A DNA stretch of 49,648 nucleotides from Myxococcaceae bacterium (lineage in GTDB: Bacteria > Myxococcota > Myxococcia > Myxococcales > Myxococcaceae): contig JADGHL010000026.1 in assembly GCA_019686135.1 (NCBI GenBank), positions 1 through 49,648 on the forward strand, in the 5' to 3' direction. Shown here piece after piece: positions 1-49,648 of the stretch. The position numbers and the translations under genes were made by a program. Below the pieces are notes generated by a model, which saw only the letters and a program-made list of their open reading frames with translations, was not told the DNA's origin and did not search any database. How positions within the stretch are numbered: the first letter of the stretch is position 1; each line of letters begins with the position of its first letter.

Positions 1-60
1 GCCAAACACCCGGGGGGGGGGGGGCGCGGGGGGGGGCTCGGGGGGGGGGCGGGGGGGGGC
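1..60. other. Poly-G low-complexity contig end, probable sequencing artefact
   Basis: Positions 11-60 are almost pure G with scattered C, A and T. This differs from the ordinary high-GC coding sequence that begins at about 62. Such runs are typical of read ends in two-colour Illumina chemistry incorporated at a contig terminus. The frame of the following gene stays open through it, but residues translated from it should not be trusted. Confidence 0.75.
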
Positions 61-61
61 T

Positions 62-1348
62 ACCCCCCGCGCCGACGGTTCGCGGCTCAACCCGCCGTCG
101 GTGATGGTGACCTTCTCCGAACCGGTGACTTCCGCGGCCCTGCCGCTCACCGTGACCCCGGCGGCCGGCACGCCTTCCGGATCCGCGCCCTTCGCCGGGC
201 AGAGCTTCTCCTTCACGGGCCTTCCGGGTGACACGGTGTTCACCGCGTCGGTCGCCGCCGGGGCGGTGGCGGATGCGTTCGGCAACGTCAACGAGACCGG
301 CGCGTCGGTGAAGTTCCACACCCGCCCGGCCCAGCCGCAGACCGGCACGGTGCTCACGCTGCGCAACGACGTGGTGGCGTTCGACGTGGCCTCGGATCCC
401 GACGGCGTCGTCACGCTGGTGATGGAGACCACCGCCACCAGCAAGCCGATGCTGTTCACCTGGTTCGACGGCGTCACCGGCGCGCTCTCCAGCGGGGTCC
501 TCGGCAACCGCCCCTCGGGAGACCTGGTGGCGCTCTCCACCGCCGCCTGGTCCAACGCGCACGCCGATCTCTCGTCCCACCGCGCCCGTGGCTACCGTGA
601 GGCCTACTCGGCGCAGACGTTCGTCGGCGGCGTGAACGACGGCACGCTGCTCCCCGCCGCGCCAGGCGACGTGTTGTTCGTCCCGGTCGGTCCCGGCTGC
701 GCCGACGATCCCGGCGCGCCCGAGGTAGGGGTGATCACCGGAGCCGGCGCGTTCGTCCGGGGCTCGGTCGTCGAACCGGTGCAGGTGACGCCGTTCCAGC
801 TGTTGATCGAAAGCCCCAACGACTGGGAGCTGGTCAGCGTCGCCGGTGGCACGCTGGTGGCCCAGGCGCGGACGTGCTCGTGCGGTGCTTCGGCTTCGTG
901 CGCGTGGCAGCCGGCGCGGAGCGTGCCGCTGCCTTTTGGGTACACGGTTGCGGCCACCCCGAGGCTGTCGGTGGCCGGCACCGCCACGGGCGAGCGCCGC
1001 CTGTATGTGGCGGACACCACGGCGGGTCTCCGCGTCGAGATCTGCGAAGCACAGTGCACGTCCACGCCATGCCCGTCCAACGGTGCGCGACTGACGCTCG
1101 CGTCCGAGGGCCTCTTCGTCGCCTCAGCGAACAGCGGGAACGAGGTGATCGGCGCGCAGAAGAAGGCGGCCGGCGTACAGCTCGTCTGGCGCGACCTGCA
1201 GGCGAGCTGCACGGGTGACTGGTCGGTGCTCGGCATCGTCCCGGGCTCGAGCGGTTCGTCCGTGACTGACTGGCGGCCGGCGATGTTCGGCGACCGGCAT
1301 GGCGTGCTCTGGCTGGACGGCACCACGCTCAAGCTCTACATCCCGTGA
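62..1348 (+). CDS. C-terminal part of a secreted Big_5 (Ig-like) domain protein, 5'-truncated
   Basis: The reading frame enters from the left edge, so the true start is missing. A GTG at 101 and an ATG at 104 lie inside a conserved domain and are not real starts. Residues translated from 74 on read ADGSRLNPPSVMVTFSEPV, the hallmark of the bacterial Ig-like Big_5 domain; it ends near 'ETGASVKFHTRP'. The remaining ~330 residues are beta-rich, with Cys pairs (TCSCGASASC, CEAQCTSTPC) and repeated short strands suggesting a propeller-like or adhesin-like extracellular domain. I cannot name the family. It is probably exported. The stop at 1346-1348 is followed directly by the next gene. Confidence 0.65.
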   Translation, partial: TPRADGSRLNPPSVMVTFSEPVTSAALPLTVTPAAGTPSGSAPFAGQSFSFTGLPGDTVFTASVAAGAVADAFGNVNETGASVKFHTRPAQPQTGTVLTLRNDVVAFDVASDPDGVVTLVMETTATSKPMLFTWFDGVTGALSSGVLGNRPSGDLVALSTAAWSNAHADLSSHRARGYREAYSAQTFVGGVNDGTLLPAAPGDVLFVPVGPGCADDPGAPEVGVITGAGAFVRGSVVEPVQVTPFQLLIESPNDWELVSVAGGTLVAQARTCSCGASASCAWQPARSVPLPFGYTVAATPRLSVAGTATGERRLYVADTTAGLRVEICEAQCTSTPCPSNGARLTLASEGLFVASANSGNEVIGAQKKAAGVQLVWRDLQASCTGDWSVLGIVPGSSGSSVTDWRPAMFGDRHGVLWLDGTTLKLYIP

Positions 1349-1349
1349 C

Positions 1350-1937
1350 TTGAGCTTCGAACGCGCGCTGCGGGACAACCCTGCGCCCGGATCGGTGGGC
1401 GACGTGGAGCTGCGCTATGACGCGCCGGTGCTCGTCGGCGAGGGGCGCGGCGTGGCGGGGCCCATCCGCTGGCTGCCGGGGGTGTTGCTCCTGGCGGCGC
1501 TGGCCCTGGGCCTGGGCGCGTTACTCACGCTGATCGCTGACCCAGCGGGGCCGATCCACGTCCCGTTGGCGCAGGGCCTCGGCGCCGGGCTGGCCGTGGC
1601 GTTGGGCGGGCGGCTGGAACGGCACACGCGCCACCGGCGGCGGTTCGTCCTCCACTTCGCGGACGAGACCGTCCGCGTGGATCTGCAGGGCGGGCTTTGG
1701 CGCCGACCCATCTCGCGGACCTGGCCCTTCGACGCGGTGAAGGGGCTCTACGTCGTGGAGAAGCGCGGCGGCGTGTTCTCGCTGTGGATGGAGGCGGCGA
1801 AGGCGCCGGGTTCGGCGCGCACGGTGCCGGTGCTGCTGGTGGACGGCGTCCCCGCCGACGACGTGGAGGCGCTTCGGCGGCTGTGGACCACGCTGCGCGC
1901 GGCGTTCGGGCTTACGCGGCGGCCAACGGAAGGGTGA
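1350..1937 (+). CDS. Small membrane protein, unknown function
   Basis: About 195 residues. Two hydrophobic segments (WLPGVLLLAALALGLGALL, then a weaker AQGLGAGLAVALGG) are followed by a basic stretch RLERHTRHRRR. A mixed beta/alpha soluble domain follows (FVLHFADETVRVDL, LYVVEKRGG), loosely reminiscent of bacterial PH-like membrane domains. The start is uncertain: TTG at 1350 touches the upstream stop, and GTG codons at 1395 and 1404 are equally possible; none has a clear ribosome-binding site. The 3' end overlaps the convergent receiver-kinase gene by 26 bp. No function can be assigned from sequence alone. Confidence 0.5.
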   Translation: MSFERALRDNPAPGSVGDVELRYDAPVLVGEGRGVAGPIRWLPGVLLLAALALGLGALLTLIADPAGPIHVPLAQGLGAGLAVALGGRLERHTRHRRRFVLHFADETVRVDLQGGLWRRPISRTWPFDAVKGLYVVEKRGGVFSLWMEAAKAPGSARTVPVLLVDGVPADDVEALRRLWTTLRAAFGLTRRPTEG

Positions 1938-3072
1938 GCCGGAAGGTCGTGCCCACGCCCACCGTCGAGGTCACAGAGAGCGTGCCTCCGGCGCGCTCGA
2001 CGATGTCCTTGACGATGGGAAGCCCCAGCCCGGTCCCCGTGCCCACCGGCTTGGTGGTGAAGAGCGGCTCGAAGATGCGGTCCATGATCTCCGGCGCGAT
2101 GCCCGAGCCGTTGTCGGCGATCTCCACGTGGGCGCGTTCGTCCGCCCGCCACCAGCGGACTTCGATCAACCCGGGCCGGGCCAGCCCCTCCATCGCCTGG
2201 GCGGAGTTCACCATCAGGTTGAGCAGCACCTGACACAGCTTCACCGGGCCCACCGCCACCTTCAGCGAGTCGCCGCGCAGCTGGATGCGCGCGCGCGTGC
2301 GCACCTCCGCGCGGGCCAGCTTCACCGCGAACTCGGCGACGTCGCGCAGATCCGCCTGCGCCTCCTGGTCCTCGCCGCGCGCCTGCGAGCGGATCGCCAG
2401 CGCCACCTGCCGGATGTGCTGCGCGCCGGTCTCCACGTCGTCGAGGATCGACGGCAGCTCCCCGAGCGACTGCATCACCTCCGCGTCCCGCGACGGGTCG
2501 ATCCGCGGCATCGCCCAGGCGCGGATCACCTCCACCTCACGGCGGAGCGTGCCGATGTTCTGGGTCAGGTAGCTCACCGGGTTCATCAGCTCGTGCGCCA
2601 CCCCGGCGCTCACCTGCCCCAGCACCGCCAGCCGCTCGCTGCGCAACATCCGCGATTCGATCTCCCGCACCCGGTTCTGCAGCGAGAAGATCCCGATCGC
2701 GTCGTCCAGCGCCGCCGCCAGCTCCTCCTTGACCCAGGGCTTGACGAAGTAGCGCACCACCTGGCCGCGGTTGACCGCGTCCATCACCGCCTGCATGTCC
2801 GAGTATGCGGTGAGCAGCATGCGGCGCGTGTCCGGCAACATCGCGCGCGCACGCTCCAGGAACTCGACACCCGTCATCCCGGGCATGCGCTGGTCGGAGA
2901 TGACGACTGCGATCTCCTGCCCCTTTTGCGCGAGCAGCTCCAGGGCCTCCTCCCCGGAGAGACAGGTGAAGATGCGGAAGCGGCTGCGGAAGTTGGCTTC
3001 GAAGACGCGGAGGTTGATGAGCTCGTCGTCGACGTAGAGCACCGCCGGCGCGGATTCACTGGGTGCTGCCAT
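1912..3072 (-). CDS. Receiver-histidine kinase (REC-HisKA-HATPase)
   Basis: 386 residues, soluble. The N-terminal receiver domain (about 9-125) has the acidic pair D15-D16, phospho-acceptor D60 in ISDQRMPG, the Thr of LLTAYSD and Lys of YFVKPW. A helical linker leads to a HisKA domain whose phospho-His is about H160 in VAHELMNP, then an HATPase domain with N box (LMVNSAQAM), G1 (DNGSGI), F box (FEPLFTT) and G2 (GTGLGL). The receiver comes before the kinase and there is no transmembrane sensor, so the protein probably takes phosphate or binds a partner in the cytoplasm and relays onward. It is divergent from the matrixin gene at 3273. The partner is unknown; the nearby regulator at 4634 has a closely similar receiver. 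Confidence 0.9.
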   Translation of the reverse strand: MAAPSESAPAVLYVDDELINLRVFEANFRSRFRIFTCLSGEEALELLAQKGQEIAVVISDQRMPGMTGVEFLERARAMLPDTRRMLLTAYSDMQAVMDAVNRGQVVRYFVKPWVKEELAAALDDAIGIFSLQNRVREIESRMLRSERLAVLGQVSAGVAHELMNPVSYLTQNIGTLRREVEVIRAWAMPRIDPSRDAEVMQSLGELPSILDDVETGAQHIRQVALAIRSQARGEDQEAQADLRDVAEFAVKLARAEVRTRARIQLRGDSLKVAVGPVKLCQVLLNLMVNSAQAMEGLARPGLIEVRWWRADERAHVEIADNGSGIAPEIMDRIFEPLFTTKPVGTGTGLGLPIVKDIVERAGGTLSVTSTVGVGTTFRLTLPLAAA

Positions 3073-3272
3073 GAGGGCCGCACTCTAACGTCTGCTCAGA
3101 GCGCCCACCATCTTCACTTCGTTTGCTGGTTTTGCCCGTTGCAGCGCCGCGGCCGATCCGCCGGGTGGCGGGGGACCCGGCGCGCCCGTTCGACCCGCCC
3201 GTTCGGAAGGCGTCTTCCTCTGAGCGCGGCGCGCGTCGTTCGCGGCACAGCGGTTGCTCGGGCGACGAGGCC
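3073..3272. promoter_or_regulatory. Divergent intergenic region, two promoters expected
   Basis: This 200-bp gap separates the start of the minus-strand receiver-kinase from the start of the plus-strand matrixin fusion. It contains CTTCACTTCGTTTGCTGG, lower in GC than its surroundings, as expected of promoters. I see no convincing -35/-10 pair or operator. Confidence 0.3.
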
Positions 3273-4547
3273 ATGATGCGCCCGCTCGCTCTTCTGCTCC
3301 CTCTGCTCTTCACCGCGCTGAGCCCTGCGCATGCGTGGCGAGCGAGGACCGACTCCACCGGCAGCACGGTGCACTGGGCGAAGGAGGTCACCTTCCTCGT
3401 GGACCCGGAGATCGGCGCCGAGCTCGGCGACGAGAACGCGCGCGCGGCGATCGACGCGGCGCTGGCGGAGGTGGAGCGCGCCGCACCCGGGCTGCGCCTG
3501 AGCGCGGTCGACGGCGATGGCGGCGGCGTGGGCTACGACCCCGCGCCCGGCGCCACCAACCACAGCGTGATCGTCGCCGACGACGTCTGGGACTACGACG
3601 AGGGCCTGATTGCGGTCACCATCGTCACGGTCGACACGCGTCGCCACGAGATCCTCGACGCGGACATCGCCTTCAACACGCGGCACCGGCGCTTCAAGGT
3701 CCTGCCGGCCGACTCCACGCCGGGCGGCGCGTTCGACGACATCCAGAACACGCTGACGCACGAGCTCGGGCACGCGGTGGGCCTGGCGCACAACCCGGAG
3801 CTGCCCGAAGCGGTGATGTACCCGGGCGCGCGGCGTGGCGAGGTGACCAAGCGCACGCTCTCCGCGGACGACATCGACGGGCTCCAGACGCTCTATCCGG
3901 ATGCCCAGGCTGAGGGCCGCGGCCTGACCGGCATCGGCCCCGAGGGCGCAGTGGGCTGCTCCGCCGGCGGCGGGTCCGCAGCGGTGTGGCTGATCGGCCT
4001 GCTCGTGCCGCTGTGGCTGTGGCGCCGCCGCTTTGCGCGCGCCGCGGTGGTGACCGTGGCCGCATCGGCCCTCTGCCTCCCGTCGAGCGCCCACGCGCAG
4101 GACGCGGCGAGCGAAGCCGTGGAGGTCCGGGACGCCCGCGCGCTGGAGCACGCGGGGTCGGTGCTCACCGGCGAGGTCATCGTCCGCCACACGCTGCCGC
4201 GCGAGCCGGGGTCGGGCGTTCTGTGGAGCGAGCTCGAGGTCCGCGTCCGCTCCTGCGTCAAAGGTTCGTGCCCGGATACCGCGCGCATCCGCGTCCCGGG
4301 CGGGCGCGAGGGCGACCTCGAACAGATCGTCGACCACCAGCCGGTGCCGGAACCGGGCGAGGTGGTGGCGCTGGCGCTGCCCGAGGAGGTCTCGCTCCAC
4401 CGTGCGCGCCCGGCGTTGTTCCGGCTCTCCGATACGCGCGGGTGGGTGCGCTTCGCCCGCGCGCTCGACCGTGCGCGGATCGCCATCCCCGCCGGCGTTC
4501 CGGTGTCCAGGCTCACCTCAAGGTCGGCCACGACCCGCCGCCCCTGA
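3273..4547 (+). CDS. Matrixin-type metalloprotease fused to a second exported domain
   Basis: 424 residues from the ATG at 3273 (a second ATG at 3276 is equivalent). It has a signal peptide with cleavage near SPAHA|W and a matrixin domain with the zinc motif HELGHAVGLAH (H163, H167, H173) and Met-turn VMYPG. A MYXO-CTERM-like tail follows: C229, a hydrophobic helix (VWLIGLLVPLWLW) and the Arg cluster R251-R253. Instead of stopping there, the frame continues into a second signal-like segment (AAVVTVAASALCLPSSAHA, cleavage after A275) and a ~150-residue domain. That domain resembles the separate protein encoded at 29898-30596, which also partners a matrixin. GTG codons at 4047 and 4050 could start a separate second product but lack a ribosome-binding site. 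Confidence 0.85.
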   Translation: MMRPLALLLPLLFTALSPAHAWRARTDSTGSTVHWAKEVTFLVDPEIGAELGDENARAAIDAALAEVERAAPGLRLSAVDGDGGGVGYDPAPGATNHSVIVADDVWDYDEGLIAVTIVTVDTRRHEILDADIAFNTRHRRFKVLPADSTPGGAFDDIQNTLTHELGHAVGLAHNPELPEAVMYPGARRGEVTKRTLSADDIDGLQTLYPDAQAEGRGLTGIGPEGAVGCSAGGGSAAVWLIGLLVPLWLWRRRFARAAVVTVAASALCLPSSAHAQDAASEAVEVRDARALEHAGSVLTGEVIVRHTLPREPGSGVLWSELEVRVRSCVKGSCPDTARIRVPGGREGDLEQIVDHQPVPEPGEVVALALPEEVSLHRARPALFRLSDTRGWVRFARALDRARIAIPAGVPVSRLTSRSATTRRP

Positions 4548-4618
4548 GTCGCAACCTCCCGGAACCACGCCTCATCGGACGTGGCCGGACTCTTGAAATT
4601 GCCCACCTTGCCGTCCCA

Positions 4619-4625
4619 CCGAGGA
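4619..4625 (+). promoter_or_regulatory. Shine-Dalgarno for the response regulator
   Basis: A GAGGAG-type site lies about 9 bases before the ATG at 4634. It fixes that start, although the frame is open for several hundred bases upstream. Confidence 0.6.
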
Positions 4626-4633
4626 GTCTTCGC

Positions 4634-5176
4634 ATGCCGTCTCAGCCGAACCCGTACAGCATCCTGATCGTCGACGACGAAGAGAACGTGCAGAAAGCGC
4701 TGCGCCGGAGCCTGCGCAAGGAAGGCTACGAGCTCCTCTTCGCGTCCCAGCCGAGCGAGGCCCTGGCGCTGATCAAGACCCGGCCGGTGGACCTCGTCCT
4801 CTCCGACCACCTGATGCCGAACATGACCGGCCTGGAGTTCCTCAAGCTGGTGCGCGACCGCCACCCGGACGCGCTCCGGATGATGCTCACCGGCCACGCG
4901 GACATGCAGACGGCGATCGACGCCATCAACCAGGGGGAGATCTACCGCTTCCTCACCAAGCCCTGGGATGACACCGAGCTCAAGGTGACGCTGCACCTCG
5001 CGTTCGAGCAGCTCGCGCTGCAGCGCGAGAACCGCCGGCTCCTGGCGATGGTGCGGCGCCAGCACGACCTCCTGCAGAGCATCGAGCGCGAGTACCCGGG
5101 GATCGGCCGCGTGGTCCGTGACGCCGACGGGGCGATCGTCATCGACGAGGCGGAGCTGTCGGCCGCGATTGCCTGA
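4634..5176 (+). CDS. Single-domain response regulator with short helical tail
   Basis: 180 residues. The receiver domain covers about 9-125, with acidic pair D14-D15, phospho-acceptor D58 (LSDHLMPNMTG), switch Thr T86 (MLTGHAD) and K109 (FLTKPWDD). After it comes a coiled-coil-like helix (LALQRENRRLLAMVRRQ) and a short tail, with no DNA-binding or enzymatic output domain. The receiver is of the RpfG/HD-GYP-associated kind. The gene lies 21 bp upstream of the kinase at 5198 and is almost certainly co-transcribed with it, so the pair probably forms one phosphorelay. Output must come through protein contacts or onward phosphotransfer. Confidence 0.88.
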   Translation: MPSQPNPYSILIVDDEENVQKALRRSLRKEGYELLFASQPSEALALIKTRPVDLVLSDHLMPNMTGLEFLKLVRDRHPDALRMMLTGHADMQTAIDAINQGEIYRFLTKPWDDTELKVTLHLAFEQLALQRENRRLLAMVRRQHDLLQSIEREYPGIGRVVRDADGAIVIDEAELSAAIA

Positions 5177-5197
5177 GCCGTCCGGCGGAGGAGCGGG

Positions 5198-7324
5198 ATG
5201 TCCGCGCTGCCGATCGTCCTGGTGATGGACGGAGAGCTGCCGCCCGGGCTGGGCGAGGCGCTGGAGACCTCCGGGTTCCTCTACCGGCGCGCCGCGGCCC
5301 ACCACGCCTGCGCCGACGTAAACGCGGGCTGGGCGGAGCTGGTGGTGTGCGGGCGGATCGCCGGCTGGCAGGCGCTGGCCGCGCGGGTGCAGCAGGCCGG
5401 GGGCGCGGTGGTGCTGTGGGGCCCACCGCCGGATCCCCACGAACGCCGCGCGCTGCGCGATCCGATCGACGCGGTCCAGACCGGCCCGGCGCTCGTCGAG
5501 GCGCTTCTGCGTGCGCACGCCGTGCTCACCGCGTCGCGCGCGCAGGTGGGCACGGAGGACGATCTGAAGGAACGCGCCGAGTGCGCCGAGCGCGTGGCCG
5601 GCTTCGCCCAGTCGATCGCCGCGCAGATCGAGCTCCCCCGCGTCGTGGAGGAGGCGATCGCCCGGACGCGCGACCTGTGCGACGCGGACGGCGCCAGCCT
5701 CTTGCTGGTGGATCCGGCCACCGGCGAGTGGTGGCACGACCCGGCCGGCCCGGGTGCCGCCGGCGCGCTGGTGGCGGTGCGTCCGTCCGTGCACCATCGG
5801 ATTGCCCAGGACGTGGCGTTCCGCGCCGAACCGGTGCTGGTGGAGACCCTCGCCGCGCTGCCGGGGTTCGACTCCGGCTCCGACGATGCGGCCGGCTTTC
5901 GCACCGGGTCGGTGATCGCCGCGCCGCTGTTGTCCGGGGGCGATCTGATCGGCGTGCTGGAAGCGGTGCGCGGCGACGGCCGCTCGCCATTCACCCGCGC
6001 CCATCTGCGCCGGCTCGAGGAGCTGGCACCGCACGTGGCGATCGCCGTGTACCACGCGCAGCTCACCGCCCGGCTGCGCGAGACCCAGGCGCAGATCCTC
6101 CAGCACAACGCGGACCTCGAACGGCGCATCGCCGAGCGCACCGCGCAGATCGCCCGCGCCAAGCGCGAGTGGGAGGCCACCTTCGACGCGATCCGCGAGC
6201 CGATGGCGGTGATGGAGGGCTTCGTGGTCCGCAGGGTGAACACCGCCTGGGCACAGCGCGCCAGGGTGGACATCCGGACCGTCTCCGGGCGGCGCTGCCA
6301 CGAGCTGTTGGCGGGGCGCGCCACACCCTGCCCCGGCTGCCCGCTGTCGGGCAACGCCACGGCGTCGAGCGGCGAGGTCCGTTTCGCCGACGGCTCCACG
6401 CACCGGCTCAACGCCTTCCATCTTCCTCCCGAACAAGGCCGTCCGGCCGGGGTGGTCGTGCACTACCGGGACGTCACGCAGGAGCGCGCGCTCGAGCGCC
6501 GGGTCCGCGAGTCCGAACGGCTGGCGTCGATCGGCCAGCTCGCCTCGGGCGCCGCCCACGAGATCAACAACCCGATGGGCTTTCTCACCTCGAACCTCCG
6601 CAACCTCAGAGAGCTGTTGGCGGACCTGGGCGAGGCGGTGCGGGGCGCGCGCCGGGCGGCGGCGTTGATCGCGAGCGGCCGGCGACAGGAGGCGCTCGCG
6701 TCTCTGGCCGCGGCGAAGGCCCTGGACGAAGAGTGGATCGACGACGGCGCGGAGATGGTGGAGGACGCGCTCTCGGGCGCTCAAAGGGTCACGGACATCG
6801 TGCGGGCGCTGCGCGAGCTGTCCCGCCAACAGGTGGCCAAAGGCTTCACCGATGCGGACGTGAACGCCTCGGTGACACGAGCGGCCCGGGCGGAGCTGGG
6901 TCCCGCGCCGCCGAACCTGGTGTTGACGCTCGAACCTGCGGTCTTCGCGGCCATGGATCCGCTGCAGCTGGATCAGGCGCTCGGGCACATCCTGCGCAAC
7001 GCACGCCAGGCCACGTGCGGCCAGCAGCGGATCCGCATCCGCACGCGCGCGGAGGGCGATGTGGCGGTGGTGGAGGTGCAGGACGAGGGAACGGGCATTG
7101 CCGCCGAGCACCTGGACCGCATCTTCGAGCCGTTCTTCACCACGCGGGGAGTCGGACAGGGGATTGGCCTGGGGCTCACCGCAGCGTGGGGGATCGTCCA
7201 GCGCCATGGCGGACGGATCGACGTGCAGAGCGAGCCGGGCAAAGGGTCGACCTTCACTCTCCGGCTGCCACGCGCGTCCGGTCCGGCGGACCGCGCCGGC
7301 GAGGAGGCGGCTGCCCCGGGCTGA
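5198..7324 (+). CDS. Hybrid sensor histidine kinase: degenerate receiver-GAF-PAS-HisKA-HATPase
   Basis: 708 residues, soluble. Residues 1-110 look like a receiver fold that has lost its phosphorylation pocket: a Cys sits where the Asp should be (LVVCGRIAG). A GAF domain spans about 130-290, a coiled coil 295-325, and a PAS domain 325-430 carrying the Cys cluster RRCHELL...PCPGCPL. HisKA has phospho-His H454 in AAHEINNP, and HATPase has N601 in LRNARQA, DEGTGIA, FEPFFTTR and GIGLGL. A strong GGAGGAG precedes the ATG. The gene is in operon with the regulator at 4634. Its stop abuts the stop of the convergent gene at 7325. The ligands of GAF and PAS cannot be predicted; the Cys cluster could be redox- or metal-responsive. 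Confidence 0.9.
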   Translation: MSALPIVLVMDGELPPGLGEALETSGFLYRRAAAHHACADVNAGWAELVVCGRIAGWQALAARVQQAGGAVVLWGPPPDPHERRALRDPIDAVQTGPALVEALLRAHAVLTASRAQVGTEDDLKERAECAERVAGFAQSIAAQIELPRVVEEAIARTRDLCDADGASLLLVDPATGEWWHDPAGPGAAGALVAVRPSVHHRIAQDVAFRAEPVLVETLAALPGFDSGSDDAAGFRTGSVIAAPLLSGGDLIGVLEAVRGDGRSPFTRAHLRRLEELAPHVAIAVYHAQLTARLRETQAQILQHNADLERRIAERTAQIARAKREWEATFDAIREPMAVMEGFVVRRVNTAWAQRARVDIRTVSGRRCHELLAGRATPCPGCPLSGNATASSGEVRFADGSTHRLNAFHLPPEQGRPAGVVVHYRDVTQERALERRVRESERLASIGQLASGAAHEINNPMGFLTSNLRNLRELLADLGEAVRGARRAAALIASGRRQEALASLAAAKALDEEWIDDGAEMVEDALSGAQRVTDIVRALRELSRQQVAKGFTDADVNASVTRAARAELGPAPPNLVLTLEPAVFAAMDPLQLDQALGHILRNARQATCGQQRIRIRTRAEGDVAVVEVQDEGTGIAAEHLDRIFEPFFTTRGVGQGIGLGLTAAWGIVQRHGGRIDVQSEPGKGSTFTLRLPRASGPADRAGEEAAAPG

Positions 7325-7588
7325 TCACCGCGACGCAGGGAAGTCTTCGTCCAGCGTGGCGGCGACCTCGTCCTCGGAGCGGTAGAACCGTTCGGGCAGG
7401 CCGCTCAACAGCGACAGCAGGGTGCGCGCGGCCTCGTTCTCGCGCGCGACCTCCAGTACTTCGCCGCGGGTCAACGGGAAGATGGCGCCGCGGAGTGCTT
7501 CGGCCACCTGCGCCGCGAGCGGGTGTACCGAAGCGGTGATCGATTCGAGTGCGGGCCCGACGCGTCCCTCGTTTGCGCCATCCACCAT
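7325..7588 (-). CDS. DUF2795-like small protein
   Basis: 87 residues from an ATG at 7588; a GTG at 7624 in frame would add 12 residues, and neither has a clear ribosome-binding site. The core (HPLAAQVAEALRGAIFPLTR then an Asn/Glu-rich helix, LSGLPERFYRSEDEVAATL) matches the general layout of DUF2795: a short helix, the hydrophobic 'FP' turn, and a final LP-x-R-x-Y-x-S segment. Proteins of this family are often found near stress or regulatory genes, but their function is unknown. The stop codon directly abuts that of the kinase gene. Confidence 0.6.
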   Translation of the reverse strand: MVDGANEGRVGPALESITASVHPLAAQVAEALRGAIFPLTRGEVLEVARENEAARTLLSLLSGLPERFYRSEDEVAATLDEDFPASR

Positions 7589-7724
7589 CGACGAGAGTAT
7601 GCATCCGGTCCCTGGGTTCCGCACTGCTACTGACGTACTGACGGCTCGTCACCGGGCGGGCACGCGGCCGGAATGGCCGCGGGAGAACACCGGCCGCACC
7701 TGTAGTGGGAGGAGCGACGGCACA

Positions 7725-7955
7725 ATGACCCGGAAGATCGATCCCGACACCCCGATCGACCCGGAGGAGACCGCCCACGAGACGCACCGCGAAGTTTCGT
7801 CGCGGCCACCGAAGGAGTGGCCCGGCATCCCGGCGCGGTCGCAGGAGGACGAGGCGAGCTTCGTGCACGACGGCGTGGAAGAGTCGCCGGCGGAGGTCAC
7901 CGAAGCCCAGCGCAAGCTGGAGCGGTCCATCCCCCGGGACGAACCGGAGGAGTGA
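7725..7955 (+). CDS. Small acidic hydrophilic protein
   Basis: 76 residues, about a quarter of them Asp or Glu, with no hydrophobic core, Cys or recognisable domain. The start is well supported: GGGAGGAG ends about 10 bases before the ATG at 7725. The sequence (DPDTPIDPEETAHETHRE near the N-terminus, then KLERSIPRDEPEE at the end) suggests an intrinsically disordered protein. It is transcribed divergently from the DUF2795-like gene and converges with the lipoprotein gene at 7966. No function can be assigned. Confidence 0.6.
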   Translation: MTRKIDPDTPIDPEETAHETHREVSSRPPKEWPGIPARSQEDEASFVHDGVEESPAEVTEAQRKLERSIPRDEPEE

Positions 7956-7965
7956 GCGCCCCGCC

Positions 7966-9024
7966 CTACTGACGGAGCGCGAAGACCCAGCTGTACCCGA
8001 GCTCCGCGGGCCCGCCCCGAGGCTGGGGGATCTGCGCGCGCATCACCGCCGAGACCAGACAGCGATCGAGCAGGTAATCCACCGCCTCCGCCTGCACGCC
8101 GACCGGGCTGACGCGCTCGGAGACCACCTGCGCGAAGGCCAGCCGTCCCGAGGGGAGCACCCTCAGCCTCAAGGTGCGCGCGCCCGCCACTCCGCCGCGG
8201 CGTGCGAGCGCCTCCTCCCAGCACTTCGAGATCTCCGGCTGGAGCCCTGCGAGCGCGGCCTTCACCTCCCCGCGGTCGACTTCGCCGGTGGCGTCGGTCA
8301 GGTTCGGGGGCTCGAAGTACGCGGCGACCTCGGAGAAGGGCGCGGGATCGCCCGGAGGCGTCCCGCGGGAGAAGTCGAACCGGAAGGTGCGCGGCCCCGG
8401 GTAGACCGTGGAGGCCAGCACCGCCTGCACACACCGCTCCGAGTCGTTCGCCGGCGCCGTCGGCACGAGTGTCTGGCCGGGCCCGCCGAGGAAGGTAGAG
8501 ACGCGGACCGGTTCGGTCCGGACGACGAACACCACGCCCGGCCTCAGCCCCGCGCCGTGGCGCACGCAGGCGTGCACGAGCGGGATCGGATCGAGCACGC
8601 CGCGGCGCTCGGTGAACCCCGCCGCGCCGGAGAGCAGCCGCACGTGCTCCAGCGTGGCCCACCCGTTCGGCGGCCGGCGGGGCGGCGAGACCTCGACGGT
8701 GTCGGGGACATCCGCTCGCCAGGGGTACTCCCAGAGCACCTGCCGCAGGCACCGGCCGGTGCTGTTGGAGGCGCCGTCGTGCGGCTCGAACATCACGTCG
8801 CGCAGCGTGCGCCCCTCGCGGATCAGCGTCAGGGTGACGCGCTCTTCGGGTGAGGCGTCCTCGGGCCAGCAAGGGCCCCACAAATGCTCCACCGCATAGG
8901 TGGGCGGCGGCAGGTTGGCGCGGGGCGCGGGCGAAGGCAGGCTCGCACACGCCGACACCAGCGCCAGAGCGGACGCGGCCCAAAGGCATGTGCGGGACAG
9001 GCCCGGCCCCGGATGAGGTCCCAT
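7966..9024 (-). CDS. AgmX/PglI-type lipoprotein with three degenerate repeats
   Basis: 352 residues. The signal peptide ends in a lipobox (LALVSAC, Cys26), so the mature protein should be lipid-anchored. Three segments share the layout 'Cys-Trp start, beta strands, Arg-Cys at the end': LWGPCWPE...GRCLRQVLW, LVHACVRH...ERCVQAVLA, and ISKCWEEAL...DRCLVSAVM. The third most resembles the AgmX/PglI C-terminal domain (a TonB-C-like fold) found in many myxobacterial envelope proteins with GRL or GxL turns (VLPSGRLAFAQVV). It lies 29 bp downstream of pdhC on the same strand, but its export makes a metabolic link unlikely. Role unknown; probably envelope-associated binding. Confidence 0.7.
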   Translation of the reverse strand: MGPHPGPGLSRTCLWAASALALVSACASLPSPAPRANLPPPTYAVEHLWGPCWPEDASPEERVTLTLIREGRTLRDVMFEPHDGASNSTGRCLRQVLWEYPWRADVPDTVEVSPPRRPPNGWATLEHVRLLSGAAGFTERRGVLDPIPLVHACVRHGAGLRPGVVFVVRTEPVRVSTFLGGPGQTLVPTAPANDSERCVQAVLASTVYPGPRTFRFDFSRGTPPGDPAPFSEVAAYFEPPNLTDATGEVDRGEVKAALAGLQPEISKCWEEALARRGGVAGARTLRLRVLPSGRLAFAQVVSERVSPVGVQAEAVDYLLDRCLVSAVMRAQIPQPRGGPAELGYSWVFALRQ

Positions 9025-9040
9025 TACGCCTGCGACTCTA

Positions 9041-9054
9041 AGCGACGTGTCGCT
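9041..9054 (-). terminator. Short hairpin at the end of pdhC
   Basis: AGCGAC-GT-GTCGCT forms a perfect 6-bp inverted repeat immediately after and touching the pdhC stop codon. There is no T-run, so at best it is a weak or Rho-assisted terminator or an mRNA 3'-end stabiliser between pdhC and the lipoprotein gene. Confidence 0.3.
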
Positions 9055-10655
9055 CAGAACAACAAGCGCAACGGGTGCTCCAGCAGCGCCTTGAGCTCCT
9101 TGAGGTACTGCGCGCCCAGCGCCCCGTCGATGACGCGGTGATCGACCGAGAGCGTCGCGGTCATCATCCGGCGGATCACCATCTGCCCGTTGCGGACGAC
9201 GACCTTCTCCGCCGCCTGCCCCACCGCGAGGATGGCCGCCTGGGGCGGATTGATGATCGCCCCGAACTCGTCGATCCCGTACATCCCGAGGTTGGAGATG
9301 GTGATGCTACCGCCCTGGTACTCCTCCGGGCGGAGGTGACGGCTCCGGGCGCGCTCCGCCAGCTCGCGGGACTCGGCGGAGATCTGCGCCAGGCCCTTCT
9401 GATCGGCGTCGCGAATGATGGGCGTGATGAGGCCGTCCTCCAGCGCCACGGCAATGCCCACGTCGACGGTGTCGTGCTGCAGCACGTGGTCTCCCTGGAA
9501 CCACACGTTCATCTGCGGCACGCGGCGCAGCGCGATCGCCATCGCCTTCACGATGATGTCGTTGACCGAGATCTTCGACTCGACCTGCTTCGCCTCGTCG
9601 CGGATCTTCAGGGCCTCGTCCATCTCGATCTCGACGGTGAGGTAGAAGTGGGGCACCCCCGGCTTCACCTCGGCCATCCGCTGGGCGATGACCCGGCGCA
9701 TCGTGGAGAGCTCGACGCGCCGGGGCTCCGGCCGCGGTCCGGCGCGGAGCGGCACACCGAACGCGGGCGCCAGGGCCTTCGCTGCCGGCGCGGCCACCGG
9801 CGCCTTCAAGGCAGCTTCGACGTCGCGGCGGATGATCCGTCCCGAGGGCCCGGACCCGGCGATGGCGCCAAGGTCCAACCCGCGCTCCTTCGCGATCCGC
9901 CGAGCCAGCGGCGAGGCGAAGATGCGGCCCTCTGGCTTCGGCTGCGGCGCAGGCGGAACCGGCGCGGCGGGCTCGGGGACCACTGCCTCCTTCGGAGCGG
10001 GCTGGGCGGGCGCCGGGGCCGCGCTCGGCGCCGGAGCGCCTCCCACAGCAGGGATCCGCGCACCCTTCGGGCCCACGTAGCCGATCGGCGCGCCCACCTT
10101 CGCGGTGCTGCCCGCAGGGACGACGATCTTCAGCAGCACGCCCTCGTCGTAGGCCTCGATCTGCAGGTTGGACTTGTCGGTCTCCACCTCGGCGATGGCT
10201 TCGCCGCTCGAGACCTTGTCGCCCTCCTGCTTGAGCCAGGCGGTGATCTTCCCCTCCACCATGGTGGGCGAGAGCGCCGGCATCAGCACGGCGGTCGCCT
10301 CGGGCCCGCCGCCACCGGACGCAGGCGGAGCCTGGGGCGGCGCGGGCGGAGCGGGCGGCGCCGCGGGCTTCGCTGGCGCGGGCTTCTCAGCGGGCGGCGC
10401 GGTGGTGACCTTCTCCCCCTTCTCACCGATCCAAGCGATCGGCGCGCCGACCTCGGCGGAAGCGCCTTCGGGCGTCTGGATGGCGATCAGGTAGCCATCT
10501 TCGTAGCTCTCGATCTCCAGGTTCGACTTGTCCGTCTCCACCTCGGCGACCGCCTCGCCGCTGGAGACCCTGTCGCCCACCTGTTTCCGCCAGCGGGTGA
10601 TCTTCCCCTCCTTCATCGTCGGGGAGAGGGCGGGCATCTGGATCGGCTTAGCCAC
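9054..10655 (-). CDS. pdhC: Pyruvate dehydrogenase E2, dihydrolipoamide acetyltransferase
   Basis: 533 residues. It transfers acetyl groups from E1 to CoA in the pyruvate dehydrogenase complex. There are two tandem lipoyl domains, with lipoylated Lys in VETDKSNLEIES (K43) and again in VETDKSNLQIEA, joined by Ala/Pro linkers. A peripheral-subunit-binding domain follows (FASPLARRIAKERGLDL...GRIIRRDVEAAL), then the catalytic domain with H506 and D510 in SVDHRVIDG. The start is GTG at 10655, inside the end of pdhB (8-bp overlap), which implies translational coupling. It is the last gene of pdhABC. No E3 (lpd) is present in the window. Confidence 0.95.
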   Translation of the reverse strand: MAKPIQMPALSPTMKEGKITRWRKQVGDRVSSGEAVAEVETDKSNLEIESYEDGYLIAIQTPEGASAEVGAPIAWIGEKGEKVTTAPPAEKPAPAKPAAPPAPPAPPQAPPASGGGGPEATAVLMPALSPTMVEGKITAWLKQEGDKVSSGEAIAEVETDKSNLQIEAYDEGVLLKIVVPAGSTAKVGAPIGYVGPKGARIPAVGGAPAPSAAPAPAQPAPKEAVVPEPAAPVPPAPQPKPEGRIFASPLARRIAKERGLDLGAIAGSGPSGRIIRRDVEAALKAPVAAPAAKALAPAFGVPLRAGPRPEPRRVELSTMRRVIAQRMAEVKPGVPHFYLTVEIEMDEALKIRDEAKQVESKISVNDIIVKAMAIALRRVPQMNVWFQGDHVLQHDTVDVGIAVALEDGLITPIIRDADQKGLAQISAESRELAERARSRHLRPEEYQGGSITISNLGMYGIDEFGAIINPPQAAILAVGQAAEKVVVRNGQMVIRRMMTATLSVDHRVIDGALGAQYLKELKALLEHPLRLLF

Positions 10656-11628
10656 GGTAGAGCACCTTGTTTACGGCTTCGGCGATCCGCGGGACGGAGG
10701 GCTCGGCCGCCGCTTCGAGGTTCGCCGCGTACGAGATGGACACCGGCAGCTGCGTCACCCGCTCCACCGGCGCGTCGAGATAGTCGAAGGCCTTCGACTG
10801 GATCAGATCCACCACGGTGGCACCGACCCCGCAGAACGCCCAGTCCTCCTCCACGATGACCGCCCGGTTGGTCTTCTTCACGGACTCGAGAATGCGCTCC
10901 TCGTCGAGCGGGCGGATGGTCCGCAGGTCGACCACCTCCGCGTCGATGCCATTCTTGGCGAGCTCCTCCGCGGCGGCGAGGGAGAAGTGGACCTGGCGTC
11001 CGTACGTGATGAGGGTGACGTCCTTCCCCTCCCGCTTCACGTCCGCCTCGCCGATGGGGATGGTGTACTCGCCCTCCGGGACCTCGCCCTTCACGCTGTA
11101 GAGCTTCTCGTGCTCGAACATGATGACCGGGTTCTCGTCCCGGATCGCGCTCTTGAGCAGGCCCTTGGCGTCCTTCGGCGTGCCCGGGAAGATCACCTTC
11201 AGCCCCGGAAAGTGCGCGTACTGCGCCTCGAGCGACTGCGAGTGCTGCGACGAGAGCCGCCCGCCGATCCCAGTGGGGCCGCGGAAGACGATCGGACAGC
11301 GCAGCTGGCCGCCGGACATGTGGCGGAGCTTGGCCGCGTTGTTGACGATCTGATCCATCGCCAGGATGGCGAAGTTCCAGGTCATCATCTCGATCACCGG
11401 CCTCAGGCCCACCATCGCCGCGCCGGTGCCCAGGCCTGCAAAGCCCAGCTCGGAGATCGGCGCGTCCACCACCCGCGCGCTCCCGAACCGATCCAGAAGG
11501 CCCTGCGACACCTTGAAGGCGCCGTTGTAGCGGCCGACCTCCTCGCCCATCAAAAAGACGCGGTGGTCGCGCTCCATCTCCTCGGCGAGCGCCTGGTTCA
11601 ACGCCTCTCGATACATCAACTCCGGCAT
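10648..11628 (-). CDS. pdhB: Pyruvate dehydrogenase E1 beta subunit
   Basis: 326 residues, the usual length. It starts at the ATG at 11628 (MPELMYREALNQALAEEM) and carries the conserved FLMGEEVGRYNGAFKVSQGL, APISELGFAG, and the C-terminal transketolase segment VVDLRTIRPLDEERILESV. With PdhA it forms the thiamine-dependent decarboxylase of the complex. It lies 5 bp after pdhA and overlaps pdhC by 8 bp. The frame continues open upstream but that part is a shadow of pdhA. Confidence 0.96.
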   Translation of the reverse strand: MPELMYREALNQALAEEMERDHRVFLMGEEVGRYNGAFKVSQGLLDRFGSARVVDAPISELGFAGLGTGAAMVGLRPVIEMMTWNFAILAMDQIVNNAAKLRHMSGGQLRCPIVFRGPTGIGGRLSSQHSQSLEAQYAHFPGLKVIFPGTPKDAKGLLKSAIRDENPVIMFEHEKLYSVKGEVPEGEYTIPIGEADVKREGKDVTLITYGRQVHFSLAAAEELAKNGIDAEVVDLRTIRPLDEERILESVKKTNRAVIVEEDWAFCGVGATVVDLIQSKAFDYLDAPVERVTQLPVSISYAANLEAAAEPSVPRIAEAVNKVLYRG

Positions 11629-11633
11629 GTCCG

Positions 11634-12743
11634 TTATCCCGCCTTCTTCGCCGGCTGGCGCGGCTCCACTTCCCAGGTGACCTTCAGATCCGGAGGCGGC
11701 GTCTCCGGCCAGCTCTCGACCTTCTTGCCCAATACGCGCTCGCGCGGCTTGACGTCCTCCTCGCCCTCCTCCACCAGGATGTCCCGCCAGATCTCCTCCA
11801 GCGCGGGCTCCGGAGAGGCGTCCGCGAACGCCACCGCTTCGTCGACCTCCTTCTTGACCTCCTCGTCGATCGCGGTGAGATCCTCCTCCTTCGCGATCTT
11901 CTTCTTCACGAGGTACTCGCGGAGCTTGAGGATGGGGTCGCGCTTCATCTCCTCCTCCACCTCCGCGCGCTGGCGGTAGGTGGCGGGGTCGGCCATCGAG
12001 TGGCCGCGGAAGCGGTAGGTGAGCGCCTCCATCAGCACCGGGCCCTTGCCCTTGCGCGCGTAGTCGATGGCGTCGGTCATCGCCTCGTAGACGGCGAGCA
12101 CGTCCATCCCGTCCATCTGTTCGCCGCGCATCGCGTACGCGCTGGCGCGCCGGGCGATCTCCGGGACTGCAGCCACGCGGTCGATCGCCGTGCCCATCCC
12201 GTACCGGTTGTTCTCGCAGATGTAGATGACCGGCAGCTTCCACTTCGACGCCATGTTGAGCGACTCGTGGAAGGATCCCTGGTTGGCGGCGGCCTCGCCG
12301 AAGAAGCAGAGAGTGACGCGGTCCTCGTTGCAGTACTTCGACTTCCAGCCCATCCCGGTGGCGAGCGGGATCTGCCCGCCGACGATGCCGTAGCCGCCGT
12401 AGAAGTAGTGCTCGAGGTCGATGATGTGCATCGACCCGCCCTTGCCCTTGCAGTAGCCGGCGTCGCGGCCGAACAGCTCCGCCATCACCATCCCCGCGTC
12501 CGCGCCGCGGGCGAGCGCATGGCCGTGCTCGCGGTAGGCGGCGATCATGTAGTCGTCCGGCCGCGCCGCTTCGACGGCGCCGACCGCGACCGCCTCCTGG
12601 CCGATGTAGAGGTGACAGAAGCCGGCGATCTTCCGGAGCCCGTACTGCTGGCCGGCGCGCTCTTCGAAACGCCGCACCAGGTACATCTTCCGGTACATCG
12701 TCAGCAGCTGATCCTTCGTTGGCGTCGCCTGGGTGGGTGGCAT
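11634..12743 (-). CDS. pdhA: Pyruvate dehydrogenase E1 alpha subunit
   Basis: 369 residues from the ATG at 12743 (MPPTQATPTKDQLLTMYRKM), chosen over an in-frame start at 12809 because homologues begin around MYRKM and a GGAG lies upstream. Conserved features are YREHGHALARG, the GGYGIVGGQIPLATG loop, and the thiamine-binding stretch ending in CENNRYGMGT. The usual GDG of the thiamine/Mg motif is here GEA (G149-E150-A151, in CFFGEAAANQG). Glu may replace the metal-binding Asp. The C-terminal ~60 residues are acidic and longer than in many PdhA. First gene of pdhABC. Confidence 0.95.
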   Translation of the reverse strand: MPPTQATPTKDQLLTMYRKMYLVRRFEERAGQQYGLRKIAGFCHLYIGQEAVAVGAVEAARPDDYMIAAYREHGHALARGADAGMVMAELFGRDAGYCKGKGGSMHIIDLEHYFYGGYGIVGGQIPLATGMGWKSKYCNEDRVTLCFFGEAAANQGSFHESLNMASKWKLPVIYICENNRYGMGTAIDRVAAVPEIARRASAYAMRGEQMDGMDVLAVYEAMTDAIDYARKGKGPVLMEALTYRFRGHSMADPATYRQRAEVEEEMKRDPILKLREYLVKKKIAKEEDLTAIDEEVKKEVDEAVAFADASPEPALEEIWRDILVEEGEEDVKPRERVLGKKVESWPETPPPDLKVTWEVEPRQPAKKAG

Positions 12744-12851
12744 GGCGGGCGCTCCATAGCGTTCGCGGAGGTGCACTTCAAAGGGATTCCGGATGCCGCG
12801 CCGCGCCATGTCCGCTCGGTGCGAACCGGCGCTGCGCGTGTCCCGTAAGCG
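12744..12851. promoter_or_regulatory. Intergenic region upstream of pdhA
   Basis: 108 bp between the HAD phosphatase stop and the pdhA start, both on the minus strand. It is the likely site of the pdh promoter. No operator or clear promoter boxes are recognised. Confidence 0.3.
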
Positions 12852-13586
12852 TCAGTAATCGAAGTGTGGAACGGAGACGATTCCGTCGAGGAGCTCCACC
12901 GGACGTCCGGAGTGATCGGTCGCGAGGTGGATGACCGTCGCCTCGGGGAACTGGCGCCGGTAGTCGTTGGCGTGGGTCGGCTCGTTGTCGAAGGCGGCGA
13001 TCACCGTACCGAGCGCGCGGAGCCGCGCGTGCGCGTCGCGCTTGAACGTGTCGTCGTCCACGCGCAGCGAGGGCTTCATGATGAGGTGCACGCGCGGTTG
13101 ATCCGGTGTGGGGAAGCCGTGCCGCTTCATCGCGCCCACCGAGCCCTCGCGCATCCCCTCGTGGCGGCCGGTGACGTAGGCCAGCGTGGCGCCGGTCTCC
13201 AGCACTTTCGCCAAAAAGCGCGCCGCGCCGTCGATCGCCTCGTCGTCCAGGCAGTAGGGGCTGGTGAAGAAGCGCTCCTGCCAGAAGCTCTTCGCGTCCG
13301 GGTAGATCCGCTCGGCTTCTTCGGCGGAGAGGCCGCAGTTGCGGAACGCCGCGCGCAGGTCCCAGCCGGAGTCGAAGTGCCGTGCCTCGCAGCGGGTGAG
13401 CGGCAGAAGGCCGCGGGCCTCGCCGTACTCGCGCACGATGCGCGCCTGGCGGGGCCGGTTGTCGAAGAGCGTGGAGTCGAGATCGAAGGCGAGGACCGCC
13501 TGCGCGCCGAGCTGCCGGCCGCGGTCCAAGATCGCGTCGAGGGTCTTGTGCCAGCCGTCCTGGATGCGGTGCCGGAAGTCGGTCAT
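12852..13586 (-). CDS. HAD-family phosphohydrolase
   Basis: 244 residues. It has HAD motif I FDLDSTLFDN (nucleophile and acid/base Asp), motif II AYVTGRHEGM, a Lys of motif III within the MKPSLRVDD-FKRDA stretch, and motif IV-like FDNEPTHANDY. The cap region includes a helical insert (FFTSPYCLDDEAIDGAARFL). There is no signal peptide, so it should act in the cytoplasm. The substrate is unknown. The overall layout resembles acid-phosphatase-like or nucleotidase-like HADs. It is divergent from the repair gene at 13700. Confidence 0.8.
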   Translation of the reverse strand: MTDFRHRIQDGWHKTLDAILDRGRQLGAQAVLAFDLDSTLFDNRPRQARIVREYGEARGLLPLTRCEARHFDSGWDLRAAFRNCGLSAEEAERIYPDAKSFWQERFFTSPYCLDDEAIDGAARFLAKVLETGATLAYVTGRHEGMREGSVGAMKRHGFPTPDQPRVHLIMKPSLRVDDDTFKRDAHARLRALGTVIAAFDNEPTHANDYRRQFPEATVIHLATDHSGRPVELLDGIVSVPHFDY

Positions 13587-13699
13587 GCGACCTGTGGCAA
13601 GTACCCCAACCCCGCCGCGCGCGCCACCCCGCGTTCGCCCCGGGGCGACGTCCGAATCCCGCCAGACCTCGCCGCGCCCGGCCGCTAGATTCGACGGTG

Positions 13700-15139
13700 A
13701 TGGTGCTGGACCCCGACACCTGCTACCGCGCGCTGAAGAGCCGCGACGTGCGCTTCGATGGACGGTTCTTCACCGCGGTGAAGACCACGGGGATCTACTG
13801 CCGCCCCATCTGCCCGGCGAAGACGCCGCTGCGCCGGAACGTGACGTTCTTCGCCTGTGCCGCGGCCGCCGAGGAGGCGGGTTTCCGGCCGTGCCGGCGC
13901 TGCCGCCCGGACGCCGCCCCCAGAACGCCCACGTGGATGGGCGCCTCCGCCACCGTCTCCCGCGCGTTGAGGTTGATCGAGGAAGGCGCGCTCGATGGTG
14001 GATCGGTGGAGGCGCTGGCCGAACGCGTCGGCGTGGGCAGCCGCCAGCTGCATCGGCTGTTCACCGAGCACCTGGGCACCTCCCCCGTGCGGATTGCCCG
14101 CTCGCATCGCGCCCACTTCGCCCGCGCGCTGCTGGACGCGACGGACTGGCCGGTGGCGAAGGTCGCGCACGAGGCCGGCTTCGGGAGCGTGCGGCGGTTC
14201 AACGAGGTGATCCGCGCCGCGTTCGGTGCTCCGCCGACTGAGCTCCGGCGCGAGCGGGCGCGCACCGCCGGGCTCACCCTTCGCCTCGCGCTGCGCCCAC
14301 CATACGACTGGGACGCGCTCCTCTCCTTCCTCGCGCCGCGCGCGATCCCCGGGGTGGAGCACATCGACGCGGGCGTCTACCGCCGCACCTTCGACGGCGG
14401 CTGGCTGCAGGTGCGCCCGGACGAAGGACACGCGCTGGTTCTCACCGTCACGCCCACGCGTCCGCTGCGCGGCGAGCTCATGGCGATCACCCGCCGGATC
14501 CGCCGGATGTTCGACCTCAACGCCGATCCGCTGGCGATCGCAGCCGTCCTCTCCGCCGATCCGCTGCTCGCGCCATCAGTACGGGCCCGCCCGGGGCTGC
14601 GCGTCCCCGGCGCGTGGGATCCGTTCGAGACGTGCGTGCGGGCCATCCTCGGGCAGCAGGTGAGCGTGCGCGCGGCGACGACGCTGAGCGGGAGGCTGGT
14701 CGAACGCTTCGGGACGCAGATCGACGGCGGGCCGCTCGGGCTGACGCACCACTTCCCCACTCCGGCGAAGCTGGAGCGCGCCGCGATCGAGTCGATCGGC
14801 GTGCCCCGCGCGCGCGCCGAGTGCATCCGGGCCATCGCTCGCGCCGCCGGGACGCTGAGCGAGCCCGCCGGATCGCTGGACGCCTTAATCGCCCGGCTCA
14901 CCGCGCTACCCGGCATCGGCCCCTGGACCGCGCACTACCTGGCGATGCGCGTCTTCCGCGAACCGGACGCGTTCCCTTCCGGCGATCTCGTCCTTCGCAA
15001 GGCCGCGCAGACATCCACGCCGCGCGCGCTCGAGGCCCGCGCCGAATCCTGGCGCCCGTGGCGGGCCTACGCCGCCATGCACCTGTGGGCGCCCTTCACC
15101 CAACCGGAGTCCAACCATGATCGAGCTCTCGCGCGTTGA
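13700..15139 (+). CDS. alkA: Ada-type zinc/AraC/AlkA fusion: 3-methyladenine DNA glycosylase 2 and regulator
   Basis: 479 residues from the ATG at 13700 (a GTG at 13697 is adjacent). Residues 1-75 form an Ada metal-binding domain with C34, C38, C65 and C68; the spacing is identical to E. coli Ada C38, C42, C69, C72, so it can probably accept methyl groups from DNA phosphotriesters. An AraC helix-turn-helix follows (about 85-190), then an AlkA N-domain and the HhH-GPD glycosylase domain, with LPGIGPWTAHYLAMR and catalytic D429 in SGDLVL. It excises alkylated bases and presumably regulates its own operon. The last 23 bp overlap ogt. Confidence 0.92.
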   Translation: MVLDPDTCYRALKSRDVRFDGRFFTAVKTTGIYCRPICPAKTPLRRNVTFFACAAAAEEAGFRPCRRCRPDAAPRTPTWMGASATVSRALRLIEEGALDGGSVEALAERVGVGSRQLHRLFTEHLGTSPVRIARSHRAHFARALLDATDWPVAKVAHEAGFGSVRRFNEVIRAAFGAPPTELRRERARTAGLTLRLALRPPYDWDALLSFLAPRAIPGVEHIDAGVYRRTFDGGWLQVRPDEGHALVLTVTPTRPLRGELMAITRRIRRMFDLNADPLAIAAVLSADPLLAPSVRARPGLRVPGAWDPFETCVRAILGQQVSVRAATTLSGRLVERFGTQIDGGPLGLTHHFPTPAKLERAAIESIGVPRARAECIRAIARAAGTLSEPAGSLDALIARLTALPGIGPWTAHYLAMRVFREPDAFPSGDLVLRKAAQTSTPRALEARAESWRPWRAYAAMHLWAPFTQPESNHDRALAR

Positions 15140-15620
15140 TTCCCCGATCGGCATCCTCACCCTCGCGGTCAGCGGACGCGGCCTGCACGCGCTGCACCTG
15201 GGCGCCGACGGACTGGAGCCCTTCAAGGAACCCACCCGCGAGGTGAAGCGGCCGCCCCGGGAGATCGCCGAGGCGCTCGAGGCCTACTTCGGCGGTGCGC
15301 TCCGGGCGATCGACGATGTGCCGGTGTGCGCGGAAGGAACCCCGTTCCAGCACAGAGTCTGGGACGCGCTGCGGACGATCCCCGCCGGTCAGACCTGGAC
15401 CTACGGGCATCTGGCGCACGCCATCGGCCACCCCACGGCGGTGCGAGCGGTGGGCGCTGCGAACGGACGAAACCCGGTGGCGATCGTCGTCCCCTGCCAC
15501 CGCGTCATCGCCGCCAACGGAACGCTGCACGGCTACGGCGGAGGCCTCGACAAGAAGCGCTGGCTCCTCCAACACGAAGGCAGCTGGCCGAAACAGTTCG
15601 GGGTGTTTGGTGAGTCGTGA
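15117..15620 (+). CDS. ogt: Methylated-DNA-protein cysteine methyltransferase
   Basis: 167 residues. It repairs O6-alkylguanine by irreversible transfer to C127 in the signature VVPCHRV. The DNA-binding wing and Asn-hinge are visible in TYGHLAHAIGHPTAVRAVGAANGRNP. It overlaps the upstream glycosylase gene by 23 bp. The pair together supplies all the parts of Ada (phosphotriester acceptor, AraC regulator, O6-methylguanine transferase) plus AlkA, distributed over two polypeptides. Confidence 0.95.
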   Translation: MIELSRVDSPIGILTLAVSGRGLHALHLGADGLEPFKEPTREVKRPPREIAEALEAYFGGALRAIDDVPVCAEGTPFQHRVWDALRTIPAGQTWTYGHLAHAIGHPTAVRAVGAANGRNPVAIVVPCHRVIAANGTLHGYGGGLDKKRWLLQHEGSWPKQFGVFGES

Positions 15621-15624
15621 GTCG

Positions 15625-17229
15625 TCAGGCCACGCTTCGCGCGGGAACCGGCGGCGGTTCGCTTGCGTCGGTGGGGCGATCGAAGCGGATCATCCGCTTG
15701 ATTCCGTTGCGGTCGAGTACGAGGCGGACCAGCTCGACCTGCTTTCCCTTGTCGTCGGCGTCGTCGAAGGTGAACCGGCAGGCTAGATCGACCTGGTAGC
15801 TCTTCGCGCCGCGGATGCGGCCGATCGTGAACTCCTCCAGGTCGACGTACTCGAGCGCGTACTCCGGCTCGTCCATGTCGCGCAGGAAGCGCTGCACGTT
15901 GAGGCGGATGATGTCGGTGACACCCTCGCTGCCGGAGCTCATCTTCGGCAGCGCGCCGGCGTCGAGCACGATCTCCTTCTGGTAGCGGATCAGCACCTCG
16001 GACAGCTCGCCCTGCGACACGGTGACGAAGTCGTCGGCCTGGCGGAGCGCCTGGATCTCGGGCGGCACCGCGTCCGGCCGGATGTAGTCCACCTTCTCCT
16101 TGCAGACGCCGATGCGCTCGCCGGTGACCGGGTCGGTGATGCGGGTCGATCGATCGAACAGGTAGCGGGACAGGACCCGGCTGAAGATGCGGCGCATCCC
16201 CTCCTTGATCCGGTCCTTCATCATGTAGCCCACCACCAGGATCAGGAAGAAGTTCAGGGAGACCTGCGCGAAGCGCATCTGGGCCCAGAAGGCGATCGCC
16301 GTGGCGAACGCCATGGCGATGCCGGCGGCGAGCGCGAACAGCACCTCCTCGAAGCCCTGCCGCGACTGATCGCGCCGGACCCGGAGGAAGAGGATGTTCA
16401 TGCAGAACTTCTTCAGAAAGCCCACCCGGTGCATGTACTCCTCGTTGTCACCGGTGGTGCTCAGCACCGACGGAAGCTGGCGCGCGCGGCGGTAGCTTTC
16501 CTCGCGGATCACCTCGCCCATCAGCTCCTTGCGCAAATCGACCCAGAGCCCGGTGCGCGGGAGCGCGTCCATGTCGGTGACGGCCTTGCGGAAGAACTGC
16601 TCGACCGTAAGCGACATGTACTCGTCGACCAGCCGCAGCGATGCGCGGGTGCGCTCCTCGATCCCCGGCATCGTCGTGATCATCTCGTTGAACGCGCGCA
16701 GGCGTTCGAGGATGCGGCGGGTGCCGTCCCGCATCTTTCGGGTGCGCTGCTCCAGGGCGCGCGCGCCGGCCGACGGATCGGGCGAAAGCTCGTCACAGCG
16801 CGCATCCACGCCGGAGGCGAACCGGCGGAGCGCGCCGCGGAACTCGCAGGACAAGAGCTTCGCCTGGTAGACGAGATCGGACTGCGACGCGGCCACCGCC
16901 GCCGGACCGCGTTCGACGAGGCGCTCCAGCCGGACCAGCGGAGACCCTTCGGCGCAAAGGATGTCGTCGACCTCCAGCACCGGCGTCTTCAGGCGCACGT
17001 AGTTGTGGATGTCCGAATAGAACTGCTGGCGCGGGTAGTTCTCCGCGTCGATGTTCAGCGACGACGGCAGGAACAGGAACATCTCCACCCGGTACTCAGA
17101 CCTCGGATCGCGGCCAGAGGGCTGGTACTCGAGCTTCAGCTCGAACTGCTTGCGGTCGTGGATGTCCAACCGGTTGTGAAAAAGCTTCTTCGCCTCGTCC
17201 GACACGGGCCGAAGTCTAATCGCATTCAC
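15625..17229 (-). CDS. Two-TM membrane protein of unknown function
   Basis: About 534 residues from GTG 17229; GTG 17205 (VSDEAKKLFHNRL) is an equally likely start. A soluble N-terminal ~285 residues, rich in helices and Arg/Glu, is followed by two adjacent membrane helices (FALAAGIAMAFATAIAFW and VSLNFFLILVVGYMM). A basic stretch (RIKEGMRRIFSRVLSRYLF) and a C-terminal ~170-residue beta-rich domain follow (VDLEEFTIGRIRG, VDLACRFTFDDADDKG, VRLVLDRNGIKRMIRFDRP). Both soluble parts should face the cytoplasm. I do not recognise the family. It converges with ogt only 4 bp away and is divergent from the MFS gene. Confidence 0.75.
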   Translation of the reverse strand: MNAIRLRPVSDEAKKLFHNRLDIHDRKQFELKLEYQPSGRDPRSEYRVEMFLFLPSSLNIDAENYPRQQFYSDIHNYVRLKTPVLEVDDILCAEGSPLVRLERLVERGPAAVAASQSDLVYQAKLLSCEFRGALRRFASGVDARCDELSPDPSAGARALEQRTRKMRDGTRRILERLRAFNEMITTMPGIEERTRASLRLVDEYMSLTVEQFFRKAVTDMDALPRTGLWVDLRKELMGEVIREESYRRARQLPSVLSTTGDNEEYMHRVGFLKKFCMNILFLRVRRDQSRQGFEEVLFALAAGIAMAFATAIAFWAQMRFAQVSLNFFLILVVGYMMKDRIKEGMRRIFSRVLSRYLFDRSTRITDPVTGERIGVCKEKVDYIRPDAVPPEIQALRQADDFVTVSQGELSEVLIRYQKEIVLDAGALPKMSSGSEGVTDIIRLNVQRFLRDMDEPEYALEYVDLEEFTIGRIRGAKSYQVDLACRFTFDDADDKGKQVELVRLVLDRNGIKRMIRFDRPTDASEPPPVPARSVA

Positions 17230-17354
17230 CGCGGGACTGCAGACGGGACTTCAGCGCGGGCAGCGGGCAGGCAGGACGGAAGCGACGCGCGGGTTGATGC
17301 GTGCGGAGGCCAACAGGTAGGGTGCCCGACCTCCCGCACCTTTTGGAACACACG
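17230..17354. promoter_or_regulatory. Divergent intergenic region between the membrane protein and the MFS gene
   Basis: 125 bp with starts on both sides, so it should hold two promoters. No consensus boxes are evident. Confidence 0.25.
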
Positions 17355-18845
17355 ATGCCCGCCTGGTTGAAGGAACTACTGCCCATCCTCGCTCTGCTCG
17401 TGGTGATCGCCGTCGTGGTGGCGCGGCTGCCGAAGGTCGACCTCGGGCACTCCGACGCGTTCCGCCGGCGCAGGTTCCTCAACTGGTTCCCGCTCGGGCT
17501 CACCTACGCGTTCCTCTACTTCGGCCGCTACAACATCAACGAGGTCACCAGCGCGCTCGGCAAGCTCACCGACAACAGCGCCTTCGGGACGATCTTCGCG
17601 GTGGGCTCCACCGTCTACGCGTGGTCGTTCCTGGTCAACGGCCCGCTCACCGACCGGCTGGGCGGCCGCCGGACGATCCTCATCGCTGCGCTCGGCGCCG
17701 GGCTCTCCAATGCGCTGATGGGGGTGATGGTCTGGGCCGTGCTCCGTCGGGGCTGGACGCCGCCGGGCGGGATCGTGACCTGGTTCTGCGTCCTGTACGG
17801 CCTGAACATGTACTTCCAGAGCTTCGGCGCCGTCTCGATCGTGAAGGTCAACGCCAACTGGTTTCACGTGAAGGAGCGCGGGGTCCAGGGCGGCGTGTTC
17901 GGGATTCTGATCTCCCTGGGCATCTACTTCGGCTACGACTGGAGCGGGAAAGTCGTCGCCGCCGCGCCCGCCTCGCCGTACTGGGCGCTCTTCCTCCCCG
18001 CTGCGGTGCTCATCACCTTCTTCCTCATCGATCTCGTGCTGATCCGCGATCTGCCCAGCCAGACGGGGCACCCGGACTTCGATGTGGGGGACGCATCCAG
18101 CGGCGAGGTGGAGGAGGACATCGCCCAGACGTGGCCGCGGCTGACCCGCGCCGTCGGCCGGACCATGGCGCGGGTGATCGAGGTCTTCATCCGGATGGTC
18201 CGCAACCCGGTGATCGTGACGATCATCGCGATTGAGTTCTGCACCGGCTTTCTGCGCAACGGGGTGATGTCCTGGTTCCCCAAGTTCGCCCGCTCCACCG
18301 GACAGTCCCACGACTTCGTGGCACAGAACTGGGGGATGCTGCTGTGCATTTTCGGGATCGTCGGCGGCATGTTCGCCGGCGTGATCTCCGACCGCGTGTT
18401 CAAGTCGCGCCGCGGCCCCGTGGCATCCGTGCTCTACGGCGGCATCACCCTGGGCTCGGTGCTGATGTACTTCTTCCTGCGTGAGTACTGGCTGGGGTGG
18501 ATCCTCGTGTTCATGGCGCTCAACTACGTGGGCGTGCACGGGATGCTCTCCGGCACCGCGAGCGCCGACTTCGGCGGCAAGAAGAACACCGGCGTGGCGG
18601 TGGGGATCATCGACGGCTTCGTCTATCTCGGCTCCGCGGTGCAGTCGTTCCTCGTGGGGCACATCCTGCCCACCGGCGGGCTGGAGAAGGATCCCGCCAA
18701 CTGGAGCAACTGGCCCATCGCCATGCTCCCGGTCGCGTTCGTGGGTCTGTTCCTCTGCATCCGCGTGTGGAACGCCACCCCGCAGAAGTCCGGCGCCGCA
18801 ACGCCGCCCGCGCCCGAACCTGCGGCCGCGCCCCGGCCGGGTTGA
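17355..18845 (+). CDS. MFS transporter, organophosphate:phosphate antiporter-like
   Basis: 496 residues with about 12 membrane helices plus an extra N-terminal one (LLPILALLVVIAVVVARL). The core resembles the GlpT/UhpT/UhpC group: FLYFGRYNINEVTSALG in helix 1, the MFS loop signature GPLTDRLGGRRT between helices 2 and 3, and the FHVKERGVQGGVFGI stretch after helix 4. A cytoplasmic central loop holds an acidic insert (FDVGDASSGEVEEDI). It probably exchanges a phosphorylated or organic anion for phosphate; the substrate cannot be read from sequence. The C-terminus ends in a Pro/Ala tail. Confidence 0.85.
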   Translation: MPAWLKELLPILALLVVIAVVVARLPKVDLGHSDAFRRRRFLNWFPLGLTYAFLYFGRYNINEVTSALGKLTDNSAFGTIFAVGSTVYAWSFLVNGPLTDRLGGRRTILIAALGAGLSNALMGVMVWAVLRRGWTPPGGIVTWFCVLYGLNMYFQSFGAVSIVKVNANWFHVKERGVQGGVFGILISLGIYFGYDWSGKVVAAAPASPYWALFLPAAVLITFFLIDLVLIRDLPSQTGHPDFDVGDASSGEVEEDIAQTWPRLTRAVGRTMARVIEVFIRMVRNPVIVTIIAIEFCTGFLRNGVMSWFPKFARSTGQSHDFVAQNWGMLLCIFGIVGGMFAGVISDRVFKSRRGPVASVLYGGITLGSVLMYFFLREYWLGWILVFMALNYVGVHGMLSGTASADFGGKKNTGVAVGIIDGFVYLGSAVQSFLVGHILPTGGLEKDPANWSNWPIAMLPVAFVGLFLCIRVWNATPQKSGAATPPAPEPAAAPRPG

Positions 18846-18876
18846 TCCACCCGCGCCAGGGATCGAGATTGCGGAG

Positions 18877-19431
18877 GTGGTGAACCGCTACTTCGCGGCA
18901 CTCGATCAGAAGCAGTTCGACGAAACCACCATGGCCGGCGTGTTCGTGCCCGAGGGCCGCATTCGTCGCCCCAACGACGCGGTGACGGTCGGCCCGAAGG
19001 AGATCGGCGAGAGCCACGCCCGGAGCCTGGGCCGCTTCCGCGCCACGCAGCACCTGACCAGCGGGTTCATCGTGACGGTCGCGGGCGATCACACCTCCGC
19101 CACCTTCCGCGCCAACCTCGTCGCCATCCACATGTGGGCCGAAGGCCATGGCGACCCGTCGGTCCACCCCAACGACAACGACTTCGCCGCCGGCGGGGTG
19201 CTCACCGGGCGCGTCGTCCGGACGGACGCCGGCTGGCGGATCGCCGAGATCGCGATGAAGCCCGCCTGGCGCACCGGTGTCGGGTTTCAGGAGATGCTGC
19301 AGTCGCGCTCGCAGTCGCAGCGCCCAGGCTGCGTCACGGCGGGAACGAACCGGACAGCCGGTCCCGGAAGCGGCTCGCGGCGATCTCCGTCTTCGCGTCC
19401 TGGATCTCCCCCGACGCGCAGGCGGCGATGA
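18877..19431 (+). CDS. SnoaL-like (NTF2 fold) protein
   Basis: About 184 residues from GTG 18877; no ATG is available and a CTG further upstream inside the MFS gene is possible. The NTF2-fold pattern is clear: helix VNRYFAALDQKQFDETTMAGVF, then FVPEGRIRRP, a strand SGFIVTVAGDHTSATFRANL and a closing GVLTGRVVRTDAGWRIAEIA. The family includes ketosteroid isomerases and many bystander proteins, so no reaction is assigned. The last ~50 residues are low-complexity Arg/Ser and overlap the convergent Nudix gene by 98 bp. That tail may be an accidental read-through extension. Confidence 0.65.
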   Translation: MVNRYFAALDQKQFDETTMAGVFVPEGRIRRPNDAVTVGPKEIGESHARSLGRFRATQHLTSGFIVTVAGDHTSATFRANLVAIHMWAEGHGDPSVHPNDNDFAAGGVLTGRVVRTDAGWRIAEIAMKPAWRTGVGFQEMLQSRSQSQRPGCVTAGTNRTAGPGSGSRRSPSSRPGSPPTRRRR

Positions 19432-20017
19432 GCTCGTCGAGCGTACGCCACCGGATCTGCCCGCCCTCCTCGAGCGGCGACCCGTCGCCGCGCGGCGGGA
19501 TCTGCGCGCGGTGGGTGACGTCCACCGCACAGAGGAAGATCTTCTCGGAGAGGATCCCCGGCGCGACGAAGAACGGACCGCCGAGCATCTCCATCGCCGC
19601 GGGCGTGACCTCGAACCCCGCCTCCTCCTTTACCTCCTCGGCCGCGCGGTGCCGCAGGCCCTCCTCTCCGCGGTCGGTCGGCTCCAGAAGCCCGGCCACG
19701 ATCTCCTCGGTGAAGAGGTGGACGCGCCCGTCCGGCACCGGTTCGTCGCGATCCTTTCTGAAGTACGCCGCAGGCCGGAGGTTCAACCGCGTGAGGACCT
19801 CCACCGCCCCGTTGGCACTTCGGCGGTGGATCAGCACCGCCACCGCGTCCAACCGGGGCCGTTCGACCATGTCGATCCGGTAGACCTCCGAGACGGTGCC
19901 GTCGCCGCGGCGGTTCTGCGCGCGGAGCCGGCGGACGTGGAGGAAGCCCTTGTCGCAGCGGGAAGAAGCGGTGAGGTCCTCCACCACTTCGATGTCCGTC
20001 ACCGTCGTGTTCGCCAT
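19334..20017 (-). CDS. Nudix-family protein with divergent Nudix box
   Basis: 227 residues from the ATG at 20017 (MANTTVTDIEVVEDL). The fold resembles ADP-sugar pyrophosphatases: RRLRAQNRRGDGTVSEVYR early, a hydrophobic strand LDAVAVLIHRR, then the Nudix region at about 109-135. In that region the catalytic block reads AAEEVKEEAGF where the consensus has REUxEExGU, so Arg is replaced by Glu. There are also about three extra residues between the leading Gly and the first Glu (LLEPTDRGEEG). It may hydrolyse a nucleoside diphosphate derivative or may have lost activity. The 3' end overlaps the SnoaL-like gene. Confidence 0.8.
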   Translation of the reverse strand: MANTTVTDIEVVEDLTASSRCDKGFLHVRRLRAQNRRGDGTVSEVYRIDMVERPRLDAVAVLIHRRSANGAVEVLTRLNLRPAAYFRKDRDEPVPDGRVHLFTEEIVAGLLEPTDRGEEGLRHRAAEEVKEEAGFEVTPAAMEMLGGPFFVAPGILSEKIFLCAVDVTHRAQIPPRGDGSPLEEGGQIRWRTLDELIAACASGEIQDAKTEIAASRFRDRLSGSFPP

Positions 20018-20182
20018 GACCGGCTCAAACACCGGCGTCCCCGGCGGGTCAACCACGCGCGAGGGCGGGCAGCCGGCCGGCCCGGGGACACGCCTGTCTG
20101 GTTCAACTCCGGGCCCGGGGCGTGTAGGTTCCGCCGGCTGGCGGTCCCCCTGAGAGTCAATCCCTTGCTCGTTCCATTGCTC
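20018..20182. promoter_or_regulatory. Divergent intergenic region with imperfect inverted repeat
   Basis: 165 bp between the Nudix gene and the nucleotidase operon. It contains GGCGTCCCCGG near 20034 and its near-inverse CCGGGGACACGCC near 20082, with short GC palindromes between. This could form a hairpin or an operator for either operon, although such repeats also arise by chance at this GC content. Confidence 0.3.
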
Positions 20183-22621
20183 TTGAAGCGTCAGGTGCCG
20201 TGGGTGGTGTCCGCGGTGCTCTCCTGCACAGTGCTGTCGTGTCTGCCCCTTGCGCCCGGAGACGACACGGACCTCAGTGGTCAGGAGGTGCGGCTGACGA
20301 TCCTGCACACCTCCGACATCCACTCGCGCATCGAGCCCTACTACTTCAACCCGCTGAAGACGGACGTCGATCTGGGTCTCATCCCGGACGCCGCGCCCTT
20401 CGGCGGCGCCGCGCGGATCGCCGCGATCCTCAAGCGCGAACGGGCGAATGCCGACCGGGTGATCCACCTCGACTCGGGGGACTGCTTCCAGGGCGCGCCG
20501 ATCTTCAACCTCAACACCGGCGAGGTGGAGTTCAAGTTCCTCTCCCGCGTCGACCTCGATGCGGCGGTGATCGGCAATCACGAGTTCGACGCGGGCGCGG
20601 CCAACTTCACCCGCCGCGCGCGGGACTTCGCCACCTTCCCGCTTCTGGCCGCGAACTACATCTGGGAGGCGCCCGCCACCGACGGCAGCACCAACGGCAC
20701 CGGGCTCTACACGGCGCCCTACTCCATCCACAACATCAAGGGCGTCCGGGTGGGCGTGATCGGGATGGCGAACATCTCGTCGCTCAACTCGATCGTGGAG
20801 GGCGGCAACTCGCTGCAGGCCACGCCGCTGGAACAGAACGAGGCGGCGCGCGCCTACGTCGATCTGCTCCGCCCGTCGGTGGACCTGGTGATCATCGTCA
20901 GCCACCTGGGGCTCACTGAGGATCAGGACCTCATCCAGGGCTACGAGGCCTACTACCGGTACGGTGACATCCGGCCGCTGCTCGAGCGCAGCCACGATCG
21001 TTGGGAGGTGCTCGAGTGGTTCGGGCCAAAGGACGACCCGCAGTCGGTGGTCCGCGTGAAGATCCCCGGCGTCTCTGGCATCGACGTGGTGCTGGGCGGC
21101 CACCTGCACGTGGTGCTCAACCCGCCGCAGACGCTCATCGACCCGTCGGGCCGCAAGGTGATCCTCTCCCACTCCGGCGCGTTCGCGAAGTACGTGGGCC
21201 GGCTGGACCTGGTGATCCGGATGCCCACCACCCGCGGTCAGGCCGAAGGCGCCGAGGTGCTCAGCCACACGTACCGCGTGTTCCCGGTCGACTCGGTGTG
21301 GTGCGACGACGCCATCCACCAGTACTACCGGGACAACTTCTTCAACCCGGGCGACTTCGCGAAGGATCCGAAGGTCGTCGCCGCCGTCGAGCGGTGCAAA
21401 CAGCTCGAGGACGCGGAGACGATCAGGCTGCTCGAGCCCTACGAAGAGGAGATGGCGATCGCGCTGCCGCTCTCCAACATCTTCGCCTTCGCGCCGCGCG
21501 ACATCGCCCGCCGCAACAACTCCACGGGCGGCGACTCGCCGCTGGGCAACCTCACCGCGGACTCGATGCGGCTGCGCAAGCGGGTCGAGGCGGAGGTCGC
21601 CCTCACCAACTCGCTGGGGATCCGCGACAACCTCTATAGCGGGCCCATCACCAACGAGTCGATGTTCAACGTGTTCCCGTTCGAGAACACCATCAACATC
21701 ATGTATCTCTCCGGGCTGGAGATGCAGGAGCTCTTCGACTTCGTGACGGAGCGCTCCGCCGGCCGCGGGTGCCAGAGCCAGGCGCAGATCTCCGGCGCGC
21801 GGTTCACCATGGACTGCGCCCAGGCCCAGCTCAACGACCTGCGCTACCCGTGCGACGTCAACAAGACCGGCGCGGACAACGGCAGCGACTGCCCGCAAAC
21901 CAACCGCGAAGGGCGCAACCTTTGGCAGTGCATCCCGGACGAGACCGGCACCGGCGGCCGCTGCTGGGCCCACCCCGCCCTGGACGTGCAGATCCGCGGC
22001 AAGCCGATCGACCCCGCCAGCACCTACAAGATCGCCGTCAACGACTACATCGCCAAGGGTGGCTCCGGCTTCAACGTGCTCAAGCGGAACACCTCGCGGA
22101 TCGAAACGGGGATTTCGCTGCGCGACTCGCTCATCGACTACATGCAGGACTTCTGCACCTGCGAAGACATCTGCCCGGGGCTGGATGACAAGGGCCAGTG
22201 CCTTCCCGGCAAGCTGCAGAGCAGCCGCGGCGTGCCCTGCGGAACGGTGACGCAGGACGAACACGGCGACGACCACGTCACCTACGACGAACAGGTGCTC
22301 GCCTACTGCAAGAGCCTGATCCCGTTCCAGAAGCAGATCGACCGGGTGGTCGGCAACTGCAACGGCCTCGCGCTCACCTGCCGCGACGCGCTCGCCCACG
22401 AGCACACCGAGTGCGGCGAGCCGGACTCGAAGCTGATCGCCCAGTGCAGCGAATTCCGCGGCCCGACCTGGGGCACCTGCACGTGCGCGGACGTGCTGAT
22501 GGGCAACACCCAGGCGTGCAGCTCCATCACCCCGCCGCTCAGGAACTTCTGCGAGGCGCCGCGCAAGATGCCGATCGCCATCGGAAGCGAAGACGGCCGT
22601 ATCGGCCGGAGGGTGAAGTGA
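20183..22621 (+). CDS. 5'-nucleotidase/UshA-like metallophosphoesterase lipoprotein
   Basis: 812 residues from a TTG at 20183, chosen because it gives a compact signal peptide (MKRQVPWVVSAVLSC) with lipobox-like Cys15 or Cys20. The calcineurin-type domain carries all motifs: LHTSDIH, GDCFQG, GNHEFD, VSHLG and GGHLH. The 5'-nucleotidase C-terminal domain follows (GDSPLGNLTADSMR, FNVFPFENTINI, YKIAVNDYIAKGGSGF), interrupted and followed by Cys-rich inserts with about 25 Cys. It probably hydrolyses nucleotides or other phosphoesters at the cell surface. It shares a stop/start base with the next gene and heads a three-gene operon. Confidence 0.9.
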   Translation: MKRQVPWVVSAVLSCTVLSCLPLAPGDDTDLSGQEVRLTILHTSDIHSRIEPYYFNPLKTDVDLGLIPDAAPFGGAARIAAILKRERANADRVIHLDSGDCFQGAPIFNLNTGEVEFKFLSRVDLDAAVIGNHEFDAGAANFTRRARDFATFPLLAANYIWEAPATDGSTNGTGLYTAPYSIHNIKGVRVGVIGMANISSLNSIVEGGNSLQATPLEQNEAARAYVDLLRPSVDLVIIVSHLGLTEDQDLIQGYEAYYRYGDIRPLLERSHDRWEVLEWFGPKDDPQSVVRVKIPGVSGIDVVLGGHLHVVLNPPQTLIDPSGRKVILSHSGAFAKYVGRLDLVIRMPTTRGQAEGAEVLSHTYRVFPVDSVWCDDAIHQYYRDNFFNPGDFAKDPKVVAAVERCKQLEDAETIRLLEPYEEEMAIALPLSNIFAFAPRDIARRNNSTGGDSPLGNLTADSMRLRKRVEAEVALTNSLGIRDNLYSGPITNESMFNVFPFENTINIMYLSGLEMQELFDFVTERSAGRGCQSQAQISGARFTMDCAQAQLNDLRYPCDVNKTGADNGSDCPQTNREGRNLWQCIPDETGTGGRCWAHPALDVQIRGKPIDPASTYKIAVNDYIAKGGSGFNVLKRNTSRIETGISLRDSLIDYMQDFCTCEDICPGLDDKGQCLPGKLQSSRGVPCGTVTQDEHGDDHVTYDEQVLAYCKSLIPFQKQIDRVVGNCNGLALTCRDALAHEHTECGEPDSKLIAQCSEFRGPTWGTCTCADVLMGNTQACSSITPPLRNFCEAPRKMPIAIGSEDGRIGRRVK

Positions 22622-24678
22622 TGTCGACCGTCCCGGTCAAAGCCACCTTCGGCGTGCTCGCCGCGCTGATGATCTGCGCCGGCTGCTACGAGCTCCCGCC
22701 GCCGCCGCGTCCGGAGCTGACCTCGTTCTCGGTCACCGTGAACGGCATCTACGCGCCGCGCCCCGAACCCGATGGCGGCACGGTCCAGTTCGGCGACGAC
22801 GGCATGCCGATCCCGGTCGTGCAGGCCTGCGTCAAGAAGTACGGCTCGCCCGCCGAGGTGCCGCCCGCAAAGCGGGGCACTACCGAGTGCCCATACGCCA
22901 TTTTCCGCGGTGAGGTGGAGTTCGACGTCACCGTCTCCGCGCTGGGGAAGAAGGGCGAGAAGCTCACCTCCTTCACCGGCCCCGTCTCCTTCCGCGTCGT
23001 CCCCGGCGACCTGACCGGCAAGTACGCCTACCGCACGATGCAGGTCACCGGCGGCACCGGCCACGGCGTGGTCAAGGTGGCGCATCTCTATGGTGAGGTC
23101 CGTGTGTGGGTCTCCGATGCGCCGCCGGAGGCCATCACCGACGCCGGCGTGGTGGTCCCCGGCGCTCCCGCCGAACCGGAGCAGCGCACCTTCGCCACCG
23201 GGATCTCCGAACCGGTCTGGTTCGAGGATCCGACGCTGGCCAAGGTCCAGATCCCCGACGACTTCGACAACCGCACCTCGCCCTTCGTCGGGCAGTTCCT
23301 CACCATTGGGCGTCCGCCGGAGGGTGGCACGGTGTTGCGGCAGAGCTGCCCGGACGATCCGGAGCACGACGGCAAGGAAGCGCAGCTGGTGGTGACCGGC
23401 ATCGATCCGTCCGGCTTCTTCGTCACCGACCTCACCGCCTGCCGGGTGAAGGAGCAGCTCGTTGATTCGTCCGGTCAGGTGCAGGTCCGGGTGCCGGAAC
23501 CCGACGGCTTCATGCCCGGCACCTTCGGGTCGATGTTCATCTACAATTACTCGTACCCCGACGGCCTGGACCAGGGCGACCTGCTCTGGAGCGTCTCCGG
23601 CGCGGTCCAGGAGTTCACCTCTACGACCCAGCTCACCTTCCCGTCCTGGAACATCCGCGACAAGGTCCGTACGCGGCCCGAGTCCGAGTGGAACGTCTAC
23701 CTCTCGCAGGTGCCGATCCCCGAGCTGAACGAGCGGATCTGCGGTTCGGATGACAAGCCCGAACCGTTCCTCACCGACATCCTCTGCGGGCACAACCGGC
23801 GGAACATGAAGATCGAGAGCCTGGAGTCCGCGCTGGTCCGGGTCTCGAACGTGAGGTTCAGCGACACCTTCAGGAACTGCGACTTCGACGGCGACGGCGA
23901 GGTGCCCTTCTTCTGCGAACAGAAGGACGCGTTCGGGAATTGGGTGTGGGGCGAATGCGGTGCGTTCGACGGGCAGCCGTCGCAGCTCACCGAGACGCAG
24001 CGCGCAGAGCTCGCCTGTAACATCGAATGTGTCACCGGGCAGGGCGATGACGCCCACACGTTGTGCAGCGAGCAGGCGACGTTCGTCGGCTTCGGGCAGT
24101 TCATCATCGAGCTGGCCGGGCCGGGGCCCGCGGCGGCGCACTTCGACGAATCGCTCCCGGCGAAGGTGGAGAAGATCACGGTGGGCTCCACTTCGGTGGG
24201 GGCGAGGACCGAGCTCTGGGACGGCGCCGACGTCCGGCTCTACTGCGACGCGCCGGTTCACTACCGCTTCGGCCAGGACCCGTTCGACGCCTCCGTGGAC
24301 GATCCGCTCCTGCCCGCACACCGGATGCTCGAGCACACCCTCGGCTTCGGCGAGCCGAACCTGGAGCTCATCACCGACGGCAATGCGCCGCAGGGCGCCA
24401 CGTGCTGGGCGTCGATCGCCACGCACGTGCGGATCAACCTCATCACCCGGGACGCCGTCCCGGAGCTCCAGCCGAACTGCAGCGAGAGCGATCCCGACGC
24501 GGAGAAGGCGTATCAGTGCAAGCTCCTGCATGCCGCCCGCTTCGACATCGTCGGCCACCTCCGCCAGGTGCAGCCTGCCCGGCCGCGCTGGGTGATCCTC
24601 CCCCGCGACAAGGACGACATCTGCTGCCGTCCGGGTGAGGGGCTGGAGTGCCCGAAGCCGTTCCAGCCATGTCCGTGA
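22621..24678 (+). CDS. Large Cys-containing lipoprotein, unknown function
   Basis: 685 residues. The signal peptide ends at MICAGC with Cys22, so it is probably lipid-anchored. The body is beta-rich and hydrophilic with many paired Cys, and contains an Asp-rich loop (NCDFDGDGEVPFFC) that could bind calcium. The ATG overlaps the nucleotidase stop by one base (TGATG), so translation is coupled. No known domain is recognised. It sits between a surface nucleotidase and an outer-membrane barrel, suggesting a structural partner of one or both. Confidence 0.8.
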   Translation: MSTVPVKATFGVLAALMICAGCYELPPPPRPELTSFSVTVNGIYAPRPEPDGGTVQFGDDGMPIPVVQACVKKYGSPAEVPPAKRGTTECPYAIFRGEVEFDVTVSALGKKGEKLTSFTGPVSFRVVPGDLTGKYAYRTMQVTGGTGHGVVKVAHLYGEVRVWVSDAPPEAITDAGVVVPGAPAEPEQRTFATGISEPVWFEDPTLAKVQIPDDFDNRTSPFVGQFLTIGRPPEGGTVLRQSCPDDPEHDGKEAQLVVTGIDPSGFFVTDLTACRVKEQLVDSSGQVQVRVPEPDGFMPGTFGSMFIYNYSYPDGLDQGDLLWSVSGAVQEFTSTTQLTFPSWNIRDKVRTRPESEWNVYLSQVPIPELNERICGSDDKPEPFLTDILCGHNRRNMKIESLESALVRVSNVRFSDTFRNCDFDGDGEVPFFCEQKDAFGNWVWGECGAFDGQPSQLTETQRAELACNIECVTGQGDDAHTLCSEQATFVGFGQFIIELAGPGPAAAHFDESLPAKVEKITVGSTSVGARTELWDGADVRLYCDAPVHYRFGQDPFDASVDDPLLPAHRMLEHTLGFGEPNLELITDGNAPQGATCWASIATHVRINLITRDAVPELQPNCSESDPDAEKAYQCKLLHAARFDIVGHLRQVQPARPRWVILPRDKDDICCRPGEGLECPKPFQPCP

Positions 24679-24781
24679 AGTGCCTCAGTTGATCGATGAC
24701 AGCCGTGCCGTTTCTGCGTAAGGGGACGCGCCCTCGAGGGGCCGGTGGCGACGCCGGAACAGGGCGCAGGAGAAGAGGATT
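24679..24781 (+). other. Intra-operon spacer with 10-bp palindrome
   Basis: 103 bp between the lipoprotein and the beta-barrel gene. It contains the palindrome CCCTCGAGGG at 24731-24740 and ends in a strong AGGAGAAGAGG ribosome-binding site for the TTG start at 24782. There is no terminator-like T-run, so co-transcription is likely. Confidence 0.35.
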
Positions 24782-26308
24782 TTGAAGACCGCGTTCATCC
24801 GTTCCGCCGCCATGGGCCTTGTGCTCGCCGCTTCGGTGGCGCAGGCCTCCGACTTCGTCGACACCCGGCTCTCGTTCGCGTTCGGCGACTGCAACCTGCT
24901 CGCCGCCGCCGGTGAGACCACGCCGAACTGCCCGAAGCCGCGCTTCGGCGCCTCGCAGGCGAACACGCAGTTCTTCGACAACTTCAACACCCGGTACAGC
25001 GGGTTCGAGACGCTCTCGCACGCCGTGCTCTACACCCACGCGCCGGCGTTCTTCGAGGGGCTCACCACCGAGGCCGCGCTGGCAGTGCTGCTGTTGGAGG
25101 CCCCGTCGGGATCGATCGCCCTGCGTGACGACTCCTCGTACATCCGGCTCGCCTGGCACCCGCCCTCGTGGGGCGAGAAGGAGAACATCTCGCTCACCGG
25201 CTTCCCGGTGTCCGCGGACCGCTTCCGGCTCGGATACGCGTACCGGATCTCCTGGGGCGGCTCGTCGGGGTTCGGCTTCAAGAACACCGAGCGCGGCGTG
25301 CCGGGCGTCAAGCTCCAGGTGACGCGGGACCGCTGGTACGCGTTCGCCGGCGCGAAGTCCGCGCTCATCCTCAACGAGATCAACCACGAGGAGGACGCCG
25401 CCTACGGCCTGCTCGCCGGCGCGGGTGTGGACGTCACGCCGTTTCTGCGGCTGGAGGCGGGCGGCGGCTACTTCCAGAAGGGCGTGATCCCCGCGCTGGC
25501 CGCGCAGGGCATCAACGCGCCGGTGAACGCGATCGGCGCCTCCGCGGAGGCGGTGCTGCACGTGGGCGAACCGGTGGGCACCAGCGTCGACTTCCGCCTC
25601 TACCGGAACGATCCGGAGGTGTTCCAGAAGCTGTTCGCGCCGGAGACCTACCCCGGCGGGCTCTCGTACACGGTGTCGCTCGAGGGCAGCCGGCTCGCGC
25701 AGACGCTGGCGGACTACGACGCGTTCGGGCGGACGGTCCCGCAGACGGCGGACGCGGTCGCGTTCCAGGCGCGGATGAAGCTCAACAAGATGCGGGCGCA
25801 TCTCCTGGCGCTCTACCGCACGCTTTCCTTCATCCAGTTCGACGTGCCTGGCTTCCCGCCGTACACCGACTTCCCGTCGGGCACCACGCTCAAGCCGGAG
25901 ATGTTCGCCGCCGGCGGGGTGGACTACTACCTCGAGTCGATCCACTTCACCCCCGGGATCGTCCTCGGCGTGCAGCAGCCCGCGTCGTTGAACGCGCCGC
26001 CGATCAGCGGCGTGCCGGGCGCGGGCGATGCCACCGAGGCGCTGGAGAAGGGCGGTCGCACCATCGTCCTGCGCGACGTCAACCAGGTGTCGATCCTCCC
26101 GGAGGGCGAGAAGACCTCGCTCATCTACTCCGCGAAGGTGACCGGCCGCTGGGACATCTCCGAGGCGGTGGCCGGGATCGGCGAACTTTACTACACGCAC
26201 GATCGCAACCGCGGGACCTTCAAGCAGGACCTGCAGGGGATCGTGGTGGAGTCCTTCGAGAAAGCGGACGCGCTCGGGTTAAACCTGATCGTGCAGGCGA
26301 AGTTCTGA
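24782..26308 (+). CDS. Predicted outer-membrane beta-barrel protein
   Basis: 508 residues from TTG 24782, supported by the AGGAGAAGAGG ribosome-binding site just upstream. The signal peptide is MKTAFIRSAAMGLVLAASVAQA|S. The mature protein alternates hydrophobic and polar residues in many short strands rich in Gly and aromatic residues (FRLGYAYRISWGGSSGFGF, LLAGAGVDVTPFLRLEAGGGY). It ends LGLNLIVQAKF, the C-terminal Phe typical of BAM-inserted barrels. No specific porin or receptor family is recognised. It is the third gene of the nucleotidase operon, and could be the uptake pore for the product of the surface nucleotidase. Confidence 0.75.
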   Translation: MKTAFIRSAAMGLVLAASVAQASDFVDTRLSFAFGDCNLLAAAGETTPNCPKPRFGASQANTQFFDNFNTRYSGFETLSHAVLYTHAPAFFEGLTTEAALAVLLLEAPSGSIALRDDSSYIRLAWHPPSWGEKENISLTGFPVSADRFRLGYAYRISWGGSSGFGFKNTERGVPGVKLQVTRDRWYAFAGAKSALILNEINHEEDAAYGLLAGAGVDVTPFLRLEAGGGYFQKGVIPALAAQGINAPVNAIGASAEAVLHVGEPVGTSVDFRLYRNDPEVFQKLFAPETYPGGLSYTVSLEGSRLAQTLADYDAFGRTVPQTADAVAFQARMKLNKMRAHLLALYRTLSFIQFDVPGFPPYTDFPSGTTLKPEMFAAGGVDYYLESIHFTPGIVLGVQQPASLNAPPISGVPGAGDATEALEKGGRTIVLRDVNQVSILPEGEKTSLIYSAKVTGRWDISEAVAGIGELYYTHDRNRGTFKQDLQGIVVESFEKADALGLNLIVQAKF

Positions 26309-26321
26309 GCCCCGGGCTCAG
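26305..26321. terminator. Palindrome spanning two convergent stop codons
   Basis: CTGAGCCCCGGGCTCAG is a perfect inverted repeat (8-bp arms, 1-nt centre) that contains the TGA of the beta-barrel gene and the TCA (reverse TGA) of the pilB/gspE-like gene. It has no T-run. It could act as a short bidirectional terminator. Confidence 0.35.
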
Positions 26322-28120
26322 GCGGTGATCCGCAGCACCTCTTCGAAGGACGTCAGCCCCCGGGCGAGCTTGCGGACGGCGCTCTCGCGCAACGTCCGCA
26401 TCCCCTGCCTCCGGGCGGCGGCGAAGAGCCGGTCGTTCTCCGCGCCGCGTGCGACCAGCTCCGGCAGCTCGCCGGACATCCCCACCATCTCGAAGATCGC
26501 GCTGCGCCCGCGGTGACCGGTGCCGCGGCAGTGCACGCACCCGGCGCCGCGCATCGGGTGGACGCCGCCGGGCAACAGCGGCAACGGCGCACCCAGCGCC
26601 GCGAGCTCGTCCGGGGTCAGGGTGACCGGCTGCGCGCAGTGGGTGCACAACTGCCGGACCAGCCGCTGCGCCATCACGCCCAGAAGTGACGAGGCGAGCA
26701 GGAACGGGGGCACGCCGAGATCGCGCATCCGGCTGATCGCCCCGACGGCGTCGTTGGTGTGCAGCGTGGAGAGCACGAGGTGCCCAGTGAGCGCAGCCTG
26801 GATCGCGTTCTCCGCGGTCTCCCCGTCGCGGATCTCCCCGACCATGATGATGTCCGGGTCCTGCCGCAGGATGTGGCGCAGCGCGGTGGCGAAGGTGAGA
26901 TCCAGCTTCGGCTGCACCTGCACCTGGTTGAACGCCTCCCAGACCATCTCGATCGGATCCTCGATGGTGGTGACGTTCACGTCCGGGCCGGCCAGCGCCC
27001 TCAGCGCCGAATAGAGCGTGGTGGTCTTCCCGGACCCGGTGGGGCCGGTGACCAGGATGAGCCCGTGGGGCTTTTCGATCCAGCTCTGGAAGAGCGCCTT
27101 CTCGTCCGGCTCGAAGCCGAGCTCCGACAGATCCTGCACCAGCATCTCCGGGTCGAAGATGCGGATCACCGCCTTCTCCCCGAAGGCGGTGGGCAGCGTG
27201 GAGACGCGCAGCTCGATCTCCCGGCCGTCGCGTTCGGTCTTGATCCGCCCATCCTGCGGGCGCCGCTTCTCGGAGATGTCCAGCCGGCTGATCATCTTCA
27301 CGCGCGAGAGGATCGGCGCGTGCAGCCCGGCGGGCAGCGTGTAGATGGGGTGTAAGACGCCGTCGATGCGCAGGCGCACCAGCGTGTCCATCCGCCGCGG
27401 CTCGATGTGGATGTCGGACGCGCGGTTGTCGAACGCGTAGCGCAACAGGTAGTCGACGGCCTGGATGATGGGCGTGTCCGAGGCCTCGAGCTCGCGGCTG
27501 CCCGAAAGCTTCACGAGCTGCTCGAAGTTCTGGACCTGCCCGCCCGCGGGCTGGAACTCGTCGGCCGCGCGGGCCAGCGTGGTCTTGAAGCCGTAGATCT
27601 CGGCGATCGACTTGAGGATGTCCGCCTTGGCCGCCAGCACCGGCTGCACCTTCTCGCCGGTGAGGTTGCGGATGTTCTGGAACAGCTCCTCGCCGAACGG
27701 GTTCGCCACCGCCACCACCAGCGTCCCGTCCTCGCGCTTCTCCAGCGGGAGGATCACGTGCCGCGCGGCGTACGGCCGCGACACGCTCCGGGTGGCGAGG
27801 TTCATGTCCAGCTTGAGCGGGTCGATCTTCTTGTAGGGCATCCCCGCCGCGCGGGCGACCGCCTCGGTGATGCGGTCCTGGTCGATGACCCCGCGCCCAT
27901 TGGGCATCGGCAGCCCGAACGTGGCGACGATCTCCACCGGCGAGACGTCGTAGCGCGCCGCCTCGCGCGCATCGCCCAGCGCCTTCAGCACGCGCGCGCG
28001 GCCAACCTGCTCGCGCGCCAACAGCTCCTTCGCCTGCTCCGGGCCGAGCAGACCGGCCGACACCAGCGCGTCGAGGACGAAGGTCAGGGTGAACGCGGCG
28101 GCGGTCTGGGGGGGTCTCAA
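26318..28120 (-). CDS. PilB/GspE-type assembly ATPase
   Basis: 600 residues. It is a hexameric ATPase that drives type IV pilus extension or type II secretion. An MshEN-like N-domain (DALVSAGLLGPEQAKELL...GMPYKKIDPLKLD) precedes the N2 domain (SDIHIEPRR) and the ATPase with Walker A GPTGSGKTTTLYS (about 358-370), Asp box TTIEDPIEM, Walker B DIIMVGEIRDGETAE and His box TGHLVLSTLHTNDA. Two CxxC pairs (LCTHCAQP and GCVHCRG) form the usual zinc site. The start is TTG at 28120 with GAGGAAGAGGAG upstream, overlapping the matrixin stop as TTGA. No other pilus gene lies nearby, so PilB and GspE cannot be separated. Confidence 0.9.
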   Translation of the reverse strand: MRPPQTAAAFTLTFVLDALVSAGLLGPEQAKELLAREQVGRARVLKALGDAREAARYDVSPVEIVATFGLPMPNGRGVIDQDRITEAVARAAGMPYKKIDPLKLDMNLATRSVSRPYAARHVILPLEKREDGTLVVAVANPFGEELFQNIRNLTGEKVQPVLAAKADILKSIAEIYGFKTTLARAADEFQPAGGQVQNFEQLVKLSGSRELEASDTPIIQAVDYLLRYAFDNRASDIHIEPRRMDTLVRLRIDGVLHPIYTLPAGLHAPILSRVKMISRLDISEKRRPQDGRIKTERDGREIELRVSTLPTAFGEKAVIRIFDPEMLVQDLSELGFEPDEKALFQSWIEKPHGLILVTGPTGSGKTTTLYSALRALAGPDVNVTTIEDPIEMVWEAFNQVQVQPKLDLTFATALRHILRQDPDIIMVGEIRDGETAENAIQAALTGHLVLSTLHTNDAVGAISRMRDLGVPPFLLASSLLGVMAQRLVRQLCTHCAQPVTLTPDELAALGAPLPLLPGGVHPMRGAGCVHCRGTGHRGRSAIFEMVGMSGELPELVARGAENDRLFAAARRQGMRTLRESAVRKLARGLTSFEEVLRITA

Positions 28121-29901
28121 GTGCTCCTCTTCCTCCGACGGGCGCCGAGGAACAGCGCAGCGACGGTGATGGGCAACAGCGCGGCGATCGCACCCGGGTC
28201 GGCCTGGCAGCCGCAGCCGCCGCTCCCGCTGCCATCGCCCGCGTCCGGGTGGATCGGCTTCGGGGTCACGTTCCCCGCATCCCGCGTGGTGGTGCACAGC
28301 ACGCAGCTGCCGCCGTCCATGTTGGGCGGCGTGCAGGTGCCGTTCAGGCACCGCGTCCCCACCGGGCAGTCGAAGTCGTCCACGCACATCGGGATGCACG
28401 CACGGCCGCCGGGGAGCAGCCCGCACTGGAACCCGGGCGCGCACTGCCCGCCTCCGCTGCAGTCCCGGAGGCAGTAGCGCTCCCCATCCCCGAGCGCGTG
28501 GCAGGACGAACCCGGCGGACACGTGCAGGCCGCGGTGGCGCACGTCTGCGAGCACTCGCCCAGAAGCTGGTTGTTCAGTTGAAAGAGCAGGCAGAACTGG
28601 CCGGCGCCGCACTGGTCTCCGTTCTGGCACGCATCGCCGATGGTGGCGGACACGTTCTGCGTGGGCTGGCAGGTGCCGTCGCAGACGCGGCAGAGGTAGT
28701 CGCCTGTGCCGCCGCAGTCCGCGTTGGAGTGGCAGGAGGGGACGCAGAGGTTCACCTGATCGGTGAAGCGTTCGCAGGAGTAGCCCTGGCGGCAGTCGCC
28801 GGTGCCTAGGCGGCAGGACTTCATGCAGCGCATGTTGCCGCCGCCGAAGTCGAGGCACTCGGAGCCGGCCGGACAGGGCGCGCTCCCCGGCGCGCAGTTC
28901 TGGGTGCAGTAGCCGCCCTGCCAGAGCGGGAACCCCGAGGGGAGCTCGCCCTCGGGCTGACATAGGCCGATCGCCGACCCGCACTGGCCGTCCGACGTGC
29001 AGGGCGCGCCGACCTGGGTGACGAAGTCGCCGCGCGTCGGCAGGCACGCGCCGCTCGCCCCGGAGATCAGGTTGGAGGGCTTGCAGACGAACGGCTCCGG
29101 GCAGCCGCCGGGCACGGTGGGCGTGCAGCCTTGCGAGCACACCTTGGCGGCGGTGCCGCCGTCCGGAAGCGGCGGCGCCACGCAGTGGAGGTTGGACTTC
29201 GAGCAGTCCGCGTCGTCCATGCACGGCGATCCCACCGCGCCGGTCTGCGGAAGAATCTCACAGAGCTTCGCCTCATCGCGCGCGGTCAGCGTCCGGCGCT
29301 GGCGGCCGTACTCCGCGCTCGGCGACATCACGTCGTCCGGATCTTCGCTGTGCCCCAGCCCCATGCAGTGGCCGATCTCGTGGAGCACGAAGGTCTGCAG
29401 GTCCAGCGCGTCCGAAGGCGTGGGCGTCAGCGTGGACCACTTGTAGTCCACCGCGTTGATGTAGATGTCGCACTGATAAAGCGTCCCCGCGTAGCTCAGC
29501 GGAATGGACGCCGCGGTCGCCACGCCGCCGCCGAGCGCGTACTCGTACCAGGGATCGCTCGCGCTGGTGATCCAGATCGCGCTGACGTTGAACAGGTCGT
29601 ACGCGTCGCGCGGCTCCGTGATCTGCGGGTTGTTGGACGTGAGCCCGTTCGCCTGGAACGCCGGGGCGGCACAACTCACCGCCTCCCACGTCTGGTACGC
29701 CGCGTTCACGGCGGCGTTCACATCGCCAATCAGCACCGTGGGCGGCTGCAGGTTCCGCCCGTCGACCCAGTACGGGAACGGATCGTTGGAGGTGTTGAGC
29801 ATCCGGTGCGAGAGCACGCCGTACGGCAGCGCCTCATCCGCCCACGCGGCCGCGCCGGCGAGCATCCCCACCACGGCAGCGAGCACGAATGTGTTCCTCA
29901 T
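28117..29901 (-). CDS. Matrixin-type metalloprotease with Cys-rich repeats and MYXO-CTERM tail
   Basis: 594 residues. Signal peptide MRNTFVLAAVVGMLAGAAAWA|D. The matrixin domain has HEIGHCMGLGH (H174, H178, H184) and Met-turn DDVMSP. Residues ~225-540 are a run of short disulphide-rich modules of the form C-x4-D-x-C...C-x-C (GSPCMDDADCSKS, GAPCTSDGQCG, GDACQNGDQCG), probably adhesive. The tail GCGCQADPGAIAALLPITVAALFLGARRRKRST (quoted in parts: GCGC, hydrophobic helix, RRRKR) matches a MYXO-CTERM surface-anchoring signal. The ATG overlaps the previous stop as ATGA. It probably cleaves surface or prey proteins. Confidence 0.88.
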   Translation of the reverse strand: MRNTFVLAAVVGMLAGAAAWADEALPYGVLSHRMLNTSNDPFPYWVDGRNLQPPTVLIGDVNAAVNAAYQTWEAVSCAAPAFQANGLTSNNPQITEPRDAYDLFNVSAIWITSASDPWYEYALGGGVATAASIPLSYAGTLYQCDIYINAVDYKWSTLTPTPSDALDLQTFVLHEIGHCMGLGHSEDPDDVMSPSAEYGRQRRTLTARDEAKLCEILPQTGAVGSPCMDDADCSKSNLHCVAPPLPDGGTAAKVCSQGCTPTVPGGCPEPFVCKPSNLISGASGACLPTRGDFVTQVGAPCTSDGQCGSAIGLCQPEGELPSGFPLWQGGYCTQNCAPGSAPCPAGSECLDFGGGNMRCMKSCRLGTGDCRQGYSCERFTDQVNLCVPSCHSNADCGGTGDYLCRVCDGTCQPTQNVSATIGDACQNGDQCGAGQFCLLFQLNNQLLGECSQTCATAACTCPPGSSCHALGDGERYCLRDCSGGGQCAPGFQCGLLPGGRACIPMCVDDFDCPVGTRCLNGTCTPPNMDGGSCVLCTTTRDAGNVTPKPIHPDAGDGSGSGGCGCQADPGAIAALLPITVAALFLGARRRKRST

Positions 29902-30596
29902 GGCTGCGCGCTCCCGGATGCGGGCACGAAGAGCCCGCGATCCTTCGCGTCGACTGCGGTGTGCGGCGCGGCGGTGCGGGGCGAGACGGACATCACCGGG
30001 GCGGGGGCGGCGGAGTGCGACGGCTCCTTCCGTAACGCCGCGCGGAGCTCCTCCTTCACGTCGGCCAGCCTCCGCGGGGCCGCGGCATGAAGGCCCGCGG
30101 GGATCAGCACCATGTCCGTCGATCCCTGCCGGGCGATGGAAAGCCGGGCATCGGCGAAACCGTAGAGCGCGCACCGCTCCGCGCCCTTTGCCACCGTGTC
30201 ACCGAGCCGCGCACGCGCCCCGTCGAGCCCGGGCGAGTGGACGCAGCGGAGGAAGACGAGCACGCGCTCGCCCAGGGAAAAGTGCGCGCCGCCGGCGATG
30301 TCCGCGTGCGCGGGCAGCGCGACCTCCACCAGGCTCGGGCCGGAGCCCTTGATCTCTTCGGACACGCTGAGCGTGGCGACGCTGAGCGCGCGCTGACAAT
30401 CGGCCCCACCGTCGCAGCGCAGCGCCTGCTCGCGCAGGCCGGTGACCTTCGCCACCACCACGCGGTCCGACCGCTGCGCGCGCTGGGCGAGCGTCAGCGC
30501 CGGGGTGGAGGTGGCCCGCGCTCCACCACAGATGAGGGCCAAGGTGAGCGCGAACAGACCGGGCCAGCCTCTGCCGTCGATCGTCAGCCGGGACAT
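29898..30596 (-). CDS. Secreted companion protein of the matrixin
   Basis: 232 residues with a signal peptide (GLFALTLALICGGARA|T). The core has the layout TLAQRAQRSDRVVVAKVTGL, then a paired-Cys loop (RCDGGADCQ), SVSEEIKGSG, a VEVALP strand, and GERVLVFLRCV. The same order (two-part strand, 'V-K/KG', 'G-E-V-V') is seen in the C-terminal domain of the fusion at 3273-4547. No known enzymatic motif is present; it might be an inhibitor, chaperone or substrate-binding partner of the protease. It lies 10 bp after hemD and overlaps the matrixin by 4 bp. Confidence 0.75.
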   Translation of the reverse strand: MSRLTIDGRGWPGLFALTLALICGGARATSTPALTLAQRAQRSDRVVVAKVTGLREQALRCDGGADCQRALSVATLSVSEEIKGSGPSLVEVALPAHADIAGGAHFSLGERVLVFLRCVHSPGLDGARARLGDTVAKGAERCALYGFADARLSIARQGSTDMVLIPAGLHAAAPRRLADVKEELRAALRKEPSHSAAPAPVMSVSPRTAAPHTAVDAKDRGLFVPASGSAQP

Positions 30597-30606
30597 TCCG
30601 GGGAGC

Positions 30607-31401
30607 TTAGCCGTGAACCGCGCGGATGGCCGCCTCCACCAGCCCTTCGGCGCTGGGGCGCTCGGCGATCGCCGCGACCTCGAAGCCCAGCCGCTGCAGC
30701 CCCGACGCGGTGGTGGGGCCGATGGCGACGATCCGCGCCTTTTGCATCAGCTCCGGGCCCTTTGGCCCGGCCACTTCGAGGAAGGCCTCGGCGGTGCGCG
30801 GCGAACCGAAGAGGATCACCCCCGGCGCGCCGGACGCGAGCGCCGATGCGATGCCCGCCTCCGTCTGGGCGACCACGCTCCGATACGCCGCGATGCGGGT
30901 GACCCGGAAGCCGTGCTCTTCGAGCGCATCGCCCAGCTCGCGGCGGCCCTCCTGCGCCACCGGGAGGAGGATCTCCTGGTCCGGTTGCAATTGCGGCCGG
31001 AGCGCCTCGAAGAGCGCCGCGCCGGTGGCCTCCTCCGGCTGGACGATCACCGCAAGCCCGTACTCGCGCACCGCCTGCGCCGTCTTCGGTCCCACCGCGG
31101 CGATGTGCGGACGGTACAGATGTTCGGTCGAACCCGCTTCGCGCACCGCCTCCACCAACGCCTGCACCGCGGAGGGGCTGGAGAAGACGATCCAGTGGTA
31201 CCGCTCGATGCGCTCCGCCGCCGCACGCAACGGACGGGGATCGTCGGGTGGCACGAGCTCCAGGAGCGGAAGCGCGGTGACCTCCGCGCCCTCGTCCTCG
31301 AGCAGAAAGCACAAGTCCTGCGAACGCTCGCGCGGCCGGGTCACCCAGACGCGGACGCCGCTCAGGCGGGGGCCGGGAAGTGGAGAGGTGTCGTCGGGCA
31401 T
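30607..31401 (-). CDS. hemD: Uroporphyrinogen-III synthase
   Basis: 264 residues. It closes and inverts ring D of hydroxymethylbilane. The two Rossmann-like lobes are visible: VRVWVTRPRERSQDL, WIVFSSPSAVQALVEAV, and ILFGSPRTAEAFLEV, IVAIGPTTASGLQRLGF. The HemD family is poorly conserved, but position right after hemC (4-bp gap) makes the call secure. It starts at ATG 31401 in a minus-strand haem operon. Confidence 0.93.
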   Translation of the reverse strand: MPDDTSPLPGPRLSGVRVWVTRPRERSQDLCFLLEDEGAEVTALPLLELVPPDDPRPLRAAAERIERYHWIVFSSPSAVQALVEAVREAGSTEHLYRPHIAAVGPKTAQAVREYGLAVIVQPEEATGAALFEALRPQLQPDQEILLPVAQEGRRELGDALEEHGFRVTRIAAYRSVVAQTEAGIASALASGAPGVILFGSPRTAEAFLEVAGPKGPELMQKARIVAIGPTTASGLQRLGFEVAAIAERPSAEGLVEAAIRAVHG

Positions 31402-31405
31402 GCCG

Positions 31406-32329
31406 TCATCCGGTCTTCAGAGCGTCGAGGATCTCCTTCGCTCCCCTGGCCATCAGATCCGCCGCCAGCGCCTCGCCCAGCTTCGCCGCGTCCGCAGAAG
31501 GTCCGTCGAGCCGGCCGCGGACGACCTTCTTGCCGTCGGGGCTGCCGACGAGGCCGTGGATCTCGAGCCGATCTCCCGTGAGCGTGGCGTGCGCCGCCAA
31601 GGGCACGCTGCAGCCGCCCTCCAGCTTCGCCAGAAACGCCCGCTCCGCGGTCACCGCGATGCGCGTGGGCGGATGCTCGAGCGGCTCCAGCCACGCGCGC
31701 AGCTCGGCGTCGTCCGTCCGGCACTGGACCGCGAGCGCCCCCTGCCCCACCGCGGGCAGGCTGTCCGAAGGCTCGAGCACCTCCGAGATCCGCCCCTCGA
31801 GCCCGAGCCGCTTGAGCCCCGCCACGGCGAGGACCGCGCCCGCAAGCTGGAGCGTTTCGATCTTCTGCAGCCGCGTCTGCACGTTGCCGCGCACGCTGAC
31901 CACGTCGAGGTCCGGCCGGCGCGACAAGAGCTGACAGCTGCGCCGCAAAGAGGACGTCCCCACCCGCGCGCCCTTCGGCAGCTCGAAGAGGCGGGAGTGT
32001 CCGGAAGCGCCCACGAAGGCGTCGCGCGGATCCTCCCGCTCGGGGACGCAGGCCAGGCACAGCTCCGAAGGCATCTGCGAGGTCATGTCCTTGAGGCTGT
32101 GCACCGCCAGATCCGCGCGGCCGTCGATCACCGCCGCTTCGATCTCCTTGACGAACAGCCCCTTGCCGCCAACGCGCGACAGAGGCGCGCCGAGAAAGCG
32201 GTCGCCCTCGGTGGACAGTTCCACGAGCTCCACCTTCAGCGCATGGCGGGCCTGGATGAGCTGGGCCACATGCTTCGCCTGCCAGAGCGCCAAGGGGCTC
32301 TTGCGCGTGGCGATGCGCAGGACCCTCAT
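31406..32329 (-). CDS. hemC: Porphobilinogen deaminase (hydroxymethylbilane synthase)
   Basis: 307 residues. It polymerises four porphobilinogen units. Conserved elements are [16 protein letters not shown] at the start, [54 protein letters not shown] and the dipyrromethane-cofactor Cys in [13 protein letters not shown]. The ATG at 32329 overlaps the hemA stop by 4 bp, so the two are translationally coupled. Confidence 0.97.
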
Positions 32330-33642
32330 CCCTTCACCCCCTGGGCCCTCGGCGCCTCCCGGTTCGCGGCGTCATCGGCCTCCGGGAGCACCGCGGGCTC
32401 GGCGGCCAGTCCGAACAGCTGCGCCGCCGCATCCGCGAGGCGTTCGCCGCCGTCGTCCAGCGCGCGCAGCCGCATCGTCGGCGCGTGGAGGATCTTGTTC
32501 ACGATCGCCTGCGCCATCGCGGCGATGCTCTGGCGCTCCCTCTCGTCCAAATCGCGCAGCTTCGCCAGCGTCCGCTCCACCTCGGCACGGGCGATTTTCT
32601 CGGCGTGCGCGCGCAGCTGCGCCAGCACCGGCACCTGGGCCCGCACCGCCCTTGCGCGGACGAAGCGCGCCAGCTCCTCCGCCACCAGCGCCTCCGCCTT
32701 CGCCGCCTCCGCCACGCGCGCCGCCGCGTTGTCCGCCACCACCTTCTGCACGTCGTCCACGTCGTAGGCGTAGACGCCGTCGAGCTCATGGACATCCGGC
32801 GCGATGTCCCGCGGCACCGCGAGGTCGACCAGGAACAGCGGGCGGTGCCGCCGTGCCTTCTGCGCCTGCGCCACCAGCTCGCGCGTGAACAGCGGCCTGA
32901 GCGCGCCCGTGGAGCTGACCACCACGTCCGCCGTCACGAGCAGCGCCCCCAGATCGTCCAACGACCGCGCCACCCCGCCCACCTCTTTCGCCAGCGCCTC
33001 CGCGCGGGCCAGCGTCCGGTTCGCGACCACCAGCCGCTTCGCGCCGGCGTGCTGGAGGTGCCGGGCCGCCAGCGCGGCCATCTCGCCGGCGCCCACCACG
33101 AGCACGTTCGCTCCCGCCAGCCCGCCGAAGATCTTGCCCGCCAGCTCCACCGCGGCCGAGGCCATCGACACCGCGGCGCGGCCGATGCCGGTGTCGGTCC
33201 GCACGCGCTTGGCGCAGCCGAACGCCGCGTTGCAGGCGCGGGTCAACTCCCCGCGCGCCGAACCGATCTTCTGCGCCAGCTCGAAGGCGTCCTTCACCTG
33301 CCCGAGGATCTGCGGCTCGCCCACCACCATCGAGTCGAGGCTGGAGGCCACGCGGAAGAGGTGGAGCGCGGCGCGCTCGCCCTGGTGCTCATAGAGGTGG
33401 TGGAGCACCTCCGGAGCGCCGGCCACCTCCTGCAACGCCGCGGTCGCGCACTGCCGCGCGGCGGCCAGATCCTCCGCCGCGAGGTACAGCTCCACCCGGT
33501 TGCAGGTGGACAGGAGCATCGCCTCGCCGATGGGCGCGAACCTCTGCAGCAGCTGCACCTGCGCCTCCTCGGAGAGCGCCAGCCGCTCACGCAGCTCGAT
33601 CGGGGCGCTCTTGTGGGAGACGCCGATGCACAGAAGGTCCAT
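32326..33642 (-). CDS. hemA: Glutamyl-tRNA reductase
   Basis: 438 residues, the first committed step of the C5 haem pathway. The catalytic Cys is C47 in [15 protein letters not shown]-binding segment [19 protein letters not shown] and [13 protein letters not shown] follow, then the dimerisation helix. The start [21 protein letters not shown] is standard. It abuts the HemX/CcsA-like gene upstream and overlaps hemC downstream. Confidence 0.97.
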
Positions 33643-34449
33643 CTAGTGCACGCCTCCGCCGCCGAACCTTCCGGGGTCGTACGACGAGAGGAACGACACC
33701 AGCAGGATGCAGAAGCCCGCCATCGTCACCAGCGCCACCCGCCGCCCGCGCCAGCCGGCCAGAGAGCGCGCGCCGAGCAAGAGGGCGAAGAGGATCCAGC
33801 CGATCAGCGTGGCGATCCGCTTCGGATCCAAATGGAAGCCGAAGGTCGAATCGAAGAACGCGCCGGTGGCCAGCGTGATGGACAGCGCGATGAACCCCAG
33901 CACCACCAGCCAGCGGTTGAGCTCGTCCAACACCATCAGCGGCGGCAGGCGCGAGAACAGAAGGCCGAAGCGCTTGCCCTTCATCTGCCGTTCCATCACC
34001 ACGTACATCAGGCCCACCCCGGCGGCGACCGCGAACGCCGCCACGCCGAGCAGCGCGATGGCGATGTGCACCGGCAACAGCGGCCCGCGCACCGGCTCCG
34101 GAAGCGGCGCCAGCTCGGCGGGGACGATGAACGCCGGCACGAGGATCGCCAGCGCCAGCGGGGTGACGAACGCGCCGATCACCGGCCGGCGATACACCAG
34201 ATCGATGGCGAAGAAGATTGCCAGAAGCAGGAACGACAGCAGCGACAACCCCTGCGCCATCCCGAGCGGCACGCCTCCCTGCCCGGTCACCTGGACGACG
34301 AGCGCGGCGCCGTGCAGCACCAGCCCCACCGCGAGCACCACCCGCCCCACCACCGCGAGCCCTCGCAGCTGCCGCACGAGGTGCGTGAGGTAGACGATCG
34401 TCGCGAGCCCGTACACGTGACAGGCGATGGAGAGGAGCATCCGCGTCAT
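33643..34449 (-). CDS. HemX/CcsA-like cytochrome c assembly membrane protein
   Basis: 268 residues, about eight membrane helices (for example VGRVVLAVGLVLHGAALVVQ, LLSFLLLAIFFAIDLVY, VHIAIALLGVAAFAVAAGVGLMYVV). The family (PF01578) covers CcsA/CcmC haem-handling proteins and HemX, which is commonly located immediately before hemA. Its position here, stop codon one base from the hemA start, fits HemX/CcsA. It may deliver haem or stabilise glutamyl-tRNA reductase; the sequence alone does not decide. Confidence 0.85.
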   Translation of the reverse strand: MTRMLLSIACHVYGLATIVYLTHLVRQLRGLAVVGRVVLAVGLVLHGAALVVQVTGQGGVPLGMAQGLSLLSFLLLAIFFAIDLVYRRPVIGAFVTPLALAILVPAFIVPAELAPLPEPVRGPLLPVHIAIALLGVAAFAVAAGVGLMYVVMERQMKGKRFGLLFSRLPPLMVLDELNRWLVVLGFIALSITLATGAFFDSTFGFHLDPKRIATLIGWILFALLLGARSLAGWRGRRVALVTMAGFCILLVSFLSSYDPGRFGGGGVH

Positions 34450-34478
34450 CAGAGCCGCCCGGTCAACCGCTATCGCGG

Positions 34479-34850
34479 TCAGGACATTTTGTTGAGCAGG
34501 AACGCGGCCAGCAGGTCGGCCTCCGGATTGTTCGGACGCCGCGGGTCCAACTTTCCACCAGTCGTCTGGACCTCGGTCACATAGCCGGGCACTACCTCAT
34601 AGGCGGTCTCTCCCAGCACGACCGAGTCGGCGAAGTGGTCCGCCCCCAGCGCCTCGAGCTGCTCCTGCGTCTTCACCCGCGACAACAGCTTCTTCTCGTC
34701 CTGACCGGAGACGAGCCGGGTGAAGTGCACCGCGGGGTGCACCGGGAACGGCGTCTTCTCGCCGGGCACCACCAGCTTTCCGTCCTTCAAGTCCGCCTTG
34801 TCGGCGAGCGCCCACTCTTCGAGCGTGGTCTGGGGGAGAAACAAACGCAT
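34479..34850 (-). CDS. Small conserved-looking protein ahead of the hem operon
   Basis: 123 residues from the ATG at 34850; a GTG at 34859 would add three residues. The sequence (MRLFLPQTTLEEWALADKA, PFPVHPAVHFTRLVSG, GYVTEVQTT) contains no recognisable motif, signal or membrane segment. It lies 29 bp upstream of the HemX/CcsA-like gene on the same strand and is probably the first gene of the haem operon. Function unknown. Confidence 0.7.
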   Translation of the reverse strand: MRLFLPQTTLEEWALADKADLKDGKLVVPGEKTPFPVHPAVHFTRLVSGQDEKKLLSRVKTQEQLEALGADHFADSVVLGETAYEVVPGYVTEVQTTGGKLDPRRPNNPEADLLAAFLLNKMS

Positions 34851-34906
34851 CGCGGGCACTCTAGCACCCGGGGACCCGCAGCGCCGGCCCGCCGACGCAA
34901 CGCTGC

Positions 34907-34935
34907 TTGCGGCGCTGGAGCGTGCGTACTATTGG
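34907..34935 (+). promoter_or_regulatory. Possible trxA promoter
   Basis: TTGCGG at 34907-34912 is followed by TACTAT at 34927-34932 (14-bp spacer) or TATTGG at 34930-34935 (17-bp spacer). This is a local AT-rich island within otherwise GC-rich sequence, 44-49 bp upstream of the trxA start. The match to sigma-70 is only moderate. Confidence 0.35.
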
Positions 34936-34978
34936 ATTCGCACCGCCGAAACGGCGGCACGTTCCTTCGAGGAGAGCC

Positions 34979-35320
34979 ATGGCAGGCGCAGACGTCGTGA
35001 ACATCGGTGACAGTGACTTCAAGAAGGAGGTCCTCGACTCTCCGACCCCGGTGCTGGTCGACTTCTGGGCCACCTGGTGTGCGCCGTGCCGCGCGATCGC
35101 GCCGACCATCGAAGAGTTCGCCGGCGCCTACAAAGGCAAGGTGAAGGTGGCGAAAGTGAACATCGACGACAACCAGGAGATCGCGCAGCAGTTCGGCATC
35201 CGGTCCATCCCCACCGTGCTGATGTTCAAGGGCGGCCGGGTCGTGGAGTCGATCGTGGGCTCGCTGCCCTCTCACGCCTACAAGGCGAAGCTCGAGGACG
35301 TGGCCCGGAAGGTTCTCTGA
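34979..35320 (+). CDS. trxA: Thioredoxin
   Basis: 113 residues. It reduces disulphides in cytoplasmic proteins. The active site is WCAPC (C34, C37) instead of the more common WCGPC. Other thioredoxin marks are VLVDFWATW, KVNIDDNQEIAQQFGIRSIPT with the cis-Pro, and a terminal amphipathic helix. The ATG at 34979 follows GGAGAG. The gene is divergent from the hem operon and monocistronic, to judge from the hairpin downstream. Confidence 0.95.
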   Translation: MAGADVVNIGDSDFKKEVLDSPTPVLVDFWATWCAPCRAIAPTIEEFAGAYKGKVKVAKVNIDDNQEIAQQFGIRSIPTVLMFKGGRVVESIVGSLPSHAYKAKLEDVARKVL

Positions 35321-35322
35321 TT

Positions 35323-35334
35323 ATCTGTACAGAT
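35323..35334. promoter_or_regulatory. 12-bp perfect palindrome after trxA
   Basis: ATCTGTACAGAT lies two bases after the trxA stop codon and is perfectly self-complementary. It is unusually AT-rich for this genome. It may be a protein-binding site upstream of the 35429 promoter. Confidence 0.4.
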
Positions 35335-35351
35335 TCCGCTTCGTTTGAGCG

Positions 35352-35380
35352 TTGACAACGCAGACGCGGGTGCGCAATTA
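35352..35380 (+). promoter_or_regulatory. Candidate sigma-70 promoter for the AT-hook gene
   Basis: A perfect -35 hexamer TTGACA at 35352-35357 is followed after 17 bp by CAATTA (or AATTAC at 18 bp). The -10 match is weak. The predicted start of transcription would fall about 40 bp before the ATG at 35429. The spacer contains the left arm of the inverted repeat at 35364-35391. Confidence 0.4.
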
Positions 35381-35396
35381 CGCGCCCGCGTTTTGT
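35364..35396 (+). terminator. Hairpin-T-tract terminator after trxA
   Basis: Arms ACGCGGGTGCG (35364-35374) and CGCGCCCGCGT (35381-35391) pair over 11 bp with one G-U, leaving a 6-nt loop and followed by TTTTG. It fits a Rho-independent terminator for trxA. It also overlaps the candidate promoter of the next gene, so it could serve as an operator. Confidence 0.6.
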
Positions 35397-35428
35397 CGTT
35401 TTGGATGTTTCAACACACGAGGTGATAC

Positions 35429-35758
35429 ATGGCCCGCCCCCGCAAGAACACTCTGGCCGGGTTCCCCGGAGCATTGCCGGCGAACCTCTCGTTGTGGGCC
35501 GAATCCCTCGGCGAAGCGCTGGGGCGCGGGGTGGCCCGTGGCATCAACGACGGCCTGACCGGCCTCACCTCCGCGCTGGGCAGTGGCGTTCCGCAGTCCA
35601 CCGGGCGGCGCGGCCGTCCGCCGAAGTACCCGCTCGTGCCCGTCCCACCCGAGAAGCGCTGCAGCGTGAGCGGCTGCCCCAACCCGTCGCGTTCCAGGGG
35701 GCTGTGCTCCCGGCACTACCAGGCCGCGCGCCGGGACGCGCTTCAGAAGAAGGCGTAG
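35429..35758 (+). CDS. AT-hook plus CCCH zinc-finger small protein
   Basis: 109 residues. N-terminal ~55 residues are Gly/Ala/Leu-rich and possibly helical. Residues 59-66 are a canonical AT-hook (GRRGRPPK). A metal site follows: C78-x4-C83-x9-C93-x2-H96, in CSVSGCPNPSRSRGLCSRHY, a small finger also seen in phage and HNH-associated proteins. It is therefore a likely DNA-binding protein. The start at 35429 has a GAGGTG ribosome-binding site. It sits alone between trxA and the convergent PilZ gene, with palindromic DNA immediately upstream that it might recognise. Confidence 0.75.
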   Translation: MARPRKNTLAGFPGALPANLSLWAESLGEALGRGVARGINDGLTGLTSALGSGVPQSTGRRGRPPKYPLVPVPPEKRCSVSGCPNPSRSRGLCSRHYQAARRDALQKKA

Positions 35759-35768
35759 GCGCCGCGCC

Positions 35769-36362
35769 CTACTCCTCCTCGCGGCCTTGAGGGTTCCACG
35801 GATCCTCGGGCTGCGTGACCTGCAACAGCTCCCAGGCGGCGAGCGCGTCGACCACGCGGTCGAGTTCCGATTGCAGCTTCCGGGCGCGCCGCGTCTTCAG
35901 GTAGCTCTCGACGAAGGTCCGAAGCCGCGGCGCCAGGAACACCCGCGCCAGCGCGACCTCGGACTGCCCGTCGAACTGGATGAAGCGGATGCCCATCCCG
36001 GTGCGGCCCTGGCCGCGCTCGTCGGGGCGCTCGTCTCGGACGACCTCCGCCCGCGCGTTCACCTCCTCCTTCTCGTCGAGCCGGAAGCGGACGTCGAGCT
36101 GCGTGCCGATCGGCAGGAAGAACGTGGAGTTGAGGAACGCGCCGGACACGCTCACGTTGTCGCTGGTCAGCGACGCTTGAAAGCGCGGGTTGTCCTCCGG
36201 TCCCACCCGGCAGTGGAAACGCAGGTGCACCCGGGCGCGCGGGAACCGCCGGTGCTCGTCACCATCGGGACCGTGGTCTTCCATCTCTGGAATCGGGCGC
36301 AGCCGCCTGCGCGGATCTTCGATCCTGTCGGTTGCCATGAGCGGCGCGGGACGCCGGGCCAT
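35769..36362 (-). CDS. PilZ-domain protein
   Basis: 197 residues. The start at ATG 36362 is fixed by AAGGAGG at 36368-36374, ahead of the alternative ATG at 36338. The PilZ signature is present: HRRFPRARV (RxxxR-like) near residue 40 and a DNVSVSGAFL (D/N-x-S-x-x-G) motif, so it could bind cyclic di-GMP. A C-terminal helical ~60-residue extension (FVESYLKTRRARKLQSELDRVV) is not part of PilZ. It lies 33 bp downstream of rodA on the same strand and may be co-transcribed with the elongasome genes. Confidence 0.85.
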   Translation of the reverse strand: MARRPAPLMATDRIEDPRRRLRPIPEMEDHGPDGDEHRRFPRARVHLRFHCRVGPEDNPRFQASLTSDNVSVSGAFLNSTFFLPIGTQLDVRFRLDEKEEVNARAEVVRDERPDERGQGRTGMGIRFIQFDGQSEVALARVFLAPRLRTFVESYLKTRRARKLQSELDRVVDALAAWELLQVTQPEDPWNPQGREEE

Positions 36363-36395
36363 CACTGCCTCCTTGGAGGCGCGGTCATAGCAGAC

Positions 36396-37553
36396 CTACG
36401 TGAACATGTGCCGCCGCATGCCGACGTTCACCACCAGTCCGAGCGAGATCAGCACCGAGACGAGTGACGAACCGCCGTAGCTCATCAACGGCAGCGTGAT
36501 CCCGGTGACCGGCAACAGGCCGATCACCATCCCGATGTTCTGAAACACGTGCCAGAAGATCATCGCCGCCACGCCCACCGCCACGAACGCACCGAACCGA
36601 TCGCGCGCGCCGAACGCCACGCCCAGAGAGCCGAGCAACATCCCGCCATAGAGCAAGAGCAGCAGCAGGCAGGCGAGGAACCCGTGCTCCTCCGCCCACA
36701 CCGAGAAGATGAAGTCGGTGTGCTGTTCGGGGAGGAACGACAGCCCGGTCTGCGTGCCCTGGCGCCAACCCTTTCCGGTCAGCTCGCCCGAGCCCACCGC
36801 GATCATCGACTGCACCGCGTGATAGCTGGCGCCGCGCACGTCCGCCTCCGGGTTCAGCCAGGAGACGATCCGCTGCTGCTGGTGCAGCTTCATCGCGTGG
36901 CGGATCAGCGTGCGGTGGTTGTCGGAGGGATCGCGGACGAAATCGTTCCAGATCACCACCGACACCGAGAGCAGCGCCATCGCCAGCGCGACGACGATCC
37001 ACAGCTTCGGCCGCCCGAAGAGGATCACCGTCGCCGACGCGAGCAGAATCATCATCGACGTGCCGAGGTCCGGCTGGATCACGATCACCGCCGCCGGCAC
37101 CAGGACGATCAACAGCGGCGGGATGAGGCGCACGAGCCCGTAGCTCGGCTCCGAGGGGCGGTGGGTGTCGTGGTAGTAGCGCGCCAGCATCAGGATCACG
37201 CCGATCTTCATGAACTCGGCGGGCTGCAACCGCAGCGGGCCGATCACGAACCACCCCACTGCACCCTTGGCCTTGTGGCCGATGACGAAGAGCGCGCAGC
37301 AGGCCAGAAGGTTCAGCCCGTAGAGCACCGGCGCCCACTGGTGGAAGAACCGGTAGTCCACCAGGCACACCGCCGCCATCGCGATCAGCCCGACGCCGAG
37401 GTACGCGGACTGACTCATCCACATCGTCGGCACGCGCGCCGCGCTGGCGAGGTTGTAGATGCCGATCCCCGCAATCGCGAGCGTCGTGAAGATCAGCCCC
37501 CACGGAACGTGGGCGAGCATCTTGCGCTCGAAGCGGACCTGGAGCACCGCCAT
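36396..37553 (-). CDS. rodA: RodA peptidoglycan glycosyltransferase
   Basis: 385 residues, about ten membrane helices, SEDS family. It polymerises glycan strands in the elongation complex with PBP2. Visible family marks include the periplasmic-loop motif GWRQGTQTGLSFLPEQHTDF, the FHQWAP...LLACCALFVIG region, and the C-terminal MSYGGSSLV with the family's Pro/Gly-rich end. It begins 2 bp after the mrdA stop. Confidence 0.97.
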   Translation of the reverse strand: MAVLQVRFERKMLAHVPWGLIFTTLAIAGIGIYNLASAARVPTMWMSQSAYLGVGLIAMAAVCLVDYRFFHQWAPVLYGLNLLACCALFVIGHKAKGAVGWFVIGPLRLQPAEFMKIGVILMLARYYHDTHRPSEPSYGLVRLIPPLLIVLVPAAVIVIQPDLGTSMMILLASATVILFGRPKLWIVVALAMALLSVSVVIWNDFVRDPSDNHRTLIRHAMKLHQQQRIVSWLNPEADVRGASYHAVQSMIAVGSGELTGKGWRQGTQTGLSFLPEQHTDFIFSVWAEEHGFLACLLLLLLYGGMLLGSLGVAFGARDRFGAFVAVGVAAMIFWHVFQNIGMVIGLLPVTGITLPLMSYGGSSLVSVLISLGLVVNVGMRRHMFT

Positions 37554-37555
37554 CG

Positions 37556-40500
37556 CTACGGCGCTCCTTCGGGCTCGGATTCGGCGGTAGCCGGGACGGG
37601 CCCTGCATTCGCTGCGTCATTCGGAGGCCGGCGCTTCGCGGGAACCGCCGGGCCACCGTCGCGCGATCCCGACTCCGGATGAGGCGCTTCCGAAGCCGCC
37701 CTGGCTCCGGCGGTGGCATTCGCCTGCGGTTGCGCGGAACCCGCTTCCGGCGCGAGCGGACCACGTGCGGCATCCGGCCCGGCCGCACGACGCGGCGGAG
37801 CCGTCGTCGCTTCGACGGGGCGCTGCCCGCCGACACCGGAGTGCTGTACGGGAGTGGTGCTCGCGGGCGTGGTCGGCACATCCGCTGCGCCGATGCCGGG
37901 ATGTCGCGGAGAACGCGTCGCCGACGTAGGCGTCGGCGAAGACCCGGCCGGATGCGGCGTGGAACTCGCCGCGAGCCCACCCGCCGCGCCGACGGCAGGA
38001 TGCTGCGCAGAAGACGTGACCGGCGTGGCTGGCGCCACCGCACCGCCAGCAGACTGTTGCGGAGAAGTCGCGCTCGACGCGGGCGTCGCTGCGGCCGGGG
38101 GAGGTTGCACGGGATTCGTTGGGGGCGAGCCCGCCGCGCCGACACCGCGAGGGTGGGCAGGAACCGTTGCCGACGCGGGTGTCGCCGTGGATCCGGCTGG
38201 TCGTTGCGTGGGACTTGTCGCGGGCCAGACCGCCGCGCCACCTTCCTCCGTCCACTGCGCGGGGCCAGCCGGCACACCCGCCGGCGGACCTCCGGCGGGG
38301 CGCAGCGCACCTTCCATCGACGACGTGGCGCCGGCGGGACGCAGCGCGGAATCAGCTCCGGGCGACCCAGCGGGCGCCTGCTCTCCTCCGATTCCGCTGC
38401 CCATTCCACTCGCCGGATGGGCCGCCACAGGCAGCAGTCCGGCCGCGCCGTTGGTCGGCCCTCCGCCGATTCCCGGCGCCATCAAAGTAGCCGGAAGCGT
38501 CCGCGCCCCGGGCGCAGTCTCGGGAGCGATCTGCGCCACCTCCTTCTTCTCGGCCTCTGCTGGCGGCGCATCTTCGTCCGGCGTGGGCACCGGCGACCCG
38601 GGCGCGGGTGCAGTCACCGCCTCCGGCTCGAGGGTGGTCGCGACGGTGGTGACCTCCGGCGCCTCGCCCGACAGACCCTCCTTCGCCATCAGCGCGCGCG
38701 CGGCGTCCTCCTTCTTCAGGTCGAAGTACTTCTGGATCATCGCCATCGCCACCGGCGCCGCGTTGGAGGCGCCGAAGCCGGAGTGCTCGTTGAGCACCAC
38801 CACGGCGATCTCCGGGTTTTCCACCGGCGCGAAGGCGGCGAACCAGGCGTGGTCGCGCACCCAGTAGTCGAGGTCCTCGGCCTTGTGGCGCACGTCGCCC
38901 AGCCGCACCACCTGCGCGGTGCCGGTCTTCCCCGCCACCTGAATGTCCTTGAGCCGGCGCCAGTACGCGGTCCCACCCGGCTCGTTCACGACCATCCGGA
39001 GCCCCTCGATTACCAGCGCCCGGTGTTCGGGCTTCATCTCCACGGTGCGCACCAGCTCGGGCTCGAAGGTCTTGAGCACCCGGCCGTCCGGCGCCTCGAT
39101 GCGGCGGACCAGCTGCGGCCGGTACAGCTTCCCGCCGTTGGCCAGCGCGGCGTAGAGCATCACCAGCTGGATCGGCGTGACGTTGACGTCGCCCTGGCCG
39201 ATCGACGTGTTGAGCGCCATTCCCTTCTGGTAGCCGCCCGGCGTGACCCGGTCGTGGTACGCCTCGTCGGGGATGATCCCCGGCTCCTCCAGAAGGCCGG
39301 TGATCCCGGTCGGCGCGCCCAGCCCGAGCTCGCGCGCCTCGCGCGCGATGGGATTGATGCCCATCAGATCGGCGGCTTTGTAGAAGTAGACGTCGCACGA
39401 CTGCTGGATGGCGTGCGTCACGTCCAGAAGGCCGTGGCCGGACTCCTTGTCGCAGCGCCACACGCGCCGCCCGAGTCGATAGCCGCCGGGGCAGTTCACG
39501 TGGGTGGATGCGGTGTAGACGTTCTCACGCAGCGCAGCCAGCGCGGTGACCACCTTGAAGGTGGAGCCCGGGCTGTAGTGCATCTGCGTGATCCGGTTCA
39601 TCATCGGCTGGAGCGGATCGCCGGTGAGCTCGGCGAGCTGCGCCGCGGTGATCCGGCCGGTCAGCAGGTTCGGGTCGTAACCGGGCTTCGACCAGAGCGC
39701 CTTCACGAACCCGGTGTTCACCTCCACCATCACCACGCCGCCCGCCCTGCCCGGGAACACGCGCTCGGCCTCCTCCTGCAGGCGCATGTCGAGCGAGAGC
39801 ACGACGTTGTTGCCGGGAATCGGCGGGATCACCTTGTCGCTGCCCACCAGGTCCGAGAGCCCGGGGATGGGCTTGCCGCGGGCGTCCACCACCTGCTTGC
39901 GCTCGCCGTCGGTGCCGCGCAGCCACGACTCGAACGCCTTCTCCATCCCGCGCCGGCCGATGTAGTCGCCCAGGGCGTACCTGCCGCCCTTGGCGTTGAG
40001 CCGGTCCAGCTCCTCGGTGGTGATCTCGTTCATGTAGCCGATCACGTGCGAGGCGAGCGTGCCGGTGCGGTAGTTGCGGTGCGGGGTAGCCTGCACCTCC
40101 ACTCCCGGCAGCTCGGTGAGGTGCGCGTCGAGGACGTCGGCGAGGTCGCGCGACACGTCGATCTTGACCGGCACCGGGCGGAACGGCGCGTCCCGGCGCG
40201 CGCGCTGCACCACCTTCCACACCTCGTCCAGCTGCGCGTCGTCCCAACCGAGCCACGCCGCCAGCTTCGGCAGCACCTCGTCCCGGCAGTTGGCGCAGAA
40301 CGCGGGCGTCACCATCACGTCGAACGACGGCCGCCCGTCGACGAGGATCCGCCCGGTGTCGTCGAGGATCATCCCGCGGTCCGCCGGGATCCGGATCTCC
40401 TTGACGAAGTTGGCCACCGAGCGCGCGGCGAACTCCTCGCCCCGGGTGATCTGCAGGCGGTACAGGCGCACCGCCAGCACCAGCAGCCCGAGCACGAACA

Positions 40501-40564
40501 CACCGCCGAGATACAGGTAGCGGACCTTGAGGTCCTTGCCGGGGCTGTTCTGCCCGAGGGTCAT
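37556..40564 (-). CDS. mrdA: Penicillin-binding protein 2 with long disordered C-terminal tail
   Basis: 1002 residues, against about 600-650 for typical PBP2. Residues 1-600 are canonical: a TM anchor (YLYLGGVFVLGLLVLAVRLY), pedestal domain (DDTGRILVDGRPSFDVMVTP) and the transpeptidase with S334 in SPGSTFKVV, SCDVYFY and K546 in AGKTGTAQV. From about 625 to 1002 the protein is Pro/Ala/Thr/Ser/Gly-rich, with recurring HP-x-x-GxGAAG units (HPRGVGAAG, HPAVGAAG, HPGIGAAD, HSGVGGQ) and no Cys. This tail is periplasmic by topology. The gene is followed by rodA and preceded by mreD. Confidence 0.95.
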   Translation of the reverse strand: MTLGQNSPGKDLKVRYLYLGGVFVLGLLVLAVRLYRLQITRGEEFAARSVANFVKEIRIPADRGMILDDTGRILVDGRPSFDVMVTPAFCANCRDEVLPKLAAWLGWDDAQLDEVWKVVQRARRDAPFRPVPVKIDVSRDLADVLDAHLTELPGVEVQATPHRNYRTGTLASHVIGYMNEITTEELDRLNAKGGRYALGDYIGRRGMEKAFESWLRGTDGERKQVVDARGKPIPGLSDLVGSDKVIPPIPGNNVVLSLDMRLQEEAERVFPGRAGGVVMVEVNTGFVKALWSKPGYDPNLLTGRITAAQLAELTGDPLQPMMNRITQMHYSPGSTFKVVTALAALRENVYTASTHVNCPGGYRLGRRVWRCDKESGHGLLDVTHAIQQSCDVYFYKAADLMGINPIAREARELGLGAPTGITGLLEEPGIIPDEAYHDRVTPGGYQKGMALNTSIGQGDVNVTPIQLVMLYAALANGGKLYRPQLVRRIEAPDGRVLKTFEPELVRTVEMKPEHRALVIEGLRMVVNEPGGTAYWRRLKDIQVAGKTGTAQVVRLGDVRHKAEDLDYWVRDHAWFAAFAPVENPEIAVVVLNEHSGFGASNAAPVAMAMIQKYFDLKKEDAARALMAKEGLSGEAPEVTTVATTLEPEAVTAPAPGSPVPTPDEDAPPAEAEKKEVAQIAPETAPGARTLPATLMAPGIGGGPTNGAAGLLPVAAHPASGMGSGIGGEQAPAGSPGADSALRPAGATSSMEGALRPAGGPPAGVPAGPAQWTEEGGAAVWPATSPTQRPAGSTATPASATVPAHPRGVGAAGSPPTNPVQPPPAAATPASSATSPQQSAGGAVAPATPVTSSAQHPAVGAAGGLAASSTPHPAGSSPTPTSATRSPRHPGIGAADVPTTPASTTPVQHSGVGGQRPVEATTAPPRRAAGPDAARGPLAPEAGSAQPQANATAGARAASEAPHPESGSRDGGPAVPAKRRPPNDAANAGPVPATAESEPEGAP

Positions 40565-40571
40565 GGCGCGC

Positions 40572-41084
40572 TCACCTCAGCAGCCCGATCTCGGAGGTGC
40601 GCTCGCTGCCTTCGGGGACGACCTTTTTCAGCAGCGGGAAGAGGAGCACCGAGGCCAGACCGGTCAGGCACACCTGCAGGACGAGCCCGCCGATCGAAAA
40701 CCCGATCGCGCCGGCGTCGCGGGACGCCATCCAGGTGAAGGACAACGCCAGGAGCATGTGCAGCGCATCCAGTCCCATCGCGAAGACCGCGAAGGACGCG
40801 CGGCCGCCCACGTCGACGAAGTTGTTCGCAAAGCGCCCCAGCAGGAACACGAGCACCGCGAGGAACACGTACAGCCCGGTGGGCCGTCCACTCATCACGT
40901 CGAGCAGGTAGCCCATGAGAAACGAGCACACCGCGCCCTGCACCACCGCCGCCCTGAGCGCGAGGAACGCGATGATGGTCACGGTGACGTCGATGCGCGT
41001 CACCGAGAAGCCGAGGTACTTCACCGCCACCGACTCCACGGTGAGCAGCAGAAGCGCCAACCCCACCGTCGCGATCCACTTCAC
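40572..41084 (-). CDS. mreD: Rod-shape protein MreD
   Basis: 170 residues, with about five membrane helices (IATVGLALLLLTVESVAVKYL, VTVTIIAFLALRAAVVQGAV, GLYVFLAVLVFLLGRF, IGGLVLQVCLTGLASVLLF). It supports the assembly of MreC and PBP2 at the cell cylinder. It overlaps mreC by 4 bp upstream and ends 7 bp before the mrdA start. The family is weakly conserved, so the assignment rests partly on context. Confidence 0.9.
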   Translation of the reverse strand: MKWIATVGLALLLLTVESVAVKYLGFSVTRIDVTVTIIAFLALRAAVVQGAVCSFLMGYLLDVMSGRPTGLYVFLAVLVFLLGRFANNFVDVGGRASFAVFAMGLDALHMLLALSFTWMASRDAGAIGFSIGGLVLQVCLTGLASVLLFPLLKKVVPEGSERTSEIGLLR

Positions 41085-41968
41085 GGTCCCGCCTCCCGCG
41101 CACCGCCGTCCCGGGCGGTCACTGCCGCCGTCTCCGCGGGCGCCTCCCAGTGCACCAGCGGGAGGATCAGCACGTCCTCCAGCCGGGTCGTGTCGACCGC
41201 CGGAACCACTTCAGCGGACTGAAACATTCCCGCGCTCTTCTTCACGACGTCGATCGCCTTGCCCACGAGCAGCCCCGGCGGGAACACGCCGTCGGTGCCA
41301 GCGGTGACGATGGTGTCGCCCTCCTTCAGATCGTCGGTGCGCCGGACGTACTCGAGGATGAGGTTCTGGCCGCCGCCCGCGCCGGTCGCGGTGGCGCGCG
41401 AGCGGGTGCGCTGCACCATCACCGCGGTGTGCGAGTTGGGATCGGTGAGGAGCATCACGTCGCAGGTGCGCCCGGTCACGCGGATCACCTGGCCCACGAT
41501 CCCCGCGTGGGTGATCACGGCCGCGCCCTTCTCCACGCCGTCGTCGCTGCCGCGGTCCAGCCGGATCGACAGCGGCGTCCCCGCGGGGTTCACGCCGATC
41601 ACCCGCGCGGCGATCTCCCGGCCTTCGTGGGTCTGCGCGTAGTCGAGCAGCCCGCGCAGCCGCTGGTTCTCCAGCTCCGCCTCGGTGAGCGCGCGGACCT
41701 TGTCGAGCAGCTCGGCGTTCTCCCGGACGAGCGCCTGGTTCTTTTCGCGCACTCCGCGCAAATCCACGTAGCCCTTCCAGCCGGCCACGACCGAGTCCAC
41801 GCAGAAGCCCAAAGCCCGCTCGAGCGGCGCGGTGATCGCCAGCACCGTCCGGTCGACGAAGTTGGGCTCGCGCGGCACGGTGCCATGGGCGAGGAAGAGG
41901 CCGAACGGGACGAGCAGCAGCGCGCTCACCACGATGAGCTCTCGATACCGCTTGAGGAGCGCGAACAC
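41081..41968 (-). CDS. mreC: Rod-shape protein MreC
   Basis: 295 residues. The N-terminal TM anchor (LIVVSALLLVPFGLFLAHG) is followed by a coiled coil (NQALVRENAELLDKVRALTEAELENQRLRGLL) quoted here only in outline, then the beta-barrel core (RVIGVNPAGTPLSIRLDRG, VVTHAGIVGQV-like, LLTDPNSHTAVMVQRT, VTAGTDGVFPPGLLVGKA). It organises PBP2 and RodA in the periplasm. It is the first gene of the operon. No mreB lies upstream in the window; the next gene is divergent. Confidence 0.93.
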   Translation of the reverse strand: MFALLKRYRELIVVSALLLVPFGLFLAHGTVPREPNFVDRTVLAITAPLERALGFCVDSVVAGWKGYVDLRGVREKNQALVRENAELLDKVRALTEAELENQRLRGLLDYAQTHEGREIAARVIGVNPAGTPLSIRLDRGSDDGVEKGAAVITHAGIVGQVIRVTGRTCDVMLLTDPNSHTAVMVQRTRSRATATGAGGGQNLILEYVRRTDDLKEGDTIVTAGTDGVFPPGLLVGKAIDVVKKSAGMFQSAEVVPAVDTTRLEDVLILPLVHWEAPAETAAVTARDGGAREAGP

Positions 41969-42122
41969 GGAACCTGCTGAGGGGGAGAGAGCAGCGGCTA
42001 ACGTCGGGAAACGGCTTGCATTTTCGGCCCCGGGATCCTAGACGGTCAAGCCCGCAAACGACCCGGACAACCCGTCTTTGGCCGGTCGGCTGCCACTCGC
42101 TCGCTCAGGACGGCGTCTGGAT
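41969..42122. promoter_or_regulatory. Divergent region between mreC and the ppiD-like gene
   Basis: 154 bp with two outward starts. TTGCAT at 42016-42021 with a 17-bp spacer to TAGACG is a weak sigma-70-like candidate on the plus strand. No operator is recognised. Confidence 0.3.
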
Positions 42123-43709
42123 ATGCAGAAATCTTCGTACGACTTCCGCAAGCTCTTCTCGCTGCTGTTCATCGTCGGCATCGCCGTGGTGTTCACGCTG
42201 CAGTTCGGCCCCGGCAGCCGTGGATGCGAAGCCCCGCTCGTCTCGCCCGAGAACAAGGCGGGCGTGGTGGCCACCGTCAACGGCAAGGAGATCCCGGCGA
42301 GCGAGTTCCGCCGCGCCTACCGGATGATGCTGGACCAGTACCGCGGCCAGGGCCTCTCGGAGGACCTGGCGCGTCAGCTGGGCTTCCACAAGCAGGTGCT
42401 GGATCAGCTCATCAACACCGAGCTTCTGGCGCAGGCCGCGGAGAAGCACGGGGTCACCGCCTCCGACGAGGAGCTCGCCCGGCTGATCCAGAACAACCCG
42501 GGCTTCCACAAGGACGGCAAGTTCGACCTGCAGGCCTACCGGCAGACGCTGCAGCAGTACTACCGGAAGACCGACGTGGAGTTCGAACGAGAGCTCCGCC
42601 ACCAGCTCTCCGCGCAGAAGATGCTGGACATGGTGGACGCGTCCGCCGCGGTCTCCGAGGACGAGATCCGCTCGCGCTTCCTCAAGGAGGGCAACAAGGC
42701 GCAGATCACCTTCGTGCGCTTCGCGCCCACGCAGTTCGCGGACAAGGTGCCCGCGCCCACGCCCGAGGAGCTCAAGGCATACAAGGACGCGCACCAGAAG
42801 GAGATCGCGGACTATTACAACGCTAACAAGTTCCTCTACAGCCAGCCCGAGCAGCTGCACGTCCGCCGCATCCTGATCAAGGTCCCGGAGAACGCCACCG
42901 ACGCGCAGAAGGAGGAGGCGAAGAAGAAGATCGACAACCTCCGCAAGCAGATCGTGGACGAGAAGAAGGACTTCGCCGAGGTGGCGAAGGCCTCCTCGGA
43001 GGATCCGGGCTCGCGCGCGCAGGGTGGTGACCTGGGCTTCAACACCGCCGACGTGTGGCCGAAGCCGTTCGCCGACGCGGCCGCCGGCCTCAAGGAGGGC
43101 GAGGTCTCCCAGCCGGTGCTGACCCAGTACGGGTGGGATCTGATCAAGCTGGAGGAGAAGAAGCCTCCGATGAACAAGCCGCTGGAGGCCGTCTCCGACG
43201 AGATCGCCACCACCTTCTGGAAGAAGGAGAAGGCCAAGGAGCTGGCGAAGCAGGCCGCGGAGCAGGCGCTGGCGGACGCGAAGGCGGGCAAGGACTGGAA
43301 GACGCTCTTCCCGCCGCCGCCCGAGGGCGCGCCGAAGCCGAGCTCGTTTACCGCCCCCACGCAACCGGTGGCGGTGGAGACTGAGGAGTTCAACGCCGCG
43401 GCCCAGGCGATCCCGCGGCTCGGCCCTTCGCCCCAGCTGCTCCCCGAGGTGTTCGCGCGCAAGGAGCCGGGCCTTCTGGATCGCGTGTTCGAACAGAACG
43501 ACGCCTTCGTCGTGGCGACCGTCACCTCGCGCAAGGAACCATCCGAGGCGGACTTCGCGAAGCAGAAGGATCAGCTGACCTCGGACGCGCGGCGCGCCAA
43601 GCAGTACGAGCTGCGCGACGCCTTCATCAAGTCGCTGAAAGCCGCCGGGGACATCAAGACCAACGAGGCGGTGATCGACGAGATCGTCGGCCCGGCGCAG
43701 CCTTCGTAG
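42123..43709 (+). CDS. PpiD/SurA-like peptidyl-prolyl isomerase chaperone
   Basis: 528 residues. The N-terminal single membrane anchor (LFSLLFIVGIAVVFTLQFG) places the rest in the periplasm. A SurA_N_3/PpiD-like chaperone domain spans ~45-225 (VVATVNGKEIPASEFRRAYR), a parvulin rotamase ~238-345 (EQLHVRRILIKV, QGGDLGFNTADVWPKPFADA) and a C-terminal PpiC-like half ~350-528. It probably assists folding of secreted or outer-membrane proteins. The start at ATG 42123 is preferred over an upstream in-frame start because the TM follows directly. Confidence 0.9.
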   Translation: MQKSSYDFRKLFSLLFIVGIAVVFTLQFGPGSRGCEAPLVSPENKAGVVATVNGKEIPASEFRRAYRMMLDQYRGQGLSEDLARQLGFHKQVLDQLINTELLAQAAEKHGVTASDEELARLIQNNPGFHKDGKFDLQAYRQTLQQYYRKTDVEFERELRHQLSAQKMLDMVDASAAVSEDEIRSRFLKEGNKAQITFVRFAPTQFADKVPAPTPEELKAYKDAHQKEIADYYNANKFLYSQPEQLHVRRILIKVPENATDAQKEEAKKKIDNLRKQIVDEKKDFAEVAKASSEDPGSRAQGGDLGFNTADVWPKPFADAAAGLKEGEVSQPVLTQYGWDLIKLEEKKPPMNKPLEAVSDEIATTFWKKEKAKELAKQAAEQALADAKAGKDWKTLFPPPPEGAPKPSSFTAPTQPVAVETEEFNAAAQAIPRLGPSPQLLPEVFARKEPGLLDRVFEQNDAFVVATVTSRKEPSEADFAKQKDQLTSDARRAKQYELRDAFIKSLKAAGDIKTNEAVIDEIVGPAQPS

Positions 43710-43787
43710 CGTTCCGACGGCTCGTTCCGCGGTCCCACTCCAGGCGGCCGCCCGCCCATTCGCACCTTCCCGAACCGGGAGGTGTGT

Positions 43788-44267
43788 ATGGGGCGCTGGT
43801 TGCGCACGGTCGCGGCGCTGGGAGCGGGGGCGGCGCTGGGGTGCCTCGGGAGCGGAAACGCGGCCCCACCGGACGCTGGCTTCATCGACCCGAACGCGCA
43901 GGCTGCACCGGCGGGGGCGCCCACGGGCGCGGCGGTGTTCACCTACTCGGTGGATGGGCTGTCGCCCACCGAGCTTTCGGTGCAGACCGACGGGGTGGTC
44001 TTCTACTCCAACACCGACTCGGCGCCGCACCAGCCCACCTCCGCGCCCAACTCCAAACGCTCCGACTGCCAGTTCCTCGACGCGCCGATCCTGATGCCCG
44101 GCGACACCTTCGTCGCCACCGTCACCGGCGGACCGCGCAGCTGCCGGCTCTTCGACTTTCTGTTCCCCGAGGACCCGCGCCTTCGGGCGGTGGTCCACGT
44201 CCTCCCGGCGCCACGCCCCGGCGAGGGCGACGATGCGGGGACCCAGTTCGGCGGCCCGCTGAGGTGA
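43788..44267 (+). CDS. Cupredoxin-like small lipoprotein
   Basis: 159 residues; GGGAGG precedes the ATG at 43788 and the signal ends in a lipobox-like ALGCLGSG. The core has a cupredoxin layout: VVFYSNTDSAPHQPTS (Asn, His), PGDTFVATVTGGPRSCRLFDF (PG-turn and Cys), and closing RAVVHVL. One His and one Cys could be copper ligands, but the second His and the Met of a blue-copper site are not evident. It may bind copper weakly or have a structural role. It lies in the envelope. Confidence 0.65.
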   Translation: MGRWLRTVAALGAGAALGCLGSGNAAPPDAGFIDPNAQAAPAGAPTGAAVFTYSVDGLSPTELSVQTDGVVFYSNTDSAPHQPTSAPNSKRSDCQFLDAPILMPGDTFVATVTGGPRSCRLFDFLFPEDPRLRAVVHVLPAPRPGEGDDAGTQFGGPLR

Positions 44268-44276
44268 CGTGCCGGC

Positions 44277-45323
44277 TCACGCCGTCGCGCCGGCCACGCC
44301 GTCCCGGCCGTGCGCCTTGACCTGGTACATCGCGCGGTCGGCCGCCTCCAGCAGCGCCGTGGGCGAGCGCGCATGGTCCGGCATGGAGGCGTAGCCGATG
44401 CTGGCGGTCACCCGGATCTTCAGCCCGCGTCCGCCGTGGAACGTCGTGGCACGGAACCGGTCCCGGATGCGTTCGGCCACCGCACGCGCCGATTGGGCGT
44501 CGGTCTCGATCAACAACACCGCGAACTCGTCGCCCCCGTAGCGGAACGCCGAGTCGACGCCGCGGATGCACGCCGACAGAAGCTCCCCCACCTCCCGAAG
44601 GAGGGCGCTGCCCACCAGATGCCCCCAGGTGTCGTTGACCTGCTTGAAGTGATCCAGGTCGAGGAAGATCAACGAGAGCGGGTGACCGAAGCGGTCGGCG
44701 CGCTCCACCTCGTCCTCGAGCAAGGCGCGCAGGTGGCGGGCGTTGAAGAGCCCGGTGTGCTCGTCGGAGATGGTCAGCTCCTGCACCGCCTGGAAGTTGC
44801 GCGCGTTGTCGATGGCGATCGCCGCGAACTCGGCGATCCCCTGAAGCGTCTGCAAGTCCTCGTCAGTGAACGGCGGCACCTCCGGACCGTTCACCAGCTC
44901 GATCACCCCCAGCGAGCGCCCGCGCACCCGAAGCGGCACCGCCATCACCGACCGGGTCTCGAAGGCGGACACCTCGTCGAAGCGGCCGGCGAACGCCGGG
45001 TCCGATCGGACGTCATCCACCCGACGCGGCTCGCCGGACTGGAACACCGCGCCGGCGATCCCCTCGCCCGGCAACAGCCGCGCCGACTTGAGCCGCTCCG
45101 CCCTCGCGCCCACGGCGATCTCGAAGTACAGCTCCCCGGTCTTCTCGTCGAACAACAACAGCGACCAGTTGGTCGGCCGGAGCAGCTCGGAGACCTTCTG
45201 CATCACCAGCTGGAGGACCTGGTGCACGTCCAGCGTCGAGGTGAGCGCCTTGGCGAGCTCGTTGAACGCGGCGACCTGCTCGACCGTCCGCTTCATGGCG
45301 CTGAGGAGGTCCGTCGGGTTCAT
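44277..45323 (-). CDS. GAF-GGDEF diguanylate cyclase
   Basis: 348 residues from ATG 45323 ([10 protein letters not shown]), chosen over a start at 45362 because it is close to the usual GAF-GGDEF length. The GAF domain covers ~30-185 ([43 protein letters not shown]). The GGDEF domain has intact YGGDEFAV (G263-F267) and the product-inhibition site RGVD at 254-257. It makes cyclic di-GMP from two GTP. The GAF ligand is unknown. It is divergent from maf and could work with the PilZ protein at 35769. Confidence 0.92.
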
Positions 45324-45369
45324 GCGCGCGCGGCGAGGGGCCGGATCTGCTACACGCCGCACAGGTTAC

Positions 45370-45969
45370 ATGGGGACTTCGAGCGTTGAAACGAAGCTGG
45401 TGCTGGCCTCCGCCTCGCCGCGCCGGCAGGCGCTCCTACGGCAGCTGGGCCTCACCTTCTCGGTGGATCCCGCGGAGCTGGACGAGCGGCCGCTTCAAGG
45501 TGAGACCGCGCGCGACTACGTCGTGCGGATCGCCCGGGCAAAAGCCGCCCTGGTGGCGGCGCGGCACCCCGGCGCGCTGGTGCTGGCCGCGGACACCACG
45601 GTCGTGGTGGACGAGACCGTGCTGGGCAAACCGAAGGACGCGGACGAGGCGCGGGCGATGCTGACGCGGCTTTCCGGCCGAGAACACCAGGTGATGAGCG
45701 CGGTGGCCCTGGATGGCGCCGAGCGCTCCGCGCTGCGGGTGGAGACCACGGTCCGCTTCCGCCCGCTCACCGCGGAGGAGATTGAGTGGTATGTCGGCAC
45801 CGGCGAACCGTTGGACAAGGCGGGCGCCTACGGGATCCAGGGGATGGGCGGGAGCCTCGTTTTGTCGATCGACGGCAGCTACTCGAACGTGGTGGGGCTC
45901 CCTCTCGCGGAGACGATCGGGATGCTGAAGCTGGCCCGCTTCCCGCTCCCGTGGGACGTGCGGCCATGA
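45370..45969 (+). CDS. maf: Maf-like nucleotide pyrophosphatase
   Basis: 199 residues. It starts at ATG 45370; no strong ribosome-binding site is visible. Family signatures are [18 protein letters not shown] at the start, [19 protein letters not shown] with the catalytic Asp, and [13 protein letters not shown] near the end. It hydrolyses modified or canonical nucleoside triphosphates and may affect septum formation. It overlaps the next gene by 4 bp (ATGA). Confidence 0.95.
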
Positions 45970-46661
45970 GCGGCGTAGCGGAGAACCTGGAGGCGGTGCG
46001 CCAACGGATCGCCCGGGCGTGTGCGCGCGCGGGGCGCTCGCCGGACGAGGTCACCCTCGTGGCCGTCTCGAAGCTCCAACCTGCGTCGCTGATCGAAGAG
46101 GCCGTCCGGGCCGGTCAGCGCGACTTCGGGGAGAACTACGCCCAGGAGCTGCGCGACAAGGCGGCGGCGCTGGCCGGCCTCGAGGGGCTGCGCTGGCACG
46201 CCATCGGCCCGCTGCAGACGAACAAGGCGAAGTACGTGGCGCCGGTGGCCCACGCCTTCCACGCGCTCGACCGCGTGGAGATCGCCCGCGAGCTGGCCCG
46301 TCGCCGCCGGGGCGCGCCGCCGCTCAAGGTGTTCCTCGAGGTGAACGTGGGCGGCGAGGCCACCAAGAACGGCGTCACGCCGGAGGAGGCGCCGGCGCTC
46401 CTCGAGAAGGTGCGCGCGCTGCCGGAGCTGGAGGTGGTGGGGCTGATGACGCTGCCTCCTCCCGCCGCGGATCCGGATGAAGCGCGGCCGCACTTCCGGC
46501 GGCTCGCCGCGCTGGCGCGCGCGCTCGGGCTGCGCGAGCTGTCGATGGGTACGACCGCGGACTTCGAGGTGGCGATCGAAGAAGGCGCCACCGTGGTCCG
46601 GGTGGGCACGGCGATCTTCGGCGAGCGGCCGAAAAAGGCTGGCGCGGTCACAGCTCCTTGA
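45966..46661 (+). CDS. PLP homeostasis protein YggS/PROSC
   Basis: 231 residues. A PLP-binding TIM barrel; K36 in VAVSKLQP is the Schiff-base lysine. Further marks are [53 protein letters not shown] and [21 protein letters not shown]. It buffers pyridoxal phosphate in the cytoplasm. It is coupled to maf by ATGA overlap. Its 3' end overlaps the convergent zinc-ribbon gene by 14 bp. Confidence 0.95.
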
Positions 46662-46869
46662 GCTTCAGCCTCCCCTCGTCGGTGACCCTCACCAGGAACT
46701 GCTCGCCGCAGTAGTTGCACAGGATCTCGTCGCCGTCTCCGAAGGGCGGGTCCGTCGGGTTGTTGGCGTTGCAGGAGGGGCAGTCGAACTCCTTGAACCG
46801 GGTGTTGGCGCCGGACGTCCCCTTCTCTGCGTGGTCGTCGTCGTCGAAGTCGTACGGGTCGATCGGCAT
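46648..46869 (-). CDS. Small zinc-ribbon protein
   Basis: 73 residues, acidic N-terminus (DPYDFDDDDHAEKG), then two CxxC pairs (FDCPSCNANNP and ILCNYCGEQFL) that form a zinc ribbon. GAGGAG precedes the ATG at 46869. It lies 21 bp after the cyclic-nucleotide-binding gene on the same strand. Such proteins often act as small adaptors; no function is assigned. Confidence 0.8.
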   Translation of the reverse strand: MPIDPYDFDDDDHAEKGTSGANTRFKEFDCPSCNANNPTDPPFGDGDEILCNYCGEQFLVRVTDEGRLKLKEL

Positions 46870-46890
46870 GGGTGGCTCCTCGTAGGTCGG

Positions 46891-47385
46891 CTACCAGCGA
46901 TTCAGGAAGTCGGTGATGGCGGAACGCGCCTCCTGGCGCGCTCTGGCCAGCGTGTGCAGGTGGTCGGCGAACGCGGGGAACTTCGCCGCGCACTGCCGCA
47001 CCAGCGCGCCGGGGATCTCCACCACCTCCACCTCCCCCACCGCCTGCGCGGACCAGGCGCGCGCGGTCGATCCGCCGAGCGCCTCCTGTTCGCCGATGAA
47101 TTCGCCCTTGCCCGCGGTGGCCACCTCCACCGGTGTCGCGCCGGCGCCCACCCAGAGGCGGACATCGCCCTTCATCACGAGGAGCAGCGCATCGCCCGGA
47201 TCGCCTTCGAGGAAGAGGCGCGCCCCGTCGACGAAGCGCCGGGCGGTCGACTGACCCAGGACGTACTGCGCGGCGGTGGGGCCGAGCAGCCGTACCAGCG
47301 GGCACCCCACCAGTTCCGCGTCGCCGAGCACGCGTTCGCCCAGGGTCATCCGCTTGAGCCCGACCTTGAGCCCCGGGCCGTTCAC
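46891..47385 (-). CDS. Cyclic-nucleotide-binding-domain protein without DNA-binding domain
   Basis: 164 residues from GTG 47385, overlapping the esterase stop as GTGA. One CAP-ED domain fills the protein (FLEGDPGDALLLVMKGDVRL, then the phosphate-binding cassette GEFIGEQEALGGSTARAWSA) with Glu and Arg where the cassette expects them. No helix-turn-helix follows. It is therefore a sensor or adaptor of unknown ligand, possibly cAMP. It is in operon with the esterase and zinc-ribbon genes. Confidence 0.85.
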   Translation of the reverse strand: MNGPGLKVGLKRMTLGERVLGDAELVGCPLVRLLGPTAAQYVLGQSTARRFVDGARLFLEGDPGDALLLVMKGDVRLWVGAGATPVEVATAGKGEFIGEQEALGGSTARAWSAQAVGEVEVVEIPGALVRQCAAKFPAFADHLHTLARARQEARSAITDFLNRW

Positions 47386-49541
47386 CGCGCCTCCACGTCG
47401 TCCGGGCGCAGCGTGCGGTACTTCGCGTCGATGTGGTCCATCAGCTCGAAGACCGCGTCGCCGTAGGGCACCGCGTCGTCGCCGGTGAAGCCGTGCCGGT
47501 TGACGTAGAAGGAGCCGGACTCGCACTCGCGCTCCCACCCGGGGAGGCTCTCGAAGGGCGTTCCCTGATCGTCGCGCTCGCGGCAGTCGCGCGCGCCGGT
47601 GGCGGCGTTGGTGAAGCAGCAGCGCCCGGACGGGAAGACGATGATCATCGGCCGAAGCTTCGGGTGGTCTCCGAGCATGTACGAGTCGGCGATGAGCGCC
47701 GTGTCGAGGAAGCCCTTCGGCTCCATCCCGTAGCCGTGCAGCATCAACAGGACCGGGTAGCGGGTCTCCGCGTTCTCCGGCAGGTCGTAGCCGGGCGGGA
47801 GGTAGATCGCGTACTCGCGCTTGCCGCCCAGGAGCGCAGAGTCGTACGTCTCGAGGTACGCGCGCTCGGAGTACGTCTTGCCGCCGAACGGCGTCTTCGG
47901 CCGGGGGAGTGACGGCCACTGCGCCGCGGCCCAGTTGAACAGCGTGTAGAAGCGGTTCACCGCCTGGGTCGGCGTGCCGACGTGATCGCCCTCCCCGTCG
48001 ATCCGGTCCTGATCGCTGGGCTGCTCCTTGCCGTAGTAGATGGCGAGGTTGGGCCCCACGTCCGTCCAGCGCCGGCCCCACGGATCGTAGGCGCCGGTGT
48101 CCTCGTCCACCATCTTCGGGATCTCGACGAAGTCGCGGTACTCCTGCGCCTCGGATGGGCCGCGGAAGTGCTTGACCAGGCCGAACACCTGCTTCGACGC
48201 CAGCCCGAAGTTGAACAGGTCCCGGATGCCGCCGTCGGCGAGCACGTTGATCCGGTGGCGCCCGGCGTCATCGAGCCGGCGGTAGTTGGTGCGCGCGTCG
48301 TAGCCGAACATCGCCTGCCGGCCGCGCGAGAGATCGTACACGCCGTTCCCCTCGCCCTCGTCGCCCGTGTCGGGAACGCCGTCCAGCCCGTCGTCGCGGA
48401 ACGGCTCGCCGTCGTCGTGGATCCAGTTGTTCTCCGTGCCCAGGGGGTTCCGGTCCGCGTCGTAGTCGTCCCCGTTGGGGTCGTCCGCGGACGGGTTGGG
48501 CGTCTGCGTGCAGCCGCCGGCTCCGTCTTCGAAGACGTTCGCGCAGCCGTCCACGCCGACGTCGTCGAAGCGCTCGTAGCCGTTGTTGATGAGCGGTTCG
48601 CCGTAGTCGCGGCGGCCGTTGCCGTTGATGTCCACCGCCAGCGCCACCAGCACCGGCTCGTTCATCTGCCGGCACGCGTCCACCTGGCCGGCGTGGTCCA
48701 GCATCACCAGCGGCAGATCGCTCTTGTTGGCGACGGCGGCGCCGCCCTTGTCCTTGCAGTACTCATTGGCGAAGGCCTCCTCGGCAGGACCGGCGGGGAT
48801 CGGCTGGGCGACGTTGGCGGGGTCGGAGCAGAAGTCGACGATCGAGAGGTCGGCGCGGCAGTAGAAGATCCGCGGCTGGCCGTCGCAGAAGGTGATCGCG
48901 TCGTACTTCCCGGTCGGGTTGTACTCGGCGTTCTTCAGCCCTTTGACGACCACCGGGTTCGTGCAGAAATCCGGCGGCGGGTGTCGCAGCCGCTCCACCG
49001 GCACGCCGGGCGGCGCGAACGGCGACTCCGGGTTGTCGTAGAGCACGTTCCCATACGCCAGCGTCAGGTCCTTGAAGAGATCGAGGTAGCTCGAGCGATC
49101 GAACGTCCCGCCGTTGGTGGTGAAGACCCAGTGGTTGAAGTCCTGCGGGTGCTCCCAGCGGATCGGCGTGGCGGGCCGCTCGCAGGCGTGGATCGTCGCC
49201 GGGTCGTTGAGCTTGCTGGGATCCTCCGCGGCGATCGCCTCGAGATCCTCGAGCCGGCAGAACCCGCCGAGGTGAAAGCGATCGATCGTCCGCAACAGGA
49301 GCGCCGCGTCGAGCGGCCCCCCCAGGATGCCGACGCCGTCGAAGCGATCCGGCCGGGACAGGCCCAATGCAGCCGTGCCGATGGCCCCCATCGAGACGCC
49401 GGAAAGGATTCGCCAGGTGGTGTGGATCTTCTGCGGAGGCGGGGGCGGCGGCGGAGTGCTCTCCTGCGGACCACACCCGTAATGAAGGAGGGAGGCGACC
49501 AGGGGGACGGCGAGCAGCCAGCGGGCGTTGGAGGGGCGCAA
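47382..49541 (-). CDS. Apparently circularly permuted esterase lipoprotein
   Basis: 719 residues from TTG 49541 (starts at 49580 and 49601 are alternatives); an in-frame TAG at 49617-49619 closes the frame upstream. A signal with Cys23 (SLLHYGCG) and a seven-Pro linker are followed at once by the nucleophile-elbow half of an esterase fold: RILSGVSMGAIGTAALG (Ser50) and GVGILGGPLDA. A long middle contains an Asp-rich segment (AVDINGNGRRDYGEP, about 303-317) and GDHVGTPTQ. The half that normally comes first is last: EYAIYLPPGYD, VLLMLHGYG, MIIVFPSG, FYVN and HIDAKYRTLRPDDVEAR at the end. Probably surface-exposed; substrate unknown. Confidence 0.85.
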   Translation of the reverse strand: MRPSNARWLLAVPLVASLLHYGCGPQESTPPPPPPPQKIHTTWRILSGVSMGAIGTAALGLSRPDRFDGVGILGGPLDAALLLRTIDRFHLGGFCRLEDLEAIAAEDPSKLNDPATIHACERPATPIRWEHPQDFNHWVFTTNGGTFDRSSYLDLFKDLTLAYGNVLYDNPESPFAPPGVPVERLRHPPPDFCTNPVVVKGLKNAEYNPTGKYDAITFCDGQPRIFYCRADLSIVDFCSDPANVAQPIPAGPAEEAFANEYCKDKGGAAVANKSDLPLVMLDHAGQVDACRQMNEPVLVALAVDINGNGRRDYGEPLINNGYERFDDVGVDGCANVFEDGAGGCTQTPNPSADDPNGDDYDADRNPLGTENNWIHDDGEPFRDDGLDGVPDTGDEGEGNGVYDLSRGRQAMFGYDARTNYRRLDDAGRHRINVLADGGIRDLFNFGLASKQVFGLVKHFRGPSEAQEYRDFVEIPKMVDEDTGAYDPWGRRWTDVGPNLAIYYGKEQPSDQDRIDGEGDHVGTPTQAVNRFYTLFNWAAAQWPSLPRPKTPFGGKTYSERAYLETYDSALLGGKREYAIYLPPGYDLPENAETRYPVLLMLHGYGMEPKGFLDTALIADSYMLGDHPKLRPMIIVFPSGRCCFTNAATGARDCRERDDQGTPFESLPGWERECESGSFYVNRHGFTGDDAVPYGDAVFELMDHIDAKYRTLRPDDVEAR

Positions 49542-49648
49542 GCGGCCGCCGATTGTAGGGAAATTGGACGTTGCATGCACGGCTGCAGAGCGAGCGCCCA
49601 CAACGCGTTCAGCACCCTACAGCGGCCCCCCTGAATGCAGCGTGGACG
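49542..49648 (-). promoter_or_regulatory. Upstream region of the permuted esterase gene, at the window edge
   Basis: 107 bp. An in-frame TAG lies at 49617-49619 (reverse strand), so no more than about 25 extra codons could precede the chosen start. It should contain the operon promoter, but no boxes are recognised. Confidence 0.3.

Follow-up and report, generated by a model that had tools for sequence, protein, structure and literature searches.

At one end of a 49,648-nucleotide stretch of myxobacterial DNA (the window, which is all of the 49.6-kb contig G000:C77 from a 5.5 Mb genome in 245 contigs) lies a gene whose product carries the motifs of a PF00756-type esterase in an unusual order. 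The question that it raises is whether a single alpha/beta-hydrolase domain has been circularly permuted, as the initial annotation had claimed. The nucleophile elbow GVSMG was found at residues 48-52, following a putative signal peptide and a proline linker as had been stated, and the segments that normally precede an elbow were indeed found at the opposite end of the protein (YLPPGY at residue 580, LHGYG at 601, VFPSG at 635, FYVN at 678 and IDAKYRT at 704). Between GVSMG and GDHVG (residue 518) extends a long Asp- and Cys-rich middle part that contains DINGNG (residue 304), and the C-terminus is reached ten residues past the Arg of YRT. A GTG at 49601 is also possible as the start of the gene. 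The upstream in-frame TAG on which the exclusion of a missing N-terminal half had been based is present, and hence no half from upstream is in frame with the esterase. The features of the locus are collected in the table.

Table. Features of the permuted esterase locus (window coordinates; residues are those of the esterase)
Feature	Coordinates	Strand	Basis
Permuted esterase, whole gene	47382..49541	-	719 aa, TTG start 49541, TGA stop 47382-47384; full-length colinear homologues
In-frame TAG 5′ of the gene	49617..49619	-	
Putative lipoprotein-type signal peptide, residues 1-23, lipobox Cys23 last, then Pro linker	49473..49541	-	Homologue alignment
beta5, nucleophile elbow, alphaC, beta6 (residues 40-73)	49323..49424	-	AlphaFold model; aligns with elbow region of ordinary esterases
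Ser50 codon, predicted nucleophile	49392..49394	-	Ser in 76/76 homologues
Cap/insert domain between beta6 and beta7 (residues 74-434)	48240..49322	-	Modelled alone
EF-hand-like loop DINGNGRRDYGE (residues 304-315)	48597..48632	-	Positions 1, 9, 12 invariant, 3 and 5 Asn/Asp, 76/76
beta7 and predicted catalytic acid motif DGGIRD; Asp441 codon 48219-48221	48162..48248	-	Aligns with paralogue VDCGTKDEFN; Asp in 76/76
beta8, His520 (codon 47982-47984), alphaF (residues 498-539)	47925..48050	-	His in 76/76; model
Moved N-terminal half: beta-strands with LPPGY, LHGYG, VFPSG and alphaB with IDAKYRT (residues 561-719)	47385..47861	-	PF00756 match; model
HGYG motif (residues 602-605), predicted oxyanion-hole side	47727..47738	-	Conservation
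Downstream gene, small Crp-like sensor (cyclic-nucleotide-binding-like) protein	46891..47349	-	Domain name by reading sequence

In a Pfam search, positions 1-64 of the PF00756 model match residues 568-637 with 33.1 bits, above the gathering cut-off of 22 bits, and 29 of 29 aligned homologues match the same family at E ≤ 0.1. The canonical colinear order, model positions 1-251 in one direction, is not what we found, as the pieces are out of order. When the profile of the family is aligned with the solved ferulic acid esterase 7xrt, three pieces match, 551-633 on chain residues 25-105, 684-706 on 119-142 and 36-104 on 142-210; they are consecutive on the chain and meet at chain residue 142. Ordinary myxobacterial esterases are matched in the cyclic order 502-569, 26-68, 339-403, and about 14 of them, among which is the paralogue L163 of this genome, show the shifted order with all main blocks. 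This out-of-order match to ordinary esterases is far beyond chance. Furthermore, once the halves are returned to the canonical order, the Pfam match runs without interruption over model positions 1-152 and rises to 37.6 bits, undoing the permutation in L058 raises its Pfam total from 45.7 to 54.3, and the hhalign score against ordinary esterases increases from 135.8 to 188.5 (E 4e-24). The permuted order also explains why family models find just half of these proteins.

The structure predicted by AlphaFold2 from 76 homologues is one compact core (pLDDT 95.3, pTM 0.93) in which the elements follow each other as beta5-elbow-alphaC-beta6, cap, beta7-alphaE, beta8-His-alphaF, a linker, the strands with LPPGY and HGYG, and alphaB. 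Comparison of this model with the PDB by VIA-align gave a sole whole-core match, the Penicillium funiculosum PHB depolymerase 2d80 (Z 16.3, 237 aligned residues, model 12-680). Canonical feruloyl esterases are the next entries, with Z of 9.4 or less, and match one half apiece, 1jt2 pairing model 11-517 with chain 162-284 and 8bbp pairing model 523-684 with chain 125-262. Such a result is expected of a sequential alignment, because the model and 2d80 share the permuted order and the feruloyl esterases do not. No match was obtained in a library of viral structures. Together, the out-of-order matches to 7xrt and to the paralogues, the gains upon re-ordering and the single predicted core support the view that one alpha/beta-hydrolase domain has truly been circularly permuted, and this sequential comparison with feruloyl esterase folds agrees with it.

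Dozens of genomes, belonging to many Myxococcota families, encode full-length colinear homologues that cover residues ~10-719 and have the same two ends. They extend from the host's own family to its order, class and phylum, with 42-66% identity in the nearer set, and identity is as low as ~32% in the set of 76 sequences. A profile query placed homologues at 80 named loci, including Polyangium isolates, one Oligoflexales genome, and MAGs labelled Myxococcaceae, Archangium and others, while a single-protein query gave none, presumably because its short peptide patterns are too strict; plasmids yielded short esterase matches only. Every full-length homologue inspected keeps the motif order. All 29 rows of alignment A1 agree in the positions of the lipobox Cys, the elbow Ser and the C-terminal motifs, and in alignment A2 nearly all members end 10-17 residues past the Arg of YRT. 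The initial annotation thus guessed rightly that this is a family-wide trait. Some members (Polyangium, Labilithrix and others) possess ~280 extra N-terminal residues, a domain that looks Ig-like by eye and precedes the permuted esterase (L092:6945-7900 and similar parts of L068, L087 and L110). In Polyangium and its relatives these extensions have no Pfam match, and none to PF00756 of their own, and the idea of a canonical esterase half upstream in the longer homologues was rejected.

Regarding catalysis, Ser50, Asp441 and His520 are invariant in all 76 sequences and occupy the elbow, beta7 and beta8 positions expected of an alpha/beta-hydrolase triad in the predicted model, which makes them the likely catalytic triad. 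Within HGYG, G603 and G605 are found in 76 of 76 sequences, H602 in 73 and Y604 in 72. The triad proposed earlier consisted of Ser50, the His of GDHVG and the Asp of DINGNG or a nearby acid. The Ser and the His stand, but the Asp of DINGNG (Asp304) starts an EF-hand-like loop in the cap, and Asp441 of DGGIRD is most likely the acid, given that the acid motif VDCGTKDEFN of the ordinary paralogue L163 aligns with VLLDGGIRDLFN of the permuted esterase. By homology and invariance, Ser50 would attack the ester, His520 would act as the base and Asp441 would orient His520, with the amides of Met51 and Tyr604 as the probable oxyanion hole.

Two other readings of the gene can be weighed against these data. 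An assembly or annotation artefact, in which two gene pieces were joined at a contig end, might be suspected since the assembly consists of 245 contigs, of which the window is one in full, and only 107 bases separate the start of the gene from the contig end. Its probability is close to nil: the same order, ends and spacing recur in many independent assemblies, including those of Polyangium isolates, a single-contig genome carries the same order (G090, with one in-frame TGA in the match), and the structure prediction gives one core at high confidence. Because the homologues are colinear with the same ends, and because the N-terminal extensions are devoid of an esterase match, both a misassembly and a missing canonical half, named earlier as possible refutations, are excluded. 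It is also improbable that the protein is a non-catalytic surface protein, for example a calcium-dependent binder that retained a hydrolase core. The large conserved Asp-rich cap, the weak Pfam score, the variation among homologues of Asp519, which adjoins His520, and the fact that no activity is known would suit such a binder; however, the Ser, the Asp, the His and most of HGYG are kept in 76 sequences despite identities down to ~32%, which is unexpected in a pseudo-enzyme. This invariance fits an enzyme without proving one.

The permuted esterase further differs from ordinary esterases by the ~360-residue Asp-rich cap, probably also rich in disulphides, which probably shapes substrate access from its place between beta6 and beta7. 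Modelled alone in silico, the cap folds by itself, with a pLDDT of 93.8 and a pTM of 0.90. In the PDB it has neither a Foldseek match at E ≤ 10 nor a sequence match; VIA-align comparison with 14 chains gave none at Z ≥ 2, which does not prove a new fold, and Pfam offered no convincing family for it, with NpwBP matches (6 of 52 members, best E 0.003) judged to reflect composition. The loop DINGNGRRDYGE follows the pattern D-x-[DN]-x-[DN]-G-x-x-D-x-x-[DE], which is conserved in 76 of 76 sequences and of which DINGNG forms residues 1-6. Loop 304-315 may bind Ca2+ and the cap may contain disulphides.

An Asp-rich module of the form GEPFxDxGxDG...DPxGDxYDxxxNPxGTEGN was also observed in the unrelated proteins L121 (581-aa frame) and L122 (643-aa frame), the latter presumably resembling neutral ceramidase; as it occurs in unrelated proteins, the module looks like a mobile, possibly calcium-binding unit. 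The large Asp-rich myxobacterial proteins mentioned in the initial annotation are accordingly of two sorts, some being family members with the extra N-terminal domain and others unrelated proteins that share just this module. The latter is also all that G147:C54 and G167:C244 share with the family, and they were discarded as candidates for unpermuted intermediates.

Next is the origin of the permutation. In extracellular PHB depolymerases with a type-2 catalytic domain, the oxyanion hole comes after the triad (PMC2666664). Type-2 dPHA-SCL depolymerases (2d80; NF050059) and the permuted esterase have in common the N-terminal elbow, the oxyanion-hole segment after the triad and the cut in the alphaB/beta5 loop, and the order that characterizes NF050059, a lipase box before the triad and the oxyanion segment after it, was found in the permuted esterase. 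In contrast, their sequence similarity is weak, the type-2 domains derive from type-1 depolymerases on our tree, and the ~360-residue insert is absent from type 2, whose catalytic segments measure 305-316 residues here. In a side observation, NF050059 matches type-1-like genes (L129-L134, L136-L156) in permuted order, 206-281 then 3-131, which confirms the relation between type 1 and type 2 within these genomes. With regard to 2d80, it was reportedly called a circularly permuted variant in a 2006 paper by Hisano, said to be in J Mol Biol 356:993.

The common cut loop, the N-terminal elbow and the rank of 2d80 as by far the best whole-core structural match would all be accounted for if the family were a divergent branch of the type-2 depolymerases that inherited their single permutation. 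We nevertheless consider this descent unlikely. NF050059 (cut-off 280 bits) has no match at E ≤ 0.001 in the source genome, the gene itself included. True type-2 genes are found elsewhere in the phylum (L127, L128, L135, L171) and allowed the two to be compared directly. The hhalign score of the family against type 2 is 32.5 in native order and 42.3 after re-ordering, compared with 188.5 against CE1 esterases, whereas a score of 200.4 was obtained between type 2 and type 1. When the re-ordered cores were placed on a tree, built on 170 columns with four type-2 rows and canonical rows all from Myxococcota, and with parts of the inter-superfamily alignment uncertain, the family plus CE1 is split from type 1 plus type 2 with support 100/100 and the permuted esterases form one clade (93/99). 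A joint clade of the family with type 2 was rejected (p-AU 0.0016), so that common descent with the type-2 domains is not what the tree recovers. These profile scores and the rejected joint clade indicate that the alphaB/beta5 loop was probably cut twice independently; two permutations at one loop are the parsimonious reading of the sequences. The view that no such permutation had been described holds for this family, for which we found no description, but not for the kind of permutation, known from type-2 PHB depolymerases.

Collectively, a permuted single-core hydrolase with a triad and a cap, permuted independently of type 2, is very probably the best explanation. Under this explanation, the old chain ends would have been joined by a short linker after alphaF and the new ends would fall in the alphaB-beta5 loop, such that translation begins at the nucleophile elbow and finishes at alphaB, and the chain would still fold as one normal hydrolase core. 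The permutation would have been fixed once, in the ancestor of the myxobacterial family. It is likely, with somewhat more reserve, that this is an independent second alphaB/beta5 permutation, fixed phylum-wide and accompanied by a calcium-bound cap whose fold is absent from the PDB. Carbohydrate esters are the substrates of the nearest relatives in sequence, and a polyester is that of the closest fold match, 2d80. The substrate is probably an extracellular polymeric or carbohydrate ester; an extracellular polymeric ester is the best guess, with about even chances.

Circularly permuted enzymes are rarely met in nature, and a break next to the nucleophile strand of an alpha/beta hydrolase has, to our knowledge, been described for PHB depolymerases only. 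If true, repeated cutting at alphaB/beta5 would mark a privileged permutation point of the fold, and with a second lineage cut there the question of a favoured site, and of what is gained by it (for example lipid anchoring near the active site), becomes testable. The analysis also supplies a large family of proteins that are probably extracellular esterases and carry a cap for which the PDB offers no fold match. PF00756/CE1 proteins (7xrt, 1jjf, XynZ) and ordinary myxobacterial esterases are related in sequence to both halves, and the core strands, the elbow and the motifs around the acid and the His are common to all of them, but the permuted esterase has its halves circularly shifted, the cap with the EF-hand-like loop and a lipoprotein-type N-terminus. 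As described in the review PMC11878206, some alpha/beta hydrolases (3fle, 2z8x, 1lgy) have their peripheral strands permuted, with just beta1 and beta2 moved and reversed; on that description they share an alpha/beta-hydrolase core with altered strand order with the permuted esterase, in which, in contrast, the break lies beside the nucleophile strand and all strands keep their direction. A search of the literature on circular permutation with esterase, feruloyl esterase or hydrolase fold, with subscription papers mostly outside its reach, returned nothing on this family; as far as that search goes, neither the family nor its independent origin nor its cap seems to have been described.

Finally, at the locus itself, Cys23 of the lipobox is aligned and invariant in 29 of 29 rows of alignment A1 and the N-termini of homologues are also signal-like, pointing to a lipoprotein-type protein that may be anchored to the membrane. 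A homologue of the downstream Crp-like gene lies directly 3′ of the esterase, ~45-125 bases away, in 18 related loci, where it is usually followed by a convergent YggS-like gene. This conserved neighbour suggests co-transcription with the esterase and no clear pathway. Two genomes carry two adjacent copies of the permuted esterase (L053 and L055; G098:C5:9045-14959 and G093:C62:11862-16590), and the match scores of both G098 copies are identical. In other cases (G141:C122:29086-30960, G090:C1:1919456-1921486 and L107), the match contains an in-frame stop or is split between frames, and these may be pseudogenes or sequence errors.
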